Positions 1-64,000 of a stretch of DNA of 64,000 nucleotides are shown one piece after another (position 1 is the first letter of the stretch; every line of letters begins with the position of its first letter). The DNA comes from Devosia sp. MC521 (GTDB taxonomy: Bacteria > Pseudomonadota > Alphaproteobacteria > Rhizobiales > Devosiaceae). The stretch covers positions 3,428,001 through 3,492,000 of the forward strand of contig NZ_CP059902.1 in assembly GCF_014127105.1 (NCBI RefSeq), written 5' to 3'. The notes beneath the pieces are model-generated. The model saw nothing but the letters and a program-made list of their open reading frames with translations. It was not told the DNA's origin and did no database searches. Both the position numbers and the translations under genes were made by a program.

Positions 1-1
1 G

Positions 2-451
2 AACGGGCCAGAGCGCGAGCTTGTGGCCCGTTATCTTGAGCGCGCTCAGGGCAGCGGCAAACCATTGGCTCTGACCGGCTTTGACGTATCAGAACTCAAT
101 GAAAGCCGGGCCGGGTCGGCGCCTGCGCGCAAGAGCGAGGAAGCCAAAGGCCTCCGCGCCGCTCTGCCCGAGGGCGGGGTTTTGGTGGCGCTCGATGAGC
201 GCGGCAAAGCCATCACCTCGGAAAGCTTTGCCAAGCAAATCGGTCGTTGGCGAGACGATGGCCGCTCGTCAGTGAGCTTTATGATCGGCGGCGCTGACGG
301 ACTTGATCCAGAACTGGTGAAACAATGCGATTTAGTGGTGAGCTTTTCACCCATGGTCTGGCCACATCAGCTGGTTAGGATCATGCTGGCTGAACAACTT
401 TATCGCACAACCACAATCCTTTCGGGCCATCCCTATCATCGCGGCGACTAG
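2..451 (+). CDS. rlmH: RlmH, 23S rRNA pseudouridine-1915 N3-methyltransferase (5'-truncated by window edge)
   Basis: SPOUT-fold enzyme that methylates N3 of pseudouridine 1915 in helix 69 of 23S rRNA in the assembled 70S ribosome. The frame is already open at base 2 and reads GPERELVARYLERA through the first in-window GTG at 23, which is how family members read near residue 15, so the true start lies off the left edge. The C-terminal half carries the knotted SAM-binding loops: IGGADGL and the later FSPMVWPHQL segment, ending LAEQLYR. Only about a dozen N-terminal residues are missing. Next gene downstream is the EnvC-like factor, the usual order in Hyphomicrobiales. Confidence 0.95.
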   Translation, partial: NGPERELVARYLERAQGSGKPLALTGFDVSELNESRAGSAPARKSEEAKGLRAALPEGGVLVALDERGKAITSESFAKQIGRWRDDGRSSVSFMIGGADGLDPELVKQCDLVVSFSPMVWPHQLVRIMLAEQLYRTTTILSGHPYHRGD

Positions 452-568
452 GCTTTCGCCATAGTCTCGCCGCTGTGATGGTTAAGCAGAGTTAACGGGC
501 GATTGTCCGAAGGCTTGCTAAATTGCCGCTGAATTGATTCGGGATCGTTTATCCCTCGAGGAGACGCC

Positions 569-1978
569 ATGCCTCTGCGGCCGGCCCGCACCGTTAAGAC
601 CCTGCTTGCCGGCGCCGTTCTGGCAGGCCTTGGCGTATTCCCTATTCTCTCGCAAGACGCGGAACCTATTCCCAATCCAGCGGCGGAACTGCGCCCGGCG
701 CTCGACGTCGCTCAACCTGCTGGTGAGACCGGTCTCGACCTAACAACTGAACAGCCTGTGGCCCCCCCGGTCGAAGTCCTGCCGCCCGAAGAGCCGCAGC
801 TCGATGTCGGCAATCTGGAAGAGGTTGAAGCCTCGCTGACCATCTCGCGGGAGCGCATCGATGCGCTTAAAGCCGAGATTGAAGCGATGGAAGGGGATCG
901 CACCCAGCAAAACGCGGCGCTCATTGGCGCGGCGCAGCGGGTCAAATTGGCGGAAATCGAAATCGCCGATGTGGAAGAGCGCCTCTCCGAGCTGATCGTC
1001 AAAGAGATGGACGTCCGCGGGCGTCTTGATGGCGCCGACGCTGAGGTCGCCAACGTGCTGGCAGCGCTTCAACGCATATCGCTCCATCCGCCTCCGGCAC
1101 TCATCGTCGATCCGAGCGATGCTTTGGGTTCGGCGCGTGGGGCTATGCTGATCTCAGCGATCGTGCCGCAGTTGCGCGCCAAGGCGGATTCTGTGTCGGC
1201 AGACCTAAAAGAGCTGACCGATATTAAGATCGCGGCCATGGCCGAAGAGGAAACTCTACGCGCCAATCAGGACGTTCTCGAAGAAGAACAATTGCGCATT
1301 GCGACCCTGATTACGGCACGCAAGACCGGTATCAACCAACGCACCACGCAATTGCAGGCGGAAGAGGAAGCGGCTGTCGCCCTGGCTGAAAAGGCCGCGA
1401 CGCTGCGTGAACTTATTAGCGCCCTCTCCGACCGCGCCAATGCCTCAACGCGTCCCGCTTCGCCTGACGAGGACCTGCCGCGCCTCTCGCCAGAGGCCGT
1501 ACAATTGGCCTTTGCCAACACCAGCCGCACGCAACCTGCAGTGCCCTTCCCACTGGCACGCGGGTATTTGACCCAACCAGCCAATGGAACACTGGCGCTC
1601 GATTGGGGGGCCAATGACGGCAAAGGTGGGGTCTCTCAAGGCCAGTATCTGATCACCCGTCCGACGGCGCAGGTTCTCGCTCCATCAGATGGTTGGGTGC
1701 TTTATAAGGGCCCTTACCTCAATTACGGCGAAATCATCATTCTCAATACCGGGGATGGCTACACCACGCTCCTCGCCGGTTTGGAATCCATTACGACTGA
1801 GATTGGCCAGTTTGTCCAAATGGGCGAACCCCTCGGGACGATGGGATCGCGCACCATTGGACGAACAGTCACCACAGGTGCTGGTAACAACGAACCAACG
1901 CTTTATATTGAGCTGAGAAGAGACAACGAGCCTTTCGACCCGAACGGTTGGTGGGCCACTATCGAACAGACTGGATAA
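569..1978 (+). CDS. EnvC-like murein hydrolase activator (degenerate M23/LytM)
   Basis: 469-residue secreted protein. A hydrophobic signal peptide covers about residues 8-28, then a Pro/Glu-rich linker, a long Glu/Ala/Leu-rich coiled coil (about 80-290) and a LytM/M23 fold (about 350-460) with the pattern AQVLAPSDGWVLYKGP and GEPLGTMGS. The zinc ligands of active M23 peptidases are not visible: the usual HL is AGL and the usual HLHFE is LYIEL. In the EnvC family this degeneracy marks an activator of periplasmic amidases at the septum rather than an enzyme. GAGGAG at 558-563 supports the ATG at 569. It lies just before ctpA and is probably co-transcribed with it. The family is clear; the amidase partner is inferred. 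Confidence 0.85.
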   Translation: MPLRPARTVKTLLAGAVLAGLGVFPILSQDAEPIPNPAAELRPALDVAQPAGETGLDLTTEQPVAPPVEVLPPEEPQLDVGNLEEVEASLTISRERIDALKAEIEAMEGDRTQQNAALIGAAQRVKLAEIEIADVEERLSELIVKEMDVRGRLDGADAEVANVLAALQRISLHPPPALIVDPSDALGSARGAMLISAIVPQLRAKADSVSADLKELTDIKIAAMAEEETLRANQDVLEEEQLRIATLITARKTGINQRTTQLQAEEEAAVALAEKAATLRELISALSDRANASTRPASPDEDLPRLSPEAVQLAFANTSRTQPAVPFPLARGYLTQPANGTLALDWGANDGKGGVSQGQYLITRPTAQVLAPSDGWVLYKGPYLNYGEIIILNTGDGYTTLLAGLESITTEIGQFVQMGEPLGTMGSRTIGRTVTTGAGNNEPTLYIELRRDNEPFDPNGWWATIEQTG

Positions 1979-1986
1979 ACACATTT

Positions 1987-3399
1987 ATGCATCCTCCTAA
2001 GCACCGTGTCGCCGCAGTCTGTGCGGCCCTGCTCCTGTCCTCCACCAGCCTGGTTCTGGCGCAAGACGCAGCTCCAACCGATCCTGCACCCACTGAGCAA
2101 CCCGCTGAGGAGGCGCCAAACCCGAGCGGGGAAGAGCCAGAGCCCAGCAAGCAGGAGAAGGCCGAGCCGCGGAGCGATGATGAGATCTATAGCGATCTCA
2201 ATCTGTTCGGCGAAATCTTCGACCGCATTCGCGCTGAATATGTTGATCCGCCGGATGAGCAGGAGCTGATCCGCGCCGCCATTCAGGGCATGCTGACCTC
2301 GCTTGATCCGCATTCGGGCTATCTGCCGCCTGCCGATTACGACGATGTGCGTGAAGACACCTCGGGCCAGTTCGGTGGTCTGGGCGTCGAGATCCAGATG
2401 GAAGACGGCTATATTAAAGTGGTCTCGCCCATCGACGACACCCCGGCTGCCAAGGCTGGCATTCTCTCCAATGACCTTATCATCGAGATCGACGGCGACG
2501 ACGTTCAGGGCATGACCCAGGACGAAGCCGTTGGCAAAATGCGCGGCCCCGTCGGCACCAAGGTAAAAATCACCATTGCCCGCGAAGGCGTGAACGAGCC
2601 TCTCGAGTTCGAACTGACCCGCGGCACCATTTCGATGCGCGCTGTGCGCTGGAGCATGGAAGGGGATGACGAAGTCGCGGTTCTGCGCCTGTCGCGCTTC
2701 TCCGAACAGGCTTTCGTCGGCATCGAAAAGGCCGTGGACGATATCTGGAAAGAACGTGAAGGCAAGGCGCCCAAGGGCATCATCCTTGACCTGCGCAACA
2801 ATCCAGGCGGACTGGTCGATCAGTCGGTCTATGTTGCCGACGCCTTCCTTGAACGCGGCGCTGTTGTGCTGACCCGTGGCCGCACCGAACGCGAAAGCGC
2901 TCGCTATGACGCAGCGCCCGATCCACTCGATCGTCGCCTCAAAGACATTCCGATGATTGTTCTGGTCAACGGTGGCTCGGCTTCTGCTTCGGAAATCGTC
3001 GCCGGTGCTCTGCAAGACCACAAGCGCGCAACCGTTGTTGGCACGCGCTCATTCGGCAAGGGTTCGGTGCAGTCGATCATCGGGCTTGGTCCTGATGGCG
3101 CAATGCGGATCACAACCGCGCGCTATTACACGCCATCAAACCGGTCCATTCAGGCGCTCGGCATCACGCCCGACATTGAAGTGCTGCAGAAGGTTCCTGA
3201 CGAGATCAAGGGTCGTGACGAGATCATCGGCGAAGCTGCACTCGAAGGCCATATCGAGATCGAAGGCCAGGAAGAAGCGACAGTCGGCTCGTCGGTTTAC
3301 GTGCCGCAAGATGCAGCCGAGGACGTACAGCTCCAGTATGCGGTGAAGCTGATTACCGGTGAAGAAACCCACGAAGCCTTCCCGCCAAAAGCGGAATAA
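1987..3399 (+). CDS. ctpA: CtpA, S41 carboxy-terminal processing protease
   Basis: Periplasmic serine protease that trims or degrades envelope proteins. The chosen ATG gives a typical signal peptide (HRVAAVCAALLLSSTSLVLA) and 470 residues; an in-frame start at 1948 would overlap the preceding gene and bury the signal peptide. A Pro/Glu-rich linker is followed by a PDZ domain (about 95-180, GGLGVEIQ, DDTPAAKAGI) and the S41 core. The catalytic serine is in GGSASASEI and the lysine in GTRSFGKGSVQ. The gap to the EnvC-like gene is eight bases, so the two are likely one operon; together they suggest control of peptidoglycan hydrolysis. Confidence 0.93.
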   Translation: MHPPKHRVAAVCAALLLSSTSLVLAQDAAPTDPAPTEQPAEEAPNPSGEEPEPSKQEKAEPRSDDEIYSDLNLFGEIFDRIRAEYVDPPDEQELIRAAIQGMLTSLDPHSGYLPPADYDDVREDTSGQFGGLGVEIQMEDGYIKVVSPIDDTPAAKAGILSNDLIIEIDGDDVQGMTQDEAVGKMRGPVGTKVKITIAREGVNEPLEFELTRGTISMRAVRWSMEGDDEVAVLRLSRFSEQAFVGIEKAVDDIWKEREGKAPKGIILDLRNNPGGLVDQSVYVADAFLERGAVVLTRGRTERESARYDAAPDPLDRRLKDIPMIVLVNGGSASASEIVAGALQDHKRATVVGTRSFGKGSVQSIIGLGPDGAMRITTARYYTPSNRSIQALGITPDIEVLQKVPDEIKGRDEIIGEAALEGHIEIEGQEEATVGSSVYVPQDAAEDVQLQYAVKLITGEETHEAFPPKAE

Positions 3400-3420
3400 A
3401 GGTTTTCGCACTAAACTTGT

Positions 3421-3445
3421 GATGCGGCGTGATTCGCGCCGCATC
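3421..3445. other. Intergenic inverted repeat after ctpA
   Basis: A perfect 9-base stem (GATGCGGCG / CGCCGCATC) with a 7-base loop lies between ctpA and the deacetylase gene. No T-run follows it, so it is not a clear intrinsic terminator. It may be an mRNA-stabilising or processing hairpin within a continuing transcript. Confidence 0.45.
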
Positions 3446-3485
3446 CTGACAACTGAACTACCCCAGTGGGCACGAGCGCAACGAT

Positions 3486-4640
3486 ATGGCCAATGACCTT
3501 TCGACGCCTTTGAGAGGGCGCAAACATCGGGTCGATGGCGGCCGGCATCATTTCCCGCTGGCCCGCACATTGTTCGGGGTCAGTATCGTTATCTTGCTTG
3601 GCGCCCTTGGGCGGATCGTCTTGGTAGACGACCCGCTCGGCGGCCGCCCAATGGCTGAAGTGGCTATCACCTCGACGCGTGACGCCAATGCGGTCGCAAA
3701 TGCTGTCGCCGTGCCGAACGCCTCGGCTGGCGCGACCTCACCCGTCACAATCACCGCAGACGATCAGCAATTTCCTGCAGGGCAAGTCCCCCTCGTTCCT
3801 TATGAGCCTGCCGAAACCACACCACGACCATCGCTGGAAGTGAGTTTGATCGGCACAGGCGTTCTGCCTGAATTGGCGGAAGAAACCGTCAATGGCATCA
3901 TCCCGCGCATGTCGCCCACGGGCCTTGGCCCCTTCGACGCCTACCGGCGTCCGGTCGATGAAATTGCGCCAAATCTGGCCAAAATCGCCATTGTCGTGAC
4001 CGGTCTCGGCATTAACGAGCAGGGCTCGATGAACGCCATTGATCAGCTCCCGGCTGACATCACTCTCGCTTTTGCGCCCTATGGCCGCTCGCTGGTGGGC
4101 ACCGTCAATACCGCAAGGGCATCCGGCCATGAGGTGATGCTGGAAATCCCGCTTGAGCCCTTTGATTATCCGCAAAATGATCCCGGCCCGCACACGATGC
4201 TGACCGGCGAAACACCACGCGCAAATCTCGACAAGCTGTTTTGGCTGATGTCGCGCTTCGGCGGTTATTTCAGCGTGATGAACAATATGGGCGCGCGGTT
4301 TACCGCTTCGGCCGGAGACATGAGCCCAGTCATGGAAGAGCTGGGCCTGCGCGGCTTGGGCTATCTCGATGACGGCTCCTCGAACCGCTCGGTGGCTGGG
4401 CAGCTGGCAGAGGCCAATAATGTGCCTTTTACCCGCGCCACGACAATGCTCGACGCCAACCCATCTCGTCCTGCTATTCTCTCAGCGATTGCCAGCCTTG
4501 AAGCTCAGGCCATGGAAACTGGCTCGGCGATTGGTATTATTAGTGCGCTGCCCATCTCGGTGCAGACCGTGTCGGAATGGGCACAGGAGCTAGACGCCAA
4601 AGGGATCGTCCTGGTCCCCGCCAGCGCACTGATGAAATAG
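3486..4640 (+). CDS. Divergent polysaccharide deacetylase family protein (DUF610/YibQ)
   Basis: 384 residues with one N-terminal membrane anchor or uncleaved signal (about residues 22-45, TLFGVSIVILLGALGRIVLV), a low-complexity Ala/Thr linker, and a C-terminal domain from about residue 155 (PNLAKIAIVVTGLGINEQGS) typical of the DUF610 family. That family has a polysaccharide-deacetylase-like fold, and its members are routinely found downstream of envC and ctpA. Substrate and activity are not established from sequence. The ATG at 3486 lies 86 bases after ctpA, and the stop is nine bases before rppH, so a shared transcript envC-ctpA-deacetylase-rppH is likely. Confidence 0.85.
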   Translation: MANDLSTPLRGRKHRVDGGRHHFPLARTLFGVSIVILLGALGRIVLVDDPLGGRPMAEVAITSTRDANAVANAVAVPNASAGATSPVTITADDQQFPAGQVPLVPYEPAETTPRPSLEVSLIGTGVLPELAEETVNGIIPRMSPTGLGPFDAYRRPVDEIAPNLAKIAIVVTGLGINEQGSMNAIDQLPADITLAFAPYGRSLVGTVNTARASGHEVMLEIPLEPFDYPQNDPGPHTMLTGETPRANLDKLFWLMSRFGGYFSVMNNMGARFTASAGDMSPVMEELGLRGLGYLDDGSSNRSVAGQLAEANNVPFTRATTMLDANPSRPAILSAIASLEAQAMETGSAIGIISALPISVQTVSEWAQELDAKGIVLVPASALMK

Positions 4641-4649
4641 GCCTTATCA

Positions 4650-5183
4650 ATGTCCGATCGTCCAGATCGTGAGAGCCTGCCCTATCGTGACTGCGTTGGG
4701 GTGGCTCTGTTTAATGCCCAAGGCAAGGTTTTTCTCGGCCATCGTCTCTCGGAAGGCGACCCAGAAAAGTCCAGTTCTTCGGGCTTTGCCTGGCAGATGC
4801 CGCAAGGCGGCATCGACAAGGGCGAAGACAGTCTCAAGGCCGCTCTGCGTGAGCTTTATGAAGAGACAGATGTCACCTCCGTGAGCCTCCTCGCTGAGGC
4901 CCCTGAGTGGATCTATTACGATTTTCCGCCCGAGATCATGGGTGTTGGGTTTAAAGGCAAATATCGCGGACAGCGCCAGCGTTGGTACGCCTTCGCCTTC
5001 ACAGGCGATGAGAGCGAAATCAATGTTCTGGCCCCTGCAAAAGGCAAGCATAAGCCCGAGTTCAACGGGTGGCGTTGGGAGGACCTAACCTTGGCTCCCG
5101 AATTGATCATCCCGTTCAAACGCGATGCTTACGACAAAGTCGTCGACGCATTTGCTGACATTCCTCGGCGGTATTTCTCGTGA
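4650..5183 (+). CDS. rppH: RppH, RNA pyrophosphohydrolase (Nudix)
   Basis: 177-residue Nudix hydrolase that removes pyrophosphate from the 5' triphosphate end of mRNA and so triggers RNase E-dependent decay. The opening LPYRDCVGVALFNAQGKVF and the MPQGGIDKGED....RELYEET Nudix box match RppH/IalA proteins, and the length is normal. In Bartonella the homologue is called IalA (invasion-associated locus A), but its core role is RNA decapping. It overlaps the racemase gene by four bases (GTGA), indicating translational coupling. Confidence 0.93.
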   Translation: MSDRPDRESLPYRDCVGVALFNAQGKVFLGHRLSEGDPEKSSSSGFAWQMPQGGIDKGEDSLKAALRELYEETDVTSVSLLAEAPEWIYYDFPPEIMGVGFKGKYRGQRQRWYAFAFTGDESEINVLAPAKGKHKPEFNGWRWEDLTLAPELIIPFKRDAYDKVVDAFADIPRRYFS

Positions 5184-5866
5184 AAACAATTGGTCTGATT
5201 GGCGGCATGAGCTGGGAATCGACCGCTCACTACTACCGCATTCTCAACACCGAAACGGCGCGCCGTCTCGGGGGCCTCCATTCAGCGCCCGTGATCATTC
5301 ACTCCGTCGATTTCGCGCCAATCGCCGCCATGCAAGCCGAAGGTCGTTGGCATGATGCAGGCGTTGTGCTCAATGGCGCCGCCAAAGCCCTTGAAGCGGC
5401 TGGAGCGCAAGTTCTGGGCTTGGCCACCAACACCATGCATCTTGTCGCTGAAGAGGTCACAGAGGGCGTTTCAGCGCGCTTTATCCATATCGCCGACCCA
5501 ACGGCTGATGCCCTGCTGGCTGATGGCTATGATACGGTTGGGCTTTTGGGCACGCGGTTCACCATGGAGATGGGATTTTATAAGGATCGCCTCTCGGCCC
5601 GTGGCTTGACGCCTCTTACTCCAGACGTCGATCACACCAATCTCAACGGCATTATCTACGACGAGCTCTGCAAAGGCATCATCCGCGAAGAGTCGCGAAA
5701 AATCTATCTCAATGCGATTGAGCGCTTGGCCCATCGCGGCGCGCAGGCGGTCATTTTGGGCTGTACGGAGATCGGTATGCTGGTGGATGACAGTGTGAGC
5801 GCTTTGCCCTGCTATGCCACCACGGAACTGCATGCGCAGGCGCTTGTCGACGCGGCCCTAGCGTAA
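5180..5866 (+). CDS. Aspartate/glutamate racemase family protein (YgeA-like)
   Basis: 228 residues of the Asp/Glu racemase fold: N-terminal GLIGGMSWEST, central ATNTMH and C-terminal ILGCTEIGML. The second catalytic thiol is Cys195. The first catalytic position reads Leu-Ala-Thr-Asn-Thr, so there is a threonine (Thr83) rather than a cysteine. To my knowledge the E. coli YgeA L-Asp/L-Glu racemase uses a comparable Thr/Cys pair, so the site is probably asymmetric but functional. GTG start overlaps the rppH stop, giving a coupled pair. The physiological substrate is not known; a D-amino-acid role in the envelope is possible. Confidence 0.82.
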   Translation: MKTIGLIGGMSWESTAHYYRILNTETARRLGGLHSAPVIIHSVDFAPIAAMQAEGRWHDAGVVLNGAAKALEAAGAQVLGLATNTMHLVAEEVTEGVSARFIHIADPTADALLADGYDTVGLLGTRFTMEMGFYKDRLSARGLTPLTPDVDHTNLNGIIYDELCKGIIREESRKIYLNAIERLAHRGAQAVILGCTEIGMLVDDSVSALPCYATTELHAQALVDAALA

Positions 5867-5893
5867 CCCGAAACTATTCCAGCTCAAATGCAA

Positions 5894-5926
5894 GAAGGCC
5901 GCCTCTGGGAGGCGGCCTTCTTTTAT
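5894..5926. terminator. Bidirectional intrinsic terminator between racemase and atpC
   Basis: A perfect 12-base stem (GAAGGCCGCCTC / GAGGCGGCCTTC) with a TGG loop is followed by TTTTAT on the + strand. It sits between two convergent genes and probably ends both the rppH-racemase transcript and the atp operon, though the - strand T-tract is weak. Confidence 0.85.
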
Positions 5927-5946
5927 ATCAGTACTAATCGCAGGGA

Positions 5947-6369
5947 TTAGTGGATGTGCGTGCCGTTCAATTGAGCAGCTTCCGCAGCCAGGTTCACGAG
6001 ACCTGTGACGATTTCCTGCGCGAAGGTCATTTCTTCGACCTTGGCGTTCTTCAGGGTTTCCTGTGCAGCAGCGATCTGGGTCTTGAGACCTTCATGATCG
6101 AATTCGCTGAAAGGAACCGATTCTTCGGCGAGAATGGTCAAACCACTCGGCGAAACGTCAGCAAAGCCGCCGCGCACGAAATAGATCGATGCCTTGCCGT
6201 TGACAGGAGTCACGGTGATGAAACCGGAACGGAGGGTGGTCATGAACGGCGCATGGTCGGGCATGACGGTAAAGTAGCCTTCGGTGCCCGGAGCAGTGAC
6301 AGACACTGCGGTCTCGGACAGCACAAGCCGCTCTGGCGACACGATCTCGATCTTGAGGCCTTCAGCCAT
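5947..6369 (-). CDS. atpC: ATP synthase F1 epsilon subunit
   Basis: 140-residue subunit of the central stalk that couples rotation to catalysis and can inhibit ATP hydrolysis. The start MAEGLKIEIVSPERLVLS is the classic alphaproteobacterial N-terminus; longer in-frame starts would add residues with no family similarity. The beta-sandwich motif GTEGYFTVMPDHAP is intact and a short C-terminal helical part follows. Last gene of atpHAGDC, 92 bases after atpD. Confidence 0.95.
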   Translation of the reverse strand: MAEGLKIEIVSPERLVLSETAVSVTAPGTEGYFTVMPDHAPFMTTLRSGFITVTPVNGKASIYFVRGGFADVSPSGLTILAEESVPFSEFDHEGLKTQIAAAQETLKNAKVEEMTFAQEIVTGLVNLAAEAAQLNGTHIH

Positions 6370-6461
6370 TCTCTTGGTCCTTTGGCAATGAAGCCCGAAA
6401 TGGATCCGGGCCCCTTGACGAAAAGGGTGGGCCGCCGGGGCGGCCCACACCGATTTTTAGC

Positions 6462-7922
<1,461 letters not shown>

Positions 7923-8810
7923 TTAGAGCGCTTCCGCGCCGGAAATGATTTCGATAAGTTCTTTGGTGATCTGAGCCTGACGCTGGCGGTTATAGCTCAG
8001 CTGCAGCTTGCCGATCATGTCGCCCGCATTACGGGTAGCATTGTCCATTGCGGACATCTGCGCACCGTAGAACGAAGCACTGTTTTCGAGGAACGCGCGA
8101 AGGATCTGCACGCTGATATTGCGTGGCAGAAGGTCTTCGACGATCGCTTCTTCGCTGGGCTCATATTCGTAAAGTACGGTCGAGTTATCGACCTTACCCG
8201 CACCCTCAACAGCTTCGATCTTGGCCGGGATGAGCTGGACTGCCTGTGGCACCTGGCTGATCACGGAGTTGAACTTAGCAAAGAACAGGGTGGCGATATC
8301 GAATTCACCAGCTGCGAACATGGTCTGCAGACGCTGAGAAATCTCAGACGCCTGAGCAAAACCAACGGTCTTCACTTCGCGATAGCTGACCGTATCAACG
8401 ATCAGATCGGCGAACTGACGACGCAGAATATCGTGGCCCTTGCGACCGACGGTAAGAATTTTGACGGTCTTACCTTCAGCCTGAAGCTTCAAGACGTGAT
8501 CGCGCGCAAGACGTGCGATCGACGAGTTGAAAGCACCAGCCAAGCCGCGCTCACCAGTGGCAACCACCAGCAGATGAACCTGGTCGCGGCCGTTACCAGC
8601 GAGCAACACCGGAGCATCTGCCTGGCCGTCATAAACGGCGGCCAGGGAGGAGAGCACCGCGCCCATACGCTCAGCGTATGGACGGGCAGCGACAGCCGCT
8701 TCTTGTGCGCGGCGCAATTTTGCGGCCGCGACCATCTGCATGGCTTTGGTGATCTTCTGGGTCGATTTGACCGAGTCGATCCGGTTTTTTAGGTCCTTTA
8801 GCGACGGCAT
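7923..8810 (-). CDS. atpG: ATP synthase F1 gamma subunit
   Basis: 295-residue rotor shaft of F1. The N-terminal helix reads [19 protein letters not shown] and continues with [18 protein letters not shown]; the C-terminal helix ends [20 protein letters not shown], both diagnostic of the family. Between them is the Rossmann-like segment ([13 protein letters not shown]). It lies 21 bases downstream of atpA and 21 bases upstream of atpD, the standard order. Confidence 0.97.
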
Positions 8811-8831
8811 AGCCTGTCGTCTCCTTCGGGC

Positions 8832-10367
<1,536 letters not shown>

Positions 10368-10928
10368 TTATCCGACCTCTTTCATGGCGACTTTCATCGC
10401 GGCGAGTTTTGTCTTGAGCGAAGAGTCGATCATCTGGCTACCGACTTTGACCTGAAGGCCACCGATGAGCGAGGGATCGACGAATTGATTGAGCGTGACT
10501 GTCTTGCCAAGCTTGGCCTTGAGCGTTTCCGCCAAAGCTGCTGCTTGTTCCGCGGTCAGCGGAGCGGCAGAGGTCACGTCTGCCGTGGTCTCGCCACGTG
10601 CTTCTGCGGCCAGTTCACGGAAAGCCGTGATGATCTGATCGAGAGCAAAGAGGCGACCATTCTGGGCCACCACGCGAAGGAAGTTAGCAACGGTCTGGTT
10701 GACCTTCGCGCGCTCAAGAATAGCGTTGAGCGCGGATGCTTTCACATCGCTGGAGAGAACTGGAGAACGGAGATAGCGAGAAAAATCTTCGCTTTCACCG
10801 ATAAGCCGGGAGACGTCAGACAGGCCAGTTTCAACCTGAGCCATCTGGTTCTCGCTCCGGGCGAGGTCAAAAAGCGCCGACGCATATGGCCGCGCGATCT
10901 GGGTAAGCACTGAGTTCTGCGCTGCCAA
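10368..10928 (-). CDS. atpH: ATP synthase F1 delta subunit
   Basis: 186-residue peripheral-stalk protein that ties F1 to Fo subunit b. It starts QIARPYASALFDLARSE and has the C-terminal signature DPSLIGGLQVKVGSQMIDSS. The only start with a good ribosome binding site is TTG at 10926-10928, preceded on the - strand by AGAGGGTGA with a seven-base spacer; no in-frame ATG or GTG lies near. First gene of the F1 operon. The Fo genes are not in this window, as is usual for alphaproteobacteria, where F1 and Fo operons are separate. Confidence 0.95.
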   Translation of the reverse strand: MAAQNSVLTQIARPYASALFDLARSENQMAQVETGLSDVSRLIGESEDFSRYLRSPVLSSDVKASALNAILERAKVNQTVANFLRVVAQNGRLFALDQIITAFRELAAEARGETTADVTSAAPLTAEQAAALAETLKAKLGKTVTLNQFVDPSLIGGLQVKVGSQMIDSSLKTKLAAMKVAMKEVG

Positions 10929-11039
10929 TGCTGCTTCACCCTCTAATTGGCCGTCTCCGGATGGGTACCCGGGGCGGAATATGAACGCTTGGACGTGCTC
11001 GGAAACGGGCCACGAGCCGGACCCCTAAATTCGCGCCCG

Positions 11040-11068
11040 CTCTAACACAGGAAAAGCAGGCACTGCAA
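11040..11068 (-). promoter_or_regulatory. Possible promoter of the atp operon
   Basis: On the - strand, TTGCAG (11063-11068) and TTAGAG (11040-11045) are separated by 17 bases, about 110 bases upstream of atpH. The match to alphaproteobacterial sigma-70 boxes is only moderate. It is the best candidate I see in the 280-base gap between priA and atpH. Confidence 0.3.
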
Positions 11069-11210
11069 GGCTTGCGCATGGGATTCAGTCGTTGCGAAAG
11101 TGTCGCAGGCCCGATTGCGCTTTTTATTGGGATAAATTTCCAAGCACGACTTGCTTTTCGCGCCAAGAACGGTCGGGTTTTTCACAGGGAAAATCTGCTC
11201 CGACAGAAAT

Positions 11211-13379
11211 TTACATGAAGCTGACGGGGTCTATGTCAATTTGGACGCGCAAATCACCCTTGGCTTTTTCTGCACTCGCCAGCCAAAACCGCACATAACC
11301 GGACAAATCGAAGTCTCGGCCAGACTGCGCGAGAAGACGCACGCGGTGACGCCCCCTTATCATAGAGACAGGCGCGTCCGCTGGCCCAAAGAGCCGGACC
11401 CCATCGGCCATGGGCGCGGAGGTGAGGAGCATACGGGCATGAGCCATGGCCAGCGCCTGCTCGCCTGAGGAAACGATTAGCGCCGCAAGACGCCCGAAAG
11501 GCGGCATGCCACCGGCTTCTCGGGCATGAAGCTCGGAGGCATAGAAGGCCTCTCGATCCCCGCTTACCATGGCTTTCATCACCGGATGATCGGGGTGGTA
11601 GGTCTGCAAGAACGCCTTGCCGTGCTGCGAGGCGCGGCCAGCGCGGCCTGCAACCTGCGTGAGAATCTGGAAGGTTTTCTCCGAGGCGCGGGGGTCGCCA
11701 TGAGCGAGCCCGAGATCGGCATCCAGCACGCCAACAACAGAGAGCTTCTCGAAATGGTGACCTTTGGACACCAGCTGCGTGCCGATGATGAGATCAAATT
11801 CGCCACGTGCCACTTCAGAGAATCGGTCGCGCAACTGTGTATGCGAACCCATGTCCGTGGAGAGCAACACCCGACGCGCGTCGGGGAATCGCACCGCAGC
11901 CTCCTCAGCCACGCGCTCAATGCCCGGCCCAACGGCTGTTAGGCTTTCTGTATCCCCACATTCGCCGCAGACTTTGGGCGTTTTCATCTCATGGCCGCAG
12001 TGGTGGCACATGATGACACCACGGAATCGGTGTTCCACCATCCACGCCGAGCAGTCGGGGCATTTATATTGATGCCCGCAGGAGCGGCAGAGGGTGAGCG
12101 GCGCGTAGCCGCGACGATTAAGAAAGAGAAGCGCCTGTTCGCCCCGATCCAAGGCAGCAAAAATCTCGCGGGCCAGCGTGGGCGCGATCCACTCCCCTTT
12201 TTCCGGCCCATCGGTGCGCATGTCGAGCGCAGTGATATTGGGCATGGCCGCTTCGGCAAAGCGCGAAGTGAGCCGAACATGGGCATAGCGCCCCTGATTG
12301 GCATTGTTGCGCGATTCGACCGAAGGGGTGGCCGAGGAGAGGATGACGCGTGCCTTAGCAAATTGAGCCCGCACGATCGCCATATCGCGGGCGTGGTAGG
12401 TAAAGCCTTCTGATTGCTTATATGCGCCGTCGTGCTCTTCATCGAGCACCAGCAGCCCCAGCTCGCGGAAGGGCAAAAACAGGGCCGAACGCGCGCCAAC
12501 GACAGCCCGGACCGTGCCATCCAAGACGCCACGCCAGATCTTGGCGCGTTGCGCAGGCGTCAAATCCGAGTGCCATTCTGCCGGGCGCGTCCCAAAACGG
12601 CGGGTGAAGCGATCGATGAATGTATTGGTGAGGGCGATTTCAGGCAGAAGAATCACCGCCTGACGCCCGGCACGCAGCGTATCGGCCACCGCTTCAAAGA
12701 AGACTTCGGTTTTGCCGCCCCCAGTGACGCCATCGAGCAGAGCAACGCCAAAATTGTGGGCGCCCGTCTCTAATATCTGATCGAGCGCACTGTGCTGTTC
12801 AGGGCTAAGCGTGGATGGCGCCGCATCAGGATCGGGAATTTGGACGATGGGAGCGGCGGGCAATTCGATTCGCTCAACCACACCCGCCTTTTCCAACCCC
12901 TCCACCACAGAGGCTGACACCCCGGCCGCGCCAATGAGCGCAGGCTTGGGCCAAGCCATGTCATCGACCAAAATCTCAAGCACGCGCTCACGCGCGCTGG
13001 TCATTTTATCAGGCACAACGCCGGTGCGACGGAACGCAGTTGTCGGCTTGGGCGCATCCAACGCTTCGGGGGAGCGCAGAACGCCGCGCAAAACCTGACC
13101 GGGCGGGGTAATCGTATAGCGGGCAACCCAATCGACCAGACGCATCAGCTCGTCAGAGAGCGGGGGAACATCATAGGTCTGGGCGATATCGCGCAGACGA
13201 TTATGCGCAAAACTGTCTTTGGGCACACCCCAGACAACACCCAAAACCAAACGCGGCCCCAAGGGCACAGACACGATGGAGCCACGCTCAACGCTCATGC
13301 CGTGAGGCACGCGATAGCTATAGGGCCCCTCTACGGCGACCCCGACCATGACGGCGACAATGTCTGGGCGATCTAACAT
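11211..13379 (-). CDS. priA: PriA, primosomal replication restart helicase
   Basis: 3'-to-5' superfamily 2 helicase of about 722 residues that reloads the replisome at stalled forks. The helicase motifs GVTGGGKTEVF (Walker A) and LVLDEEHDGAYKQ (Walker B) are present, as is the zinc-binding insertion with paired cysteines (CRSCGHQYKCPDC, CHHCGHEMKTPKVCGEC). I start it at the ATG at 13379, preceded by AAGGG at good spacing. An in-frame start at 13442 would add 21 residues without family similarity. Located upstream of the atp operon, as in many Hyphomicrobiales. Confidence 0.94.
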   Translation of the reverse strand: MLDRPDIVAVMVGVAVEGPYSYRVPHGMSVERGSIVSVPLGPRLVLGVVWGVPKDSFAHNRLRDIAQTYDVPPLSDELMRLVDWVARYTITPPGQVLRGVLRSPEALDAPKPTTAFRRTGVVPDKMTSARERVLEILVDDMAWPKPALIGAAGVSASVVEGLEKAGVVERIELPAAPIVQIPDPDAAPSTLSPEQHSALDQILETGAHNFGVALLDGVTGGGKTEVFFEAVADTLRAGRQAVILLPEIALTNTFIDRFTRRFGTRPAEWHSDLTPAQRAKIWRGVLDGTVRAVVGARSALFLPFRELGLLVLDEEHDGAYKQSEGFTYHARDMAIVRAQFAKARVILSSATPSVESRNNANQGRYAHVRLTSRFAEAAMPNITALDMRTDGPEKGEWIAPTLAREIFAALDRGEQALLFLNRRGYAPLTLCRSCGHQYKCPDCSAWMVEHRFRGVIMCHHCGHEMKTPKVCGECGDTESLTAVGPGIERVAEEAAVRFPDARRVLLSTDMGSHTQLRDRFSEVARGEFDLIIGTQLVSKGHHFEKLSVVGVLDADLGLAHGDPRASEKTFQILTQVAGRAGRASQHGKAFLQTYHPDHPVMKAMVSGDREAFYASELHAREAGGMPPFGRLAALIVSSGEQALAMAHARMLLTSAPMADGVRLFGPADAPVSMIRGRHRVRLLAQSGRDFDLSGYVRFWLASAEKAKGDLRVQIDIDPVSFM

Positions 13380-13626
13380 GAGCCCTTTTGTGCATGAGAG
13401 CGCAGGCGTGACAAGAGCCGAGGGCCAAGCTGTCAGCGCCAAATTTGTTCGCTCAATGTTCTAGAAGGTTAAGGCCTCGTCTACAATCCACAGCCGTTGT
13501 CGCAGGGCAGCTAGAACCAAAGTCGGGGCTCCGCCGCCCCTAGTGAATACCTTAAGAACGCGAACTTATCCGGTCCCGTCGGACCGTCTGGCCCAATGGC
13601 CCTATCCTCACTCACGTCTGCTGCCT

Positions 13627-14742
13627 ATGGACACCCCGCCAACGAGCGACCGCCCGCGCCGTCGCGACGCCGCTAAACATATTTTGCACCCGCACACCCT
13701 TCGCGACGGCATGAGGATAGCCCCTCAGCCGCATGTTCGCGCCTCAGCGATGGCCGGGGTACAAGCGGCGCTGACCGGCGCGATTGCCATGCCGCTGATC
13801 TATATCTCGCCCTTCGCCCATCTCCTCAGCTTTGCCGCGCTTGGCTCTATTGTCGCCCTTTACGGGCGCTTTGCGCCCGCGCAACGAAGGAACTGGTTGC
13901 TGCTCTATTGCATGCTGTCGCAGACCGCTGTGGTTCTGGTCACATCGACCGCGGCTTGGCTGGGCGCCCCAAACCTTGTCATGCTGATCGTGCTGGCGCT
14001 GTGCTGCGGCGGACTGATGTTCGTTCAACAGACGGTCAAGATGGGCGCGCCGGGAGCGCTTTTGATGGTGTTTGCAGCAGGGGCATCCTTCGACACGCCC
14101 GTGCGCTTTGTCGAAATCATCGAACGTGGCCTGACGGTGATGCTCGTTGGTTTGCTCGCCTGGGCAATCTGTTTTCTCACGGAGAAATTCCGCAACGACC
14201 CATCGGCCTTTGTGCCCGGTGAGCCCGCCCTGCCCCGCAAGCGGCGCATTGAAGTAGCGCTCTCTATTACGCTCGCGACGTTTCTAGCAGCGGCGGCCTC
14301 CCAGCTGATCGGCGCTTCTCACCCGTCGTGGGCGGCCATGGGGGCGATGGCAGCAATGACCGGGCCACACCTCTACCATGCGCTCCATCGTGGGGTTCAG
14401 CGCCTTTTGGGCGTCGTGATTGGGGCCGCCATTGCTGGCGTGATTCTGATATTCGAACCCAATGTCTGGCAGATGATGGGGCTCATCGTCGGGCTCCAGA
14501 TCATCACCGAAATCATCATCGGCTCGAACTATGCGCTTGGGCAAATGCTGGTAACGCCCATGGCGCTGCTGATGACAGTGATCGGCATGCCGGGCGTATC
14601 GGGCTTTCACATGGCGAGCGAGCGTATCTGGGACACGCTGATCGGAGCGGCGATTGGATTGGTGCTCGCCATATTGCTCTCATCACAACCAGACCGCCTA
14701 GAGTTGGCCGCCTATAAAGCTGCCAAGGGCAACAAGAGCTAA
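13627..14742 (+). CDS. FUSC-family integral membrane transporter
   Basis: About 371 residues from the ATG at 13627 (a GTG at 13543 would add 28 residues; neither has a strong ribosome binding site). Two clusters of transmembrane helices (roughly residues 50-195 and 225-360 of the longer form) flank a short cytoplasmic stretch rich in Arg and Lys (about 205-222). The second cluster, with SHPSWAAMGAMAAMTGP and a following HRGVQRLLGVVIGAAIAG, is typical of FUSC/aromatic-acid-exporter-like proteins. Substrate unknown; efflux of small aromatic or antimicrobial compounds is family-level inference. Divergent from priA. Confidence 0.72.
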   Translation: MDTPPTSDRPRRRDAAKHILHPHTLRDGMRIAPQPHVRASAMAGVQAALTGAIAMPLIYISPFAHLLSFAALGSIVALYGRFAPAQRRNWLLLYCMLSQTAVVLVTSTAAWLGAPNLVMLIVLALCCGGLMFVQQTVKMGAPGALLMVFAAGASFDTPVRFVEIIERGLTVMLVGLLAWAICFLTEKFRNDPSAFVPGEPALPRKRRIEVALSITLATFLAAAASQLIGASHPSWAAMGAMAAMTGPHLYHALHRGVQRLLGVVIGAAIAGVILIFEPNVWQMMGLIVGLQIITEIIIGSNYALGQMLVTPMALLMTVIGMPGVSGFHMASERIWDTLIGAAIGLVLAILLSSQPDRLELAAYKAAKGNKS

Positions 14743-14783
14743 TCGGCTAGAGTTTATTCATGCAAAGGCGCTAGGGTCTCTCT

Positions 14784-15713
14784 ATGACCGATAGCGCCTT
14801 TGCCACCGATCCTTTTGTCCGCGATAGCGTTGAGAACTGGCTCAGAGAGCTGGGCTCGATCAAGCGTCTCGCCCCCAAAACGCTGGAAGCCTATGGGCGC
14901 GACATTGGCCAGTTCATGAGCTTTTTGTCTGGCCATATGGGCGGAGCGGTGACGCTCGCCTTTCTAAAAGACCTGCGCGGCGCTGATATTCGCGCCTTTA
15001 TGGCGGAACGGCGCAATGACAGCTTGGGCTCCCGCTCGCTGGCGCGGGTCCTGTCGTCGCTGCGCAGCTATTTTCAATTCCTAGAGCGCGAGGGGATCCT
15101 TACCTCCGAAGCCCTCAATGTCATCCGCAGCCCCAAAATCCCCAGAACACTGCCAAAGGCCCTGACTGTTATTGAGGCCAAGCAAGCGGTGAGCATGGCG
15201 GGCGAACTTGAGGACAGGCCGTGGGTCGCGGCAAGAGATATGGCGGTGATTGCCCTCTGCTATGGGGCGGGCTTGCGTATTTCGGAAGCCTTGGCCCTGC
15301 GGAAAGCCGATTTGGAAAGCACGACACTGCGCGTCACCGGCAAGGGCGGCAAGGTTCGCATGGTGCCCCTCATCGCCTCCGTGCGCGCTTTTATCGACAG
15401 CTATCTTGGCCTTTTGCCTTTTGCAGTGAACACAGACGAACCCATGTTCCGCGCTATTCGCGGCGGTGTTCTGGGCCCCAGACCAATCCAAGCGCGCATG
15501 GAATTGTTACGCTCGGCCCTTGGCCTGCCACAAACTGCAACACCGCACGCGCTGCGGCACTCTTTTGCAACCCATTTGCTCGGCAAGGGGGGCGATCTGC
15601 GTGCCATCCAAGAGCTATTGGGCCATGCCAGCCTATCGACAACGCAGATCTATACGGCTGTCGACACCGAGCGGCTTTTGGAAAGCTACGCCCTGGCGCA
15701 CCCGCGCGGCTAA
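14784..15713 (+). CDS. xerC: XerC-type tyrosine recombinase
   Basis: 309 residues, the normal length for XerC, which with XerD resolves chromosome dimers at dif. The N-terminal SAM-like DNA-binding domain (about 15-105) is followed by the catalytic domain with Arg in YGAGLRISEALAL, Lys in GKGGKVRMVPL, the HALRHSFATHLL box and the LGHASLSTTQIY box carrying the nucleophilic tyrosine. There are no phage or transposon genes nearby and no flanking repeats that I see, so a housekeeping role is more likely than an element integrase. No dif site was identified in the window. Confidence 0.88.
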   Translation: MTDSAFATDPFVRDSVENWLRELGSIKRLAPKTLEAYGRDIGQFMSFLSGHMGGAVTLAFLKDLRGADIRAFMAERRNDSLGSRSLARVLSSLRSYFQFLEREGILTSEALNVIRSPKIPRTLPKALTVIEAKQAVSMAGELEDRPWVAARDMAVIALCYGAGLRISEALALRKADLESTTLRVTGKGGKVRMVPLIASVRAFIDSYLGLLPFAVNTDEPMFRAIRGGVLGPRPIQARMELLRSALGLPQTATPHALRHSFATHLLGKGGDLRAIQELLGHASLSTTQIYTAVDTERLLESYALAHPRG

Positions 15714-15774
15714 TTGGACGAATTTGCAGGCTTTGGGCTTTCGCGCTGTCCAAATCAGCGTCTAAGCTTCTTGC

Positions 15775-16716
15775 ATGACCACACAAATTTCCCCGGCGCC
15801 GCGCAGTGACCTTTTGGGCTATGGCCTTGCCTTTGCGGGGGCGGCGCTGTTCTCGACCAAGGGCGTTTTCATCAAGCTCGCCTTTGCTGCTGGGGTAACA
15901 ACCGAGGGCACGCTGGCGCTGCGCATGCTGGTCGCCCTGCCCGTCTACCTCGTGATTTTGGCGATACTGCTCTCACGCCGACCGGAACTGAAGGCGCTGC
16001 TGACGCCCAAAACGCTCGCGGCCTCAATGGCGGTCGGAGCCCTAGGTTATTATCTCTCAAGCTATCTCGATTTCGCAGGGCTGGCTTTTGTTTCAGCCCA
16101 ATATGAGCGGCTGGTGCTGTTCACCTATCCGTTCTTTGTGCTGCTCTTTGGCGTTTGGTTTTTCGGTGACCGGATGATCTGGCAATTGGTGCCGCCCATG
16201 TTGGTGAGCTATGCCGGACTGCTGGTGATCTTTGTCTGGAACCTCACCGTGTCGCCCGATGGGCTTTGGCAGGGTACGCTTTTGGTCTTGGGATCTGCAC
16301 TGACGTTCGCGCTCTATCAGCACTTGGCCAAGCGCCAAATGCTGATTCTGGGCTCAGGGCTGTTCACCTGCATCGGCATGGCGACAGCGGCTGTGCTGGC
16401 CATCGGCCAATCTGCCGTGCTCGACGGGGTCGCTGCCTATGCCCAGTATGACAGCTACATCTGGTCTCTTGCGTTCATGCTCGGGATTTTTGGCACGGTG
16501 CTGCCGTCGTTCTTGCTGAACACGGCAATCTCGCGGATTGGCGCCCGCGCCACCTCGTCGACGGCCAGTTTTGGACCCATCGTGACGATTTTGCTCGCCG
16601 TTGTCATTTTAGGTGAAGCCTTCACCCCTTATCACGCGTTAGGCACTGCACTGGTTCTTTCAGGTTCATGGCTCTTTGCCAAAAAGGAGCGCCAGTACAA
16701 AATCAAAAGCGCATGA
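15775..16716 (+). CDS. EamA/DMT-family transporter
   Basis: 313 residues with about ten hydrophobic helices arranged as two EamA repeats (about 15-150 and 165-305). Features of the family include GAALFSTKGVFIKLAFAAG at the start, SYLDFAGLAFVSAQYERLVL, and the final helix GTALVLSGSWLFAKKE with a basic tail. Members export or import small metabolites; the substrate cannot be read from the sequence. It is not closely similar to the tandem EamA pair at 26.9-28.6 kb. Confidence 0.85.
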   Translation: MTTQISPAPRSDLLGYGLAFAGAALFSTKGVFIKLAFAAGVTTEGTLALRMLVALPVYLVILAILLSRRPELKALLTPKTLAASMAVGALGYYLSSYLDFAGLAFVSAQYERLVLFTYPFFVLLFGVWFFGDRMIWQLVPPMLVSYAGLLVIFVWNLTVSPDGLWQGTLLVLGSALTFALYQHLAKRQMLILGSGLFTCIGMATAAVLAIGQSAVLDGVAAYAQYDSYIWSLAFMLGIFGTVLPSFLLNTAISRIGARATSSTASFGPIVTILLAVVILGEAFTPYHALGTALVLSGSWLFAKKERQYKIKSA

Positions 16717-16784
16717 CGCTTGGTTCCCATACGAAACGGCCTTAGGCTTGGAACCAATTCAAGTGCATCTGGGGTAAGACGACT

Positions 16785-18125
16785 ATGAGAACATCAAGCA
16801 AGGGCCTGAGCTCTTCCCTCCTGATCGCAGCACTGATGGCCGGCCTGACATTGCCAGCATCAGCGCAAGACACGTCGGTAAATTTTGGCGACGACACTTC
16901 CGAATGGGCCAATGACGGGGAATGCGATGATCCTCGCTTCGCGGGCGAAAACATGGCCGAGGAACTGGAAGCCGCCGACACTCTAAAAGACGCGACCGAC
17001 TGCCAGACACTGTTCGATGCGGGCAAGATCACCCTCGCGGAAACAGCAGACGAAGCTGATGCTGCTGGGGCCGTGGCACGCGCAGAGGCTATTGCCGATG
17101 CTGAAATTGATTTTGGCGATGACAGCTCCGAATGGGCCAATGACGGGGAATGCGATGACCCGCGCTTCACCGGCGCGAAAATGGCGACGGAGCTTCTTCC
17201 CGAAGATGCTCTAAAAGACGCGACGGATTGTAAGGCGCTGTTTGACGCCGGAGACATCACCCTCGCAGATGGCGGCGGCGACGCTAGCCTCGAACGCACA
17301 AGCATCGACGACATCGACTTTGGCGATGATTCTTCGCAGTGGGCCAATGACCTCGAATGCGATGACCCACGGTTTGCCGGCCCGGGCATGAACAGCGCCC
17401 TGCTGCCGGAAGACGAGAAGGCTGACGCCTCTGACTGCCGCGAAGCCTATGAAGACGGGACCATCCACCTTGTCGGCGAAGGCGAGGACGAAGCGGCAAC
17501 GCCGGTTCGATCCGCTGCGGCGACTGCATCTCTTGAGGCCATCGCGCGACGCATCGATTTTGGGGACGATAGCGGCGAGTGGGCCAACGACGGCGAATGT
17601 GATGACCCAGACTTTTTCGGGCCTGGCGCGTCGAATTTGACGGATGGCGGGACACGGTCGGCGGATGCGAGCGACTGCCGCGCAGCGTTTCTGACAGGCG
17701 ATGTTTCGTTCAAGACAGTCGACCAGCTCAACGTCGCATTTGACTTTGGCGACGATAGCTCGCGTTGGGCCAATGACGGGGAATGCGATGATCCACGTTT
17801 TGCCGGGACAGGGCTCAATAAGAAGATGCTGTTCGAGGACATTATGAGCGACGCCAGCGACTGTGAGGCGCAGTTTAACGCAGGCAGTGTCACCATCAAG
17901 CCGGTCTACACGCCCGAATATGCCCTCGGCGCGCCCTATGATAGCAGCGAGATCGACTTTGGTGACGACACCTCAAGCTATGCCAATGATGGCCAGTGCG
18001 ATGATCCGCGCTTTGAAGGGCCAGGGGTCGCAGGCACCGTGTTCGAAAGCGATACACGCGCCGACGCAACTGACTGCAAATCGGCTTATGAGACCGGCAA
18101 GGCAATGCTGATCGACGCCGAGTAA
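16785..18125 (+). CDS. Secreted protein of six tandem cysteine-paired repeats
   Basis: 446 residues: a signal peptide (about 1-27, ending ASAQ) and six repeats of about 53 residues that fill almost the whole mature protein. Each begins [IVF][DN]FGDD[ST]S, continues WANDGECDDPRF (or close variants) and ends DA[ST]DC followed by an acidic or aromatic segment and a short hydrophobic strand. The mature protein has exactly twelve cysteines, two per repeat, always 26 residues apart, so one disulfide per repeat is likely. The Asp-rich core looks like a calcium-binding loop but is not a canonical EF-hand. I recognise the repeat from uncharacterised alphaproteobacterial secreted proteins, not from a protein of known function. 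It stands alone between an EamA transporter and the sdh operon. Confidence 0.8.
   Translation: MRTSSKGLSSSLLIAALMAGLTLPASAQDTSVNFGDDTSEWANDGECDDPRFAGENMAEELEAADTLKDATDCQTLFDAGKITLAETADEADAAGAVARAEAIADAEIDFGDDSSEWANDGECDDPRFTGAKMATELLPEDALKDATDCKALFDAGDITLADGGGDASLERTSIDDIDFGDDSSQWANDLECDDPRFAGPGMNSALLPEDEKADASDCREAYEDGTIHLVGEGEDEAATPVRSAAATASLEAIARRIDFGDDSGEWANDGECDDPDFFGPGASNLTDGGTRSADASDCRAAFLTGDVSFKTVDQLNVAFDFGDDSSRWANDGECDDPRFAGTGLNKKMLFEDIMSDASDCEAQFNAGSVTIKPVYTPEYALGAPYDSSEIDFGDDTSSYANDGQCDDPRFEGPGVAGTVFESDTRADATDCKSAYETGKAMLIDAE
16878..18116 (+). repeat. Six in-gene repeats encoding the FGDDSS/WANDGECDDP module
   Basis: Repeat units lie at about 16878-17036, 17106-17264, 17313-17474, 17553-17714, 17739-17900 and 17952-18116. 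Spacers of 24 to 78 bases separate them. The segment coding WANDGECDD is nearly identical in DNA between units 1, 2 and 5, which suggests recent duplication or gene conversion. Units 3, 4 and 6 vary at the Gly/Glu and Arg positions. Confidence 0.85.
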
Positions 18126-18143
18126 TCTCTCTGGTGGTCAACA

Positions 18144-18174
18144 AAAAACGGCGGGGTCAACCCCCGCCGTTTTT
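18144..18174. terminator. Bidirectional intrinsic terminator between repeat protein and sdhB
   Basis: AAAAACGGCGGGG, a five-base loop, then CCCCGCCGTTTTT: a perfect stem flanked by A and T runs, lying between the convergent repeat-protein gene and sdhB. It can terminate both transcripts. Confidence 0.88.
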
Positions 18175-18198
18175 CATTTCACTATAGCGATAGCGCTA

Positions 18199-18981
18199 TT
18201 AAGCGACCTGACGCTCGACCATCATCTTCTTGATCTGCGCAATGGCCTTGGCGGGGTTGAGACCCTTGGGGCAAACCTTGGTGCAGTTCATAATGGTGTG
18301 GCAGCGATACAGCTTGAACGGGTCTTCAAGATTATCGAGACGGTCATTGGTGGTTTCATCGCGGCTGTCGATGAGCCAGCGATAGGCCTGCAGCAGCGCC
18401 GCCGGACCAAGATACTTCTCACCGTTCCACCAATAGCTTGGGCAGGAGGTCGAGCAGCAGGCGCACAGAATGCACTCGTAAAGACCATCGAGCTTGGAGC
18501 GGTCTTCAACCGACTGCTTCCATTCTTTTTCCGGCGTCGGCGAGGTGGTCTTGAGCCAAGGCTCAATGGCACGGTGCTGCGCATAGAAATTGGTCAGATC
18601 GGGAACCAGATCCTTGACCACTGGCATGTGCGGCAGCGGGTAGATTTTCACCGGACCGGTGGAATCGTCCATGCCCTTGGTACAGGCCAGCGTATTGAGC
18701 CCGTTGATATTCATCGAGCACGAGCCACAGATGCCTTCACGGCAAGAGCGGCGCAGCGTCAGCGTGGGATCGGTGTTGTTCTTGATATAGAGCAGCGCAT
18801 CGAGAACCATTGGGCCGCAATTGTCGAGATCGACGAAATAGGTGTCGATCCGCGGGTTCTCGTTTTTGTCCGGGTCATAGCGATAAACATGATATTCGCG
18901 CAGACGCGTCGCGCCTTCAGGCTTGGGCCAGGTTTTGCCCTTCTGCGGCTGGTCTGCCTTGCGCAGGGTCAGTTCGGCCAT
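18199..18981 (-). CDS. sdhB: Succinate dehydrogenase iron-sulfur subunit
   Basis: 260-residue electron-transfer subunit of complex II. It passes electrons from the SdhA flavin to ubiquinone through three clusters, all of whose ligands are visible: CREGICGSC with a later C for 2Fe-2[17 protein letters not shown] for 4Fe-4S and [17 protein letters not shown] for 3Fe-4S. Length and motifs are normal. Unusually it is separated from sdhA by two non-sdh genes on the same strand. Confidence 0.97.
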
Positions 18982-19038
18982 TTCTCAACTTCCTTTCGAC
19001 ACGCCGCTCAACTCGGCGCGAAAACCGTAAAAGCCCGA

Positions 19039-19335
19039 TTAGTAGTTCGGCTTGCACACTTGGTTCGATTTGGCGACGTAGGCATTGTAGGCGACGTAGT
19101 CTTCAGACTTGGGCGATCCGCCCTTCATCGAAGAAATCACGACAGCCATAAAGCGCTCATCAATCAACGACATGGCCGCATCGGCCTTGCACGCACACAG
19201 CTCTTGGTTCTGCGAGATATTCAAGCACACCTCGAAGAACTCCTGCTTTTGTGCGGCCGTCGGAGTGGCTGCATAAGCGGGAACCGCCAAAGCGAGGCTC
19301 ATGCACACGGCACCTGCAATAGTGAGCTTATTCAT
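19039..19335 (-). CDS. Small secreted cysteine-containing protein
   Basis: 98 residues: signal peptide (about 1-22, ending AYA) and a mature part of about 76 residues with four cysteines (Cys37, Cys47, Cys49, Cys94), likely forming two disulfides in the periplasm. The CACK motif sits in a predicted helix. I do not recognise a named family. It lies four bases downstream of the AprI-like lipoprotein gene and 57 bases before sdhB, all on one strand, so it is probably transcribed with the sdh operon. Whether it serves complex II or merely shares the transcript is unknown. Confidence 0.7.
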   Translation of the reverse strand: MNKLTIAGAVCMSLALAVPAYAATPTAAQKQEFFEVCLNISQNQELCACKADAAMSLIDERFMAVVISSMKGGSPKSEDYVAYNAYVAKSNQVCKPNY

Positions 19336-19339
19336 GCGC

Positions 19340-19888
19340 TTACCTACGTGTAATTTTTACAGGACGGGGACCGAACATGGAGTCGATCGTGCCCGCATAG
19401 CTGTCGTTACCATCGCTGGCGAACTGGCCAATAATTCGTCCCGACGCATTGGTCAGCGCAAAGCCCGTCCCTGCACTCATCCAGCCGCGCGCATCGCTAA
19501 AGTCGCTCGAACAGAAACCGGTCTGATCGAGCACCTTGGCGCCAGCACTGCCGCTTAAGGAGCCATTGCCGAACGACACCTGGCAGCTGCGGGCAAATTC
19601 GTCGCGAATGTACCAAGTGCCCATCGGCGCGAACAAGGACGAGGGCGAGCCATTGCTGGAGACGTGGAACGAGCCGCCCGTGACCACACGCTGTCCGGTC
19701 TGCGGATCAATCTGGCTCGTCGTCGTGATAAAATTATTGCCCTCTGACGAGGTCACCGACTGCTGGCCGAAGGTGCCCGACCCAGAGCTATAAGTGCTTG
19801 GGCCGGTGTCGGTGGTTTCACAGCCAGCCAAAAGAAGCGCCACGCCGAGGGTGAGGCAGCCTGCGGCTATGCGTTGCGGTTTAGTCAT
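19340..19888 (-). CDS. Lipoprotein with AprI/Inh-like (I38) protease-inhibitor domain
   Basis: 182 residues from the ATG at 19888 (in-frame starts at 19894 and 19906 also exist). A lipoprotein signal ends LLLAGC, so Cys23 would be lipidated. A Gly/Ser/Thr-rich linker follows, then an eight-strand-like domain from about residue 85: GTWYIRDEFARSCQVSFG, a second Cys about 31 residues later, and a final GRIIGQFASDGNDSYAGTI. This pattern matches AprI/Inh metalloprotease inhibitors and the Brucella Omp19 type of surface lipoprotein. Position between sdhA and sdhB is unexpected. Inhibitory activity is inferred from fold only. Confidence 0.7.
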   Translation of the reverse strand: MTKPQRIAAGCLTLGVALLLAGCETTDTGPSTYSSGSGTFGQQSVTSSEGNNFITTTSQIDPQTGQRVVTGGSFHVSSNGSPSSLFAPMGTWYIRDEFARSCQVSFGNGSLSGSAGAKVLDQTGFCSSDFSDARGWMSAGTGFALTNASGRIIGQFASDGNDSYAGTIDSMFGPRPVKITRR

Positions 19889-19909
19889 AACCATTGCTTC
19901 CACCAAACC

Positions 19910-21721
19910 TTAGTAAACGCGTGCTTTTGGCGCAATTTTCTTGAGATCGATGCCGCCCTGATCCTGCGGGGTCAGCGGGTCAAGAATGACCGGGCGATAG
20001 CTCAGTTCGACCGCGCCAGTGTCTACATTAACCCGGCTCAGCGTGTGCTTGCGCCAATTGCCGTCGTCGCGATTCGGGAAATCCTCGTGCGCATGCGCGC
20101 CGCGGCTTTCCTGACGCGCTTCCGCCGAGACAACTGTGGCAATAGCGCAGGTCATCAGGTTTTCCAGCTCCAGCGTTTCCACCAGATCCGAATTCCAGAT
20201 CAGCGAGCGGTCAGTAACCTTCACGTCTGGCAGACGCTTGTAGATTTCGCTCATCTTGACGACGCCCTGCTTGAGCGAGTCATCGGTGCGGAACACAGCG
20301 GCATCGGACTGCATCGTGCGCTGCATTTCATCGCGCAGCTTGGCGGTCGGCTGGCTGCCGTTGGCATTGCGCAGACGATCAAAGCGCGACAGGATTTTAG
20401 CGTCTTCAGCCGCATTGATGCCCGGCACCGGTGCTTCACGGTCAATAACCTGACCGGCACGGATTGCGGCCGCACGGCCAAAGACCACAAGGTCGGTCAG
20501 TGAGTTCGAGCCAAGACGGTTGGCGCCATGCACCGATGCACAGGCCGCTTCGCCAACGGCCATCAGGCCCGGCACGATGCGGTTTGGTTCGTCTTCGGTC
20601 GGGTTGAGCACTTCGCCGTGGTAGTTCGCCGGAATGCCACCCATATTGTAGTGAACGGTCGGTAGAACCGGGATCGGTTCACGGGTGAGATCGACACCAG
20701 CGAAGATCTTGGCGCTTTCGGTAATGCCCGGCAGGCGCTCATGCAGCACCTTTGGATCAAGGTGATCAAGGTGCAGATAGATATGGTCCTTGTTTGGACC
20801 GACGCCGCGACCTTCGCGAATTTCAAGCGTCATGCAGCGCGAAACCACGTCGCGCGAGGCAAGGTCCTTAGCGTTGGGCGCATAGCGCTCCATAAAACGC
20901 TCGCCCTCGGAATTGGTCAGATACCCGCCTTCGCCACGCGCGCCTTCTGTGATCAGAACGCCAGCGCCGTAAATGCCAGTCGGGTGGAACTGCACAAACT
21001 CCATGTCCTGCAGTGGCAGGCCAGCACGGGCGACCATGCCATTGCCGTCACCCGTGCAGGTGTGAGCGGAGGTGGCCGAGAAGTAGGAGCGACCGTAACC
21101 GCCGGTGGCCAGAACCACCATCTTGGCGCGGAAGCGATGCAGCGTGCCATCGTCGAGCTTCCAGGCAATAACGCCCTGACACTCGCCGTTTTCGCCCATG
21201 ATCAGGTCGAGCGCGAAATATTCGATAAAGAACTGCGCTTCGTTCTTGATCGATTGGCCATAGAGGGTGTGGAGGATCGCGTGGCCGGTACGGTCAGCGG
21301 CAGCGCAAGTGCGCTGGACCGGAGGACCATCACCAAACTCGGTCATGTGACCGCCGAACGGGCGCTGGTAAATCTTGCCGTCCTGCGTACGGCTAAATGG
21401 CACGCCATAGTGCTCGAGCTCATAAATCGCCGCAGGCGCTTCACGCGCGAGATATTCCATGGCGTCATTATCGCCGAGCCAGTCCGAACCCTTGACGGTA
21501 TCGTACATGTGCCACTGCCAGCTATCCGGGCCCATGTTCTGGAGCGAAGCGGCAATACCACCCTGCGCCGCCACAGTGTGCGAGCGGGTTGGGAAAACCT
21601 TGGTGATGCAGGCGGTGTTAAAACCCTGCTCGGCCATGCCGAGGGTCGCGCGCAAACCCGCACCACCCGCGCCAACAACCACCACGTCAAATTCGTGGTC
21701 GATCAATTCGTAGTTGGCCAT
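19910..21721 (-). CDS. sdhA: Succinate dehydrogenase flavoprotein subunit
   Basis: 603-residue catalytic subunit of complex II that oxidises succinate to fumarate. It starts [20 protein letters not shown] (FAD-binding Rossmann motif). The flavin-linking histidine lies in [15 protein letters not shown], and the active-site region reads [18 protein letters not shown]. An open frame extends 47 residues further upstream into sdhD, but those residues are not family-like, so I start at 21721. The gap to sdhD is four bases. Confidence 0.97.
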
Positions 21722-21725
21722 GAGT

Positions 21726-22118
21726 TCAACCCCAGAAGACAAGCTTGAGCACGGCAATGATGCCGAGCGCGCCAAGCAGCAGACAGAAAAGCGTATTGAG
21801 AAGCATGGCCAGATCGTAGGTCTTGCCGTGCATATAGTCCTCAAGCGTATCGCGCATGCCATTGCGCATGTGGATCGCGGCCACCGCGATCAACACAGCC
21901 AATGGCAGGCCGATGTACCAAGCACCAATCAGCTCAACCACGTCGGAGCGATCTTCGCCCGCCAGTTGAACCATGATGAACAGGGTCAGTGCGAGAAGGA
22001 CAATATTGACCGCGCCGCTTACGCGCTGGGTAATGAAGTGGCGTGTCGAAGCGCGCGCATTACCATAATGCGATTTCGGATTGGCGATCTGCTCATAAGA
22101 GATTTTTTTGTCGCTCAT
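21726..22118 (-). CDS. sdhD: Succinate dehydrogenase membrane anchor subunit
   Basis: 130 residues with three transmembrane helices (about 34-56, 67-85 and 101-127). With SdhC it anchors complex II in the inner membrane and helps bind heme b and ubiquinone. [16 protein letters not shown] after the second helix carries the conserved His and Asp of this subunit. Three bases after sdhC and four before sdhA. Confidence 0.93.
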
Positions 22119-22121
22119 GGC

Positions 22122-22508
22122 TTAGCCCACCCACACAAAAACAGTCCAGATCACGAGCGTGATCACAACCGATGCAATAATCGTTGCCCAAGCCATTTTC
22201 TCGCGCTGGCCCGGCTCCATCATTGCAGCGCTGTCCCAGACGAAGTGGCGAATGCCACCGCACATGTGATGAACAAGGCTCCAGGAAAACAGGAACATCA
22301 CGATCTGGCCAAACCAGCTGCCATAGACGCCGTTGACCACATCCAGCGCATCAGCGCTGAAGGCAGCCGCCAGCAGCCAAATGACGAAAAGCGAAACACC
22401 AAAGTAGTTCGCAATGCCTGTGGCGCGGTGAAAGATGGACATCGTCATGGTGACGGTCCAACGGTAAATCTGCAAATGCGGCGAAGTGGGGCGGGCTCTG
22501 ACCGTCAT
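22122..22508 (-). CDS. sdhC: Succinate dehydrogenase cytochrome b556 subunit
   Basis: 128 residues, three transmembrane helices. The start RPTSPHLQIYRWTVTMTMSI and the FHRATGIA motif are typical of the SdhC quinone-site region, and HHMCGGIRHFVWD carries the heme-ligand histidine. First gene of the sdhCDA-X-Y-B operon; the 384-base region upstream should hold its promoter. Confidence 0.94.
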   Translation of the reverse strand: MTVRARPTSPHLQIYRWTVTMTMSIFHRATGIANYFGVSLFVIWLLAAAFSADALDVVNGVYGSWFGQIVMFLFSWSLVHHMCGGIRHFVWDSAAMMEPGQREKMAWATIIASVVITLVIWTVFVWVG

Positions 22509-22892
22509 GGGGACTCTGTTCCGGGACCGGCTGGCGCGACGAGGTGTCGCGGACAGTTTGGAATTGGTCTAGGTTTTAGACTCACGGCGTCCGGAAATCA
22601 AAGCCCTCTGACAGCCGGAAGCTCATACTTTCTGCGCAAGCCGCACTTTGTTCGCAGAGCGCACAAGACGTTCGCACCCCGCCTCGGACTTAATACTGCG
22701 GATATTTTACTAGATTGGCAGCGATTTAGGCGATCGGCGTAATAAAGTTTTGACATAAAACTATCGGTAAACATCTGTCACCAAGCAGAATTCAGAACTA
22801 CACTACAATCAACGCGCCGCAGCGCAAAGTATTGTAATCAATAAGTAATATCTGAGCGGGAAGCTTTCAAGCATCAACAGGAGGTTGGTGCT
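22509..22892. promoter_or_regulatory. Divergent intergenic region sdhC / chemoreceptor
   Basis: 384 bases without a convincing gene, more A+T-rich on its right half than the flanking genes. A TTGACA box at 22750-22755 faces the chemoreceptor, but no good -10 box stands at 16-18 bases from it, so the promoter call is weak. AGGAGG just before the ATG at 22893 is a strong ribosome binding site. No riboswitch or operator was recognised. Confidence 0.4.
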
Positions 22893-24920
22893 ATGCGTAT
22901 GTTCCGAAGTGTTCGGTCCAGAATTTACGGCGCGTTTGGCGCCTTAACAGTACTAATCATCGCTACTGGCGCAGCGGCAATTATGCTGATGTCAAATGCC
23001 GAACATTTATTTCATGAATACCGTGCGACAGCCCGAGAATCCCTGACCGTCGACGAGCATGCTGCAGACGTTTCACTGCTGCGAATTGATTTCTTGAACT
23101 ATTTGCTCAACCCAACGCCCGAATGGGCTGATGAGGTTCGCAAAGTCGCCACACGCATTGCAACGGCAAATGAGGAGACTGACCAGCTCTTCGAGCATGA
23201 CCCACATGCGCTTGAGGTCACCAACCAGGTGCGCGTTCTCGCGGCGCAGTATCTGAACAATTTCGAAACGGTCGCCCGTGCCCAAGCCACCGGAGCAGAC
23301 CCACGCAATCACGCGCTCACCTCCACGCTGACCGCTCTGGGCCCACGGATCTACGAGCTCTATCAGGGCCTGTCGTCGGAAACCCACACTCGGCAGAACG
23401 AACTTGGCCCGCGCATCTCTGAACAAGAAGCGCTGCAGCTGACCATCATCATGATTATTTCAGCTGTAGGTCTGGTCATTGGTCTAGCGCTGGCTATCAT
23501 CACCGGCCGCTGGCTGAACGGTACATTCGCCAAGCTCACGGGCACCATGGGCAAGCTGACGGACGGCAATTACGATATTGCCATTGAAGGCACCCAAACC
23601 CAGAACGAATTGGGCGAAATGGCGCGTGCACTCGAAACCTTCCGCGTCAACGGCATCAATGTGCAGTTGGCCGAGGAAGAAAAACAGGTGCGCGCCGCTG
23701 AGATTGCAGCCCGTGCTGACATGATGGCGAACTTCCAGAGCGCCTTTGACGGCGTCATCGAAAAAGCCATCGCGGGTGATTTCAGCGCCCGCCTCGCCAC
23801 CCGCTTTGGTGACCCTGAAATCGATCGGATCGCCGGCAATCTTGATGGCATGCTCGATAGTATCGAAGAAGCGCTCGACGAGGCAGATCGCGTACTCAGC
23901 TCGATGGCGCGAGCCGATCTCCGGGACCGCATGAGCGGGGACTATCGCGGTGCCTTCTCGCGCCTCAAGCAGAGTACAAACTCGGTTGCCGACAAGATCG
24001 AGTCCATAACCTTGCAGCTGCGCGATACCTCCCGCTCGCTCAAGCGCGCCACTCGCGAAATTCTTGAAGGTGCAAACGATCTGTCTGAGCGCACGACCCG
24101 CCAAGCCGCGACCATTGAGGAGACCTCCGCCGCAATGGATCAGCTGGCCAATACCGTGACGCTGAATGCAACACGAGCCCGCGAAGCCAGTGACAGCGCC
24201 GAACGCATGAGTTCAATTGCAGAAGCCAGCAATGAAGTTATGGGCCAGGCCACCAATGCAATGGAGCGCATTTCCACCTCAGCTGCCAAAATCTCCAACA
24301 TCATTGGCCTGATTGACGACATCGCCTTCCAGACCAACCTTCTGGCGCTCAACGCCTCAGTGGAAGCGGCGCGCGCTGGCGAGTCCGGCAAGGGCTTTGC
24401 GGTTGTGGCCGTGGAAGTGCGGCGTCTGGCACAAAGTGCGGCGCAAGCATCGTCCGATGTTAAGGCCTTGATCGAACAGTCTGGCGATGAAGTGCGGAAC
24501 GGCACCAAGCTCGTCAGTGATGTGGCCGGTCGTTTGACGGAAATTGTCGAAGGGGTCAGCTCTTCAGCGGCTCTGATGGGCAATATTGCGAGCGACAGCC
24601 AAGCTCAGGCTTTTGGAATTGGTGAAGTGAATATCGCTGTGCGTCAGATGGATGAAATGACCCAACACAACGCGGCGCTCGTTGAAGAAATGAACGCTTC
24701 CATCGAGCAGACCGAGGGTCAAGCCAGCCGCGTGGATTCGATCGTTGAAACCTTCACGCTGCGCGATTCTGCTGCGATGGACTCGGCCAACGAAACCTCT
24801 TCCTCTGGTGCGATCGAAAAAGTATCCGGCGCACGTGGGCTTATTAAGAGCGTGCAGAAAGCGGCTAAAACCTACTTCGGCGGGCAAGCTGCGACCGCCG
24901 AAGCGTGGAACGAGTTCTAG
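22893..24920 (+). CDS. Methyl-accepting chemotaxis protein
   Basis: 675-residue transmembrane chemoreceptor. TM1 spans about 12-33, a helical periplasmic sensor domain about 34-181, and TM2 about 182-204. A HAMP domain follows (about 205-260), then HAMP-like linker repeats (about 280-390), and the signalling domain has the conserved hairpin DDIAFQTNLLALNASVEAAR followed by AGESGKGFAVVA. The protein ends AWNEF, which resembles the C-terminal pentapeptide that tethers CheR/CheB. The ligand cannot be predicted. No other chemotaxis gene is in the window, so it depends on a chemotaxis cluster elsewhere. Confidence 0.93.
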   Translation: MRMFRSVRSRIYGAFGALTVLIIATGAAAIMLMSNAEHLFHEYRATARESLTVDEHAADVSLLRIDFLNYLLNPTPEWADEVRKVATRIATANEETDQLFEHDPHALEVTNQVRVLAAQYLNNFETVARAQATGADPRNHALTSTLTALGPRIYELYQGLSSETHTRQNELGPRISEQEALQLTIIMIISAVGLVIGLALAIITGRWLNGTFAKLTGTMGKLTDGNYDIAIEGTQTQNELGEMARALETFRVNGINVQLAEEEKQVRAAEIAARADMMANFQSAFDGVIEKAIAGDFSARLATRFGDPEIDRIAGNLDGMLDSIEEALDEADRVLSSMARADLRDRMSGDYRGAFSRLKQSTNSVADKIESITLQLRDTSRSLKRATREILEGANDLSERTTRQAATIEETSAAMDQLANTVTLNATRAREASDSAERMSSIAEASNEVMGQATNAMERISTSAAKISNIIGLIDDIAFQTNLLALNASVEAARAGESGKGFAVVAVEVRRLAQSAAQASSDVKALIEQSGDEVRNGTKLVSDVAGRLTEIVEGVSSSAALMGNIASDSQAQAFGIGEVNIAVRQMDEMTQHNAALVEEMNASIEQTEGQASRVDSIVETFTLRDSAAMDSANETSSSGAIEKVSGARGLIKSVQKAAKTYFGGQAATAEAWNEF

Positions 24921-24984
24921 TCTTCGCAAAGAAACCAGTGAGGGCGCTAAAACAGCGTCCTCGCCAATCGGCTCCTCCCGAGTG

Positions 24985-25029
24985 TTTCTCCCGTTTCAGT
25001 ACCAGCTCGCTGGTAATGGGCGGGAGAAA
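24985..25029. other. Nested inverted repeat between chemoreceptor and DUF1737 gene
   Basis: Outer arms TTTCTCCCG (24985-24993) and CGGGAGAAA (25021-25029) enclose a second palindrome, ACCAGC/GCTGGT (25001-25014). It lies between two convergent genes, so it may act as a terminator, but no strong T-run follows. The right arm ends six bases before the DUF1737 stop codon. Confidence 0.5.
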
Positions 25030-25034
25030 TGCTT

Positions 25035-25241
25035 TTAGTAATCGGTGAGTTTACGGCTTGGGTCGTAGACCTGTTCATCAACAATACGCGTGACAGCTTG
25101 GCCACACCGCATTTTTTTCGTCACCTGATCATAAGCGTAAGTTGGACTACCATGTAATTGCCACCCCTCGGTCAAGGCCTTTGTGACCTTGTGACAGAAA
25201 GAAGAGTCGTCCTCGCCCGTCAGAAAACGATAGATCTGCAT
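25035..25241 (-). CDS. DUF1737 domain protein
   Basis: 68 residues; the whole protein is one DUF1737 domain (YRFLTGEDDSSFCHKVTKAL, then GWQLHGSPTYAYD and CGQAVTRIV). The family is small, cytoplasmic and uncharacterised. The gene is divergent from the carbonic anhydrase gene, 68 bases away. No function can be given. Confidence 0.8.
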   Translation of the reverse strand: MQIYRFLTGEDDSSFCHKVTKALTEGWQLHGSPTYAYDQVTKKMRCGQAVTRIVDEQVYDPSRKLTDY

Positions 25242-25309
25242 AATTGCCCCCCCATATACGGCTAAAGCCGGTGTTGATCTTGAAGGCTCTTACAGCTAAT
25301 CGAGTGGTT

Positions 25310-25948
25310 ATGCATAGCTTTCCTCAGCATCTTCTCGATGGCCACGCGAACTTCATGTCCGGGCGTTATACCCGGGAAAAGGAACGCATTCGCGGTCTAG
25401 CCGACCTTGGCCAAAACCCAACCACAATGATTATTGCCTGCTGCGACAGTCGCGCGGCGCCAGAAATGATTTTCGACTCTGGCCCGGGTGAAATGTTCGT
25501 GCTGCGCAACGTCGGCAATCTTGTGCCCACGTACCAACCAGACGGTGGGCAGCACGGCACCTCAGCCGGCATCGAATATGCCGTTAAGGCGCTCGGCGTC
25601 GCCAATATCGTCATCATGGGCCATGGGCGCTGCGGCGGCATGCAGGCGGCGCTCAACCCAGCGACGACCCCTCTGGATAGCGGCGACTTTATCGGCAAGT
25701 GGCTCGGCATGCTCGGCGATCTGCCAAGCCAGCTGGCTGGCGCGGATCTGTTGACCCAGTCTGAACGCCAGACGGCAATGGAGCGCATTTCGATACGCAA
25801 CTCCATTCAGAACCTGCGCAGTTTCCCTTATGTGAGCCAGCTGGAAGCCGAAGGCAAACTGGCCGTACATGGCGCATGGTTTGATATTTCGACCGGGGAA
25901 TTGTGGGTTATGAACCAGAACGGCGACTTCATCCGCCCCTTCCCATAA
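25310..25948 (+). CDS. Beta-class carbonic anhydrase
   Basis: 212 residues from the ATG at 25310; a longer in-frame start at 25244 adds residues without family similarity. It interconverts CO2 and bicarbonate. Zinc ligands are visible: Cys in ACCDSR, and His and Cys in MGHGRCGG; the Asp/Arg dyad follows the first Cys. The FVLRNVGNLVPTYQPDGG and SAGIEYAVKALGV segments are diagnostic. Cytoplasmic, no signal peptide. Likely monocistronic, with a terminator directly after it. Confidence 0.93.
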   Translation: MHSFPQHLLDGHANFMSGRYTREKERIRGLADLGQNPTTMIIACCDSRAAPEMIFDSGPGEMFVLRNVGNLVPTYQPDGGQHGTSAGIEYAVKALGVANIVIMGHGRCGGMQAALNPATTPLDSGDFIGKWLGMLGDLPSQLAGADLLTQSERQTAMERISIRNSIQNLRSFPYVSQLEAEGKLAVHGAWFDISTGELWVMNQNGDFIRPFP

Positions 25949-26275
25949 TAAAACGCCCCCAACCCATCTTTATAAAAAGCAGGCAGGTCTTCCCGCCTGC
26001 TTTTTGCCTTTTATGGGCATTTGATCTGCCACGATCGTGATCAATTGATCGACAGAGACACTTCACTCTAGTTCAGATCTGTCACTTCAGACGATTATTT
26101 TCATTTAACGGCGGGGGATTATCCCGGCCTCAAAATGGTCCCGACATGGGTCCAGCCTCGCCCCATGAGGGCGCACAACTGGCCATATTACCCCGTCAGA
26201 TTGTTTCTCGCGGGGCCATTCAGCGCCGGTGCCCCAAAAAGGCATTGCATGAAAGCTATCAGCATGGAGAAACCC
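25949..26275. other. Intergenic region carbonic anhydrase / EF-hand gene
   Basis: 327 bases without a supported gene. Its left part holds the terminator at 25974-26006. At 26039-26050 there is a 12-base perfect palindrome GATCAATTGATC that could be a regulator site for the EF-hand pair. A frame open from 26135 runs into the EF-hand gene but has no signal peptide at that start and is not used. GGAG six bases before 26276 marks the real start. Confidence 0.4.
25974..26006. terminator. Intrinsic terminator after carbonic anhydrase
   Basis: AAAAAGCAGGC and GCCTGCTTTTT form an 11-base stem around a ten-base loop, with the T-run continuing on the + strand. It ends the carbonic anhydrase transcript. 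Confidence 0.85.
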
Positions 26276-26521
26276 ATGAAGAAGACATTGCTTACATCTG
26301 TTATCGCCCTTGGCCTGACTAGCGCTGCTTTTGCGCAGGTTGCAACGCCCACGGACTTCGCTTCTGTTGACACCGACGCGGACAGCGCAATTTCTATCGC
26401 TGAAGCACAAGTGGCTTGGCCAGACCTAACGCCTGAGGCATTCGCTGCGGCTGACACCGATGGCAATGGCGCACTCTCTGCCGAAGAATATGACGCCTTG
26501 CTGGCAGCAAGCGCACAATAA
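26276..26521 (+). CDS. Small secreted EF-hand protein (two intact loops)
   Basis: 81 residues: signal peptide (about 1-21, ending AFAQ) and two EF-hand loops, DTDADSAISIAE and DTDGNGALSAEE, both with acidic or polar residues at positions 1, 3, 5, 9 and Glu at 12. They are joined by a WPDLTPEAF linker. Expected to bind calcium in the periplasm or outside the cell. The ATG at 26276 has GGAG six bases upstream and places the signal peptide correctly. Paralogous to the next gene and probably co-transcribed with it. Role unknown. Confidence 0.8.
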   Translation: MKKTLLTSVIALGLTSAAFAQVATPTDFASVDTDADSAISIAEAQVAWPDLTPEAFAAADTDGNGALSAEEYDALLAASAQ

Positions 26522-26533
26522 TCGACCTGCCGT

Positions 26534-26561
26534 CGGCCGCCCTAACTGATTAGGGCGGCCG
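26534..26561 (+). other. Perfect hairpin between the two EF-hand genes
   Basis: CGGCCGCCCTAA, loop CTGA, TTAGGGCGGCCG: a 12-base perfect stem with a tetraloop. No T-run follows, so it more likely protects or processes the upstream message than terminates it fully. Confidence 0.6.
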
Positions 26562-26592
26562 CAGCCATTCCTATTCAGATGGAGGACCCTCC

Positions 26593-26889
26593 ATGCGCAT
26601 TATCCTTAAGGCTCTTGCAGCGTTGACCCTTTCATCGAGCCTAAGCTTTGCCCAATCCCCACTGACCTTTCAGGCCGTCGATACCGATGGCAATGGGCGA
26701 CTAAGCTTTGAAGAATTGCGCGTAGTCTGGCCCGATCTGAGCCAAGACGAATATGCGCGAGCGGACGCGGATGGATGGGGCGGGCTCACGCCAGAACAAC
26801 TCAATGGCCTGCAACCCACGGCTTTACCGTCGCCAGCCATGATGCTTGACCCAGCGCCATCCGAGCCCATTGAGCCCGTTTTGGACTAA
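26593..26889 (+). CDS. Small secreted EF-hand paralog (second loop degenerate)
   Basis: 98 residues with a signal peptide (about 1-20, ending SFAQ), one canonical loop DTDGNGRLSFEE and a second loop DADGWGGLTPEQ with Trp at position 5 and Gln at 12, so its calcium affinity is probably poor. The linker WPDLSQDEY matches the WPDLTPEAF of the neighbour, showing duplication. A Pro-rich acidic tail (about 78-98) is unique to this copy. GGAGG lies nine bases before the ATG. Convergent with the EamA gene; the coding ends overlap by four bases. Confidence 0.78.
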   Translation: MRIILKALAALTLSSSLSFAQSPLTFQAVDTDGNGRLSFEELRVVWPDLSQDEYARADADGWGGLTPEQLNGLQPTALPSPAMMLDPAPSEPIEPVLD

Positions 26890-27749
26890 GCCACAGGGCG
26901 CCTTTTGGCCAAGGTCACCGCGAGGCCTGCAATGACAAACATCGCGCCCAAAATTTCAACACCCGTGATTGTTTCACCCAAGACCAGATAGGCCGAGACC
27001 AAGCCGGTGACAGGAACGAGCAGGGTGAATGGTGCCACCACTGAAGCGGGGTGACGCATCAGCAGCCACGCCCAGATAACGCCGCCCAGCATGGATGATG
27101 GATAGGCCAAAAATGCAATCAGGCCTGCGTCGCTCAAACTAAAGCTCGATATCGCCGTGGCGATCGCGGCTCCCCCTTCGGTGAGGAGCGACAAAGCCAG
27201 AAGGGGCAAGGGCGCAGCAAGCGAACCCCAAACGGTGAGCGATAGTGGATTGACCCGCCCAGCCATGCGCGTCAGCACATTGGCAACTCCCCAAGCCAAA
27301 GCCGCAAGAACAGTAAAGCTGAGCGGCAAAAGTTCAGTGCCGCTCAAACGCTCAGTGGCAATGACGGCAATGCCAAAAAACGCCACACCCGCCCCCATGA
27401 TCTGAAACCGATTGGGTCGCTCTCCTAAAATCAGGAAGGCGATGATCATGGTAAAAAAGGCCTGCACCTGCAGCACCAGCGAAGACAGGCCCGCAGGCAT
27501 GCCCCAGGCCATGGACAGGTTGAGGAAGGCATAGAGTGCAAAGCCAAATGCCAAGCCATAGGCAATGACCAACCACGCCGGGGCTTTAGGGGGCTTGATG
27601 AAAAAGACCGCCGGAATGGCGACGGCGAGAAAACGCAGCGCCGCCGCGAACAGTGGCGGCATCGCCTCAACGCTCAGTTTGATGACGACGAAGTTAAAGC
27701 CCCAGATCGCGACAACCACAAGAGCGAGCAAAACATGACGGATAGGCAT
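26886..27749 (-). CDS. EamA/DMT transporter, tandem copy 2
   Basis: 287 residues, about ten helices in two EamA repeats. The opening ALVVVAIWGFNFVVIKLSVE and the LGERPNRFQIMGAGVAFFG and LGETITGVEILGAMFVIAGL segments are family hallmarks; similar proteins are often annotated as amino-acid or metabolite exporters. Its start codon shares one base with the stop of the upstream paralog (TAATG), so the two are translationally coupled. They may act as separate transporters or as a dimer; the sequence does not tell. Confidence 0.86.
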   Translation of the reverse strand: MPIRHVLLALVVVAIWGFNFVVIKLSVEAMPPLFAAALRFLAVAIPAVFFIKPPKAPAWLVIAYGLAFGFALYAFLNLSMAWGMPAGLSSLVLQVQAFFTMIIAFLILGERPNRFQIMGAGVAFFGIAVIATERLSGTELLPLSFTVLAALAWGVANVLTRMAGRVNPLSLTVWGSLAAPLPLLALSLLTEGGAAIATAISSFSLSDAGLIAFLAYPSSMLGGVIWAWLLMRHPASVVAPFTLLVPVTGLVSAYLVLGETITGVEILGAMFVIAGLAVTLAKRRPVA

Positions 27750-28624
27750 TAGTTGGATCGCACGCGGTTAAGAAAACGAGGCCCAAACACATTGAGCAGA
27801 AGGCCCAAAAAGATCAGCAGACTGCCCCCAATCTCAAACCAGCTCATCTGCTCACCTAAAATGAAATAGGCCGCAACAAAGCCAACTATGGGCACCAGCA
27901 GGGTAAATGGCGCGACCATGCTGGCGGGATATTTACCCAGCAAAAACGCCCAACAGCCATAACCCAAAAGCGTCGAGCCATAGGCGATAAACAGCACCGA
28001 GCCGATAGCTTGCGGCGAAACGGCGAGAAGACCAGTTATGGCGCTCGGACCATCAAAGATCAGCGCCAAGACGACCATCGGCAAGGGCGGGATCAGCGCG
28101 CCCCAAACAACGAAGGCCAACATATCGATTTTGCCCGCCTGTTTGGTGACGATGTTGGAAACAGCCCACCAGAAGGCCGCGACAATGGTCAGCAGCAGCG
28201 GCCCCCAAATGGCGCCGCCCACATGTTCGGCCCCGATGACGCTCAAACCGATAAGCGCAAGTCCCGCGCCGGCCCACTGCACCCACGCCGGGCGATCGCG
28301 CAGAACCAGCACCGCCAGCGCTAGGGTGAAAAACACCTGCATTTGCATGACGAGACTGGCGAGCCCGGCGGGCATGCCTTCGCGCATGGCCAAGAATAGG
28401 AAACTGAACTGCAGCACCCCAACGCTAAAGCCATAAGCGGTGAGCAGGCCAAGGCTGACTTGGGGCCTTCGGATAAAAAAGACTGCCGGGAGCGCACACC
28501 CGATATAGCGCAGCGCAGTCAGCATATAGGGCGAGATTTCTTCGACGCCCCATTTGATGGCGATAAAATTGATGCCCCAAACCAGCACCACAATGAGCGC
28601 CAGAACCAGATCGCGCGGCTGCAT
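27749..28624 (-). CDS. EamA/DMT transporter, tandem copy 1
   Basis: 291 residues, ten predicted helices. The opening ALIVVLVWGINFIAIKWGVE, the mid-protein FSFLFLAMREGMPAGLASLV and the late LGEQMSWFEIGGSLLIFLGL closely parallel the downstream copy, so the pair arose by tandem duplication. Substrate unknown. Upstream lies asd, ended by a terminator at 28642-28670, so this pair probably has its own promoter. Confidence 0.86.
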   Translation of the reverse strand: MQPRDLVLALIVVLVWGINFIAIKWGVEEISPYMLTALRYIGCALPAVFFIRRPQVSLGLLTAYGFSVGVLQFSFLFLAMREGMPAGLASLVMQMQVFFTLALAVLVLRDRPAWVQWAGAGLALIGLSVIGAEHVGGAIWGPLLLTIVAAFWWAVSNIVTKQAGKIDMLAFVVWGALIPPLPMVVLALIFDGPSAITGLLAVSPQAIGSVLFIAYGSTLLGYGCWAFLLGKYPASMVAPFTLLVPIVGFVAAYFILGEQMSWFEIGGSLLIFLGLLLNVFGPRFLNRVRSN

Positions 28625-28641
28625 TACACTGGTCCTTCACA

Positions 28642-28670
28642 GCAAAAAGGCGAGCATCACTGCCCGCCTT
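28642..28670 (-). terminator. Intrinsic terminator after asd
   Basis: On the - strand AAGGCGGGC and GCTCGCCTT form a 9-base stem with one wobble pair around a six-base loop, followed by TTTTT. It lies between asd and the EamA pair. Confidence 0.78.
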
Positions 28671-28726
28671 CTAGTCTTGTTCCGCGATTTTGCGAAGCGC
28701 CAATAGTGAGCGCTTGCATCACGAGA

Positions 28727-29761
28727 TTACGCGCGGGGCTTGAGACCCTTGGCGATCAGCGTTTCCGCGATCTGAATGGTATTGAGCGCTGCGCCCTTAC
28801 GCAGATTGTCTGAAACAACCCACATAGCCAAACCATTTTCGACGGTGACGTCTTCACGGATACGGCTGACATAGGTGTCGTAATCACCAACGGTTTCAAC
28901 CGGGGTCGCGTAGCCGCCTGGTTCGCGCTTATCGAGCACGGTGATGCCATCAGCTTCACGCAGGATTTCGCGGGCTTCGTCAGCGGTAATCGGGTTTTCA
29001 AACTCGATATTGACCGATTCCGAGTGACCAACAAAAACCGGAACGCGCACGGCGGTGCAGGTGACCTTGATCTTGGGATCGAGGATCTTCTTGGTCTCTG
29101 CCAGAACCTTCCACTCTTCCTTGGTGTAGCCGTCTTCCATGAACACATCGATGTGCGGGATGACGTTGAAGGCGATCTGCTTGGGGAACTTGGCTGGGGT
29201 TGGGCTATCGTTGACGAAAATGCCCTTGGTCTGGTTCCACAGCTCGTCGACGCCTTCCTTGCCAGCGCCGGAAACGGACTGGTAGGTCGAGACAACAACG
29301 CGCTTGATCTTGGCGGCATCGTGGAGCGGCTTGAGGGCCACAACCAGCTGGGCGGTCGAGCAATTTGGGTTGGCGATGATGTTTTGACGCTTGTCGTCAG
29401 CCAGCCAACGCTCAAGGATCGCGCCGTTCACTTCAGGAACCACCAGCGGCACTTCGGCGTGGTAACGCCAATAGCTCGAGTTATCGATGACGATGGCGCC
29501 TGCCGCTGCGATCTTTGGACCCCAATCCTTGGAGATAGAGCCGCCAGCCGACATGATCGCAAAATCGACGGTCGAGAAATCGAAGTGCTGCAGATCGCGC
29601 ACCTTCAAAATCTTGTCGCCATAGGACAATTCTTTGCCAATCGACTTTGACGATGCGAGAGCGAAAACTTCATCCGCCGGGAACTTGCGTTCGGCCAGAA
29701 TGTTCAAAACTTCGCGGCCCACATTGCCCGTGGACCCGACGACTGCGACGCGATAACCCAT
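28727..29761 (-). CDS. asd: Aspartate-semialdehyde dehydrogenase
   Basis: 344 residues from ATG 29761, where MGYRVAVVGSTGNVGREVLN gives the expected NADP-binding N-terminus; the frame is open eight codons further. It reduces aspartyl phosphate to aspartate semialdehyde for lysine, diaminopimelate, threonine and methionine synthesis. The catalytic cysteine is in IANPNCSTAQLV and the His/Arg substrate residues follow in the C-terminal domain (RVPVFVGHSES). Monocistronic by context. Confidence 0.96.
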   Translation of the reverse strand: MGYRVAVVGSTGNVGREVLNILAERKFPADEVFALASSKSIGKELSYGDKILKVRDLQHFDFSTVDFAIMSAGGSISKDWGPKIAAAGAIVIDNSSYWRYHAEVPLVVPEVNGAILERWLADDKRQNIIANPNCSTAQLVVALKPLHDAAKIKRVVVSTYQSVSGAGKEGVDELWNQTKGIFVNDSPTPAKFPKQIAFNVIPHIDVFMEDGYTKEEWKVLAETKKILDPKIKVTCTAVRVPVFVGHSESVNIEFENPITADEAREILREADGITVLDKREPGGYATPVETVGDYDTYVSRIREDVTVENGLAMWVVSDNLRKGAALNTIQIAETLIAKGLKPRA

Positions 29762-30081
29762 TTTGGAACTCCGGTCCCTTACCATTCACCGCCCCCGCGC
29801 ATCGTTTGATGCGGCCAGTGGTTTTCTGAGCCTCTCCCCGACGGGAGACGACCCGGGGAAAAGCTCTAAGCGGTTTTGGTGGTTTTAGTCATGGCAGTAT
29901 CGCACTCGGCTTTTGGCCAAGTTTTTATTGCGATAGTGGCGATGGAGCCGAAGCTGCGCATGACGAACTCTAACTTCCTATTGAAGTGCAGGACTTGTCA
30001 TACTCCACTGTAGGACAGAGTCAATGCGCTTGCTGAAACTCTCGGCCCCAGATACGCCTCGGATAGACGAAAGGACCACAC
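29762..30081. other. Divergent intergenic region asd / flavoprotein
   Basis: 320 bases without a gene. Visible structure: TATCGCA (29898-29904) and TGCGATA (29929-29935) as inverted arms around a smaller GGC/GCC hairpin, and TCTCCC/GGGAGA at 29833-29848. Good ribosome binding sites mark both flanking starts: GGAG before asd and AAAGGA before the flavoprotein. I identify no known riboswitch. Confidence 0.4.
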
Positions 30082-31272
30082 ATGGCCGACTACGATGTAT
30101 TGATTATTGGCGCGGGCGCTGCAGGCATGATGGCTGGCATTGAAGCCGGCAAGCGTGGGCGCAAGGTGCTGGTGGTCGACCATGCCCGCGACCCCGGCGA
30201 GAAGATCCGCATTTCCGGTGGCGGACGTTGCAATTTCACCAATGTGAACGCCACTCACGTTCTGGGCCGCGAGCGCTTCCTGAGCCAAAATCCGCGCTTC
30301 GCGCTGTCGGCGCTGTCGCGTTACACTCCTGAAATGTTTATCGCGCGCGTGAAAAAGCAGGGCATCGCCTATCACGAAAAGACCCTCGGCCAGTTGTTCT
30401 GCGATGGCCCCGCCACGCAGATCATCACCATGCTGACCAATGATCTGCGCGCCGCTGGCGCAACGATCTGGACTGGCCGTTCCGTTGGTACCATTGAGAA
30501 AACCGACGAAGGCTTTGACGTTATGGTTGGCGATGGCCGCGTGACCGCGACAAGCCTAATCATTGCAACGGGTGGCAAATCCATTCCGAAAATGGGCGCG
30601 ACCGGCTTTGCCTATGAGATTGCGCGCCAGTTCGGCCTTAAGGTCACCAACACCCGCCCGGCCCTCGTGCCGCTCACTTTTGAGCCCGGCGCGCTGGAAA
30701 TGCTGAAGCCTTTGGCTGGCGTTTCGACCAATGCCATTGTCTCGCACGGCAAGACCAAGTTTGAAGAAGCGCTGCTGATCACCCACCGCGGCCTTTCCGG
30801 CCCAGCAATTCTGCAGATCTCGTCCTATTGGCGCGAAGGTGATGCGATCTCGGTTGATCTTCTGGCGGGCGAAGACGCACTTGAATTCCTCAAGTCAGCC
30901 CGCAAGGCTACGCCGAAACTGCATATCCAGACCGCGCTGGGTGACCGCCTGCCAAAGCGCTTGGCGCAGCTGATCGGTGAAGTCATCAACCAGCCCGGCA
31001 TGATCGGCGATTTCTCGGACAAGAAACTCGCGACCGCTGCCGAAGTGATCAACAAGTGGACCCTAAAACCAGTTGGCTCAGAAGGTTATCGCACAGCGGA
31101 AGTCACTTTGGGTGGCATCGACACCACTGACCTCGACGCGAAAACGCTGATGGCGCGCGATGTGCCCGGCTTGTTCTTTGTCGGCGAGGCGGTAGACGTC
31201 ACCGGCTGGTTGGGCGGCTATAACTTCCAGTGGGCTTGGGCCTCTGGCTATTCCGCGGGCCAAGCGGCCTAA
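30082..31272 (+). CDS. HI0933/YhiN-family FAD-dependent oxidoreductase
   Basis: 396 residues. The N-terminal dinucleotide fold reads IIGAGAAGMMAGIEAGKRG; the family motif SGGGRCNFTN follows at about residue 45. The central FAD domain ends FVGEAVDVTGWLGGYNFQWA and then WASGYSAGQA, typical of HI0933 proteins. These flavoproteins are widespread and poorly characterised, so no reaction can be assigned. It is a single gene with a strong terminator directly after it. Confidence 0.88.
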   Translation: MADYDVLIIGAGAAGMMAGIEAGKRGRKVLVVDHARDPGEKIRISGGGRCNFTNVNATHVLGRERFLSQNPRFALSALSRYTPEMFIARVKKQGIAYHEKTLGQLFCDGPATQIITMLTNDLRAAGATIWTGRSVGTIEKTDEGFDVMVGDGRVTATSLIIATGGKSIPKMGATGFAYEIARQFGLKVTNTRPALVPLTFEPGALEMLKPLAGVSTNAIVSHGKTKFEEALLITHRGLSGPAILQISSYWREGDAISVDLLAGEDALEFLKSARKATPKLHIQTALGDRLPKRLAQLIGEVINQPGMIGDFSDKKLATAAEVINKWTLKPVGSEGYRTAEVTLGGIDTTDLDAKTLMARDVPGLFFVGEAVDVTGWLGGYNFQWAWASGYSAGQAA

Positions 31273-31277
31273 ATGAT

Positions 31278-31305
31278 AAAGCCCGGGGCGACCCGGGCTT
31301 TTTTT
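31278..31305. terminator. Bidirectional intrinsic terminator
   Basis: AAAGCCCGGG, loop GCGA, CCCGGGCTTT and further T residues: a perfect 10-base stem between the flavoprotein gene and the convergent PagL-like gene. Confidence 0.88.
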
Positions 31306-31328
31306 ATATCTGCTGTGTCGCGCTGGGC

Positions 31329-31889
31329 TTAGAATTTATAGCCGAAGCGAACACCCATATTGGTCAGACCGCGATTGCCATCGCAAAGGTTCGCATTGGA
31401 CGCGTGTTCGACCGTCGCCATGATCGACGCGTTCGTGTTGAGCATCACGCCCAAGCTGGCCGACTCGCGGAACACAAATGAACAGCCAAGGTCGCGCGCA
31501 GGGGCAACAGCCTGTCCATTGGTTGAGCCATTGTGGACCGCACCACCAAAACTGAGCTCGGCGAAGATGGGTGTGTCAAATAGCGGCACAGTCCAGCTGA
31601 CGCCAGCATAGGCCATAGATTCGAGCCCGGCGTAATTGATGGTGGCGCCAAGATGAGGGCGCAGCTCACCAAGAGTGACCCACTCTGTCAGACCGGGGGT
31701 GTCGAACAAAAGCTCGACATTGAGGTCCTGCATGCGGGAGACGTTGAAGACGCCGAACAGCGCGCCTGGCTCGTCAGCACTGTGAGCAAACACGCCGCCG
31801 CGCACTTCAGACAGTCCAAAATCCTGCGCCAACACTGGTGTTGAAACCACGCCAGCCACAACGGCAGCGGCGGCAAGAATACGCTTCAT
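31329..31889 (-). CDS. PagL-like lipid A deacylase / acyloxyacyl hydrolase family
   Basis: 186 residues with a signal peptide (about 1-21, ending VLAQ) and a beta-barrel-like mature part ending in aromatic residues (GVRFGYKF), as for outer-membrane proteins. The PagL-type catalytic His and Ser lie in EHASNANLC. PagL enzymes remove the 3-O-linked acyl chain from lipid A. The position aligned with the catalytic Glu of Pseudomonas PagL is Thr here by my manual alignment, so the triad may be completed differently. The start at 31889 has GAGGA eight bases upstream; the frame is open further but would disrupt the signal peptide. Confidence 0.75.
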   Translation of the reverse strand: MKRILAAAAVVAGVVSTPVLAQDFGLSEVRGGVFAHSADEPGALFGVFNVSRMQDLNVELLFDTPGLTEWVTLGELRPHLGATINYAGLESMAYAGVSWTVPLFDTPIFAELSFGGAVHNGSTNGQAVAPARDLGCSFVFRESASLGVMLNTNASIMATVEHASNANLCDGNRGLTNMGVRFGYKF

Positions 31890-32069
31890 GGAATCCATCC
31901 TCATACAGAGATGGGAATTACTGCGTGAATGAAGGCTTAGCCGCAAGCTCATTTCAGCCACACTGGACAAGGAAGCGACTCCCCTGACTCTATTTTTCAC
32001 CTGAAGGGTTGATTTTTCCCAGCTTCATCGTGATCTAACGATGAAACGAAATTGTACTAAGGTTGAGCC

Positions 32070-33080
32070 ATGTCTGCGCCCTTCGCTCTGTCGCTTCAGG
32101 ATCTGGCCCCCATCGCTCAGGGCTCAACCACGCCACAAGCGATGGCTGAAACCATCAAACTAGCGCAGGCGGCCGATGGGCTAGGATACACACGCCTCTG
32201 GTATGCCGAGCACCACGGCATGCCGTCCATTGCATCCTCTGTTCCCGAAATTCTGATCGGCAGCGCTGCTGCGGCGACCAAGAATATTCGCGTTGGCTCC
32301 GGAGGCGTCATGCTTCTCAACCACGCGCCGCTCCGTATCGCCGAAGCTTATCGCACCCTTGAAGCTCTGCATCCGGGCCGCATTGACCTTGGTATTGGCC
32401 GCGCGCCAGGGGGCGACGGATATGCCATGCGCGCGCTACGCAGTGGTGGCGGTGAAGAGTTTTCAAATTATCTCGCCGAGCTGATGGCGTTTGACGACGA
32501 CAGTTTTCCAGCTGACCACCCCTTCTCACGTGTTCCGGTCTCCCCAGGCGGCATCAAACTGCCACCGAAGTGGCTGCTCGGCTCATCGGGCGCATCGGCG
32601 CAAGCGGCGGGACAGGTCGGCTTTGGTTATGCATTTGCTGCGCACTTCAGCCACACCCCGGCTGCGCCCGCTTTTGCCGCCTATCGCAATGCCTTTGTGC
32701 CTAGCGAAGAGTTTCCAGAGCCCAAAACCCTGCTGTGTCTATCGGTCATCTGCGCGCCGACCGACGAAGAAGCAAAATACCTCTCCACCTCGCAGGCGGT
32801 AAATTGGGCGCGTTTCCTCACGGGGGAACAGCGTCAACTGACCTCTCCAGAAGAGGCCTCGGCCTACAAGCTGACCGCGCAACAACACTCGATCATTGAG
32901 CATCAATCCGCTCTTTGGATGGTCGGCAGCCCCGAGCGCATGGCAGAAGAAATTTCCGCCAAAGCGAAGGCGGCGGGCGCTGATGAAGTGATGGTGACCA
33001 CAACCATCCACTCCTATGATCTGCGCCGCCGCTCCTACAAACTGCTGGCCGAAGCGCTGGGCATTCAGGCCCGCGCTTAG
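32070..33080 (+). CDS. Luciferase-like (LLM class) flavin-dependent oxidoreductase
   Basis: 336 residues of the bacterial-luciferase TIM-barrel fold. The N-terminal GLGYTRLWYAEHHGMPS with IRVGSGGVMLLNHAPL and a following RIDLGIGRAPG are typical of the FMN- or F420-independent group often annotated as alkanal monooxygenase-like. The reaction is not predictable. AAGG lies about ten bases before the ATG. The stop codon overlaps that of the convergent small gene at 33077, so no terminator separates them. Confidence 0.85.
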   Translation: MSAPFALSLQDLAPIAQGSTTPQAMAETIKLAQAADGLGYTRLWYAEHHGMPSIASSVPEILIGSAAAATKNIRVGSGGVMLLNHAPLRIAEAYRTLEALHPGRIDLGIGRAPGGDGYAMRALRSGGGEEFSNYLAELMAFDDDSFPADHPFSRVPVSPGGIKLPPKWLLGSSGASAQAAGQVGFGYAFAAHFSHTPAAPAFAAYRNAFVPSEEFPEPKTLLCLSVICAPTDEEAKYLSTSQAVNWARFLTGEQRQLTSPEEASAYKLTAQQHSIIEHQSALWMVGSPERMAEEISAKAKAAGADEVMVTTTIHSYDLRRRSYKLLAEALGIQARA

Positions 33081-33358
33081 TGCACGGTATTTCGGGGCAC
33101 TAGAGCGTAATCGCCAGACGGCTCGACCCTCAATGCCAATTGCTGGCGGTCGAGTTCGGCAAGCCACGCCTTCCACGAGCACGGTGTGGTTTGCCCATCG
33201 AGCGCTTCCTCATCGCCGTAGCGCACGAATTTAAGGCGGAGCTGAGCCTTTTCAGCCCCGTCTCGATCGCGTGTCAAAGCGATCGCCGGACACCCGTGCT
33301 GCTCAAGCACCCAGGCTCGGATGTCGTGGTGCGCAGTTAAGAAATGACTGTTGAACAT
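33077..33358 (-). CDS. Small conserved hypothetical protein, paralog of the gene at 41158
   Basis: 93 residues, no signal peptide or membrane segment. It shares an arrangement with the protein at 41158-41463: a DIRAW motif near the N-terminus, a Gly-x-Pro turn, then SWKAWLAELDRQQLALRV near the C-terminus and a final short strand. These shared blocks make a duplicated small cytoplasmic family likely. I do not recognise a named function. Its stop overlaps that of the convergent oxidoreductase. Confidence 0.65.
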   Translation of the reverse strand: MFNSHFLTAHHDIRAWVLEQHGCPAIALTRDRDGAEKAQLRLKFVRYGDEEALDGQTTPCSWKAWLAELDRQQLALRVEPSGDYALVPRNTVH

Positions 33359-33489
33359 ATTTTCGCTCCTCCCGGTGTTCTGCGTGTCGAACGAGTGGTC
33401 TGTGCAAGAGTTCCTAGAAGCGCAATCACACTGGCTTGAGCCGGACGCAGCCCTTAAGATGCCGCTATAGCAATGGCAGGGGCGCAGGC

Positions 33490-34506
33490 ATGACCGACAC
33501 AGTTCTTGTCACGGGCGTTTCTGGCTTTCTCGGCGGGCATGTCGCCAAGGCCCTGCTCGACGCGGGCTTTACCGTGCGCGGCAGTGTGCGCGATCTGAAA
33601 AAGGCCGATGCCGTTCGAACCACTCTGGCCAAAGCCAAGTGTGATGTCTCCCGACTAAGCTTTGTGTGTTTGGATCTGACCAACGACGATGGCTGGGACG
33701 CAGCGATGGACGGCGTGCGCTATCTGCAGCACACAGCGTCGCCCTTCGTGCTTAATATGCCCAAAGACAAGAGCGAGCTTGTTGGCCCGGCGGTTGCTGG
33801 TACCGAGCGTGCAATTACGGCAGCGCTCAAGGCGGGTGTCGAACGCATCGTGCTCACCTCTTCTATGGCCGCGATGGCCTATGGCCACGACAAATCCCGC
33901 ACCAAGCCCTTTGGACCAGAAGATTGGACCAATCTCGATGGCCGACCGCAAAACGCCTATATCGAGAGCAAGACCCGCGCCGAGCGCCGCGCTTGGGAGC
34001 TGGTGAAGGCTGCAGGCCAGATGGAACGGCTCGCCGTGATCAATCCCAGCGTTATTCTCGGCCCTCTTCTTGACGATGATGTCGGCACCTCGGGCCTGCT
34101 GATCAAACGCCTGATGGATGGCTCCGTGCCGGCCGCTCCGCGTATTCCCATTACCTGCATCGATGCGCGCGATGTGGCCGAGGCCCATGTCAAAGCGATG
34201 ACCACGCCAAGCGCTGGCGGGCAGCGTTTTCCTATGGGGGACGGCACGCTGCTCTTTCTTGACACGGCAAAGATTCTCAAGGCCGCCTACCCCAGCTATC
34301 GCATTCCGCGCTTTGAAATCCCGGACTGGCTGGTACGGTTCTATGCGCGTTTCGATCAGCAAGTGCGGGATAATGTTGGGGAGTTGGGGTACCCTAAGCC
34401 GCTCGATTCAAAGGCCGCGATTGCTCTGCTTGGCCATGATTTCATTCCCGCCAAGCAAGCTGTGCTGGCCACAGCGAAAAGCCTTGTTGAACGGAAACTC
34501 GTGTAA
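33490..34506 (+). CDS. NAD-dependent epimerase/reductase (extended SDR, dihydroflavonol-reductase-like)
   Basis: 338 residues from ATG 33490 (frame open 18 codons upstream). N-terminal Rossmann motif TGVSGFLGGHVAKALL, adenine-ribose region with RGSVRDLKKA, and the catalytic Tyr-x-x-x-Lys in AYIESKTRAE mark an extended short-chain dehydrogenase. NPSVILGPLL and the later substrate domain resemble dihydroflavonol-4-reductase and aldehyde/ketone reductases. Native substrate unknown. It seems monocistronic. Confidence 0.85.
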   Translation: MTDTVLVTGVSGFLGGHVAKALLDAGFTVRGSVRDLKKADAVRTTLAKAKCDVSRLSFVCLDLTNDDGWDAAMDGVRYLQHTASPFVLNMPKDKSELVGPAVAGTERAITAALKAGVERIVLTSSMAAMAYGHDKSRTKPFGPEDWTNLDGRPQNAYIESKTRAERRAWELVKAAGQMERLAVINPSVILGPLLDDDVGTSGLLIKRLMDGSVPAAPRIPITCIDARDVAEAHVKAMTTPSAGGQRFPMGDGTLLFLDTAKILKAAYPSYRIPRFEIPDWLVRFYARFDQQVRDNVGELGYPKPLDSKAAIALLGHDFIPAKQAVLATAKSLVERKLV

Positions 34507-34761
34507 GCATCCGCAGAGCGCGGGATAGCGTCCACGCCAGTTATTCGATCGGAGCCCCTCAGTTACATCCGATCATTCTTGGAGGATGCGACCGAACCGT
34601 CGTTGGGACGCTCAGGCTGGCCGTTGTCGAAAGCGCGTTAGCGAAGTCTTAGAAAATTCCGCGCCACGGTGACAGGTATTGATTGTGGATAGAGCGCTTT
34701 ACAACGCCCGCATAAAAAGAACTAAGTTACACTGATATACCACAATATTGGCAAAGGGATA

Positions 34762-35403
34762 ATGGTGGACAGTCGTATTTGCTTGGCCGCGATCGTGGCC
34801 TCAACACTGGCATTTTCCAGTCCCTCCATCGCAGCAGAATTTGCCAGCGAAACGGCGTATCTGAACCAGCGGGCACAGGCGACAGAAACCATGTCAGGCG
34901 CTCAGGCGCTTGGTCTTATGCGCGCGGTAGAATTGGTTGTCAGCGATCAGGTCAACGGTTCGTGCTGGACCAATCAGAGTGAGGTTTTTCACGCGCTGCG
35001 TTCGGAATTGGTCATGGCAGGGGTCACTGTCTACACCGAACCCCTCGCCAGCTATGATGCGCTGAGCCCCATTTTGCGGCTCTCGACCATCGGTTATCAG
35101 GCTGCGGGCGGCGCGTGCATCGGTCATATGACCTTGGAAACCATCATCCGCTCGAACAGCGAATTGGGCAGCCTCACCCACACTCAAAAAGTCTTCAATA
35201 TTGCTGCCGAGGCGCGACTTTGGAGCGTCTCGACAATCTTCTCGGGCAAAAATCTCAACGCCACTATTGTCGAAACGGCTCGCCGCTGGGCCGATCGCCT
35301 TGCCAATGACATTCGCATTGCCCGCAATGACCCGTCTGTGCAGCGCTTCAACGCAGTTTGGCCCAAGGCCGCACCGCGCACCCGCGCAGAAACCGGGAAG
35401 TAA
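34762..35403 (+). CDS. Secreted protein of unknown function
   Basis: 213 residues with a signal peptide (about 1-24, ending SIAA) and a largely helical mature domain with two cysteines (SCW near residue 72 and ACIGH near 118) that may pair. I do not recognise the family. AAAGGGA lies just before the ATG; a GTG three bases later would have better spacing. The gene stands alone between the SDR gene and the dNTPase gene. A hairpin at 35472 may end its transcript. Confidence 0.6.
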   Translation: MVDSRICLAAIVASTLAFSSPSIAAEFASETAYLNQRAQATETMSGAQALGLMRAVELVVSDQVNGSCWTNQSEVFHALRSELVMAGVTVYTEPLASYDALSPILRLSTIGYQAAGGACIGHMTLETIIRSNSELGSLTHTQKVFNIAAEARLWSVSTIFSGKNLNATIVETARRWADRLANDIRIARNDPSVQRFNAVWPKAAPRTRAETGK

Positions 35404-35471
35404 GCGCCAAAGCCATTGGCAGTTTGGCCGGTTTATGCTCGAAGGAACGGGCCATTCAGTCGCCTAAAATG

Positions 35472-35504
35472 CTGCCGAATGGACGTGTTCGGCAGTGGGG
35501 TTTT
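35472..35504 (+). terminator. Inverted repeat, possible terminator, before the dNTPase gene
   Basis: CTGCCGAA, an 8-base spacer, TTCGGCAG, then TGGGGTTTT. The stem is perfect but the T-run is short and offset. It could instead be an operator for the dNTPase gene, whose ATG lies 15 bases after the stem. Confidence 0.4.
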
Positions 35505-35509
35505 GAGCG

Positions 35510-36868
35510 ATGTCAGAGGCAGGTGCGGTGTGGTTTGAGCGTCGGGAAGCAACGGACGCCCAAACGGACGATATTCGCCTGCCAGAAGAGATCGACTACG
35601 CCCGCGTCGTGCATTCCGCTTCCTTCCGGCGATTGCAGGGCAAGACCCAGGTCCTCGGGCTCGGTGATGGCGATTTTTATCGCACCCGCCTGACCCACAG
35701 CCTGGAAGTGGCGCAGATCGCGGGCGGCATTACACGGCAACTGGCGCACACCTATGCGAACGGCCCGCGCAGCCAACACCTGCCAAGCCTGATTGCCATT
35801 CAAGCCATTAGCGCCTTGCATGATCTGGGGCACCCGCCTTTTGGCCACGGCGGCGAAGTCGCACTCAACTATTGCATGCGCGATCACGGCGGCTTTGAGG
35901 GCAATGGCCAGACCCTGCGCATCATCGGGCGCCTAGAAGAGTTTTCTCATGGCGCAGGTTCAAACCTCACGCGGCGCACCGTGTTGGGTATTTTAAAATA
36001 CCCCGTCGCCTATTCGACCGCCGCCAATCCCGAATTAAAGCCCGCGCTTAACCAAGGCCTATCCACGCTACAACTGATCGATCGTCAGCGCTCGAAGCCC
36101 CCCAAGGCCTATCTCGATAGCGAGGTCGATATAGTCGGTTGGTTGATCGATCCGCTCTCTCCAGCGGAACGCGATGCCTTCACCAGTGCCCGCGCCAAGC
36201 CTGGCAAACATGCCGAAGCCCTGCACAAATCCTTCGATTGTTCGATCATGGACGTGGCCGACGATATTTCCTTTGGCGTCCATGATTTCGAAGACGCACT
36301 CAAACTGCGCCTCATCAGCGAAGAGGCTTTTTTGGCGAGTGTCACCGAAGACAAATGTGCCAGCATTTTGGAAGCACTGACCGCTCGCTACCCGGAAGAG
36401 TTCGGCACCAATCCATACGCGACCTTCGTGGCGGGCCTCTTTGGTCGCTCAACTTTGAGTCTCAAACGCTGGATCGGACGTATCATCCACCATCTCATGG
36501 CGCGGATCGAAATCGTCGAACACGCTGAGTTTGACGACCCTATCGTCAAATACCGCGCGGAATTGCCTGCTCCAGACCGCGCCTTTGTCCGTGCTTTGAA
36601 GGATGTTGTCTATCACAACGTCATCCGCTCTCCCTCAGTGCAGCAGATGGAGTTTAAGGGACAGCAGATGGTGGTGTCGGTGTTTGAAGCGGTCTCATCC
36701 GAGCCGCAGGCCTTTTTGCCGCCAGACGTGCTGAAGCGCTGGCAGGACGCGGACGAAAACCCACGGATCATTTGCGACTATATCGCCAGCATGACCGACG
36801 GCACGCTGATGAAAACCTATGAACGCCTTTTCACCCCAAGAATGGGCTCAGTGTTCGATCTGGTTTAG
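35510..36868 (+). CDS. dgt: dGTPase-like deoxynucleoside triphosphate triphosphohydrolase
   Basis: 452-residue HD-domain enzyme that hydrolyses dNTPs to nucleoside and tripolyphosphate. The metal ligands are in RLTHSLEVAQIAGGI (His), ALHDLGHPPFGHGGE (His-Asp) and MDVADDISFGVHDFED (Asp). SFRRLQGKTQVL at the start is the family signature. Homologues control dNTP pools and some restrict phages, but nothing in the neighbourhood points to defence. Convergent with the FadR-type regulator; the coding ends overlap by four bases. Confidence 0.9.
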   Translation: MSEAGAVWFERREATDAQTDDIRLPEEIDYARVVHSASFRRLQGKTQVLGLGDGDFYRTRLTHSLEVAQIAGGITRQLAHTYANGPRSQHLPSLIAIQAISALHDLGHPPFGHGGEVALNYCMRDHGGFEGNGQTLRIIGRLEEFSHGAGSNLTRRTVLGILKYPVAYSTAANPELKPALNQGLSTLQLIDRQRSKPPKAYLDSEVDIVGWLIDPLSPAERDAFTSARAKPGKHAEALHKSFDCSIMDVADDISFGVHDFEDALKLRLISEEAFLASVTEDKCASILEALTARYPEEFGTNPYATFVAGLFGRSTLSLKRWIGRIIHHLMARIEIVEHAEFDDPIVKYRAELPAPDRAFVRALKDVVYHNVIRSPSVQQMEFKGQQMVVSVFEAVSSEPQAFLPPDVLKRWQDADENPRIICDYIASMTDGTLMKTYERLFTPRMGSVFDLV

Positions 36869-37629
36869 GCCTCTTCCATCCGTCCAGCAGCGCGTTCAAA
36901 ACCCTGAGCGATCGCCTCGCGCATAGCGGCGCGGGCGAGAACCGGATCACGATCCCGAATGGCTTCAGCGATACGGCGATGGACCCCCACCGTAATCGCG
37001 AGCGCATCGGGCTCGTTGACCGGCGAGGAAATGGTAAAGGCCGCTGTCAGCGCCATTTCAACCAGTGCCGAGATCGACGCCATAAAGGGATTGCCCGAGG
37101 CGGCGGCAACGGCTTTGTGGAATTCGAGATCGCAGCGGGCAAACTCGACCGGCTCGGTGGCGGCAGCCATTTTATCGACCCAAGCGATTAGCTCAGCGGC
37201 CGCTTCCGGATCGGCGTGTTCCGCCGCCAAGGCTGCGGCCTCAATTTCGATACCGATTCGCACTTCAGCGAGACTTCTGAGGAAGCCCACCTCTGGCCCC
37301 AGTTCAAAGAACCAGGCCAGGACATCGCCATCAAAAAGGTTCCAACGGTTGCGCGGCAGGACGCGGGTGCCGATACGGGCACGTGCTTCGATCATACCCT
37401 TGGCGGCAAGAGTTTTGAGCGCCTCACGCAGAACAGTACGGGACACAGAGAAGCGTTCGAGCAATTCCGCGTCGGAAGGCAGGATCGTTCCTTCGGCATA
37501 TTCGCCCGACACGATGCCCAAGCCGAGGCTCCAGAGCACATCCGAGTGCAGATTTCGCGCCAGATTTCGCCCGGATAGCGTTGCAATCAGATCCCCTGAA
37601 TGCCGCGTCTTCCCGCCTGACCGATCCAT
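36865..37629 (-). CDS. FadR/GntR-family transcriptional regulator
   Basis: About 254 residues: N-terminal winged helix (about 30-95; ILPSDAELLERFSVSRTVLR with EALKTLAAKGMIEARARIGT) and an all-helical FCD ligand domain with metal-site residues typical of the family (DLEFHKAVAAASGNPF, GVHRRIAEAI). FadR-type regulators respond to sugar acids, carboxylates or acyl-CoA. The start at 37629 is placed by GGAG seven bases upstream. It is divergent from the M20 dipeptidase gene, which is its most likely target besides itself. I did not find a clear palindromic operator in the 137 bases between them. Confidence 0.85.
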   Translation of the reverse strand: MDRSGGKTRHSGDLIATLSGRNLARNLHSDVLWSLGLGIVSGEYAEGTILPSDAELLERFSVSRTVLREALKTLAAKGMIEARARIGTRVLPRNRWNLFDGDVLAWFFELGPEVGFLRSLAEVRIGIEIEAAALAAEHADPEAAAELIAWVDKMAAATEPVEFARCDLEFHKAVAAASGNPFMASISALVEMALTAAFTISSPVNEPDALAITVGVHRRIAEAIRDRDPVLARAAMREAIAQGFERAAGRMEEA

Positions 37630-37766
37630 GCACATGCTCCTCAAATCTTCGCGCGCACCATAGGCGCAGTAAGATAACAAGAATAGACCCACAGAGGCTG
37701 GACATGATGAAGCGCCCCGCGCCATGGTGTCCAAACGCGTTGCCCATACACCAAGGACCTCAGTTC

Positions 37767-39155
37767 ATGACCAGCAAAGAAACGATCGACAAAGTTCTCA
37801 GTGAAGTCGATCACGGGCTCCAAAACAGCTTGGACCGGCTCTTTGACCTTCTGCGGATCAAGTCGATCTCGACCGATCCGGCATATGCCGCAGAATGCCA
37901 AAAAGCTGCCGACTGGATCACCAATGAGCTGACCGACCTCGGCTTTGATGCCGCCGCCCGCCCAACGCCGGGCCATCCGGTGGTTGTTGCCCACGGCCCA
38001 GAACAGCCTGGTACGCACGTGCTGTTCTACGCGCACTATGACGTTCAGCCCGTCGACCCGATCTCGCTCTGGGACACCGATCCGTTCAATCCGCAGATCA
38101 AGGAAAAAGACGGCCGCAAGATCATCGTCGCCCGTGGTGCGTCCGACGATAAGGGCCAGATGCTGACCTTTATCGAGGCCTGCCGCGCTTGGAAGGCGGC
38201 AACGGGCGCGCTGCCTGTTCGCGTCTCGCTAATGCTGGAAGGCGAAGAAGAAAGCGGCGGCAAGAACCTGCCTCCGTTCATGAAAGCCAATGCCGAAGAG
38301 CTGAAGGCCGACATCGCGCTCGTCTGTGACACCGATATGTGGGACCGCACGACCCCGTCGATCACCACCATGTTGCGTGGTCTGGTGGGCGAAGAAATCA
38401 TCGTCACCGCCGCCGACAAGGACCTGCACTCGGGCATGTTCGGCAATGCTGCCGCCAACCCCAATCAGGTGGTTGCCAATATTGTCGCGGGCCTTCGCGC
38501 CGCCGATGGCTCCTGCACCCTGCCCGGCTTTTACGACGATGTTGCCGAGCTTTCCGATGAACTTAAGGCGCAATGGGCAGGCCTCGGCTTTGACGAAAAG
38601 GCCTTCCTCGGCGCCGTCGACCTGCACACCCCTGCGGGCGAAAAGAACCGCTCCGTTCTTGAACAGCTCTGGGCCCGCCCAACCTGCGAAATCAACGGCA
38701 TGATCGGTGGCTATACCGGCGATGGCTTTAAGACCGTCATCCCAGCCAAGGCTAGCGCCAAGATTTCCTTCCGCCTCGTCTCCGGCATGGACCCGAAGAA
38801 AATCCGCGCCGCTTTCCGCGCCTATGTTCAGTCGATGCTGCCACCAGATTGCTCGGTCGAATTTATCGAGCACGGCGGTTCGCCAGCTATGACCGTTCCG
38901 GCTGATGGTGCACTGCTCCGTCAGGCACTCGCCGGCCTTACCGACGAATGGAACAAGCAGGCTGTCATTACTGGTTCGGGCGGTTCAATCCCGGTCGTGG
39001 GCGAATTTAAGAAGATCCTCGGCCTCGACACCCTCCTCATTGGCTTTGCCCATATCGACGATCAGATTCACTCGCCTAACGAGAAGTACGATCTCGAAAG
39101 CTACCATCGCGGCATCCGCTCATGGGTGCGCGTGCTTGGTGCACTGGCGCAGTAA
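37767..39155 (+). CDS. M20-family dipeptidase / deacylase
   Basis: 462 residues from ATG 37767 with AAGGA eight bases upstream. Zinc-binding motifs of M20 peptidases are present: HYDVQPVDP (first His and Asp), RGASDDKGQ (bridging Asp), LEGEEESGG (catalytic Glu and ligand) and a late His in GFAHIDDQIHSPNE. The dimerisation or lid domain lies in the middle (about 210-320). It should cleave dipeptides or N-acyl amino acids in the cytoplasm. The frame is open upstream but overlaps the divergent regulator promoter and is not used. Confidence 0.9.
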   Translation: MTSKETIDKVLSEVDHGLQNSLDRLFDLLRIKSISTDPAYAAECQKAADWITNELTDLGFDAAARPTPGHPVVVAHGPEQPGTHVLFYAHYDVQPVDPISLWDTDPFNPQIKEKDGRKIIVARGASDDKGQMLTFIEACRAWKAATGALPVRVSLMLEGEEESGGKNLPPFMKANAEELKADIALVCDTDMWDRTTPSITTMLRGLVGEEIIVTAADKDLHSGMFGNAAANPNQVVANIVAGLRAADGSCTLPGFYDDVAELSDELKAQWAGLGFDEKAFLGAVDLHTPAGEKNRSVLEQLWARPTCEINGMIGGYTGDGFKTVIPAKASAKISFRLVSGMDPKKIRAAFRAYVQSMLPPDCSVEFIEHGGSPAMTVPADGALLRQALAGLTDEWNKQAVITGSGGSIPVVGEFKKILGLDTLLIGFAHIDDQIHSPNEKYDLESYHRGIRSWVRVLGALAQ

Positions 39156-39161
39156 GAAAAG

Positions 39162-39189
39162 AAAAGGTCCCGATTTCGGGGCCTTTTTT
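39162..39189. terminator. Bidirectional intrinsic terminator
   Basis: AAAAGGTCCCG, loop ATTT, CGGGGCCTTTTTT: an 11-base stem with one wobble pair, between the convergent dipeptidase and trmD genes. Confidence 0.85.
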
Positions 39190-39196
39190 ATTGCGC

Positions 39197-39877
39197 TTAT
39201 TTTAGGAGATCCGGGCGCCGCGCCTTGGTCAGCTCGAGCGATTGCTCGGCCCGCCACTTGGCAATTTTCTTATGATCCCCCGAGGTCAAAACCGCCGGGA
39301 TTTCTCGATCCTCAAACACCTGTGGACGGGTGTAGTGGGGATATTCGAGCATGCCGTTCTCAAAGCTTTCCTCGTCGCGACTATCCAGCGCTCCGAGCAC
39401 ACCGGGGATCAAGCGCACCACAGCTTCGAGCAGCACCATGGCCGCCACTTCACCACCGGCGAGGACATAATCTCCGATGGAAATTTCTTCGAGCTGACGC
39501 GCATCGATAACGCGCTGATCCACGCCCTCAAAACGTCCGCAGACAATCACCACGCCCGGCCCCACCGCAAGCTCATGCGCGCGTTGCTGGGTGAGCGGCC
39601 TGCCGCGTGGGGACATCAGAATACGCGGACGCGGATCGCTTGCCGGCGCTACGGCATCAATTGCTGTCGCTAAAATATCGGGTTTGAGCACCATGCCGGC
39701 GCCACCGCCAGACGGCGTATCGTCAACAGTGCGATGGCGGTCCGTGGCAAAATCTCGCAAATTCGTAGCGTTCAGCTGCCAATGGCCATCGGCCATGCCA
39801 CGCCCCAGAACTGAAGCGCCCAAGGTGCCGGGGAACAGATCGGGGAATAGGGTGATAATATCTGCCGAAAAACTCAC
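39197..39877 (-). CDS. trmD: TrmD, tRNA (guanine-37 N1)-methyltransferase
   Basis: 226-residue SPOUT enzyme that makes m1G37 next to the anticodon of some tRNAs and prevents +1 frameshifting. It starts with [20 protein letters not shown]; the knot region contains [17 protein letters not shown] and [14 protein letters not shown], both diagnostic. It overlaps rimM by four bases. The commonly adjacent rpsP and rplS genes are not next to it. Confidence 0.96.
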
Positions 39878-40410
39878 GCTGGCTCTTCCTCGCCCGGATC
39901 AGCGTCCAATGGCGGCGAAATCACCAAATAGCCGCCCTTGATATCGATCTGGGGCACCACCGCCTTGGTGAAGGGATAAAGGAATGTGTCGCCAGAGCGC
40001 GGGTCGCGCACTTCAATCAAATCCCCAGCGCCGAAATTGGGCAGAGCCGAGACTTCACCGATCGACACGCCGTTTTCCAAGCGCGCATCGAGGCCAATGA
40101 GATCGGTATGATAGAAATCATCCTCGTCATCGGTCTCTGGCAAGCGCTCGCGATCAACGAACAGCGAAACGCCATTGAGCAGTTCGGCCGCATTACGATC
40201 AGCCACGCCCTTCAAGCGCGCCACCAGTACGGTCTTGCTGAGACGCGCCTTTTCAATGGTGATCACGAGCCCCGGACGATCTGTATCGAGCGGACCGTAG
40301 CTGCCAATTGCCTCTGGGTCTTCCGTGTGCGAAATAATCCGCACTTCGCCTTTAATGCCGTGGGCAGCACCAATCTTACCCAAGAGGATGCGGTTGGAGT
40401 TCTGAGCCAT
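39874..40410 (-). CDS. rimM: RimM, 16S rRNA processing / 30S maturation protein
   Basis: 178 residues. The N-terminal RimM domain begins [18 protein letters not shown] and the C-terminal PRC barrel has [14 protein letters not shown] and FVKAV-like [18 protein letters not shown]. RimM binds S19 and assists maturation of the 30S head. The four-base overlap with trmD indicates coupling. rpsP, normally just upstream, is absent; a DUF4893 gene occupies that position. Confidence 0.94.
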
Positions 40411-40477
40411 CTCGCGCCTTTGTATTCTATCCGTTGCCGCTCATATCAGGCTTCACGCACTGGGCAAAAGAGCTGGT

Positions 40478-41080
40478 TCAGTCTTTCGGGACCAATTCGA
40501 TCACATCAAAGGTAGATTCGTAGAGTGGCAGCGGTAATTCCATCCGATACCGCGGCGAAGTGGCCGAAATCTGGAACACACAGCCCACCTGATTGCGCTC
40601 AGCATCGTCGCCGAAGAAGATCGGCTCAGGCTCGTTCTGATAGTTAAGCGCACCTTTGTAGAATACGGAGCCGCTGTCATTGCTGTGCAGTGTCCCGAGA
40701 AAACGCTGAGAGCCGGTAAACTTTTCAATCGCGGTGCTCATCTCCGAAACAACACACTCGAAATAGGGGTAGATGCTGACGGGCGTGATCCCACCCAATT
40801 TGATGACGCGGCATTGGTAGGCACCCATAGGAATTTCATTGAAGGGCAATGTTTTAGCCCACACTACATCCGTGAGAATTTTGCTCTCAGCCTTGGTGGC
40901 GCCAGCCATGGCTTCTTTTAATCCGCGCGTTCGGGCGGTCTCGAAACTGTCAATCCGCTGTACATCTGCGGCCCGTAGCTCAACATCTGCAGGAACAGTG
41001 CAGCTGTCAGCGCTCGCTGACCCAATCAGGGCCAGAAATGAGAGACACGCCCCCGATAGCTCTAAACCCAAACGTGGCAT
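40478..41080 (-). CDS. DUF4893 secreted protein
   Basis: 200 residues with an N-terminal signal peptide (about 1-24, ending SASA) and one DUF4893 domain: an N-terminal helical segment (RIDSFETARTRGLKEAM), the MGAYQCRVIKLGG motif, TGSQRFLGTL and the terminal YESTFDVIELVP. The family is restricted mainly to alphaproteobacteria and uncharacterised. GAGGAG eight bases upstream supports the start. It lies 67 bases upstream of rimM on the same strand and could share its transcript. Confidence 0.8.
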   Translation of the reverse strand: MPRLGLELSGACLSFLALIGSASADSCTVPADVELRAADVQRIDSFETARTRGLKEAMAGATKAESKILTDVVWAKTLPFNEIPMGAYQCRVIKLGGITPVSIYPYFECVVSEMSTAIEKFTGSQRFLGTLHSNDSGSVFYKGALNYQNEPEPIFFGDDAERNQVGCVFQISATSPRYRMELPLPLYESTFDVIELVPKD

Positions 41081-41157
41081 CGACTGGACTCCTCAACAGG
41101 CGGCGGAACTTTGCATGGTAAAAATGTATTCTCAACTCATCCAGTAAGGAGAGCATG

Positions 41158-41463
41158 ATGAGCAAAATTCTCACCGACCGTGAAGACATCCGCGAGTGGA
41201 CAATTGCGCGGGCCGGAAATCCGGTGCTGATGGAAGTGCCTGATGGCCTGGACAGCCGCACCATTTTACAGCTCGCCTTTGGCCAAGAGGCCATGAACGC
41301 CAATGGTGACCAGGGGCCTGACCGCGTTGGCGGCTTTCAACTGGTGAGTTGGGAAGAGTGGTTCACCGCACTCGACGAGAACAATCTCGCACTGCGCGTG
41401 TCGGATGATCCGTCGGGCGGCAATGAAGCTGAATTTGAGTTCGTCAACAAAGACGAGATTTGA
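41158..41463 (+). CDS. Small conserved hypothetical protein, paralog of the gene at 33077
   Basis: 101 residues. AAGGAG at 41146-41151 fits the second of two adjacent ATGs (41158, six-base spacer) better than the first (41155). It has the same block layout as the protein at 33077-33358: DIREW, a Gly-x-Pro turn, an LQLAFGQ strand, SWEEWFTALDENNLALRV and a closing strand. It is acidic and probably cytoplasmic. No named function. It sits between divergent DUF4893 and convergent zincin genes. Confidence 0.68.
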   Translation: MSKILTDREDIREWTIARAGNPVLMEVPDGLDSRTILQLAFGQEAMNANGDQGPDRVGGFQLVSWEEWFTALDENNLALRVSDDPSGGNEAEFEFVNKDEI

Positions 41464-41465
41464 GC

Positions 41466-41894
41466 TTAGAGCTCTTCGGCGTCGGCCTGCGCTTCAAGCG
41501 CTTCCATGTCCTCATCGGAGAAGCCGAAGTGATGGCCCAGTTCATGGATCAACACATGGGTAACGATCTCACCCAAGGTGTTGTCATCATGCTCGGCCCA
41601 ATAATCGAGAATGGCGCGACGATAGAGAAAAACGGAATTGGGTGCTTGCCCAGTTTGCGGCACTGCCCCGTCTTCGGTGAGACCAATGCCTTGGAATAGG
41701 CCCATCAATTCAAACGGGCTGTCCATGCCAAAGCCTTCAAGCACGTCGTCTTCGGCAAATTCGGCCACCTGACAGGTGACATCCGCCGCAAGGCTCTTGA
41801 AGGGTTCGGGAAGAGTGGCGAGCGCTTGGCTCGCCAATGCTTCAATGTCATCCAATGTCGGGGCGAACCGCCCCGACCAATCGGCGGCACTCAA
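41466..41894 (-). CDS. Metallopeptidase-like zincin (PF06262-type)
   Basis: 142 residues. The zinc motif HELGHHFGFSDEDM (HExxH variant HELGH) lies near residue 120, and the preceding sequence RRAILDYWAEHD is typical of this small zincin family. Family members are often called metallopeptidases but activity is rarely shown. The ATG is one base after the leuC stop region on the same strand, so it is almost certainly co-transcribed with leuC. Confidence 0.85.
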   Translation of the reverse strand: MSAADWSGRFAPTLDDIEALASQALATLPEPFKSLAADVTCQVAEFAEDDVLEGFGMDSPFELMGLFQGIGLTEDGAVPQTGQAPNSVFLYRRAILDYWAEHDDNTLGEIVTHVLIHELGHHFGFSDEDMEALEAQADAEEL

Positions 41895-41895
41895 A

Positions 41896-43302
41896 TTAGT
41901 GCAGGTCGCGAATGTCGACGAAATGGCCAGCGATTGCAGCAGCTGCTGCCATGGCTGGGGACACCAAGTGGGTGCGGCCCTTAAAGCCCTGACGGCCTTC
42001 GAAGTTACGGTTCGAGGTCGAAGCGCAACGCTCTTCTGGCTTGAGCTTATCTGGGTTCATCGCCAGACACATGGAGCAGCCTGGCTCGCGCCATTCAAAG
42101 CCAGCATCCTTGAAGATCACATCAAGACCTTCAGCTTCAGCCTGTTCCTTGACCAGACCGGAGCCTGGGACGATCATCGCGGACACGGTCGAAGCAACCT
42201 TTTTGCCCTTCACAACCGACGCGACTGCACGCAGATCTTCGATACGGCCGTTGGTGCAAGAACCAACGAAAACGCGGTCGATCTTGATGTCGGTGATCGG
42301 CGTACCGGGCTTGAGACCCATGTAGTCAAGCGCGCGCCACTTCGATGCACGCTTGGTTTCGTCAGCGATATCATCTGGGTTGGGAACAACGCCCTGAACC
42401 GAGATAACGTCTTCTGGCGAGGAACCCCAGGACACAATTGGCGGCAGCTTGGCTGCGTCGAGAACGACGACCTTGTCGTAATGTGCACCTTCGTCGGTGT
42501 AGAGGGTCTTCCAATAATCGACGGCCATGTCGAAGGCTTCGCCCTTCGGCGCGCGTGGACGATCCTTTACGTAAGCAAAGGTGGTTTCGTCTGGAGCGAT
42601 CAGGCCAGCGCGTGCGCCGCCTTCAATGGTCATGTTGCAGACCGTCATACGGCCTTCCATGGACAGCGAGCGAATGGCTTCGCCAGCAAACTCGATCACG
42701 TGGCCATTGCCGCCGGCCGTGCCGATTTCACCGATGATAGCGAGAATGATGTCCTTGGCCGTGACGCCTGCTGGCAACTGACCGTCAACACGCACCAGCA
42801 TGTTCTTGGCCTTCTGCTGAATCAGCGTCTGGGTCGCCAGAACGTGTTCCACTTCGGAGGTACCGATACCGTGGGCCAAAGCGCCAAAAGCGCCGTGGGT
42901 GGAGGTATGGGAATCGCCGCACACAATGGTCATGCCCGGCAGCGTAAAGCCCTGTTCCGGCCCAACGATATGGACAACACCCTGACGCTTGTCGAAGGGG
43001 TCGTAATATTCAATGCCGAAGTCGCGGGTGTTCTCAGCCAGAGTCTCGATCTGGATCGCACTATCTGGATCCGGATTGGGCAGCGAACGATCGGTGGTCG
43101 GGACGTTGTGGTCAACGACAGCAAGCGTACGCTCTGGATGACGGACCTTGCGACCGTTCATACGCAGACCTTCAAACGCCTGTGGGCTGGTCACTTCGTG
43201 AACGAGGTGGCGGTCGATGTAGAGCAGGCTCGTACCATCTTCGTTATTCTGAACGAGGTGGTCGTCCCAGATCTTATCGTAGAGCGTGCGGGCCTTGGTC
43301 AT
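41896..43302 (-). CDS. leuC: LeuC, 3-isopropylmalate dehydratase large subunit
   Basis: 468-residue aconitase-family enzyme that isomerises 2- and 3-isopropylmalate in leucine synthesis, acting with LeuD. The three 4Fe-4S cysteines are in GSCTNGR and [21 protein letters not shown] at the start and [20 protein letters not shown] are diagnostic. leuD is not in the window. I see no leucine-rich leader peptide upstream; the six-base arms CCGTAC/GTACGG at 43375-43392 are the only palindrome there. Confidence 0.97.
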
Positions 43303-43505
43303 GTCCGTATCCGAGCGGAGAAATGATAGATTGGATTGGTTCTAAGCCTAAGCACGGACCTGCGTCAACTAGAACCGTACCGATGAGTACGGCTGATTTT
43401 GGAGAGAGTGCCACCTGAAACAAACTGGCGCGTGATTTAACCGAAATGACACGCATGCGGAGGCAGTGTCGCTCTCCACGCTGGGGGGAAATAGGCAGTG
43501 GCCCG

Positions 43506-44810
43506 ATGACGCGTATCTTAATGGCAATTGCTGGCGTTATGGGGGCCCGACTTGCCGGAGCAGGCTTCGGCTTCTTAAGCCAGCTCATGCTCGCACGCAT
43601 GTTTCTGCCGCATGATGTGGGCATGGCGTTTCTCGCAATGTCGGTGACCGCCTTCGTCAGTCTTATGGCGACAGGCGGGTATCACACGATCGCCCTGACC
43701 TATCTCGCCCGATTTAGAGCTTTTGGCCGTCTAAATCTTGAGCGTGCGTTTTTAAGCGCGGCAAGACGGGATATCTTCGTTCTTATCGCGCTTTTTCTGG
43801 TGGTGACGCCGTTCGCCTTCGTCCTCCCACTTGAAGACGGCTTTGCAAAAGCGGCGCTCTTCGGAGTGCTCGCGGCAATTCCCCTTGCCGTCATCCGCAT
43901 GAACAATAGCGTCGCGAACGCGCATAAGCGTTTCAGCCTCTCCTACGTGCCCGACTTCGTCATTCGCCCCGGACTTTTGCTGCTTTTCCTCGCTGCGCTC
44001 GCTCTATTAAGGCTGAACGCGCCAATTGATTATGTGCTGATCGCGATGGTGGTCATTGCGCTGACCGTGGCCATTGGACAGGCACTGCTGCTGGGCAAAG
44101 ACCACGCCTTTGCCCGGGTGGAGAGCGCACACTTGCGCGGTCTTCGCCCCTATTACCGTAGCCGAGCGGCGGCCATGTTGATGGTCACAATCGTATCGGG
44201 TGCTACAGCAGACCTCGTTATCCTAATCGGCGGCCTCTTCTTGCCACCCAGCCAAGTTGCCGTGCTGGGCGTTGCAGTGCGGCTCGCGGCTCTTGTCGGC
44301 TTCTTCAGCGCCGCATCTCAGCAATTTGTGCTCCGAGATTTGGTGGCCACAATGTCGAGTGCCAACCGTTCGGAATCAGATGCCTTGCTGCTGCGCACCA
44401 ATATCGTCAGCATTGGAAATATGATCGCGGCAACAGTCGTCGCCATCATAATAGGACCATTCGTCCTCGCACTATTTGGTCCTGCCTATGGTGCGGGCTA
44501 CTGGCCGCTTGTTATCTTCCTCATCAGCCAATCGATCCGCGTGATGGGCGGGATGAACGGGCATCTGCTCGCCTTGGGTGGGCACCAAATCCGCAGCGCA
44601 GCACTATGCGCACTGGCTGTGATAGTCCTGCTGCTCCTCTCAGCGCTACTTACCCCTCTATGGGGCCTTACTGGCATCGCGACTGCACTCTTAGTGGCTG
44701 AACTTGTGTGGGCAGTGGGGCTTGGATGGCTCACCCAGAAACTTCAGGGGAGGCGCGGTGACATCTTCGAAACTATTCGCACTCACAAATTATTTACGGC
44801 CGGACGGTAA
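43506..44810 (+). CDS. Wzx-like polysaccharide/lipid flippase
   Basis: About 434 residues (a start 20 codons earlier at 43446 is possible; neither has a clear ribosome binding site). The whole protein is hydrophobic with about 12 helices, opening GVMGARLAGAGFGFLSQLML, as in MurJ/Wzx/MATE-type flippases of the polysaccharide transport superfamily. FGPAYGAGYWPLVIFLISQS near residue 350 is the usual late signature. Likely moves an undecaprenyl- or lipid-linked precursor across the inner membrane. No glycosyltransferase adjoins it; the only partner is the ATP-grasp gene, so the substrate is open. Confidence 0.75.
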   Translation: MTRILMAIAGVMGARLAGAGFGFLSQLMLARMFLPHDVGMAFLAMSVTAFVSLMATGGYHTIALTYLARFRAFGRLNLERAFLSAARRDIFVLIALFLVVTPFAFVLPLEDGFAKAALFGVLAAIPLAVIRMNNSVANAHKRFSLSYVPDFVIRPGLLLLFLAALALLRLNAPIDYVLIAMVVIALTVAIGQALLLGKDHAFARVESAHLRGLRPYYRSRAAAMLMVTIVSGATADLVILIGGLFLPPSQVAVLGVAVRLAALVGFFSAASQQFVLRDLVATMSSANRSESDALLLRTNIVSIGNMIAATVVAIIIGPFVLALFGPAYGAGYWPLVIFLISQSIRVMGGMNGHLLALGGHQIRSAALCALAVIVLLLLSALLTPLWGLTGIATALLVAELVWAVGLGWLTQKLQGRRGDIFETIRTHKLFTAGR

Positions 44811-44825
44811 GTAGAGAGGGTTTAC

Positions 44826-46067
44826 TTGGGGCAGATTAATCGGCCCCTGATTGGCAGTCTGCTTGTTATGACCATCGACGCTCGAAAGACTCTACTGCCA
44901 ACGAAACTACCCGGCGTCATTCTTCTCGGTGGATCTTACGGCAGCCTCGCGGCGGCACGCAGTTTTGGTCGACATGGCATCCCTGTTGCCTTCTTCTCAA
45001 CCCAACACACGGCCGCGCAATATTCGCGATACATTCAGCACCATGTGGCCTGGCAGGGCCCTGACCAATCCAATGCGCTAGAGTTTTTCCTCGAGCAAAG
45101 CCTGAAGCTGGGGTTTGCGAACTGGCTGCTCTTGCCAAGTAGCGATCACGAAGTGCAATTCGTGACTCAGAACTATGACGCCCTTGCCGCCCATTTTGCC
45201 CTTGTCACCATGCCTTGGGCCGCCCTTGAGCCACTGAATGACAAGGCGCAACTTTGCAGCTTGGCCGAGCGGCTCGGTATTGATTTCCCGAAAGTCTACT
45301 GGGATGGAGACGCCCACACGACCAGCGCTGAGGACATTCGCTATCCAGTCGTTCTCAAACCCTCTTCAACCGAGAAGATCAATCCGCTGACGAAAGCCAA
45401 AGCTTGGCGTGCCGATAGCATCGCTGAGTTCGAGCCTAAGTTCACTGCCGCAACGCAATATATGGGCGAACACGGGTTTGTTGTGCAGGAGCTGATCCCG
45501 GGCGACGGCAGCGCCCAATTTTCATACGCGGGCCTGTGGGATCACGGAATTGAACTCTGCAGCCTGACCGCTCGGCGCTCGCGTCAGTTTCCGGCAGAGT
45601 TTGGCACAAGCCCCTTTGTAGAAACTGTAGAGCTGCCAGAGGTTGGAGCCCAAGCGCGGCGGCTCCTCGAGGCAGTCCACTATCACGGGCTTGTCGAGGT
45701 TGAGTTCAAACTCGATCAGCGTGACAATAGCCTAAAGCTCCTCGACGTGAACACCCGCATCTGGGCCTGGATCGGCCTTGGTGAGGCCGCAGGGTTTGAT
45801 TTTCCGACACTTGCGGCTCTATTGGCTAAGAGCGAAATGCCAGAGACGCACACGGCAAAATATGGCCCAAGCTGGCGCCATCCGGTGCCCAACACGCTTT
45901 CGCTTCTGCAGTCTCTGGTGCGCTCAGGGCGGCTGGGTTACGCGGGACGCCGATCCATCTTCGCGCGCTCCGTATCGTCAATTTTCGCGGCTGACGATCT
46001 CAAGCCGGCGCTCGCAGAAGTCCCCGTGCATCTTCTGCGCAAGATTAAAAGGCTGCTCCCGCGGTAG
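44826..46067 (+). CDS. ATP-grasp carboxylate-amine ligase family protein
   Basis: 413 residues from TTG 44826 with GAGAGGG five bases upstream, or 399 from ATG 44868. An N-terminal Rossmann-like domain (VILLGGSYGSLAAARSFGRH) precedes the ATP-grasp fold: YPVVLKPSSTEKINPLT (nucleotide Lys), VVQELIPGDG (hinge), and the magnesium site EVEFKLDQ...LLDVNTRIW. These proteins join a carboxylate to an amine with ATP; relatives occur in surface-polysaccharide clusters and include D-aspartate ligase. Fifteen bases after the flippase gene, so the two form an operon, possibly to amidate or decorate the flipped precursor. That role is inference. Confidence 0.75.
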   Translation: MGQINRPLIGSLLVMTIDARKTLLPTKLPGVILLGGSYGSLAAARSFGRHGIPVAFFSTQHTAAQYSRYIQHHVAWQGPDQSNALEFFLEQSLKLGFANWLLLPSSDHEVQFVTQNYDALAAHFALVTMPWAALEPLNDKAQLCSLAERLGIDFPKVYWDGDAHTTSAEDIRYPVVLKPSSTEKINPLTKAKAWRADSIAEFEPKFTAATQYMGEHGFVVQELIPGDGSAQFSYAGLWDHGIELCSLTARRSRQFPAEFGTSPFVETVELPEVGAQARRLLEAVHYHGLVEVEFKLDQRDNSLKLLDVNTRIWAWIGLGEAAGFDFPTLAALLAKSEMPETHTAKYGPSWRHPVPNTLSLLQSLVRSGRLGYAGRRSIFARSVSSIFAADDLKPALAEVPVHLLRKIKRLLPR

Positions 46068-46092
46068 GCGAAAGCAGCCCAGTTTTATTTTA
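46051..46092 (+). terminator. Possible terminator after the ATP-grasp gene
   Basis: GGCTGC (46051-46056, inside the coding end) pairs with GCAGCC (46074-46079) around a 17-base loop, followed by CAGTTTTATTTTA. Short stem and long loop make it weak; it lies between convergent ATP-grasp and purH genes. Confidence 0.4.
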
Positions 46093-47673
46093 GTGACGGA
46101 AGTGACGCATGCCCGTCATGACCATTGCGATACCGGCCGCATCGGCGGCGGCGATCACTTCGTCGTCACGCATCGATCCACCCGGCTGGATAACAGCTGT
46201 TGCGCCAGCGGCAACAAGCGCTTCAAGCCCATCGGCAAATGGGAAGAACGCATCGGACGCAACGACAGAACCTTGGGTCAGAGCGCCTTCAATACCAGCA
46301 GCCTCAGCCGCATCAATTGACTTGCGGTGCGCCACACGAGCGGAGTCTACGCGGCTCATCTGGCCAGCGCCAATGCCTGCAGTCGCGCCATCCTTCACGT
46401 AGATAATCGCGTTGGATTTGACGTGCTTGGCGACCTTTGCCGCAAGCTTGAGATCGGCCAACTCGGCTTCAGTCGGCTGGCGTTTGGTGACAATTTTGAG
46501 CTCGCAATCATCGACATTACGATTGTCACGCCCCTGCACCAAGAGCCCGCCCGAAACCGACTTCACCACGAGGCCATCGGCTTTGGGGTCCGCCAAACCA
46601 CCTGTCAGCAAGAGACGCAGATTCTTCTTGGCCGCAATGATCGCTTCCGCTTCTGGCGTCGCAGAAGGGGCAACGATCACCTCGGTAAAAACCTTGACGA
46701 TTTCGGTCGCGGTTTCAGCGTCGATCTCACGGTTGAGCGCAACGATGCCACCAAAGGCCGAGACCGGGTCGGTGCGCAGGGCGTTGAGATAAGCGGTCTT
46801 CAGGTCTTCGGCGACAGCGACACCACATGGGTTGGCGTGCTTGATGATCGCGACGGCTGCCGTCTGGTTCGGGTCGAACTCCGAGACCAGTTCAAAGGCA
46901 GCGTCAGTATCATTGATGTTGTTATAGGAGAGGGTTTTGCCCTGCACTTGGTTGGCCGTTGCAACGCCGGGGCGCTGCTCGCCATTGGCGTAGAAGGCCG
47001 CCCATTGGTGCGGGTTTTCGCCATAACGCATCACTTCGCGCAAAGTACCGGCGAAGGAGCGATAGGTGACATCCTGGAACTCGATTTCCTTGGCAAACCA
47101 CGCCGAGATCGCCGCATCATAAGCAGCGGTACGGGCATAGGCCTTCGCAGCAAGGCGTTGGCGCAGTTCATAAGGAATGCCACCGTTCTTGATGGCTTCC
47201 AAAATCGCAGGGTAGTCGGCCGGATCAACAACCACTGTCACATAGGCATGGTTTTTTGCGGCTGAGCGCACCATCGCCGGGCCACCAATGTCGATGTTCT
47301 CGATGATGTCGTCATAAGACGCGCCCGAGGCGACAGTCTTTTCAAACGGATAAAGATTGACTGCGACGAGATCGATCGGGCCGATCTCATGCTCATCCAT
47401 TGATGTTTTGTGTTCAGGATTGTCGCGGACCGCTAAAAGGCCGCCATGCACCTTAGGGTGCAAGGTCTTTACGCGGCCATCCATCATTTCAGGAAAGCCC
47501 GTGAGCTCGGAAATTTCACGAACTGGAAGGCCTGCATTGGCGATCAGCTTATGCGTACCGCCAGTCGATACCAGTTCGACTCCAGCCTCAGAGAGGCCGC
47601 GTGCGAACTCCTCCATGCCAGATTTGTCGAATACCGAAAGCAGAGCACGCCCGACCGTTACTGTCTTGCCCAT
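46090..47673 (-). CDS. purH: PurH, bifunctional AICAR formyltransferase / IMP cyclohydrolase
   Basis: 527-residue enzyme of the last two steps of IMP synthesis. The N-terminal MGS-like cyclohydrolase domain ([29 protein letters not shown]) covers about 1-145. The AICAR transformylase domain follows, with [20 protein letters not shown], the Lys-His pair in [11 protein letters not shown] and the closing [19 protein letters not shown]. Downstream of the heparinase-like gene with an 80-base gap, a conserved order in Hyphomicrobiales. Confidence 0.97.
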
Positions 47674-47753
47674 GGAAGCTTCTCGCCAAAGTTGAAGGAG
47701 TTGTGCGGCTCGCTACCACGAGACGGCTCAAAGGCCAATCCCTTTCGGGCCTT

Positions 47754-49361
47754 CTATGGCTGCTCGAGAGTAAAGATCCAGGCAACTTCTGTGGTGTCGG
47801 TAACAGCGGCCTCGAGCACCAACTGGCGCGTGCGCTGGAAGCCGCGCGTCGCCGAATGGCGAACGCTGTCTTCTTCCATCAAATGCGCCCCTTCCCAAAG
47901 GAAGCTCCACACGCGGCCGCTAGGTAAAACCAATCGAACCATTCCATCACCATTGGTGTAGCGAAGATCAACACCAGGCCCGAGATGGAAGCGCAGCCCC
48001 AAGCGACCTTTTGGCTCGCCATGGGCCAAAATGCGATCTTGGCCCACAAGGGTCGTACCCTCGGACAACAGCGTCATCCGGCGCTCGACTTCAACACCGA
48101 ACCGGCCTGCGTAGCCAGTGGTGGTGCACATCATCATGTGCTCTGCCGTATCGAGCGTGATGAAATGGGTGGCTGACGAACGAGGATCAATAGCGTCTTC
48201 CCCGTCAATCGTGGCGGTCGAATGCGCCAGTGCCTGACGGAATAGGTCGCGGCTCTCGAAGAGGTCGGACGGCGCAGGACCACAATTGCCCACCACCAGC
48301 TCGCTGCCATAGGAAAACTCGAAAGCTAACGCACTGGCGTGTGCTTCGCCGTCAAAGCCGGTGGGCGGTTGAATACCGGAGTCGCAGACGACGACCGTAT
48401 TGCCGTCCCGCATAATGCCGTAACCACCAAGCAGACGAGATTTTCGCGGTTGGGTCGGCGTGATCGATTGGAGGGCGACCAAAATATCGTGAGGCAGCTG
48501 ACCGGTGCCATTAAAATACACCGGCTCGCCGCTCGACAATGTCAACGCGTCCAGTGCCTCGTGCATGTGATCAATCTTGTTCGCCAGATCGGCCATCGAG
48601 GCGCTGCCATGGCGACCTGCAGCGCGCTTAAGGGTCGCAAGCTCAACTAGCAGTGCCAGTTGTACCTTTGGGCTACGGGATAGGTGGAGCCCATCTGTGT
48701 CTATCTGCTTGCCAAGAAGCGCATCCACACGCGCCACTGCCGGGCCCAAATCGGGCTCATCGGCAACGCTCGACAGCTCAGCCCCCAAAACGCCCATCGC
48801 CGCATAGAGTGCTTCCACAGGGTCGGCCGCCAAGCCACCGCGAACCCGCAAGCTCTGGACCTGCATGGCTATCGACCGGTGAATGGTCTTTGCTTGATCC
48901 GACGTTGCGCCATCAAGAATGAGCGTCAGATAGCGCAGCCAGTTTAGCATGCGCTGCCCCGTTAGGGTGAGCGTCCAGCTATCGCTTTCAAACCCACCTT
49001 CTTTGAGGATCCAATCGAGCACCAAAGTGCGCGCGAAAAGCTTCTCACCCGGATCTCGTACGTCACGGAAATGCCGGAGCCACGAGAAACTATGGAGGTT
49101 ATTCCACCAGTCTAGGTGATCAGGCTCAACAGTGAACGGGGAGGCGCCACCGGTTTCAACCAGCTTAGAGGCCAGAAGATAACGACCTGACATCATCTCG
49201 CGCACAGCGTCACGATCCGCGGGGCGGTAATCGGGCAGATCACCTGCGAAGGCGTGGTCGATCTGTCCGCGCCAAGTCCACCGCATCAATGGCGTTGTAA
49301 TAAGCGAATCGGCGACGCCCAGCACAAAGTTGCGACCGGCTTTGGTCAGCCGCCCGCTCAC
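47754..49361 (-). CDS. Heparinase II/III-like protein
   Basis: 535 residues: an N-terminal alpha/alpha toroid (about 1-330) including HSFSWLRHF and a C-terminal beta-sandwich of the heparinase II/III type from about 360 (HASALAFEFSYGSELVVGNCG, DTAEHMMMCTTTGYAG). Its constant location between rsmB and purH in this order suggests a housekeeping envelope function rather than glycosaminoglycan degradation. No signal peptide is evident. The start is GTG at 49361 with GAAGGG upstream. The substrate is not known. Confidence 0.85.
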   Translation of the reverse strand: MSGRLTKAGRNFVLGVADSLITTPLMRWTWRGQIDHAFAGDLPDYRPADRDAVREMMSGRYLLASKLVETGGASPFTVEPDHLDWWNNLHSFSWLRHFRDVRDPGEKLFARTLVLDWILKEGGFESDSWTLTLTGQRMLNWLRYLTLILDGATSDQAKTIHRSIAMQVQSLRVRGGLAADPVEALYAAMGVLGAELSSVADEPDLGPAVARVDALLGKQIDTDGLHLSRSPKVQLALLVELATLKRAAGRHGSASMADLANKIDHMHEALDALTLSSGEPVYFNGTGQLPHDILVALQSITPTQPRKSRLLGGYGIMRDGNTVVVCDSGIQPPTGFDGEAHASALAFEFSYGSELVVGNCGPAPSDLFESRDLFRQALAHSTATIDGEDAIDPRSSATHFITLDTAEHMMMCTTTGYAGRFGVEVERRMTLLSEGTTLVGQDRILAHGEPKGRLGLRFHLGPGVDLRYTNGDGMVRLVLPSGRVWSFLWEGAHLMEEDSVRHSATRGFQRTRQLVLEAAVTDTTEVAWIFTLEQP

Positions 49362-49467
49362 AATGCAAACCCTTCACCAGAAGAGTAATTCGCCGCCAAC
49401 TCGGGATACTTAACTATCACTACCTATTCCCGGACCGCCTTCACCGCGCCCCATATTTAGGAAAGGT

Positions 49468-50790
49468 TTACCCTGTTCGACGGAAGCGCGCCACGAAGAA
49501 GCCATCCATGCCCCCAGCAAGTTGATTGGGCGACATGCCAGGATGAGTACGCAGCAGTCCAGCAGCACTAACGGCAGCTTCGAGACCTGGCACCTCTTCG
49601 GCGAGGATCGGATCGAGCGTCACTGTTTTCAGATTGGCTTTGATCCAGTCTACCTGCTCTTCGCCCTCTTCGGGCTCCAGCGAGCAGACGCAATAGATCA
49701 GCGTGCCGTTGGGCTTAAGCGCTGCAACCGCATTCTTGATCATGGCCTGCTGCAAGCGCTTGCGACCTGCGATATCGGCAAGGGTGCGGCTCCACAGAAC
49801 CTCAGGGTGACGACGGAAAGTGCCCGTGGCTGAACACGGCGCATCAAGCAAAATGCCGTCGACCGGCTCTGCTGGCTGGTAAGTCGTTGCATCGCCCTCA
49901 ATTACCTCGGGAGCATAGCCGAGACGCAACATATTGCTCTTGAGGCGTTCAAGGCGCTTGCCGTCGCTATCGAGCGCGGTAACCTTGTAGCCAGCTTTAC
50001 TGAGCTGAGCAGTCTTACCCCCTGGGGCAGCGCAAAGGTCGATAACCGTGCTCCCCACGTCGAGCTTGAAGAGGCGCGCAGGCAAGGCGGAAGCAGCGTC
50101 CTGAACCCACCATTTGCCTTCGTCATAGCCAACAAGAGCTTCCACCGGACGGTCACGGCTTTCAACGCGAACACTGTCGGCGTTCAAACGCTCTGCATTG
50201 AGTGCATCGACCAACTGGTCACTGTCATCGCGCAAGGTCAGATCAAGTGGCGCGCCGGTGATCAGCGCCTCAGCGAAGGCCGGCATCGCCTCATCGCCGT
50301 ATGCAGTAGCCCAGCGCACTAACAAAGTTTCTGGAATAAGATCAAGATCATCGCCATCCAGCGCATAGCGCGCCGAATTGGCCTGCGCTTTACGCAGAAC
50401 TGCGTTCATAAGTCCAGTGAGGTGGCGGGCCTTGCTGTCGCGTTTGAGCGCTTCAACAGCAAGGAACAGCGCCGAATGCGCGCCAAGATCGGGCAAATAG
50501 ACCAGCTGGGCCAACGCCAAGCGCAGGACAGCCTCGAATGTGCCAGAACGCGGCGGCATACCCTTCTCGAGTAGCTCCGCGAGCATCAGGTTAATCTGGC
50601 CCTGGCGACGCAGAGAAGTGGTGATGAGGCGATTGGCGAGCGCCCTGTCGCGACCGTCGTTTAGATCTGCTGCCGTTAGTGGCGCAAAGTGTTCGCCAGC
50701 CAAAACAGACTTCAGTTTCTGAGCAGCAACGAGGCGGAGCTTTAGCCCTGCCGGATCTGGTTTATGCGCCAATGTGTTTCTTAGCCCCAA
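49468..50790 (-). CDS. rsmB: RsmB, 16S rRNA (cytosine-967 C5)-methyltransferase
   Basis: About 440 residues. An N-terminal NusB-like RNA-binding domain (about 1-150) precedes a Rossmann methyltransferase with SAM motif [13 protein letters not shown], the catalytic DAPCSATG and the second cysteine in [13 protein letters not shown]. The start is uncertain: TTG at 50790 overlaps the htpX stop, and a second TTG lies at 50772; no in-frame ATG is near. Coupled or overlapping with htpX. Confidence 0.93.
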
Positions 50791-51767
50791 GGACCGCGCG
50801 TACCACTGTCATCATCGTTACGCTTCACGGTCGGTGTACGCCATCCCGTCGCGGTTGAAGTGCTGCTCGGACGAGCTGCCTGCGGACGAGGGCGCGAATT
50901 TGAGGTGTTATGATCTACTCGCATTTCCGCCGCAAGCCTTTGCAGTGCCTGAATGCGGTTGGCCGTGTCCGGGTGCGTGGAGAACAAATTGTCCATACGC
51001 GCGCCGCTCAGCGGATTTGAGATGTACATATGAGCCATTGCTGGGTTGCGTTCGGCCGCGACATTGACCTGCCGCCCGGAGAGCGTGGCGATCTTGTCGA
51101 GTGCGGAAGCTAGCGCCAGCGGGTCATTGGCAATGATTGCGCCGAGCTTGTCAGCCTCATACTCGCGCGTGCGGCTGACCGCCATTTGCACGATCATCGC
51201 AGCGACTGGGGCGAGGAACACCATGAGAATAGCGCCAACACCGCCCAATGGGTTGTCGCGATTGTTACCGCCCCCGAAGAACAGGCCAAACTGAGCCAGA
51301 GCCGAGATAGCGCCCGCGAAGGTGGCGGTAATAGTCATCGTGAGTGTGTCGCGATTTTTGATATGCGCCAACTCATGGGCCACCACACCGGCAACTTCGC
51401 GCGGATCCAACTGCCGCAGCAGCCCCGACGACACTGCAACAGCGGCATTATTCGGATCGCGGCCGGTCGCGAAGGCGTTGGGCTGATCGGTCTCGATGAC
51501 ATAGACGGCGGGCGTGGGGATGCCTGCACGCTTTGAAAGTGCATCGACCATGTCATAAAGCTCGGGCGCGCGACTACGCTGCACGGGGACCGCGCCCTGC
51601 ATGCGCAGCACCATTTTGTCTGAATTCCAGAAGGCAAAAATATTGGTGCCAGCAGCAAAGAGCAGCGCCATGATCATGCCGCCGTTGCCGCCAATGAAAT
51701 AACCGACGACCATAAACAGCGCCGTCATGCCTGCGAGCAGCGCAAAAGTGCGTAACGTGTTGGACAT
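50781..51767 (-). CDS. htpX: HtpX, membrane zinc metalloprotease
   Basis: 328 residues from ATG 51767 with AAGAGG eight bases upstream. Two N-terminal helices (about 7-50), the [10 protein letters not shown] zinc motif near residue 120, two more helices (about 140-200) and a Glu ligand in [10 protein letters not shown] match HtpX, which clears misfolded inner-membrane proteins. A Ser/Thr/Arg-rich C-terminal extension follows (last ~40 residues). Overlaps the rsmB start by about ten bases. Confidence 0.95.
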
Positions 51768-51866
51768 GGGCGGAACCTCTTGGGTTAAGTCGTCTTCGCA
51801 ACTATGTTGTGTGCATGGCGGTTCCATGCAAGGCACCAGCATAGTTTACCCATTTGGTTTTTGCTT

Positions 51867-52094
51867 ATGAACGAAAATACCGCAGCTCAAGCCGGCTCTG
51901 AGGCCGATGACGAGACCGCGCCAATCAAGGTGCTCTCCCCGCAAGCCCAGCGCGCGCTTGCTGAGGCTGAGGCTCGTCGGCTTGAAATTGATGCGAAGAC
52001 CGCAATGGCACCGAAAGAAAAAGGCGGCCGCGGCGGGCTCGATCCGGTGCGATACAGCGATTGGGAAATTAAGGGCCTCACCAGCGATTTTTGA
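51867..52094 (+). CDS. DUF1674 protein, SdhAF4-like complex II assembly factor
   Basis: 75 residues. The C-terminal half, KGGRGGLDPVRYSDWEIKG followed by the terminal DF, is the conserved DUF1674 motif of eukaryotic SDHAF4 and its bacterial relatives, which bind flavinylated SdhA before it joins SdhB. The N-terminal half is a charged Ala/Glu-rich helix. It is divergent from htpX, a placement conserved in Hyphomicrobiales, and far from the sdh operon at 18-22 kb. Function by homology only. Confidence 0.82.
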   Translation: MNENTAAQAGSEADDETAPIKVLSPQAQRALAEAEARRLEIDAKTAMAPKEKGGRGGLDPVRYSDWEIKGLTSDF

Positions 52095-52117
52095 GCGCCG
52101 GTGAGAAATCCTGATCA

Positions 52118-52258
52118 TCACCCCAGAATGTCGGTGATGTTGTAGCCAGCCGCCGAAACGGCAAATGTTGTCGCGACGGTGATAATGGCTGCGACAAGGA
52201 CACATTCGACGGTCGAAAGTCCTAGGTCTTGGCGCATGAAATTCATCAATCGACGCAT
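52118..52258 (-). CDS. Flp-like type IVb pilin peptide (solitary, short)
   Basis: 46 residues read on the - strand from ATG 52258 to TGA 52118. A basic leader ending in Gly13 (MRRLMNFMRQDLG) is followed by LSTVE, placing Glu at +5 as in type IV prepilins, then a hydrophobic helix CVLVAAIITVATTFAVSAAG and a short tail. This is the Flp/Fap layout, though the usual Tyr after Glu is Cys. No prepilin peptidase or tad genes lie in the window. It occupies otherwise empty sequence between the DUF1674 and ccmG genes. Confidence 0.65.
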   Translation of the reverse strand: MRRLMNFMRQDLGLSTVECVLVAAIITVATTFAVSAAGYNITDILG

Positions 52259-52326
52259 CGCGTTTACTCATCCGTTTCGGAACGGTGTCACCCTGACAGC
52301 GTCAGGCTGAACGGAAGCTGAATGAA

Positions 52327-52860
52327 TCAGCTTCGCGCCGTTTCTATGGCTGGAATGAGGTTTTTGCTGATTGCCTCAACACTCAACGGACCGGTGTGCT
52401 TGAAAACAATTGTGCCTTCCGCATCCACCAAGAAGGTCTCAGGAACGCCATAAACGCCCCAATCGATTGAGACACGGCGGTTCGCATCAACACCTATGGC
52501 CGCATAGGGATTGCCCAGCTCAGTGAGGAAGGCCAGCGCATTGTCTGGCACATCCGCCTGGTTGATGCCGAAAATCCGAATGCCTGTCACATCACTAATC
52601 TGCTCGAGCAATGGATGCTCGTCACGGCACGGAATGCACCAACTGGCGAATACGTTCACCAGTGTCACTTCCCCCTTGAGCGTTTCCGTAGAAAAACCCG
52701 GTACCCCGCTGCCTTCAAGAGCAGCCATGGTAAAGTCCGGCGCCGGCTTATCGATCAGCACCGAGCGGATCAGGTCTGTGTCCCGATCCATCGACGTTGC
52801 GAAAATGGCCACGAGCGCGGCCAATAGAGCGAGCGGTAGAACGAAGAGCAGGTATCGCAT
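52327..52860 (-). CDS. ccmG: CcmG/DsbE, thiol-disulfide interchange protein for cytochrome c maturation
   Basis: 177 residues: N-terminal membrane anchor (about 3-22) and a periplasmic thioredoxin fold with the active-site WCIPC (in FASWCIPCRDEHP) and the Gly-Val-Tyr-Gly-Val-Pro-Glu-Thr loop typical of CcmG. It reduces the apocytochrome CXXCH thiols before heme ligation. The start MRYLLFVLPL at 52860 lies one base after the ccmD stop; a longer frame reads back through ccmD and is rejected. Last gene of ccmABCDG. Confidence 0.95.
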   Translation of the reverse strand: MRYLLFVLPLALLAALVAIFATSMDRDTDLIRSVLIDKPAPDFTMAALEGSGVPGFSTETLKGEVTLVNVFASWCIPCRDEHPLLEQISDVTGIRIFGINQADVPDNALAFLTELGNPYAAIGVDANRRVSIDWGVYGVPETFLVDAEGTIVFKHTGPLSVEAISKNLIPAIETARS

Positions 52861-52861
52861 C

Positions 52862-53008
52862 TTAACCTCGCTTGTCGCCGAGTTCTTCCAGACGCTTGCT
52901 GACCTTACGGCTATCATAAACAACCTTGGCCGCCAGGGCCAATACCGCCAAGGTGCTGACAGCCCACGAGATAACAATAAACCCAGCATGGGCTCCGAGC
53001 TCAATCAT
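52862..53008 (-). CDS. ccmD: CcmD, heme exporter accessory protein
   Basis: 48 residues: a single transmembrane helix (about 8-29, HAGFIVISWAVSTLAVLALA) followed by a basic cytoplasmic helix (YDSRKVSKRLEELGDKRG), the full CcmD layout. It helps CcmABC release holo-CcmE. Its start overlaps the ccmC stop by four bases and its stop is one base before the ccmG start, so it is fixed in the operon by position as well as sequence. Confidence 0.92.
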   Translation of the reverse strand: MIELGAHAGFIVISWAVSTLAVLALAAKVVYDSRKVSKRLEELGDKRG

Positions 53009-53766
53009 GCTGCGCCTCCCCGTGCGAGCTTGCGTTCTAGGGTCGCCACGCGGCGGCGGCGCACTTCGGTATGCATCGAAATCAGCTGCAACACACCAAA
53101 CATGAAGGTGAATGCAAACATCATCAGGAAGAGCGGGGTGAGAATTTCTGCAGGCATCTTCGGGCCTTCAGCTGTGAAGACACTGGCGGGCTGATGCAGG
53201 GTCGACCACCAGTCCACCGAGAACTTGATGATCGGAATGTTGACTGCACCCACGAGGGTGAAGATCGCCACTATGCGGCCAGCACGCAGCTGGTCATCGA
53301 AGGCGCGCCACAGTGCGATCAGGCCGAGATAGATGAACAGCATGATCAGGGTGGAGGTCATGCGACCGTCCCATTCCCAGAACGTGCCCCAGGTCGGGCG
53401 ACCCCACATGGAGCCGGTGAACAGCGCCAGTGCGGTGAACAAAGCGCCCATCGGCGCCGCGGCCTTCATCGAGACATCCGCCATTGGGTGACGCCAGATC
53501 AAGGTACCCAATGCAGAAACCGTCATCGCCGCATAGACGAACTGGCTCAGCCAGGCTGTCGGCACGTGCACATACATAATGCGCACCGTGTCGCCCATGT
53601 ATTTTTCCGGGGGCGAGACGAAGAATGAATAGTAGACGCCCAGCACGAACAGCACAGCGGTGATGATCACCAGCGGCCAGATCAGCGGACGGGTCCATTG
53701 GATAAAGAAACCAGGATGCGCGATCCGGTTCCACCAACTCATTTTGGGGGTGTTATCAGTGCTCAT
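53005..53766 (-). CDS. ccmC: CcmC, heme exporter membrane protein
   Basis: 253 residues, six transmembrane helices. The tryptophan-rich WWD-type periplasmic loop (GSMWGRPTWGTFWEWDGRMT) and flanking histidines (VHVPTAW before it, WWSTLHQPASV after) bind heme, which is passed to CcmE. Nine bases after ccmB; overlaps ccmD by four bases. Confidence 0.97.
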   Translation of the reverse strand: MSTDNTPKMSWWNRIAHPGFFIQWTRPLIWPLVIITAVLFVLGVYYSFFVSPPEKYMGDTVRIMYVHVPTAWLSQFVYAAMTVSALGTLIWRHPMADVSMKAAAPMGALFTALALFTGSMWGRPTWGTFWEWDGRMTSTLIMLFIYLGLIALWRAFDDQLRAGRIVAIFTLVGAVNIPIIKFSVDWWSTLHQPASVFTAEGPKMPAEILTPLFLMMFAFTFMFGVLQLISMHTEVRRRRVATLERKLARGGAA

Positions 53767-53775
53767 AGGCGGGCC

Positions 53776-54441
53776 TTACTCCTCCCCTCCATTTATCGCA
53801 AGCGCGGCAGCAAAGGGAGACAATGCCACCGCCATTAGACTAAGTGCTGCTAGAAACAGCATTGCTGCGCTCCCCTGATCCGGGCCCCCGATGGGGGAAA
53901 TCGCGCCCACACCGAAGATTAGTATGGGTACGCACAATGGCGCTATTAGGATTGGCGCCAGCAATCCGCCGCGCCGAATTGCCACGGTCACCGCAGCACC
54001 AAATCCACCAAAAGCGGCCAGAGCCGGTGTTCCAGCCAATAGTGACAGGAATGTCCGCCACCATGCGTCCAGCTCCATAGCCAGCAGAATAGCCAATACG
54101 GGCGACGCCACAATCAACGGCACAGCACAGACCAACCAATAGCCGATAATCTTAGCCAGAATGATCGCCGACAGCGGCGTATCAGCCATACGATAGAGGG
54201 CGAGTGTGCCGTCTTCACGGTCTGCGCGGAACAGGCGATCAAGCCCTAGTAACATCGCCAAGAACGCTGCGATCCAGACAATCCCCGGCGCGATCCGCGC
54301 GAGCAATTCCTTATCAGGGCCAATGGCGAAGGGCACGATTGCCCCGGTAATGATGAAGAACAACAAGAGGGTGAGAACTTCCCCGCCCCCGGTCAGCGCC
54401 AAACGAATCTCACGGCGTACAACGCTCCAAAATCCGCTCAT
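53776..54441 (-). CDS. ccmB: CcmB, heme exporter ABC permease
   Basis: 221 residues with six transmembrane helices and the typical opening REIRLALTGGGEVLTLLLFF and central LDRLFRADREDGTLALYRM. With CcmA it uses ATP to release heme-loaded CcmE from CcmC. Overlaps ccmA by four bases. Confidence 0.95.
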   Translation of the reverse strand: MSGFWSVVRREIRLALTGGGEVLTLLLFFIITGAIVPFAIGPDKELLARIAPGIVWIAAFLAMLLGLDRLFRADREDGTLALYRMADTPLSAIILAKIIGYWLVCAVPLIVASPVLAILLAMELDAWWRTFLSLLAGTPALAAFGGFGAAVTVAIRRGGLLAPILIAPLCVPILIFGVGAISPIGGPDQGSAAMLFLAALSLMAVALSPFAAALAINGGEE

Positions 54442-55064
54442 GCTTTCGCTCCCAATTGGTAGACCCGTAGCCCTTCAACCGGGATGTCATCATGCGTGGC
54501 GATTACGGCGCTGCCGCCGCGCGCCAAATGTTGGCGCAAAAGCTCTGCCAGCAAAGCCTGCCCAGCAGTATCGAGCGCCGCCGTTGGCTCATCGAGGAAC
54601 CACACTGGCCGTTCTGACACCAAAAGGCGGGCTAGAGCCAAACGCCGTTGCTGCCCCGCGGACAAATAACCTGCGTCCAAACGGGCGGCCTGCGAGAGCC
54701 CCACAGCGGCAAGCGCGTCGTCAATAGAAACGCCAGTCCGTCCGTTCAGGCCGGCCCAGAACCCGAGGGTCTCTGCGACACCGAGCCGCGCCCTCACCGC
54801 GTTTTTGTGACCGCAATAATGCGCCGCAGGCCCATCTTCGGGGTCATGTCCGACGAATTCTATTGTGCCATCGAGAGCTGGAATGAGCCCTGCGAGAGTC
54901 AACAATAGGGTCGATTTACCGACCCCGTTTGGCCCACGCAAAAGCAGGCCCTCGCCGGGAGAAACTTCAAGCCTATCAACATGTCCGAGCATGGATTCGC
55001 CACGCCCGAAGCAGAGATCGAGAGCCTTGATAAAAACTGAAAATTGGACTTGCCGATGCGTCAT
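54438..55064 (-). CDS. ccmA: CcmA, heme exporter ATPase
   Basis: 208-residue ABC ATPase. Walker A GPNGVGKSTLL, signature LSAGQQRRLALARLL and Walker B VWFLDEPTAALD are all intact; YCGHKNAVRARLGVAETLGFW is the CcmA-specific region. First gene of the ccmABCDG operon, divergent from acnA. ccmE, ccmF and ccmH must lie elsewhere. Confidence 0.96.
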   Translation of the reverse strand: MTHRQVQFSVFIKALDLCFGRGESMLGHVDRLEVSPGEGLLLRGPNGVGKSTLLLTLAGLIPALDGTIEFVGHDPEDGPAAHYCGHKNAVRARLGVAETLGFWAGLNGRTGVSIDDALAAVGLSQAARLDAGYLSAGQQRRLALARLLVSERPVWFLDEPTAALDTAGQALLAELLRQHLARGGSAVIATHDDIPVEGLRVYQLGAKA

Positions 55065-55220
55065 GGCCCCATCTCGTATTGAACCTCACGGATGACTGGC
55101 AAGGCCTAATCCTATTGACTATAACCCTTGAAGATTGGAGTCATTCCAGAAAGCGCGGATTTTCTCCCGGCCCCACTTGCCTTGGAAAACCCGTTTCAGC
55201 AGCAAGAAGGGCGGAGCATC

Positions 55221-57974
55221 GTGTCAACCATAGACAGCTTCAAATCTAAATCGACGCTCACCGTCGGCGGAAAGACCTACACATATTATTCGATTGTTGA
55301 AGCAGAAAAGAACGGCCTTAAGGGCGTTTCCAAGCTTCCGAGCTCCATGAAGGTGGTGCTGGAAAACCTGCTGCGCTTCGAAGACAACCGCACGGTGAAG
55401 AAAGAAGACATTCAGGCGATCGCCGAATGGCTGGTCACCCGCACGTCCGAATATGAAATTCAATATCGCCCAGCCCGCGTGCTGATGCAGGATTTCACCG
55501 GCGTTCCGGCTGTTGTTGACCTTGCTGCGATGCGTGACGCGACGGCTAAGCTCGGCGCGAACCCGCAGAAGATCAATCCGCTGGTTCCGGTCGACCTCGT
55601 GATCGACCACTCGGTGATGGTGGACAGCTTCGGCACTCCACTGGCGTTCCAGCAGAACGTTGAGCTCGAATATGAGCGCAATGTTGAGCGCTATGAATTC
55701 TTGCGCTGGGGCCAGTCTGCCTTTGATAACTTCCGCGTTGTCCCGCCCGGCACCGGCATCTGTCACCAGGTGAACCTCGAATACTTGGCCCAGACCGTCT
55801 GGACCAAGACCGAAAACGGCGAAACCGTCGCTTACCCAGACACCCTTGTTGGCACCGACTCGCACACCACCATGGTCAATGGCATGGCTGTGCTTGGTTG
55901 GGGCGTTGGCGGCATTGAAGCTGAAGCGGCGATGCTCGGCCAGCCGATTTCCATGCTGATCCCGGAAGTCGTTGGCTTCAAGCTGACCGGCAAAATCAAC
56001 GAAGGCATCACCGCGACCGACTTGGTTCTCACCGTCACCGAAATGCTCCGTAAGAAGGGCGTGGTTGGTAAGTTTGTTGAGTTCTACGGCCCGGGCCTTG
56101 ATTACCTCAGCCTCGAAGATCAGGCGACCATCGCCAACATGGCTCCGGAATATGGCGCCACCTGCGGCTACTTCCCCGTCGATGCTGACACGCTAAAGTT
56201 TCTTGCCACCACTGGCCGTGACGCTGATCGTGTCGCGCTGGTTGAAGCCTATTCCAAGGCTCAGGGCATGTTCCGCACCACCGAGAGCGAAGACCCTGTC
56301 TTCACCTCGACACTTGAGCTTGATCTGGCAACCGTTGTTCCGTCCCTTTCGGGCCCGAAGCGTCCGCAGGATCGCGTTGCGCTGAAGAACGTCACGACCG
56401 CGTTTGCCGACGCCCTGCCAGAACTTTCTGGTGGCCGTATCGAACGCACCAAGCTGCCTGCCGACAAGCAGGAATCCCGCTTTGTTGACGAAGGCGCCAA
56501 TGGCGTTGCCGACATTCCGGAAGAAGCAGCGTTCCCGGTCAAGGGTTTTGACTACGGTATTTCGGACGGTTCGGTTGTGATCGCGGCTATCACCTCCTGC
56601 ACCAACACTTCGAACCCTTCGGTTCTGGTCGCTGCGGGCCTTGTCGCTCGTAAGGCTCGTGCGCTTGGCCTCAATTCCAAGCCTTGGGTGAAAACTTCGC
56701 TCGCACCTGGCTCGCAGGTTGTGACCGACTATCTGACCGCTGCAGGCCTACAGGATGATCTTGACGCTATCGGGTTCAACCTCGTTGGCTATGGCTGCAC
56801 CACCTGTATCGGCAACTCCGGCCCGCTGCCGCAGGCCATTTCCGATACCATCAACGAGAATAAGCTCGTTGCAGCCTCGGTCCTCTCGGGCAACCGTAAC
56901 TTTGAAGGCCGTGTGAACCCAGACGTTCGCGCCAACTATCTGGCGTCCCCGCCACTGGTTGTTGCTTACGCTCTCTTGGGCACGCTCAACATCGACATCA
57001 CCACTCAGCCACTCGGCACAGGTAAGAACGGCCAGCCGGTCTACCTCAAGGACATTTGGCCAACCAACCACGAGATCGCAGAGATCGTGCGCGAGCACGT
57101 CACTGCCGACATGTTCCGCAAGCGCTATTCCGACGTCTTTAAGGGCGACGAGCACTGGCAGGCGATTTCGGTTGAAGGCGGGGAAACCTACGGCTGGAAC
57201 TCCGCTTCCACCTATGTTCAGAACCCTCCATACTTCGATGGTCTGACCATGGAGCCAAAGCCGGTGACCGACGTGGTCTCGGCCCGCGTTCTCGCGCTCT
57301 TCCTCGACTCCATCACGACCGACCACATTTCCCCAGCCGGCTCGTTCAAGCCGAACACCCCAGCCGGGAAGTACCTCACCGAACGTCAGGTGGCGCCAAA
57401 GGACTTTAACTCCTACGGCGCACGCCGTGGCAGCCACGACGTTATGATGCGCGGCACCTTCGCCAACATCCGCATCAAGAACCAGATGCTGGATGGCGTT
57501 GAAGGCGGCTTCACCCTCGGGCCTGATGGCTCACAGATGGCGATCTATGATGCTGCCATGGCCTATCAGGCTGCAGGCACACCGCTGGTCATCTTCGCTG
57601 GTAAGGAATACGGCACCGGCTCCTCGCGTGACTGGGCCGCTAAGGGCACCAATCTTCTTGGCGTAAAGGCCGTGATTGCACAGAGCTTTGAGCGTATTCA
57701 CCGCTCGAACCTCGTCGGCATGGGCATTATTCCACTGCAGTTCGCTGAAGGCGAAAGCTGGCAGACCCTTGGCCTTGATGGCACTGAAACCGTCGATATC
57801 GCCGGTGTCGAATCCATCGAGCCACGAGCCAATGTCACCATCAAGATCACGCGCGCCAATGGCGACGTGCTCAATGTCGTCACCCGTTGCCGCATCGATA
57901 CCGCCAACGAGCTCGATTACTACAAGAACGGCGGCATCCTGCACTACGTGCTGCGCAGCCTCGTTGCTGCGTAA
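55221..57974 (+). CDS. acnA: Aconitate hydratase A
   Basis: 917-residue TCA-cycle enzyme interconverting citrate and isocitrate. The 4Fe-4S cysteines are in SCTNTSN and [12 protein letters not shown], and the swivelling C-terminal domain has [18 protein letters not shown] start it at GTG 55221 with GGAG four bases upstream, giving [19 protein letters not shown]; an ATG at 55128 would add 31 residues absent from relatives. It may also bind mRNA under iron limitation, as known for aconitases. Divergent from ccmA with 156 bases between the starts. Confidence 0.96.
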
Positions 57975-57998
57975 GCGGCACCAACCGGACAATTTTAG

Positions 57999-58030
57999 AA
58001 ATGGCGGCCTTCTTGGCCGCCATTTTTTAT
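57999..58030 (+). terminator. Intrinsic terminator after acnA
   Basis: AAATGGCGGCC, loop TTCTT, GGCCGCCATTT and further T residues: a perfect 11-base stem ending in a run of six T. It ends the acnA transcript, so the next gene has its own promoter. Confidence 0.9.
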
Positions 58031-58116
58031 TCCCGGGTCAGGGACAATTCAGTCCACGAACGAAATCACCGCCATGTGACTAGGCAGGCCAGCGTCAGCA
58101 CGCTTACATTAGGGCT

Positions 58117-58851
58117 ATGAGGACGCCGAATAAACGCGCTGCAATTACTTTGCTCTTTGCTGCTTGGACCGCCATGGGCCCAGCCAACGGGGACCAATTC
58201 ACCACCGACACCAAGGCCGTAGTCGAGCTATTTACCAGTCAGGGCTGTGCGCAATGCCCTCCTGCGGAGGCCCTACTCGCGGAGCTCGGCCAGCACAGCA
58301 ACATCGTTACGCTGGCTTATCACGTCGACTATTGGGACTTTATGGGCTGGACCGATGATTTCGGCAGTCGCGAATATTCCGACCGTCAACGCGCCTATAA
58401 TAAGCGCTGGGGCGCATCGAGAATTTTTACGCCCCAGATGGTTATCAATGGCCACCAAGGGCTGGTCGGCTCGCGTGAGGATGAGGTGCGCCGCGCCATC
58501 GCCTCGGCGCAGCTCAGCGTGCCAATCACCCTCGACAAGACTGGCGACACGTTAAAAGTGGTAATCCCCCCAGAGCCTAGCGTCGACGATGCGAGTGTGT
58601 GGGCTGTGACCTATATCCCTTCGATCGTAACCCCAATTGGGGGGGGAGAGAACGAAGGGCAGTCCCTCCCATTCCACTATGTCGTCACGGACCGAGAGCA
58701 TCTGGGGTACTGGACCTCAACAGAAGGCGCTGAGTTCGAAATTTCGCTCAGCTCCCATTCTGCACACGGGCTGGGTGTTGCCATTTTACTGCAAGACGAT
58801 CGCAATGATTTACCCGGCACGATCTTAGCTGCAGCGTCCTACGCCCCGTAA
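58117..58851 (+). CDS. DUF1223 secreted thioredoxin-like protein
   Basis: 244 residues with a signal peptide (about 5-26) and a DUF1223 domain: VVELFTSQGCAQCPPAEALL (CxxC-containing), YHVDYWDFMGWTDDFG and YTPQ-like IFTPQMVINGHQGLVGS. The family has a thioredoxin-like fold and follows acnA in many Hyphomicrobiales. A disulfide or redox role in the periplasm is plausible but undemonstrated. Confidence 0.88.
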   Translation: MRTPNKRAAITLLFAAWTAMGPANGDQFTTDTKAVVELFTSQGCAQCPPAEALLAELGQHSNIVTLAYHVDYWDFMGWTDDFGSREYSDRQRAYNKRWGASRIFTPQMVINGHQGLVGSREDEVRRAIASAQLSVPITLDKTGDTLKVVIPPEPSVDDASVWAVTYIPSIVTPIGGGENEGQSLPFHYVVTDREHLGYWTSTEGAEFEISLSSHSAHGLGVAILLQDDRNDLPGTILAAASYAP

Positions 58852-58884
58852 AAAAAGACGCTCGCCTCCAGTGGAGACGAGCGT
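58850..58884 (-). terminator. Leftward intrinsic terminator
   Basis: On the - strand ACGCTCGTCTCC, loop ACT, GGAGGCGAGCGT and then CTTTTTTT. The 12-base stem has one mismatch and the T-run exists only on the - strand. No protein gene on the - strand leads into it, which points to a leftward non-coding RNA. Confidence 0.75.
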
Positions 58885-58966
58885 TGCGGACTTTGGGAGT
58901 CGCAGTAGGCTTGGTGACAGCCGATCTGGGGTTGGGGGCTGGTAAGACCGACCATCACCAATGGAG
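58850..58966 (-). ncRNA. Candidate small RNA, about 115 nt
   Basis: Predicted from the isolated leftward terminator. Reading the - strand, the transcript would contain GGTGA/TCACC and CAGCC/GGCTG arms around an unpaired CCCCCAACCCC stretch, then the terminator hairpin. The C-rich loop could pair with Shine-Dalgarno regions, as trans-acting alphaproteobacterial sRNAs do. I cannot match it to a named family. The region carries no convincing protein frame and lies between DUF1223 and DUF2794. Confidence 0.42.
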
Positions 58967-58971
58967 GCAAT

Positions 58972-59000
58972 GATCAAATCATTGCTCGTCATTTTGGCAA
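58972..59000 (-). promoter_or_regulatory. Possible promoter for the candidate small RNA
   Basis: On the - strand TTGCCA (58995-59000) and TTGATC (58972-58977) are 17 bases apart. The -10-like box lies inside the palindrome CAATGAT/ATCATTG (58968-58984), a plausible regulator site. The match to sigma-70 is moderate. Confidence 0.3.
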
Positions 59001-59124
59001 GGACAGGGACAAAAGATGACCGAATTGGGGTATTTGATCTCAACTTGATGTCCGCAGTCTTTCGGTCAATCATACAGCAATATCGAACGTTGATTTGTTT
59101 TTCGCCTTGAGGAGTTGCGACGAG

Positions 59125-59505
59125 GTGCAAGGCTCTACACCACCGCTGCCGACCCTATCATTGGTTCACACCAACGAAACGAGTGCGCCCACAACGCGAC
59201 GCATTGATCCCATCGTGGCTTTTGACAAGCGCGAGCTGATGATCATCCTCAACGTCTACGGCAAGAAGGTCGGCGCTGGCGAATGGCGGGACTATGCCAT
59301 GGACTTTCTCAAAGACCGGGCGCTGTTCTCCATCTATGCGCGCGTGTCAGAACGCCCCCTTTTCGTCATCGAGAAGAACCCGAAGCTTCGCGCCAAACAA
59401 GGCCAGTATCTGGTGACCAATCAGGAAGGCCGCATCCTCAAACGCGGCCACGAGCTGTCGCAAGTTCTTCGGGTCCTTGATCCCGACTTGGTTCTGATCG
59501 GGTGA
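59125..59505 (+). CDS. DUF2794 protein
   Basis: About 126 residues; the DUF2794 domain fills the C-terminal 90 (FDKRELMIILNVYGKKVGAG, WRDYAMDFLKDRA, ILKRGHELSQVLRVLDPDL). An alphaproteobacterial family with no known function. The start is uncertain: GTG 59125 has GAGGAG about ten bases upstream; TTG 59095 and TTG 59161 are in frame. Its end overlaps the acetyltransferase start by four bases. Confidence 0.8.
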   Translation: MQGSTPPLPTLSLVHTNETSAPTTRRIDPIVAFDKRELMIILNVYGKKVGAGEWRDYAMDFLKDRALFSIYARVSERPLFVIEKNPKLRAKQGQYLVTNQEGRILKRGHELSQVLRVLDPDLVLIG

Positions 59506-59975
59506 GCCTGATCATCCGGCCAGCGACTGTGGCAGATGCACCAGAAATGAGCCGCGTTCTCATTTCCTCGATCACCCAGCTTTGCATAGCCGATCACAGA
59601 GATGATGCTGAGGCGATCGCCGCCTGGACCCGCAATAAATCACCGCAGGGGCTAGTTGAGATGCTTTCGAATGCCGAACTCAGCATGCTTGTCGCTGAGC
59701 GGGACGGCAGCGTTGTCGGGGTGGGGGCATTCAACCGAGACGGCCAAATTCAGCTCAACTATATCGCGCCTTCAGCGCGCGGATCGGGTGTCAGCAGCGC
59801 CTTGCTCGCGCATATGGAAGCAGAGCTTGTGACCCTTGGATACGCTATCGCGACGCTCGAAGCGACTGCCACCGCGCTTGCGTTTTACGAGCGGCGCGGA
59901 TGGCATATAAACGGACCGCAGGCCACGGGACGCCGGGTCAACGGCTATCCCATGAGCAAGACGCTTTCGTCCTAA
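59502..59975 (+). CDS. GNAT-family N-acetyltransferase
   Basis: 157 residues with the GNAT core: LIIRPATVADAPEMSRVL, the strand QLNYIAPSARGSGVSSALL (acetyl-CoA P-loop, with Arg/Gly at the usual sites) and a final ATALAFYERRGWH motif. Substrate unknown. GTG start overlaps the DUF2794 stop, so the two are coupled. Convergent with the next acetyltransferase, with five bases between the stops. Confidence 0.82.
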   Translation: MSLIIRPATVADAPEMSRVLISSITQLCIADHRDDAEAIAAWTRNKSPQGLVEMLSNAELSMLVAERDGSVVGVGAFNRDGQIQLNYIAPSARGSGVSSALLAHMEAELVTLGYAIATLEATATALAFYERRGWHINGPQATGRRVNGYPMSKTLSS

Positions 59976-59980
59976 TCGCC

Positions 59981-60478
59981 CTACAGCGCCTTTTGCAAAT
60001 GCACGATGTCATGCCAACGGTCGAATTTATACCCGACAGCACTGTAATAGCCGACGCGCTCAAAACCGAATTTTTCATGGATGCCGATGGAATTGGCCGT
60101 GTCCGACGTGATGACGGCCAGCATCTGCCTAAAGCCAAAAGCTTTGGCTTGGGCCAGCAGCTCGGTCAGCATCAACTTTCCTAAACCACGCCCCTTTTCG
60201 GCTGGATCGAGATAGATCGAATCCTCACAGGTGAACCGATAGGCCGCGCGTGGGCGGTAGAAGCTGGCATAGGCATAACCGACAACACGCCCATCGCGTT
60301 CGGCAGTAATGACCGGATGGCCAAGCTCGACGAGGGCCGCGTATTTTTCAGCGATCCCCGCTTCGTTTGGGGCCTCGGTATCAAAGGTGATGGCGGTGTT
60401 ATCGACGTAGTGCTTGTAAATCCGAGTGATGGCGGGAACGTCGGACCAGGTGAAGGCACGCAGTGTGTAGTCGCTCAT
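59981..60478 (-). CDS. GNAT-family N-acetyltransferase, phosphinothricin-acetyltransferase-like
   Basis: 165 residues from ATG 60478. The opening YTLRAFTWSDVPAITRIYKH with AITFDTEAP, and the C-terminal EKGRGLGKLMLTELLAQAK and GIHEKFGFERVGYYSAVGYK match the PAT/MddA subgroup, which acetylates phosphinothricin, methionine sulfoximine or related amino-acid analogues. In chromosomal context a methionine-derivative detoxification role is more likely than herbicide resistance. A terminator separates it from the BI-1 gene, so it needs its own promoter in a short gap. Confidence 0.85.
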   Translation of the reverse strand: MSDYTLRAFTWSDVPAITRIYKHYVDNTAITFDTEAPNEAGIAEKYAALVELGHPVITAERDGRVVGYAYASFYRPRAAYRFTCEDSIYLDPAEKGRGLGKLMLTELLAQAKAFGFRQMLAVITSDTANSIGIHEKFGFERVGYYSAVGYKFDRWHDIVHLQKAL

Positions 60479-60499
60479 GAGATTGCGCCGAAAATGAAA

Positions 60500-60536
60500 A
60501 GGCCGCAGTCTTTTTAGACTGCGGCCTGATTTTTCG
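60500..60536. terminator. Terminator after the BI-1 gene
   Basis: AGGCCGCAGTC, loop TTTTTA, GACTGCGGCCT: a perfect 11-base stem with T-runs on both strands (TTTTC on -, GATTTTT on +). It follows the BI-1 family gene on the - strand. Confidence 0.85.
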
Positions 60537-60581
60537 TCCAACCAATTCGCGTGATTTTACCAATCACACGACGGTTTCTGA

Positions 60582-61352
60582 CTACTCGCGGTTGCCGAAC
60601 AGGCGGAGCAGCATCATGAACAGGTTGATGAAGTCCATGTAGAGGCTCAGCGCGCCCATAATGGCGTTCTTTGCCATCACGTCTGCACCAAAGGATGCCG
60701 AGTAGCTTTCCTTGATCTTCTGGGTGTCATAGGCGGTCAGACCAGTGAAGATCAGTACACCAACCACCGAGATGATGAAGTCCATCATGCTCGACTGCAT
60801 GAAGATGTTGACGATCGACGCGATGATGATGCCGATCAGGCCCATCATCAGGAAATTGCCCATGCCGGTCAGGTCACGCTTGGTTGTGTAACCATAAAGG
60901 CTCATCGCGCCGAAGGTGGCGGCGGTGATGAAGAACACCTTAGCGATCGAGGCGCCGGTATAAACGAGGAAGATCGACGACAGCGACAAGCCCATGATCG
61001 CGGCAAAGGCCCAGAACACGCCCTGAGCTGCCGGAACGGAAAGCTTGTTGATGCCGAAGCTCAGCACAAGCACAAACCCGAGAGGAGCAAGCATGATCAC
61101 CCAAGCCAGAGGACTGGTGAAGAGAAGTCCACCCCAGTTGGTCAGATACTGGCCATTACCAAGCTGAGCAACAGCGCTAGATGGGTCGGCGGTCACAGCA
61201 GCTTGTGACGCGAAAAACGCAACAAGACCAGTAATTACGAGGCCAAGGCCCATGTAATTATAGACCTTGAGCATGTAGCTGCGAAGGCCCTCATCGATGG
61301 CCAAGGCCGAGCCGGCCCGCGCACCGAGGGTCTGACGGTCATATTCAGCCAT
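60582..61352 (-). CDS. Bax inhibitor-1/YccA family membrane protein
   Basis: 256 residues with seven transmembrane helices. The N-terminal cytoplasmic part (about 1-25) precedes the helices; the last parts YDTQKIKESY and SLYMDFINLFMMLLRLFG are the UPF0005/BI-1 signature. Bacterial members such as YccA modulate FtsH or act as pH-sensitive calcium leaks. Monocistronic; terminator downstream and a 194-base upstream gap. Confidence 0.92.
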   Translation of the reverse strand: MAEYDRQTLGARAGSALAIDEGLRSYMLKVYNYMGLGLVITGLVAFFASQAAVTADPSSAVAQLGNGQYLTNWGGLLFTSPLAWVIMLAPLGFVLVLSFGINKLSVPAAQGVFWAFAAIMGLSLSSIFLVYTGASIAKVFFITAATFGAMSLYGYTTKRDLTGMGNFLMMGLIGIIIASIVNIFMQSSMMDFIISVVGVLIFTGLTAYDTQKIKESYSASFGADVMAKNAIMGALSLYMDFINLFMMLLRLFGNRE

Positions 61353-61546
61353 TCAGGTTTCCTTTCCCGATATCAATGCGATGCATTCACCGCAGAGGAC
61401 AATTGGCATTGCCACTTGTAATGGAATATGGGGGCACGACTGGTTTCTGACAAGAACAAACGATCTTTTTGGCTCAGCGACTGGCCACAAAATGCGTTTC
61501 TGCCTAGGGTAGACTGGTCTGACTGATCCTTGGCAGGGAGGTGTTT

Positions 61547-62092
61547 ATGCCCCGGCTCTTTACTGGTATCGAAATACCACGCGACATCGGCTTTGCACTT
61601 TCACTCAAGCGCGGCGGCCTGCACGGAGCCAGATGGATAGAACCAAGCGACTATCACATCACATTGCGCTTTATCGGTGACGTTGACGCCCCAACAGCCA
61701 ACGACATCGTTGATAATCTTGAGCGCCTATCCAAGACTGTGCGTTTTGACCTTCGCTTGACTCAAATCGAGAGTTTTGGTGGCGACAAGCCGCGCGCACT
61801 TTATGCGGCAGTCGAGCCCTCCGATGGGCTCAATCGACTGCAAGCTGCACACGAGCGCGTGATCCAGCAAGCCGGCATCGCCCCAGAAGGCCGCAAATTC
61901 GTACCGCATGTGACGCTGGCCAGACTGCGGGGTGCATCATCAGATGACGTAGCGCGTTTTCTCTCTGAGGCCCCGGTTTTCGAGCCTTTGCGCTTCACAC
62001 CGACCCAGTTCGTTCTCTATTCCAGCCGTGATTCCGTTGGTGGGGGACCCTATGTTGTTGAGGAGAGTTTCCCGCTTTCGGCGCAGACGTAA
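61547..62092 (+). CDS. thpR: ThpR, RNA 2',3'-cyclic phosphodiesterase (2H family)
   Basis: 181 residues. The ATG at 61547 has GGGAGG five bases upstream; the GTG at 61541 lies inside that site. Both 2H motifs are seen: HITLRFIG near residue 43 and HVTLARLRG near 122. The enzyme opens 2',3'-cyclic phosphates and was first described as a tRNA 2'-5' ligase. FTGIEIPRDIGFAL is the family N-terminus. Confidence 0.92.
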   Translation: MPRLFTGIEIPRDIGFALSLKRGGLHGARWIEPSDYHITLRFIGDVDAPTANDIVDNLERLSKTVRFDLRLTQIESFGGDKPRALYAAVEPSDGLNRLQAAHERVIQQAGIAPEGRKFVPHVTLARLRGASSDDVARFLSEAPVFEPLRFTPTQFVLYSSRDSVGGGPYVVEESFPLSAQT

Positions 62093-62303
62093 CAGCATCG
62101 CGCCATTAGCAATGCCTTAACCGTTCTATCGCAAACCAAAGCGTGAACTTGCGCTCACGCCCAATTGCCGCCGCGATTGCCTTTCATTTGATGTAAATAC
62201 CCGGAAAGCGGACGGGTTTTGACACCTTGGTAACCATGTTCGGGCCATGCTGGGCGGGCAGCGACAGGTACGAACGACAGCAGAACAAGAGGAAGAATTG
62301 GCA

Positions 62304-62825
62304 ATGACGAGGAAAACCGGTGGCCTGATGTTTGGGCTCGCGGTCGCAGCAGTCATGGCTCTCGCCCCGGCCGCACAGGCACAGCAGGCCACGGAACTGG
62401 GGACCTTCAACGCGTGGTCCGCCTTTACGGCGTCTGACCAGAGCGGCCAGCTTTGCTTCATTATTGGCGAGCCACAGTCGAGCGAACCAGCGGGCGCAAA
62501 TCGCGATCCGATCAAGTTCATGATTGTCCATCGCAAGGGCATGGGATCGAAGAACGAGGTCCAGACGCAGATCGGCTATCCGTACAATTCCAGCGACGCG
62601 AAAGCTTCAGTGTCCATCGACGGTAAGACCTATGTGATGGCGGCTCGGGGCTCAACGGCATGGCTGGCTTCGGCGAGCGATGAGCCAGGCTTCGTTCAAG
62701 CGTTTAAGGCGGGTAGCAATATGACCGTGCGCGGCACCAGCCAGCGCGGCACCAATACGGTAGACACCTATTCGCTCTCCGGCGCTACCGCAGCGGTCAA
62801 TGCGATCGACGCAGCCTGCAAGTAA
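62304..62825 (+). CDS. IalB-family secreted protein, copy 1
   Basis: 173 residues from ATG 62304 with GAGGAAG upstream; signal peptide about 1-26 ending AQAQ. The invasion-associated locus B domain has WSAFTASDQSGQLCFIIGEP and ends DTYSLSGATAAVNAIDAACK, with two cysteines likely paired. Despite the name, the family is common in non-pathogens and its role is unknown. Paralogous to the next gene, 90 bases away, with which it may be co-transcribed. Confidence 0.85.
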   Translation: MTRKTGGLMFGLAVAAVMALAPAAQAQQATELGTFNAWSAFTASDQSGQLCFIIGEPQSSEPAGANRDPIKFMIVHRKGMGSKNEVQTQIGYPYNSSDAKASVSIDGKTYVMAARGSTAWLASASDEPGFVQAFKAGSNMTVRGTSQRGTNTVDTYSLSGATAAVNAIDAACK

Positions 62826-62915
62826 AGGCTTGAAGCGCGGCTGTTTAACGCCATAACTGATAGCGGACCCTTTGGCCCGCTGTCGCCATTTTATTCGTCA
62901 GAGAGCAGACTATCC

Positions 62916-63425
62916 ATGATCCGTGTCCCCACCGTCCTGACGCTCACACTCGCGATTTCTTTGGCCGCTCTAGCGCCAGCACAGGCCCAATCTGCCCGTG
63001 TTCTTGGAGATTTCCGCGATTGGTCGAGCTTTGCGGCAGGTGATGGATCGACTAAAGTTTGCTTTGCAATGACCAAGCCGAAGTCCAGTGATCCGGCGAG
63101 CGCTGTATCGGGCGAAGCGTATCTCTACATCTCGAGCCGCCCAGGCGAAGATGTCACCAACGAATTTAACCTTGTTGCGGGATACACTTTCCAAACAGGG
63201 TCATCGGCGAGCGTTTCAATCGGCGGCCAGAATTTTGCGCTGTTTACGCAGGGCGATGCCGCTTGGCTGGATGACGCCGGGCAGGCCGCCAATTTGGCAG
63301 CCGCTATTCGCAGCGGCTCCAGTCTTTCTGTCACAGGAACCGCGGCAGACGGCACAAGCGTTATTCAGAACTATTCGCTCTCCGGCGCCACCGCGGCCCA
63401 GCAGGCCGTCGGCGCAGAGTGCTAA
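62916..63425 (+). CDS. IalB-family secreted protein, copy 2
   Basis: 169 residues, signal peptide about 1-24 ending AQAQ. It shares the domain with copy 1: DWSSFAAGDGSTKVCFAMTK and the end NYSLSGATAAQQAVGAEC, with two cysteines. Divergence between the copies is high over the middle (EDVTNEFNLVAGYTFQTGSS here). This copy directly precedes rlmN, the conserved location of ialB in Hyphomicrobiales, so it is the ancestral position; copy 1 is the likely duplicate. Confidence 0.85.
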   Translation: MIRVPTVLTLTLAISLAALAPAQAQSARVLGDFRDWSSFAAGDGSTKVCFAMTKPKSSDPASAVSGEAYLYISSRPGEDVTNEFNLVAGYTFQTGSSASVSIGGQNFALFTQGDAAWLDDAGQAANLAAAIRSGSSLSVTGTAADGTSVIQNYSLSGATAAQQAVGAEC

Positions 63426-63558
63426 AACCTCTGTTGAGCCGATAATCTAGCTTCCCAGTTTATGCAGACCGGGTTCGCAGCAGCGTGACTTTGCGCTTTG
63501 CGTCCCTATATGCTATTGCCCAGCCACTTTCCCGCATTATCGAGCACCGTTGCGCCCC

Positions 63559-64000
63559 ATGACCATTGCGCTGAACCTTGACCATTCGACTGCCGTCCGC
63601 CCAGCTGTGGCGGCACGCCCGTCTCTGATCGGTCTCTCTAAAGCACAGTTGGCCGAGGCGCTGACGGCTGAAGGTATTGCGACCGACAAGGAAGCGCGCA
63701 TGCGCTCAAGCCAGTTGTGGAACTGGCTCTATGTCAACGGCGTCACTGACTTTGACCGCATGACCAATGTGGCCAAGCCCGTCCGTCAGAAGCTAGCCGA
63801 TACTTTTATTCTCGACCGTCCCGAGATCGCCTCGGAACAGGTGTCCAGCGACGGCACACGCAAGTGGCTGTTCCGCTTCCGCGATCCGGCCAACCCAAAC
63901 TACCCGCCGGTTGAAGTCGAAACCGTCTACATCCCAGAATCTGACCGCGGCACGCTTTGCGTCTCGTCGCAGGTTGGCTGCACCCTCACCTGCTCCTTCT
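63559..64000 (+). CDS. rlmN: RlmN, dual-specificity 23S rRNA / tRNA adenine C2-methyltransferase (3'-truncated by window edge)
   Basis: Radical SAM enzyme that makes m2A2503 in 23S rRNA and m2A37 in tRNAs. 147 codons are visible, reading [38 protein letters not shown] and [20 protein letters not shown] followed by CTLTCSF, the first two cysteines of the radical SAM CxxxCxxC motif. The rest lies beyond the right edge. Start at ATG 63559; no strong ribosome binding site is seen. Confidence 0.95.

Follow-up and report, generated by a model that had tools for sequence, protein, structure and literature searches.

The 446-residue product of an open reading frame in Devosia sp. MC521 consists of a signal-like start followed by six small modules. 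We read each module as an exported, disulfide-clamped and probably Ca2+-stabilised ligand-binding unit, one that serves as a protease exosite in other bacteria and as part of a multivalent scaffold here, and we give this reading a probability of about one half. The disulfide itself, the metal, the ligand binding and the location are what we infer, from the signal-like start, the module count, the conservation of Cys and Asp, fusions to proteases in relatives, predictions of the fold and of a rigid module pair, and positional orthology. The module is uncatalogued, has a confidently predicted fold, is present in almost all genomes of one genus and shares a chain with proteases of two unrelated classes. 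A definition of it would allow many exported proteins without a known function to be annotated.

The window, the whole stretch of 64,000 nucleotides that was analysed (NZ_CP059902.1, positions 3,428,001 to 3,492,000), belongs to a genome of 3.78 Mb in a single contig. The features that matter here are the following.

15775..16716, + strand: EamA-type transporter gene (PF00892), immediately upstream, a conserved neighbour
16785..18125, + strand: putatively exported six-module repeat protein, 446 aa (open reading frame and composition)
16785..16865, + strand: predicted signal peptide, residues 1-27 (ending LPASA, followed by QD), no lipobox (read from the sequence, crude hydropathy script)
16875..17036, + strand: module 1, Cys 47/73 (Cys positions, six-unit profile)
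17103..17264, + strand: module 2, Cys 123/149 (Cys positions, profile), the module modelled with AlphaFold
17310..17471, + strand: module 3, Cys 192/218 (Cys positions, profile)
17550..17711, + strand: module 4, Cys 272/298 (Cys positions, profile)
17736..17897, + strand: module 5, Cys 334/360 (Cys positions, profile)
17898..17948, + strand: linker KPVYTPEYALGAPYDSS joining module 5 to module 6, partly helical by prediction, with a confidence equal to that of the modules (recurrent motif, model)
17949..18110, + strand: module 6, Cys 405/431 (Cys positions, profile)
18149..18174, + strand: GC-rich hairpin followed by a T run, a likely terminator facing the convergent sdhB (reading of the sequence alone; a separate scan has no entry at 18149-18174)

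The protein is probably exported, and would be either periplasmic or released. An earlier note on this DNA had called it secreted, and the wider family agrees: the window open reading frame starts with a classic signal sequence, a crude script finds signal-like starts in 86 of 92 family open reading frames, and P24, A27 and Q28 at the end of the signal peptide are nearly invariant in an alignment (A4) of 24 chosen homologues. Among the same 92 open reading frames six have a lipobox-like match, at least one of which (L047) is doubtful. From residue 28 onwards, the mature protein has a computed mass of about 44 kDa and a pI of 4.05, with 106 Asp and Glu residues against 27 Lys and Arg.

Each of the six modules, of about 54 residues, contains two Cys, which together make up all 12 Cys of the protein, and every pair is 26 residues apart. 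The claim of an invariant spacing of 26 therefore stands for the window protein and does not extend to the family. In a census of 511 modules from 99 distinct open reading frames, at loci enriched for Devosia, the spacing of the 506 modules with exactly two Cys is 26 in 465, 27 in 33, 20 in seven and 25 in one, so that 26 is typical rather than invariant; to judge from these sequences, the inter-Cys loop can be one residue longer or six residues shorter. Four further modules have three Cys, and the last one is cut off at a contig end. Both Cys are present in every one of the 510 complete modules that passed the search threshold, at which modules too degenerate for the profile would be missed; the pattern used to scan the collection contained the first Cys, and the other modules of each protein are free of that selection.

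The six-unit profile recovers its own units at E 9.4e-26 or better, which is circular because it was built from them. Its independent matches are two units in a second gene of the same genome (E 5.6e-26 and 5.3e-20), both with a Cys spacing of 27. This two-module paralogue has a signal-like start and lies between prs and rplY (L002 1396-1920, - strand; G000:C1 near 2676400-2676760), and a module gene at L100 is likewise flanked by prs and rplY.

The search that the earlier note had proposed, for variation in copy number and for domain partners among relatives, returned both: proteins carry 1 to 17 copies, and the partners are caspase-like and trypsin-like proteases. Of the 253 stretches confirmed in the collection scan, the best 80 (79 loci) were kept, and the sample leans to Devosia as a result. 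The longest arrays have 17 modules in one open reading frame (L043 3810-7442) and 16 (L074 1735-5031), with further two-module open reading frames close by. In L033 (4818-6211) and L076 (4791-6226) the array runs over two overlapping open reading frames in different frames, through a frameshift or a sequencing error.

Conservation is concentrated around the two Cys. Alignment A2 comprises 109 modules, namely the six of the window and 103 of 108 chosen representatives; the other five are one each from L066, L094, L099, L101 and L104, those of L066 and L104 having three Cys, and L043 supplies 19 of the 109 rows. Invariant throughout are G7, C19, D20, D21, F24, G26, D41, D44 and C45, and core position 16 has Asp in 88% of rows. 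Distant alphaproteobacterial relatives have a shorter module with four Cys, in which C5, C13, C26, C35, D14, D31 and D34 are invariant (alignment A3, 38 of 46 distinct four-Cys modules). The two profiles align over 36 columns in hhalign with a probability of 98.4, pairing C19 and C45 with C13 and C35, and the core D-x-x-C-D...D-x-x-D-C is found in 487 of the 511 modules of the two-Cys type and in 37 of the 38 four-Cys modules. Both forms occur in one genome (L126 and L127, G809), where the four-Cys form is fused to a trypsin domain.

The one disulfide per module suggested earlier is plausible on these data, in which no complete module has lost a Cys and the sister subfamily has gained a Cys pair; arrival of the extra Cys as a pair is what closure of both forms by disulfides would predict. 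The earlier note had also suggested metal binding; the evidence bearing on it here is the conserved Asp around the two Cys, which probably hold Ca2+. D41 could be a helix cap instead of a metal ligand: in the AlphaFold model of a single module (module 2, pLDDT 93) it directly precedes a helix of 10 residues, 42-51, that carries the second Cys.

The module belongs to no known family that we could find. Nothing exceeds the curated cut-offs of Pfam for the protein, the 109 modules and the paralogue, or of NCBIfam for the protein; the best Pfam match of the window protein, PF17810, reaches 21.3 bits against a cut-off of 23.3. The protein and the two-Cys profiles have no match among PDB sequences at E<=10, and the four-Cys profile has two at chance level (E 1.1 and 1.6). 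Foldseek searches with the models of the module and the module pair gave no usable neighbour, and literature searches on the core string, on Devosia secreted repeat proteins and on bacterial Notch-like repeats turned up nothing on this module. The earlier note was thus right to find no characterised family, and right that the core is not an EF-hand, since no EF-hand family matches the protein or the 109 modules at E<=10. Excalibur and LDL-receptor class A domains are short Asp-rich Ca2+ modules with disulfides. The module resembles them in being short and rich in Asp, but neither is among the matches of the 109 modules at E<=10.

The nearest known likeness is to the Lin-12/Notch repeat (LNR, PF00066), another small, Asp-rich extracellular module found on a secreted protease. 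The module could be a divergent bacterial LNR, a true homologue in which the Ca2+ cage and one or two of the disulfides have been retained, although we consider this unlikely. The core pattern described above, shared by nearly all modules of both forms, equals that of Notch1 LNR-B and LNR-C in alignments, and 16 of 109 two-Cys modules score above the 99th percentile of their Cys-fixed shuffles against a Notch LNR profile, a slight excess. In PAPP-A, a human secreted protease, the LNRs likewise have one or two disulfides (in a 1-3/2-4 pattern) and bind Ca2+, and LNR3 takes part in binding both substrate and inhibitor, according to the part of that report available to us (PMC9579167). On the other hand, none of the 38 four-Cys modules exceeds the 99th percentile of its own shuffles, PF00066 finds nothing at E<=10 where the module genes of nine genomes lie, and it is absent from the families that match the 109 two-Cys-type and 38 four-Cys modules at that threshold. 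The hhalign scores are no better than those of column shuffles, being reached by 23 of 200 free shuffles and 21 of 200 with fixed Cys for A2 and by 13 of 200 and 24 of 200, respectively, for A3, and Foldseek lists no Notch or PAPP-A chain. The sensitivity of the Notch profile is low, because true PAPP-A LNRs reach only E 0.038-0.049 with it. By sequence there are one or two Cys pairs per module here, against three disulfides in LNRs and two or one in PAPP-A, and the module differs further in its length of about 54 residues instead of 30 and in an added C-terminal helix and strand in the model, the helix being the one that would hold the second Cys. Membership was not established by PF00066, PDB profile searches, hhalign shuffles or HMM shuffles; we keep it as a rival explanation. 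The module may work like an LNR, and we do not class it as one.

Beyond the single module, AlphaFold predicts that modules 5 and 6 with their linker form one rigid unit (pLDDT 91.9, pTM 0.81, linker blocks 93-96; mean pLDDT over the five models 77.8 to 91.9). A linker of the form G-[AST]-P-Y-D precedes the last module in 44 of 99 open reading frames; its invariance in the two-module alignment is circular, because the rows of that alignment were selected by the linker motif.

The history of the array is in keeping with a fixed C-terminal end. For each of 277 modules, taken from 45 proteins that carry four modules or more (the window protein and 44 named loci chosen by their titles, nearly all Devosia, one labelled 'Rhizobiales bacterium', with L033 and L076 entered as part arrays), the closest foreign module lies at an equal distance from the C-terminus in 44 of 45 cases for the last module, 44 of 45 for the next-to-last and 42 of 45 for the third-last, and further inwards in 29 of 45, 26 of 40, 16 of 33 and 10 of 19. 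For only 39 of the 277 is a module of the same protein as close as the best foreign one, or closer; foreign modules far outnumber own modules in this comparison, which biases it towards foreign matches. The array had been described as probably still expanding or converting, with nearly identical DNA in units 1, 2 and 5. The second statement was too strong: over the 63-nt core, units 1 and 2 differ at 7 positions and units 1 and 5, 2 and 5, and also 3 and 5 at 12, and over 162 nt the identities are 75% (units 1 and 2), 67% (2 and 5) and 64% (1 and 5). Nor is the first supported, since each of the six window modules has its nearest relative in another protein and the best internal DNA pair, at 76%, ranks 45th among 69 arrays; on these two comparisons we reject active gene conversion in the window array. 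Other arrays of the genus have adjacent units of up to 95% DNA identity, the mark of a recent duplication. Together, the positional conservation and the DNA identities indicate that the array is old and its C-terminal part fixed, and that N-terminal and middle units have been duplicated in some species, and not recently in the window's array.

The proteases with which the module shares a chain suggest that it is a binding module. The scan for partners was limited to proteins picked for their long non-module regions, and its counts give no fusion frequency. Modules occur together with PPC and Peptidase_C14 domains in eight proteins, seven from metagenome-assembled genomes labelled Gammaproteobacteria or a subgroup (L097, L056, L063, L095, L102, L105, L106) and one labelled Proteobacteria only (L047), and inspection by eye finds the catalytic-looking motifs YSGHG and D-S/A-CFSGG unbroken in L047, L097 and L106. 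A ninth caspase-like protein, L112, joins Peptidase_C14 to Sel1 and PG_binding_1 and has its modules C-terminal to the caspase domain. Trypsin or Trypsin_2 is the partner in L114, L116, L120, L104 and L127. The number of fused copies ranges from one on a caspase-like protein (L097) to seven on a trypsin-like one (L120). No protease partner exceeds the cut-off in L080, L101, L036, L043, L082, L109, L113, L115, L124 and L084, the last of which has a PPC domain in an open reading frame that ends early. The PPC domain (PF04151) offers a parallel, as a non-catalytic unit next to secreted proteases that is adjacent in the same proteins; its sequence is unrelated, however, and the PPC stretches are separate from the modules. 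A search of the window genome for Peptidase_C14 found none at E<=0.001, and partnership with a resident caspase thus does not account for the free array. The genome contains one secretin gene.

We are thus able to propose a mechanism in which a string of six small modules would be exported, to stay in the periplasm or be released. A disulfide would join the Cys of W-A-N-D-G-E-C-D-D to that of D-A-x-D-C and so close each module, the conserved Asp near both Cys most likely holding Ca2+ and stabilising the loop, and the module so formed would be a unit of ligand recognition. In other bacteria one to seven copies are joined to the domain of an exported protease, caspase-like or trypsin-like, on its N-terminal side in most cases and on its C-terminal side in one, probably as an exosite for a substrate or partner, or else a single copy is carried by a lipoprotein. 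In Devosia and its relatives the module would have become a free-standing multivalent array, in which the last two units and their linker may behave as a single rigid element and the N-terminal and middle units, varying in number, tune the avidity. A bolder version of this proposal is tentative: that the modules are a family of Ca2+-dependent, one-disulfide recognition domains, absent from Pfam and NCBIfam and unmatched in fold in the PDB, which arose on the LNR core pattern or converged to it, and which serve exported proteases of caspase-like or trypsin-like type as a detachable exosite, Devosia and its relatives having made of them a stand-alone multivalent adaptor that almost all genomes of the genus retain. 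The module would also offer a means of studying how the caspase-like proteases that bacteria export find their substrates; in the part available to us of a survey of prokaryotic caspase homologues, 529 of 671 sequences are reported to lack the information on which it based function and localisation (PMC3501461).

Fusion to proteases speaks for recognition, and acidity by itself would be equally compatible with a cation buffer, that is, an extracytoplasmic, high-capacity and low-affinity store of Ca2+ or Mg2+ that binds no ligand and resembles calsequestrin or calsymin in function only. Calsymin (Rhizobium etli CasA) is an exported Ca2+-binding repeat protein of an alphaproteobacterium, and an EF-hand protein; the window protein shares the probable export and the repeats, and differs in a module without an EF-hand family match. 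A strong excess of acidic residues, the low pI and repeats of variable copy number are as a buffer would have them. Conservation is nevertheless of a specificity that such a store does not need, with invariant Cys, Gly and Phe and position-specific modules, and neither the predicted rigid C-terminal pair with its recurrent linker nor the use of a single copy on the proteases of L095, L097 and L102 would be expected, and we think a buffer improbable.

A multi-headed protease inhibitor would put the same fusions to another use, each module blocking a protease and the fused modules serving as inhibitory pro-regions of their own catalytic domain. Small two-Cys modules in tandem, signal-like starts and fusion to two unrelated protease classes would suit an inhibitor, as would the variability of some loop columns (for example alignment columns 30, 39 and 40) that a variable reactive site needs. 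The range of fused copies from one to seven and the position of the modules after the caspase domain in L112 are unlike a pro-region, and make this a still less probable account. An inert spacer or envelope protein, a string of stable beads in which length and charge alone matter, would accommodate 1 to 17 copies and the Ala/Pro/Glu-rich linkers between some modules, but is very improbable given nine invariant positions in 109 units, positional orthology and a predicted rigid pair. Recognition by a disulfide-clamped module thus remains the reading we prefer.

The module is a regular feature of its genus and scattered beyond it. Of the 75 genomes of the genus, 74 contain it, and the one without it is 55% complete; in the family it is present in 93 of 136 genomes and 5 of 16 genera; in the class sample 12 of 385 genomes match at E<=0.001, two of them (G086 and G213) over 20 positions each and probably by chance, and in the phylum sample 10 of 398 at E<=1e-5, all four counts including the window's own genome. 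Named matches, among the best 80 of 253 stretches, include Erythrobacter, Rhodobacteraceae, Salinarimonas, Afifella and gammaproteobacterial metagenome-assembled genomes. A plasmid search with three query sequences, run without a positive control, gave no match. PHROG 3362, of unknown function, matches module 1 at E 0.0033 but only 2 of the 109 modules (best E 0.035); a phage tblastn search with one module gave nothing at E<=10, and none of 53 pattern matches in viral contigs was confirmed as a relative. We take the PHROG match as probably due to chance and a phage link as unlikely.

Among the 79 loci kept from the best 80 of 253 stretches, a relative of eamA lies 120-392 nt before the first module on the same strand in 48, and sdhB is found in 32, many loci ending before its position. 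A lipoprotein-like gene between sdhB and sdhA (19340-19906, - strand) matches Inh (PF02974), a family of protease inhibitors, at 25.5 bits against a cut-off of 25 and has a relative in only 4 of these 79 loci. One contig from a metagenome-assembled genome labelled 'Kofleriaceae' (L091) has 13 modules in pairs with a Devosia-type linker; its label within Myxococcota is doubtful because its eamA neighbour is of the Devosia type, and the contig is possibly mis-binned. In L123 (1005-2987, + strand), a very long low-complexity stretch rich in Ala, Glu and Asp separates the first two of three modules.
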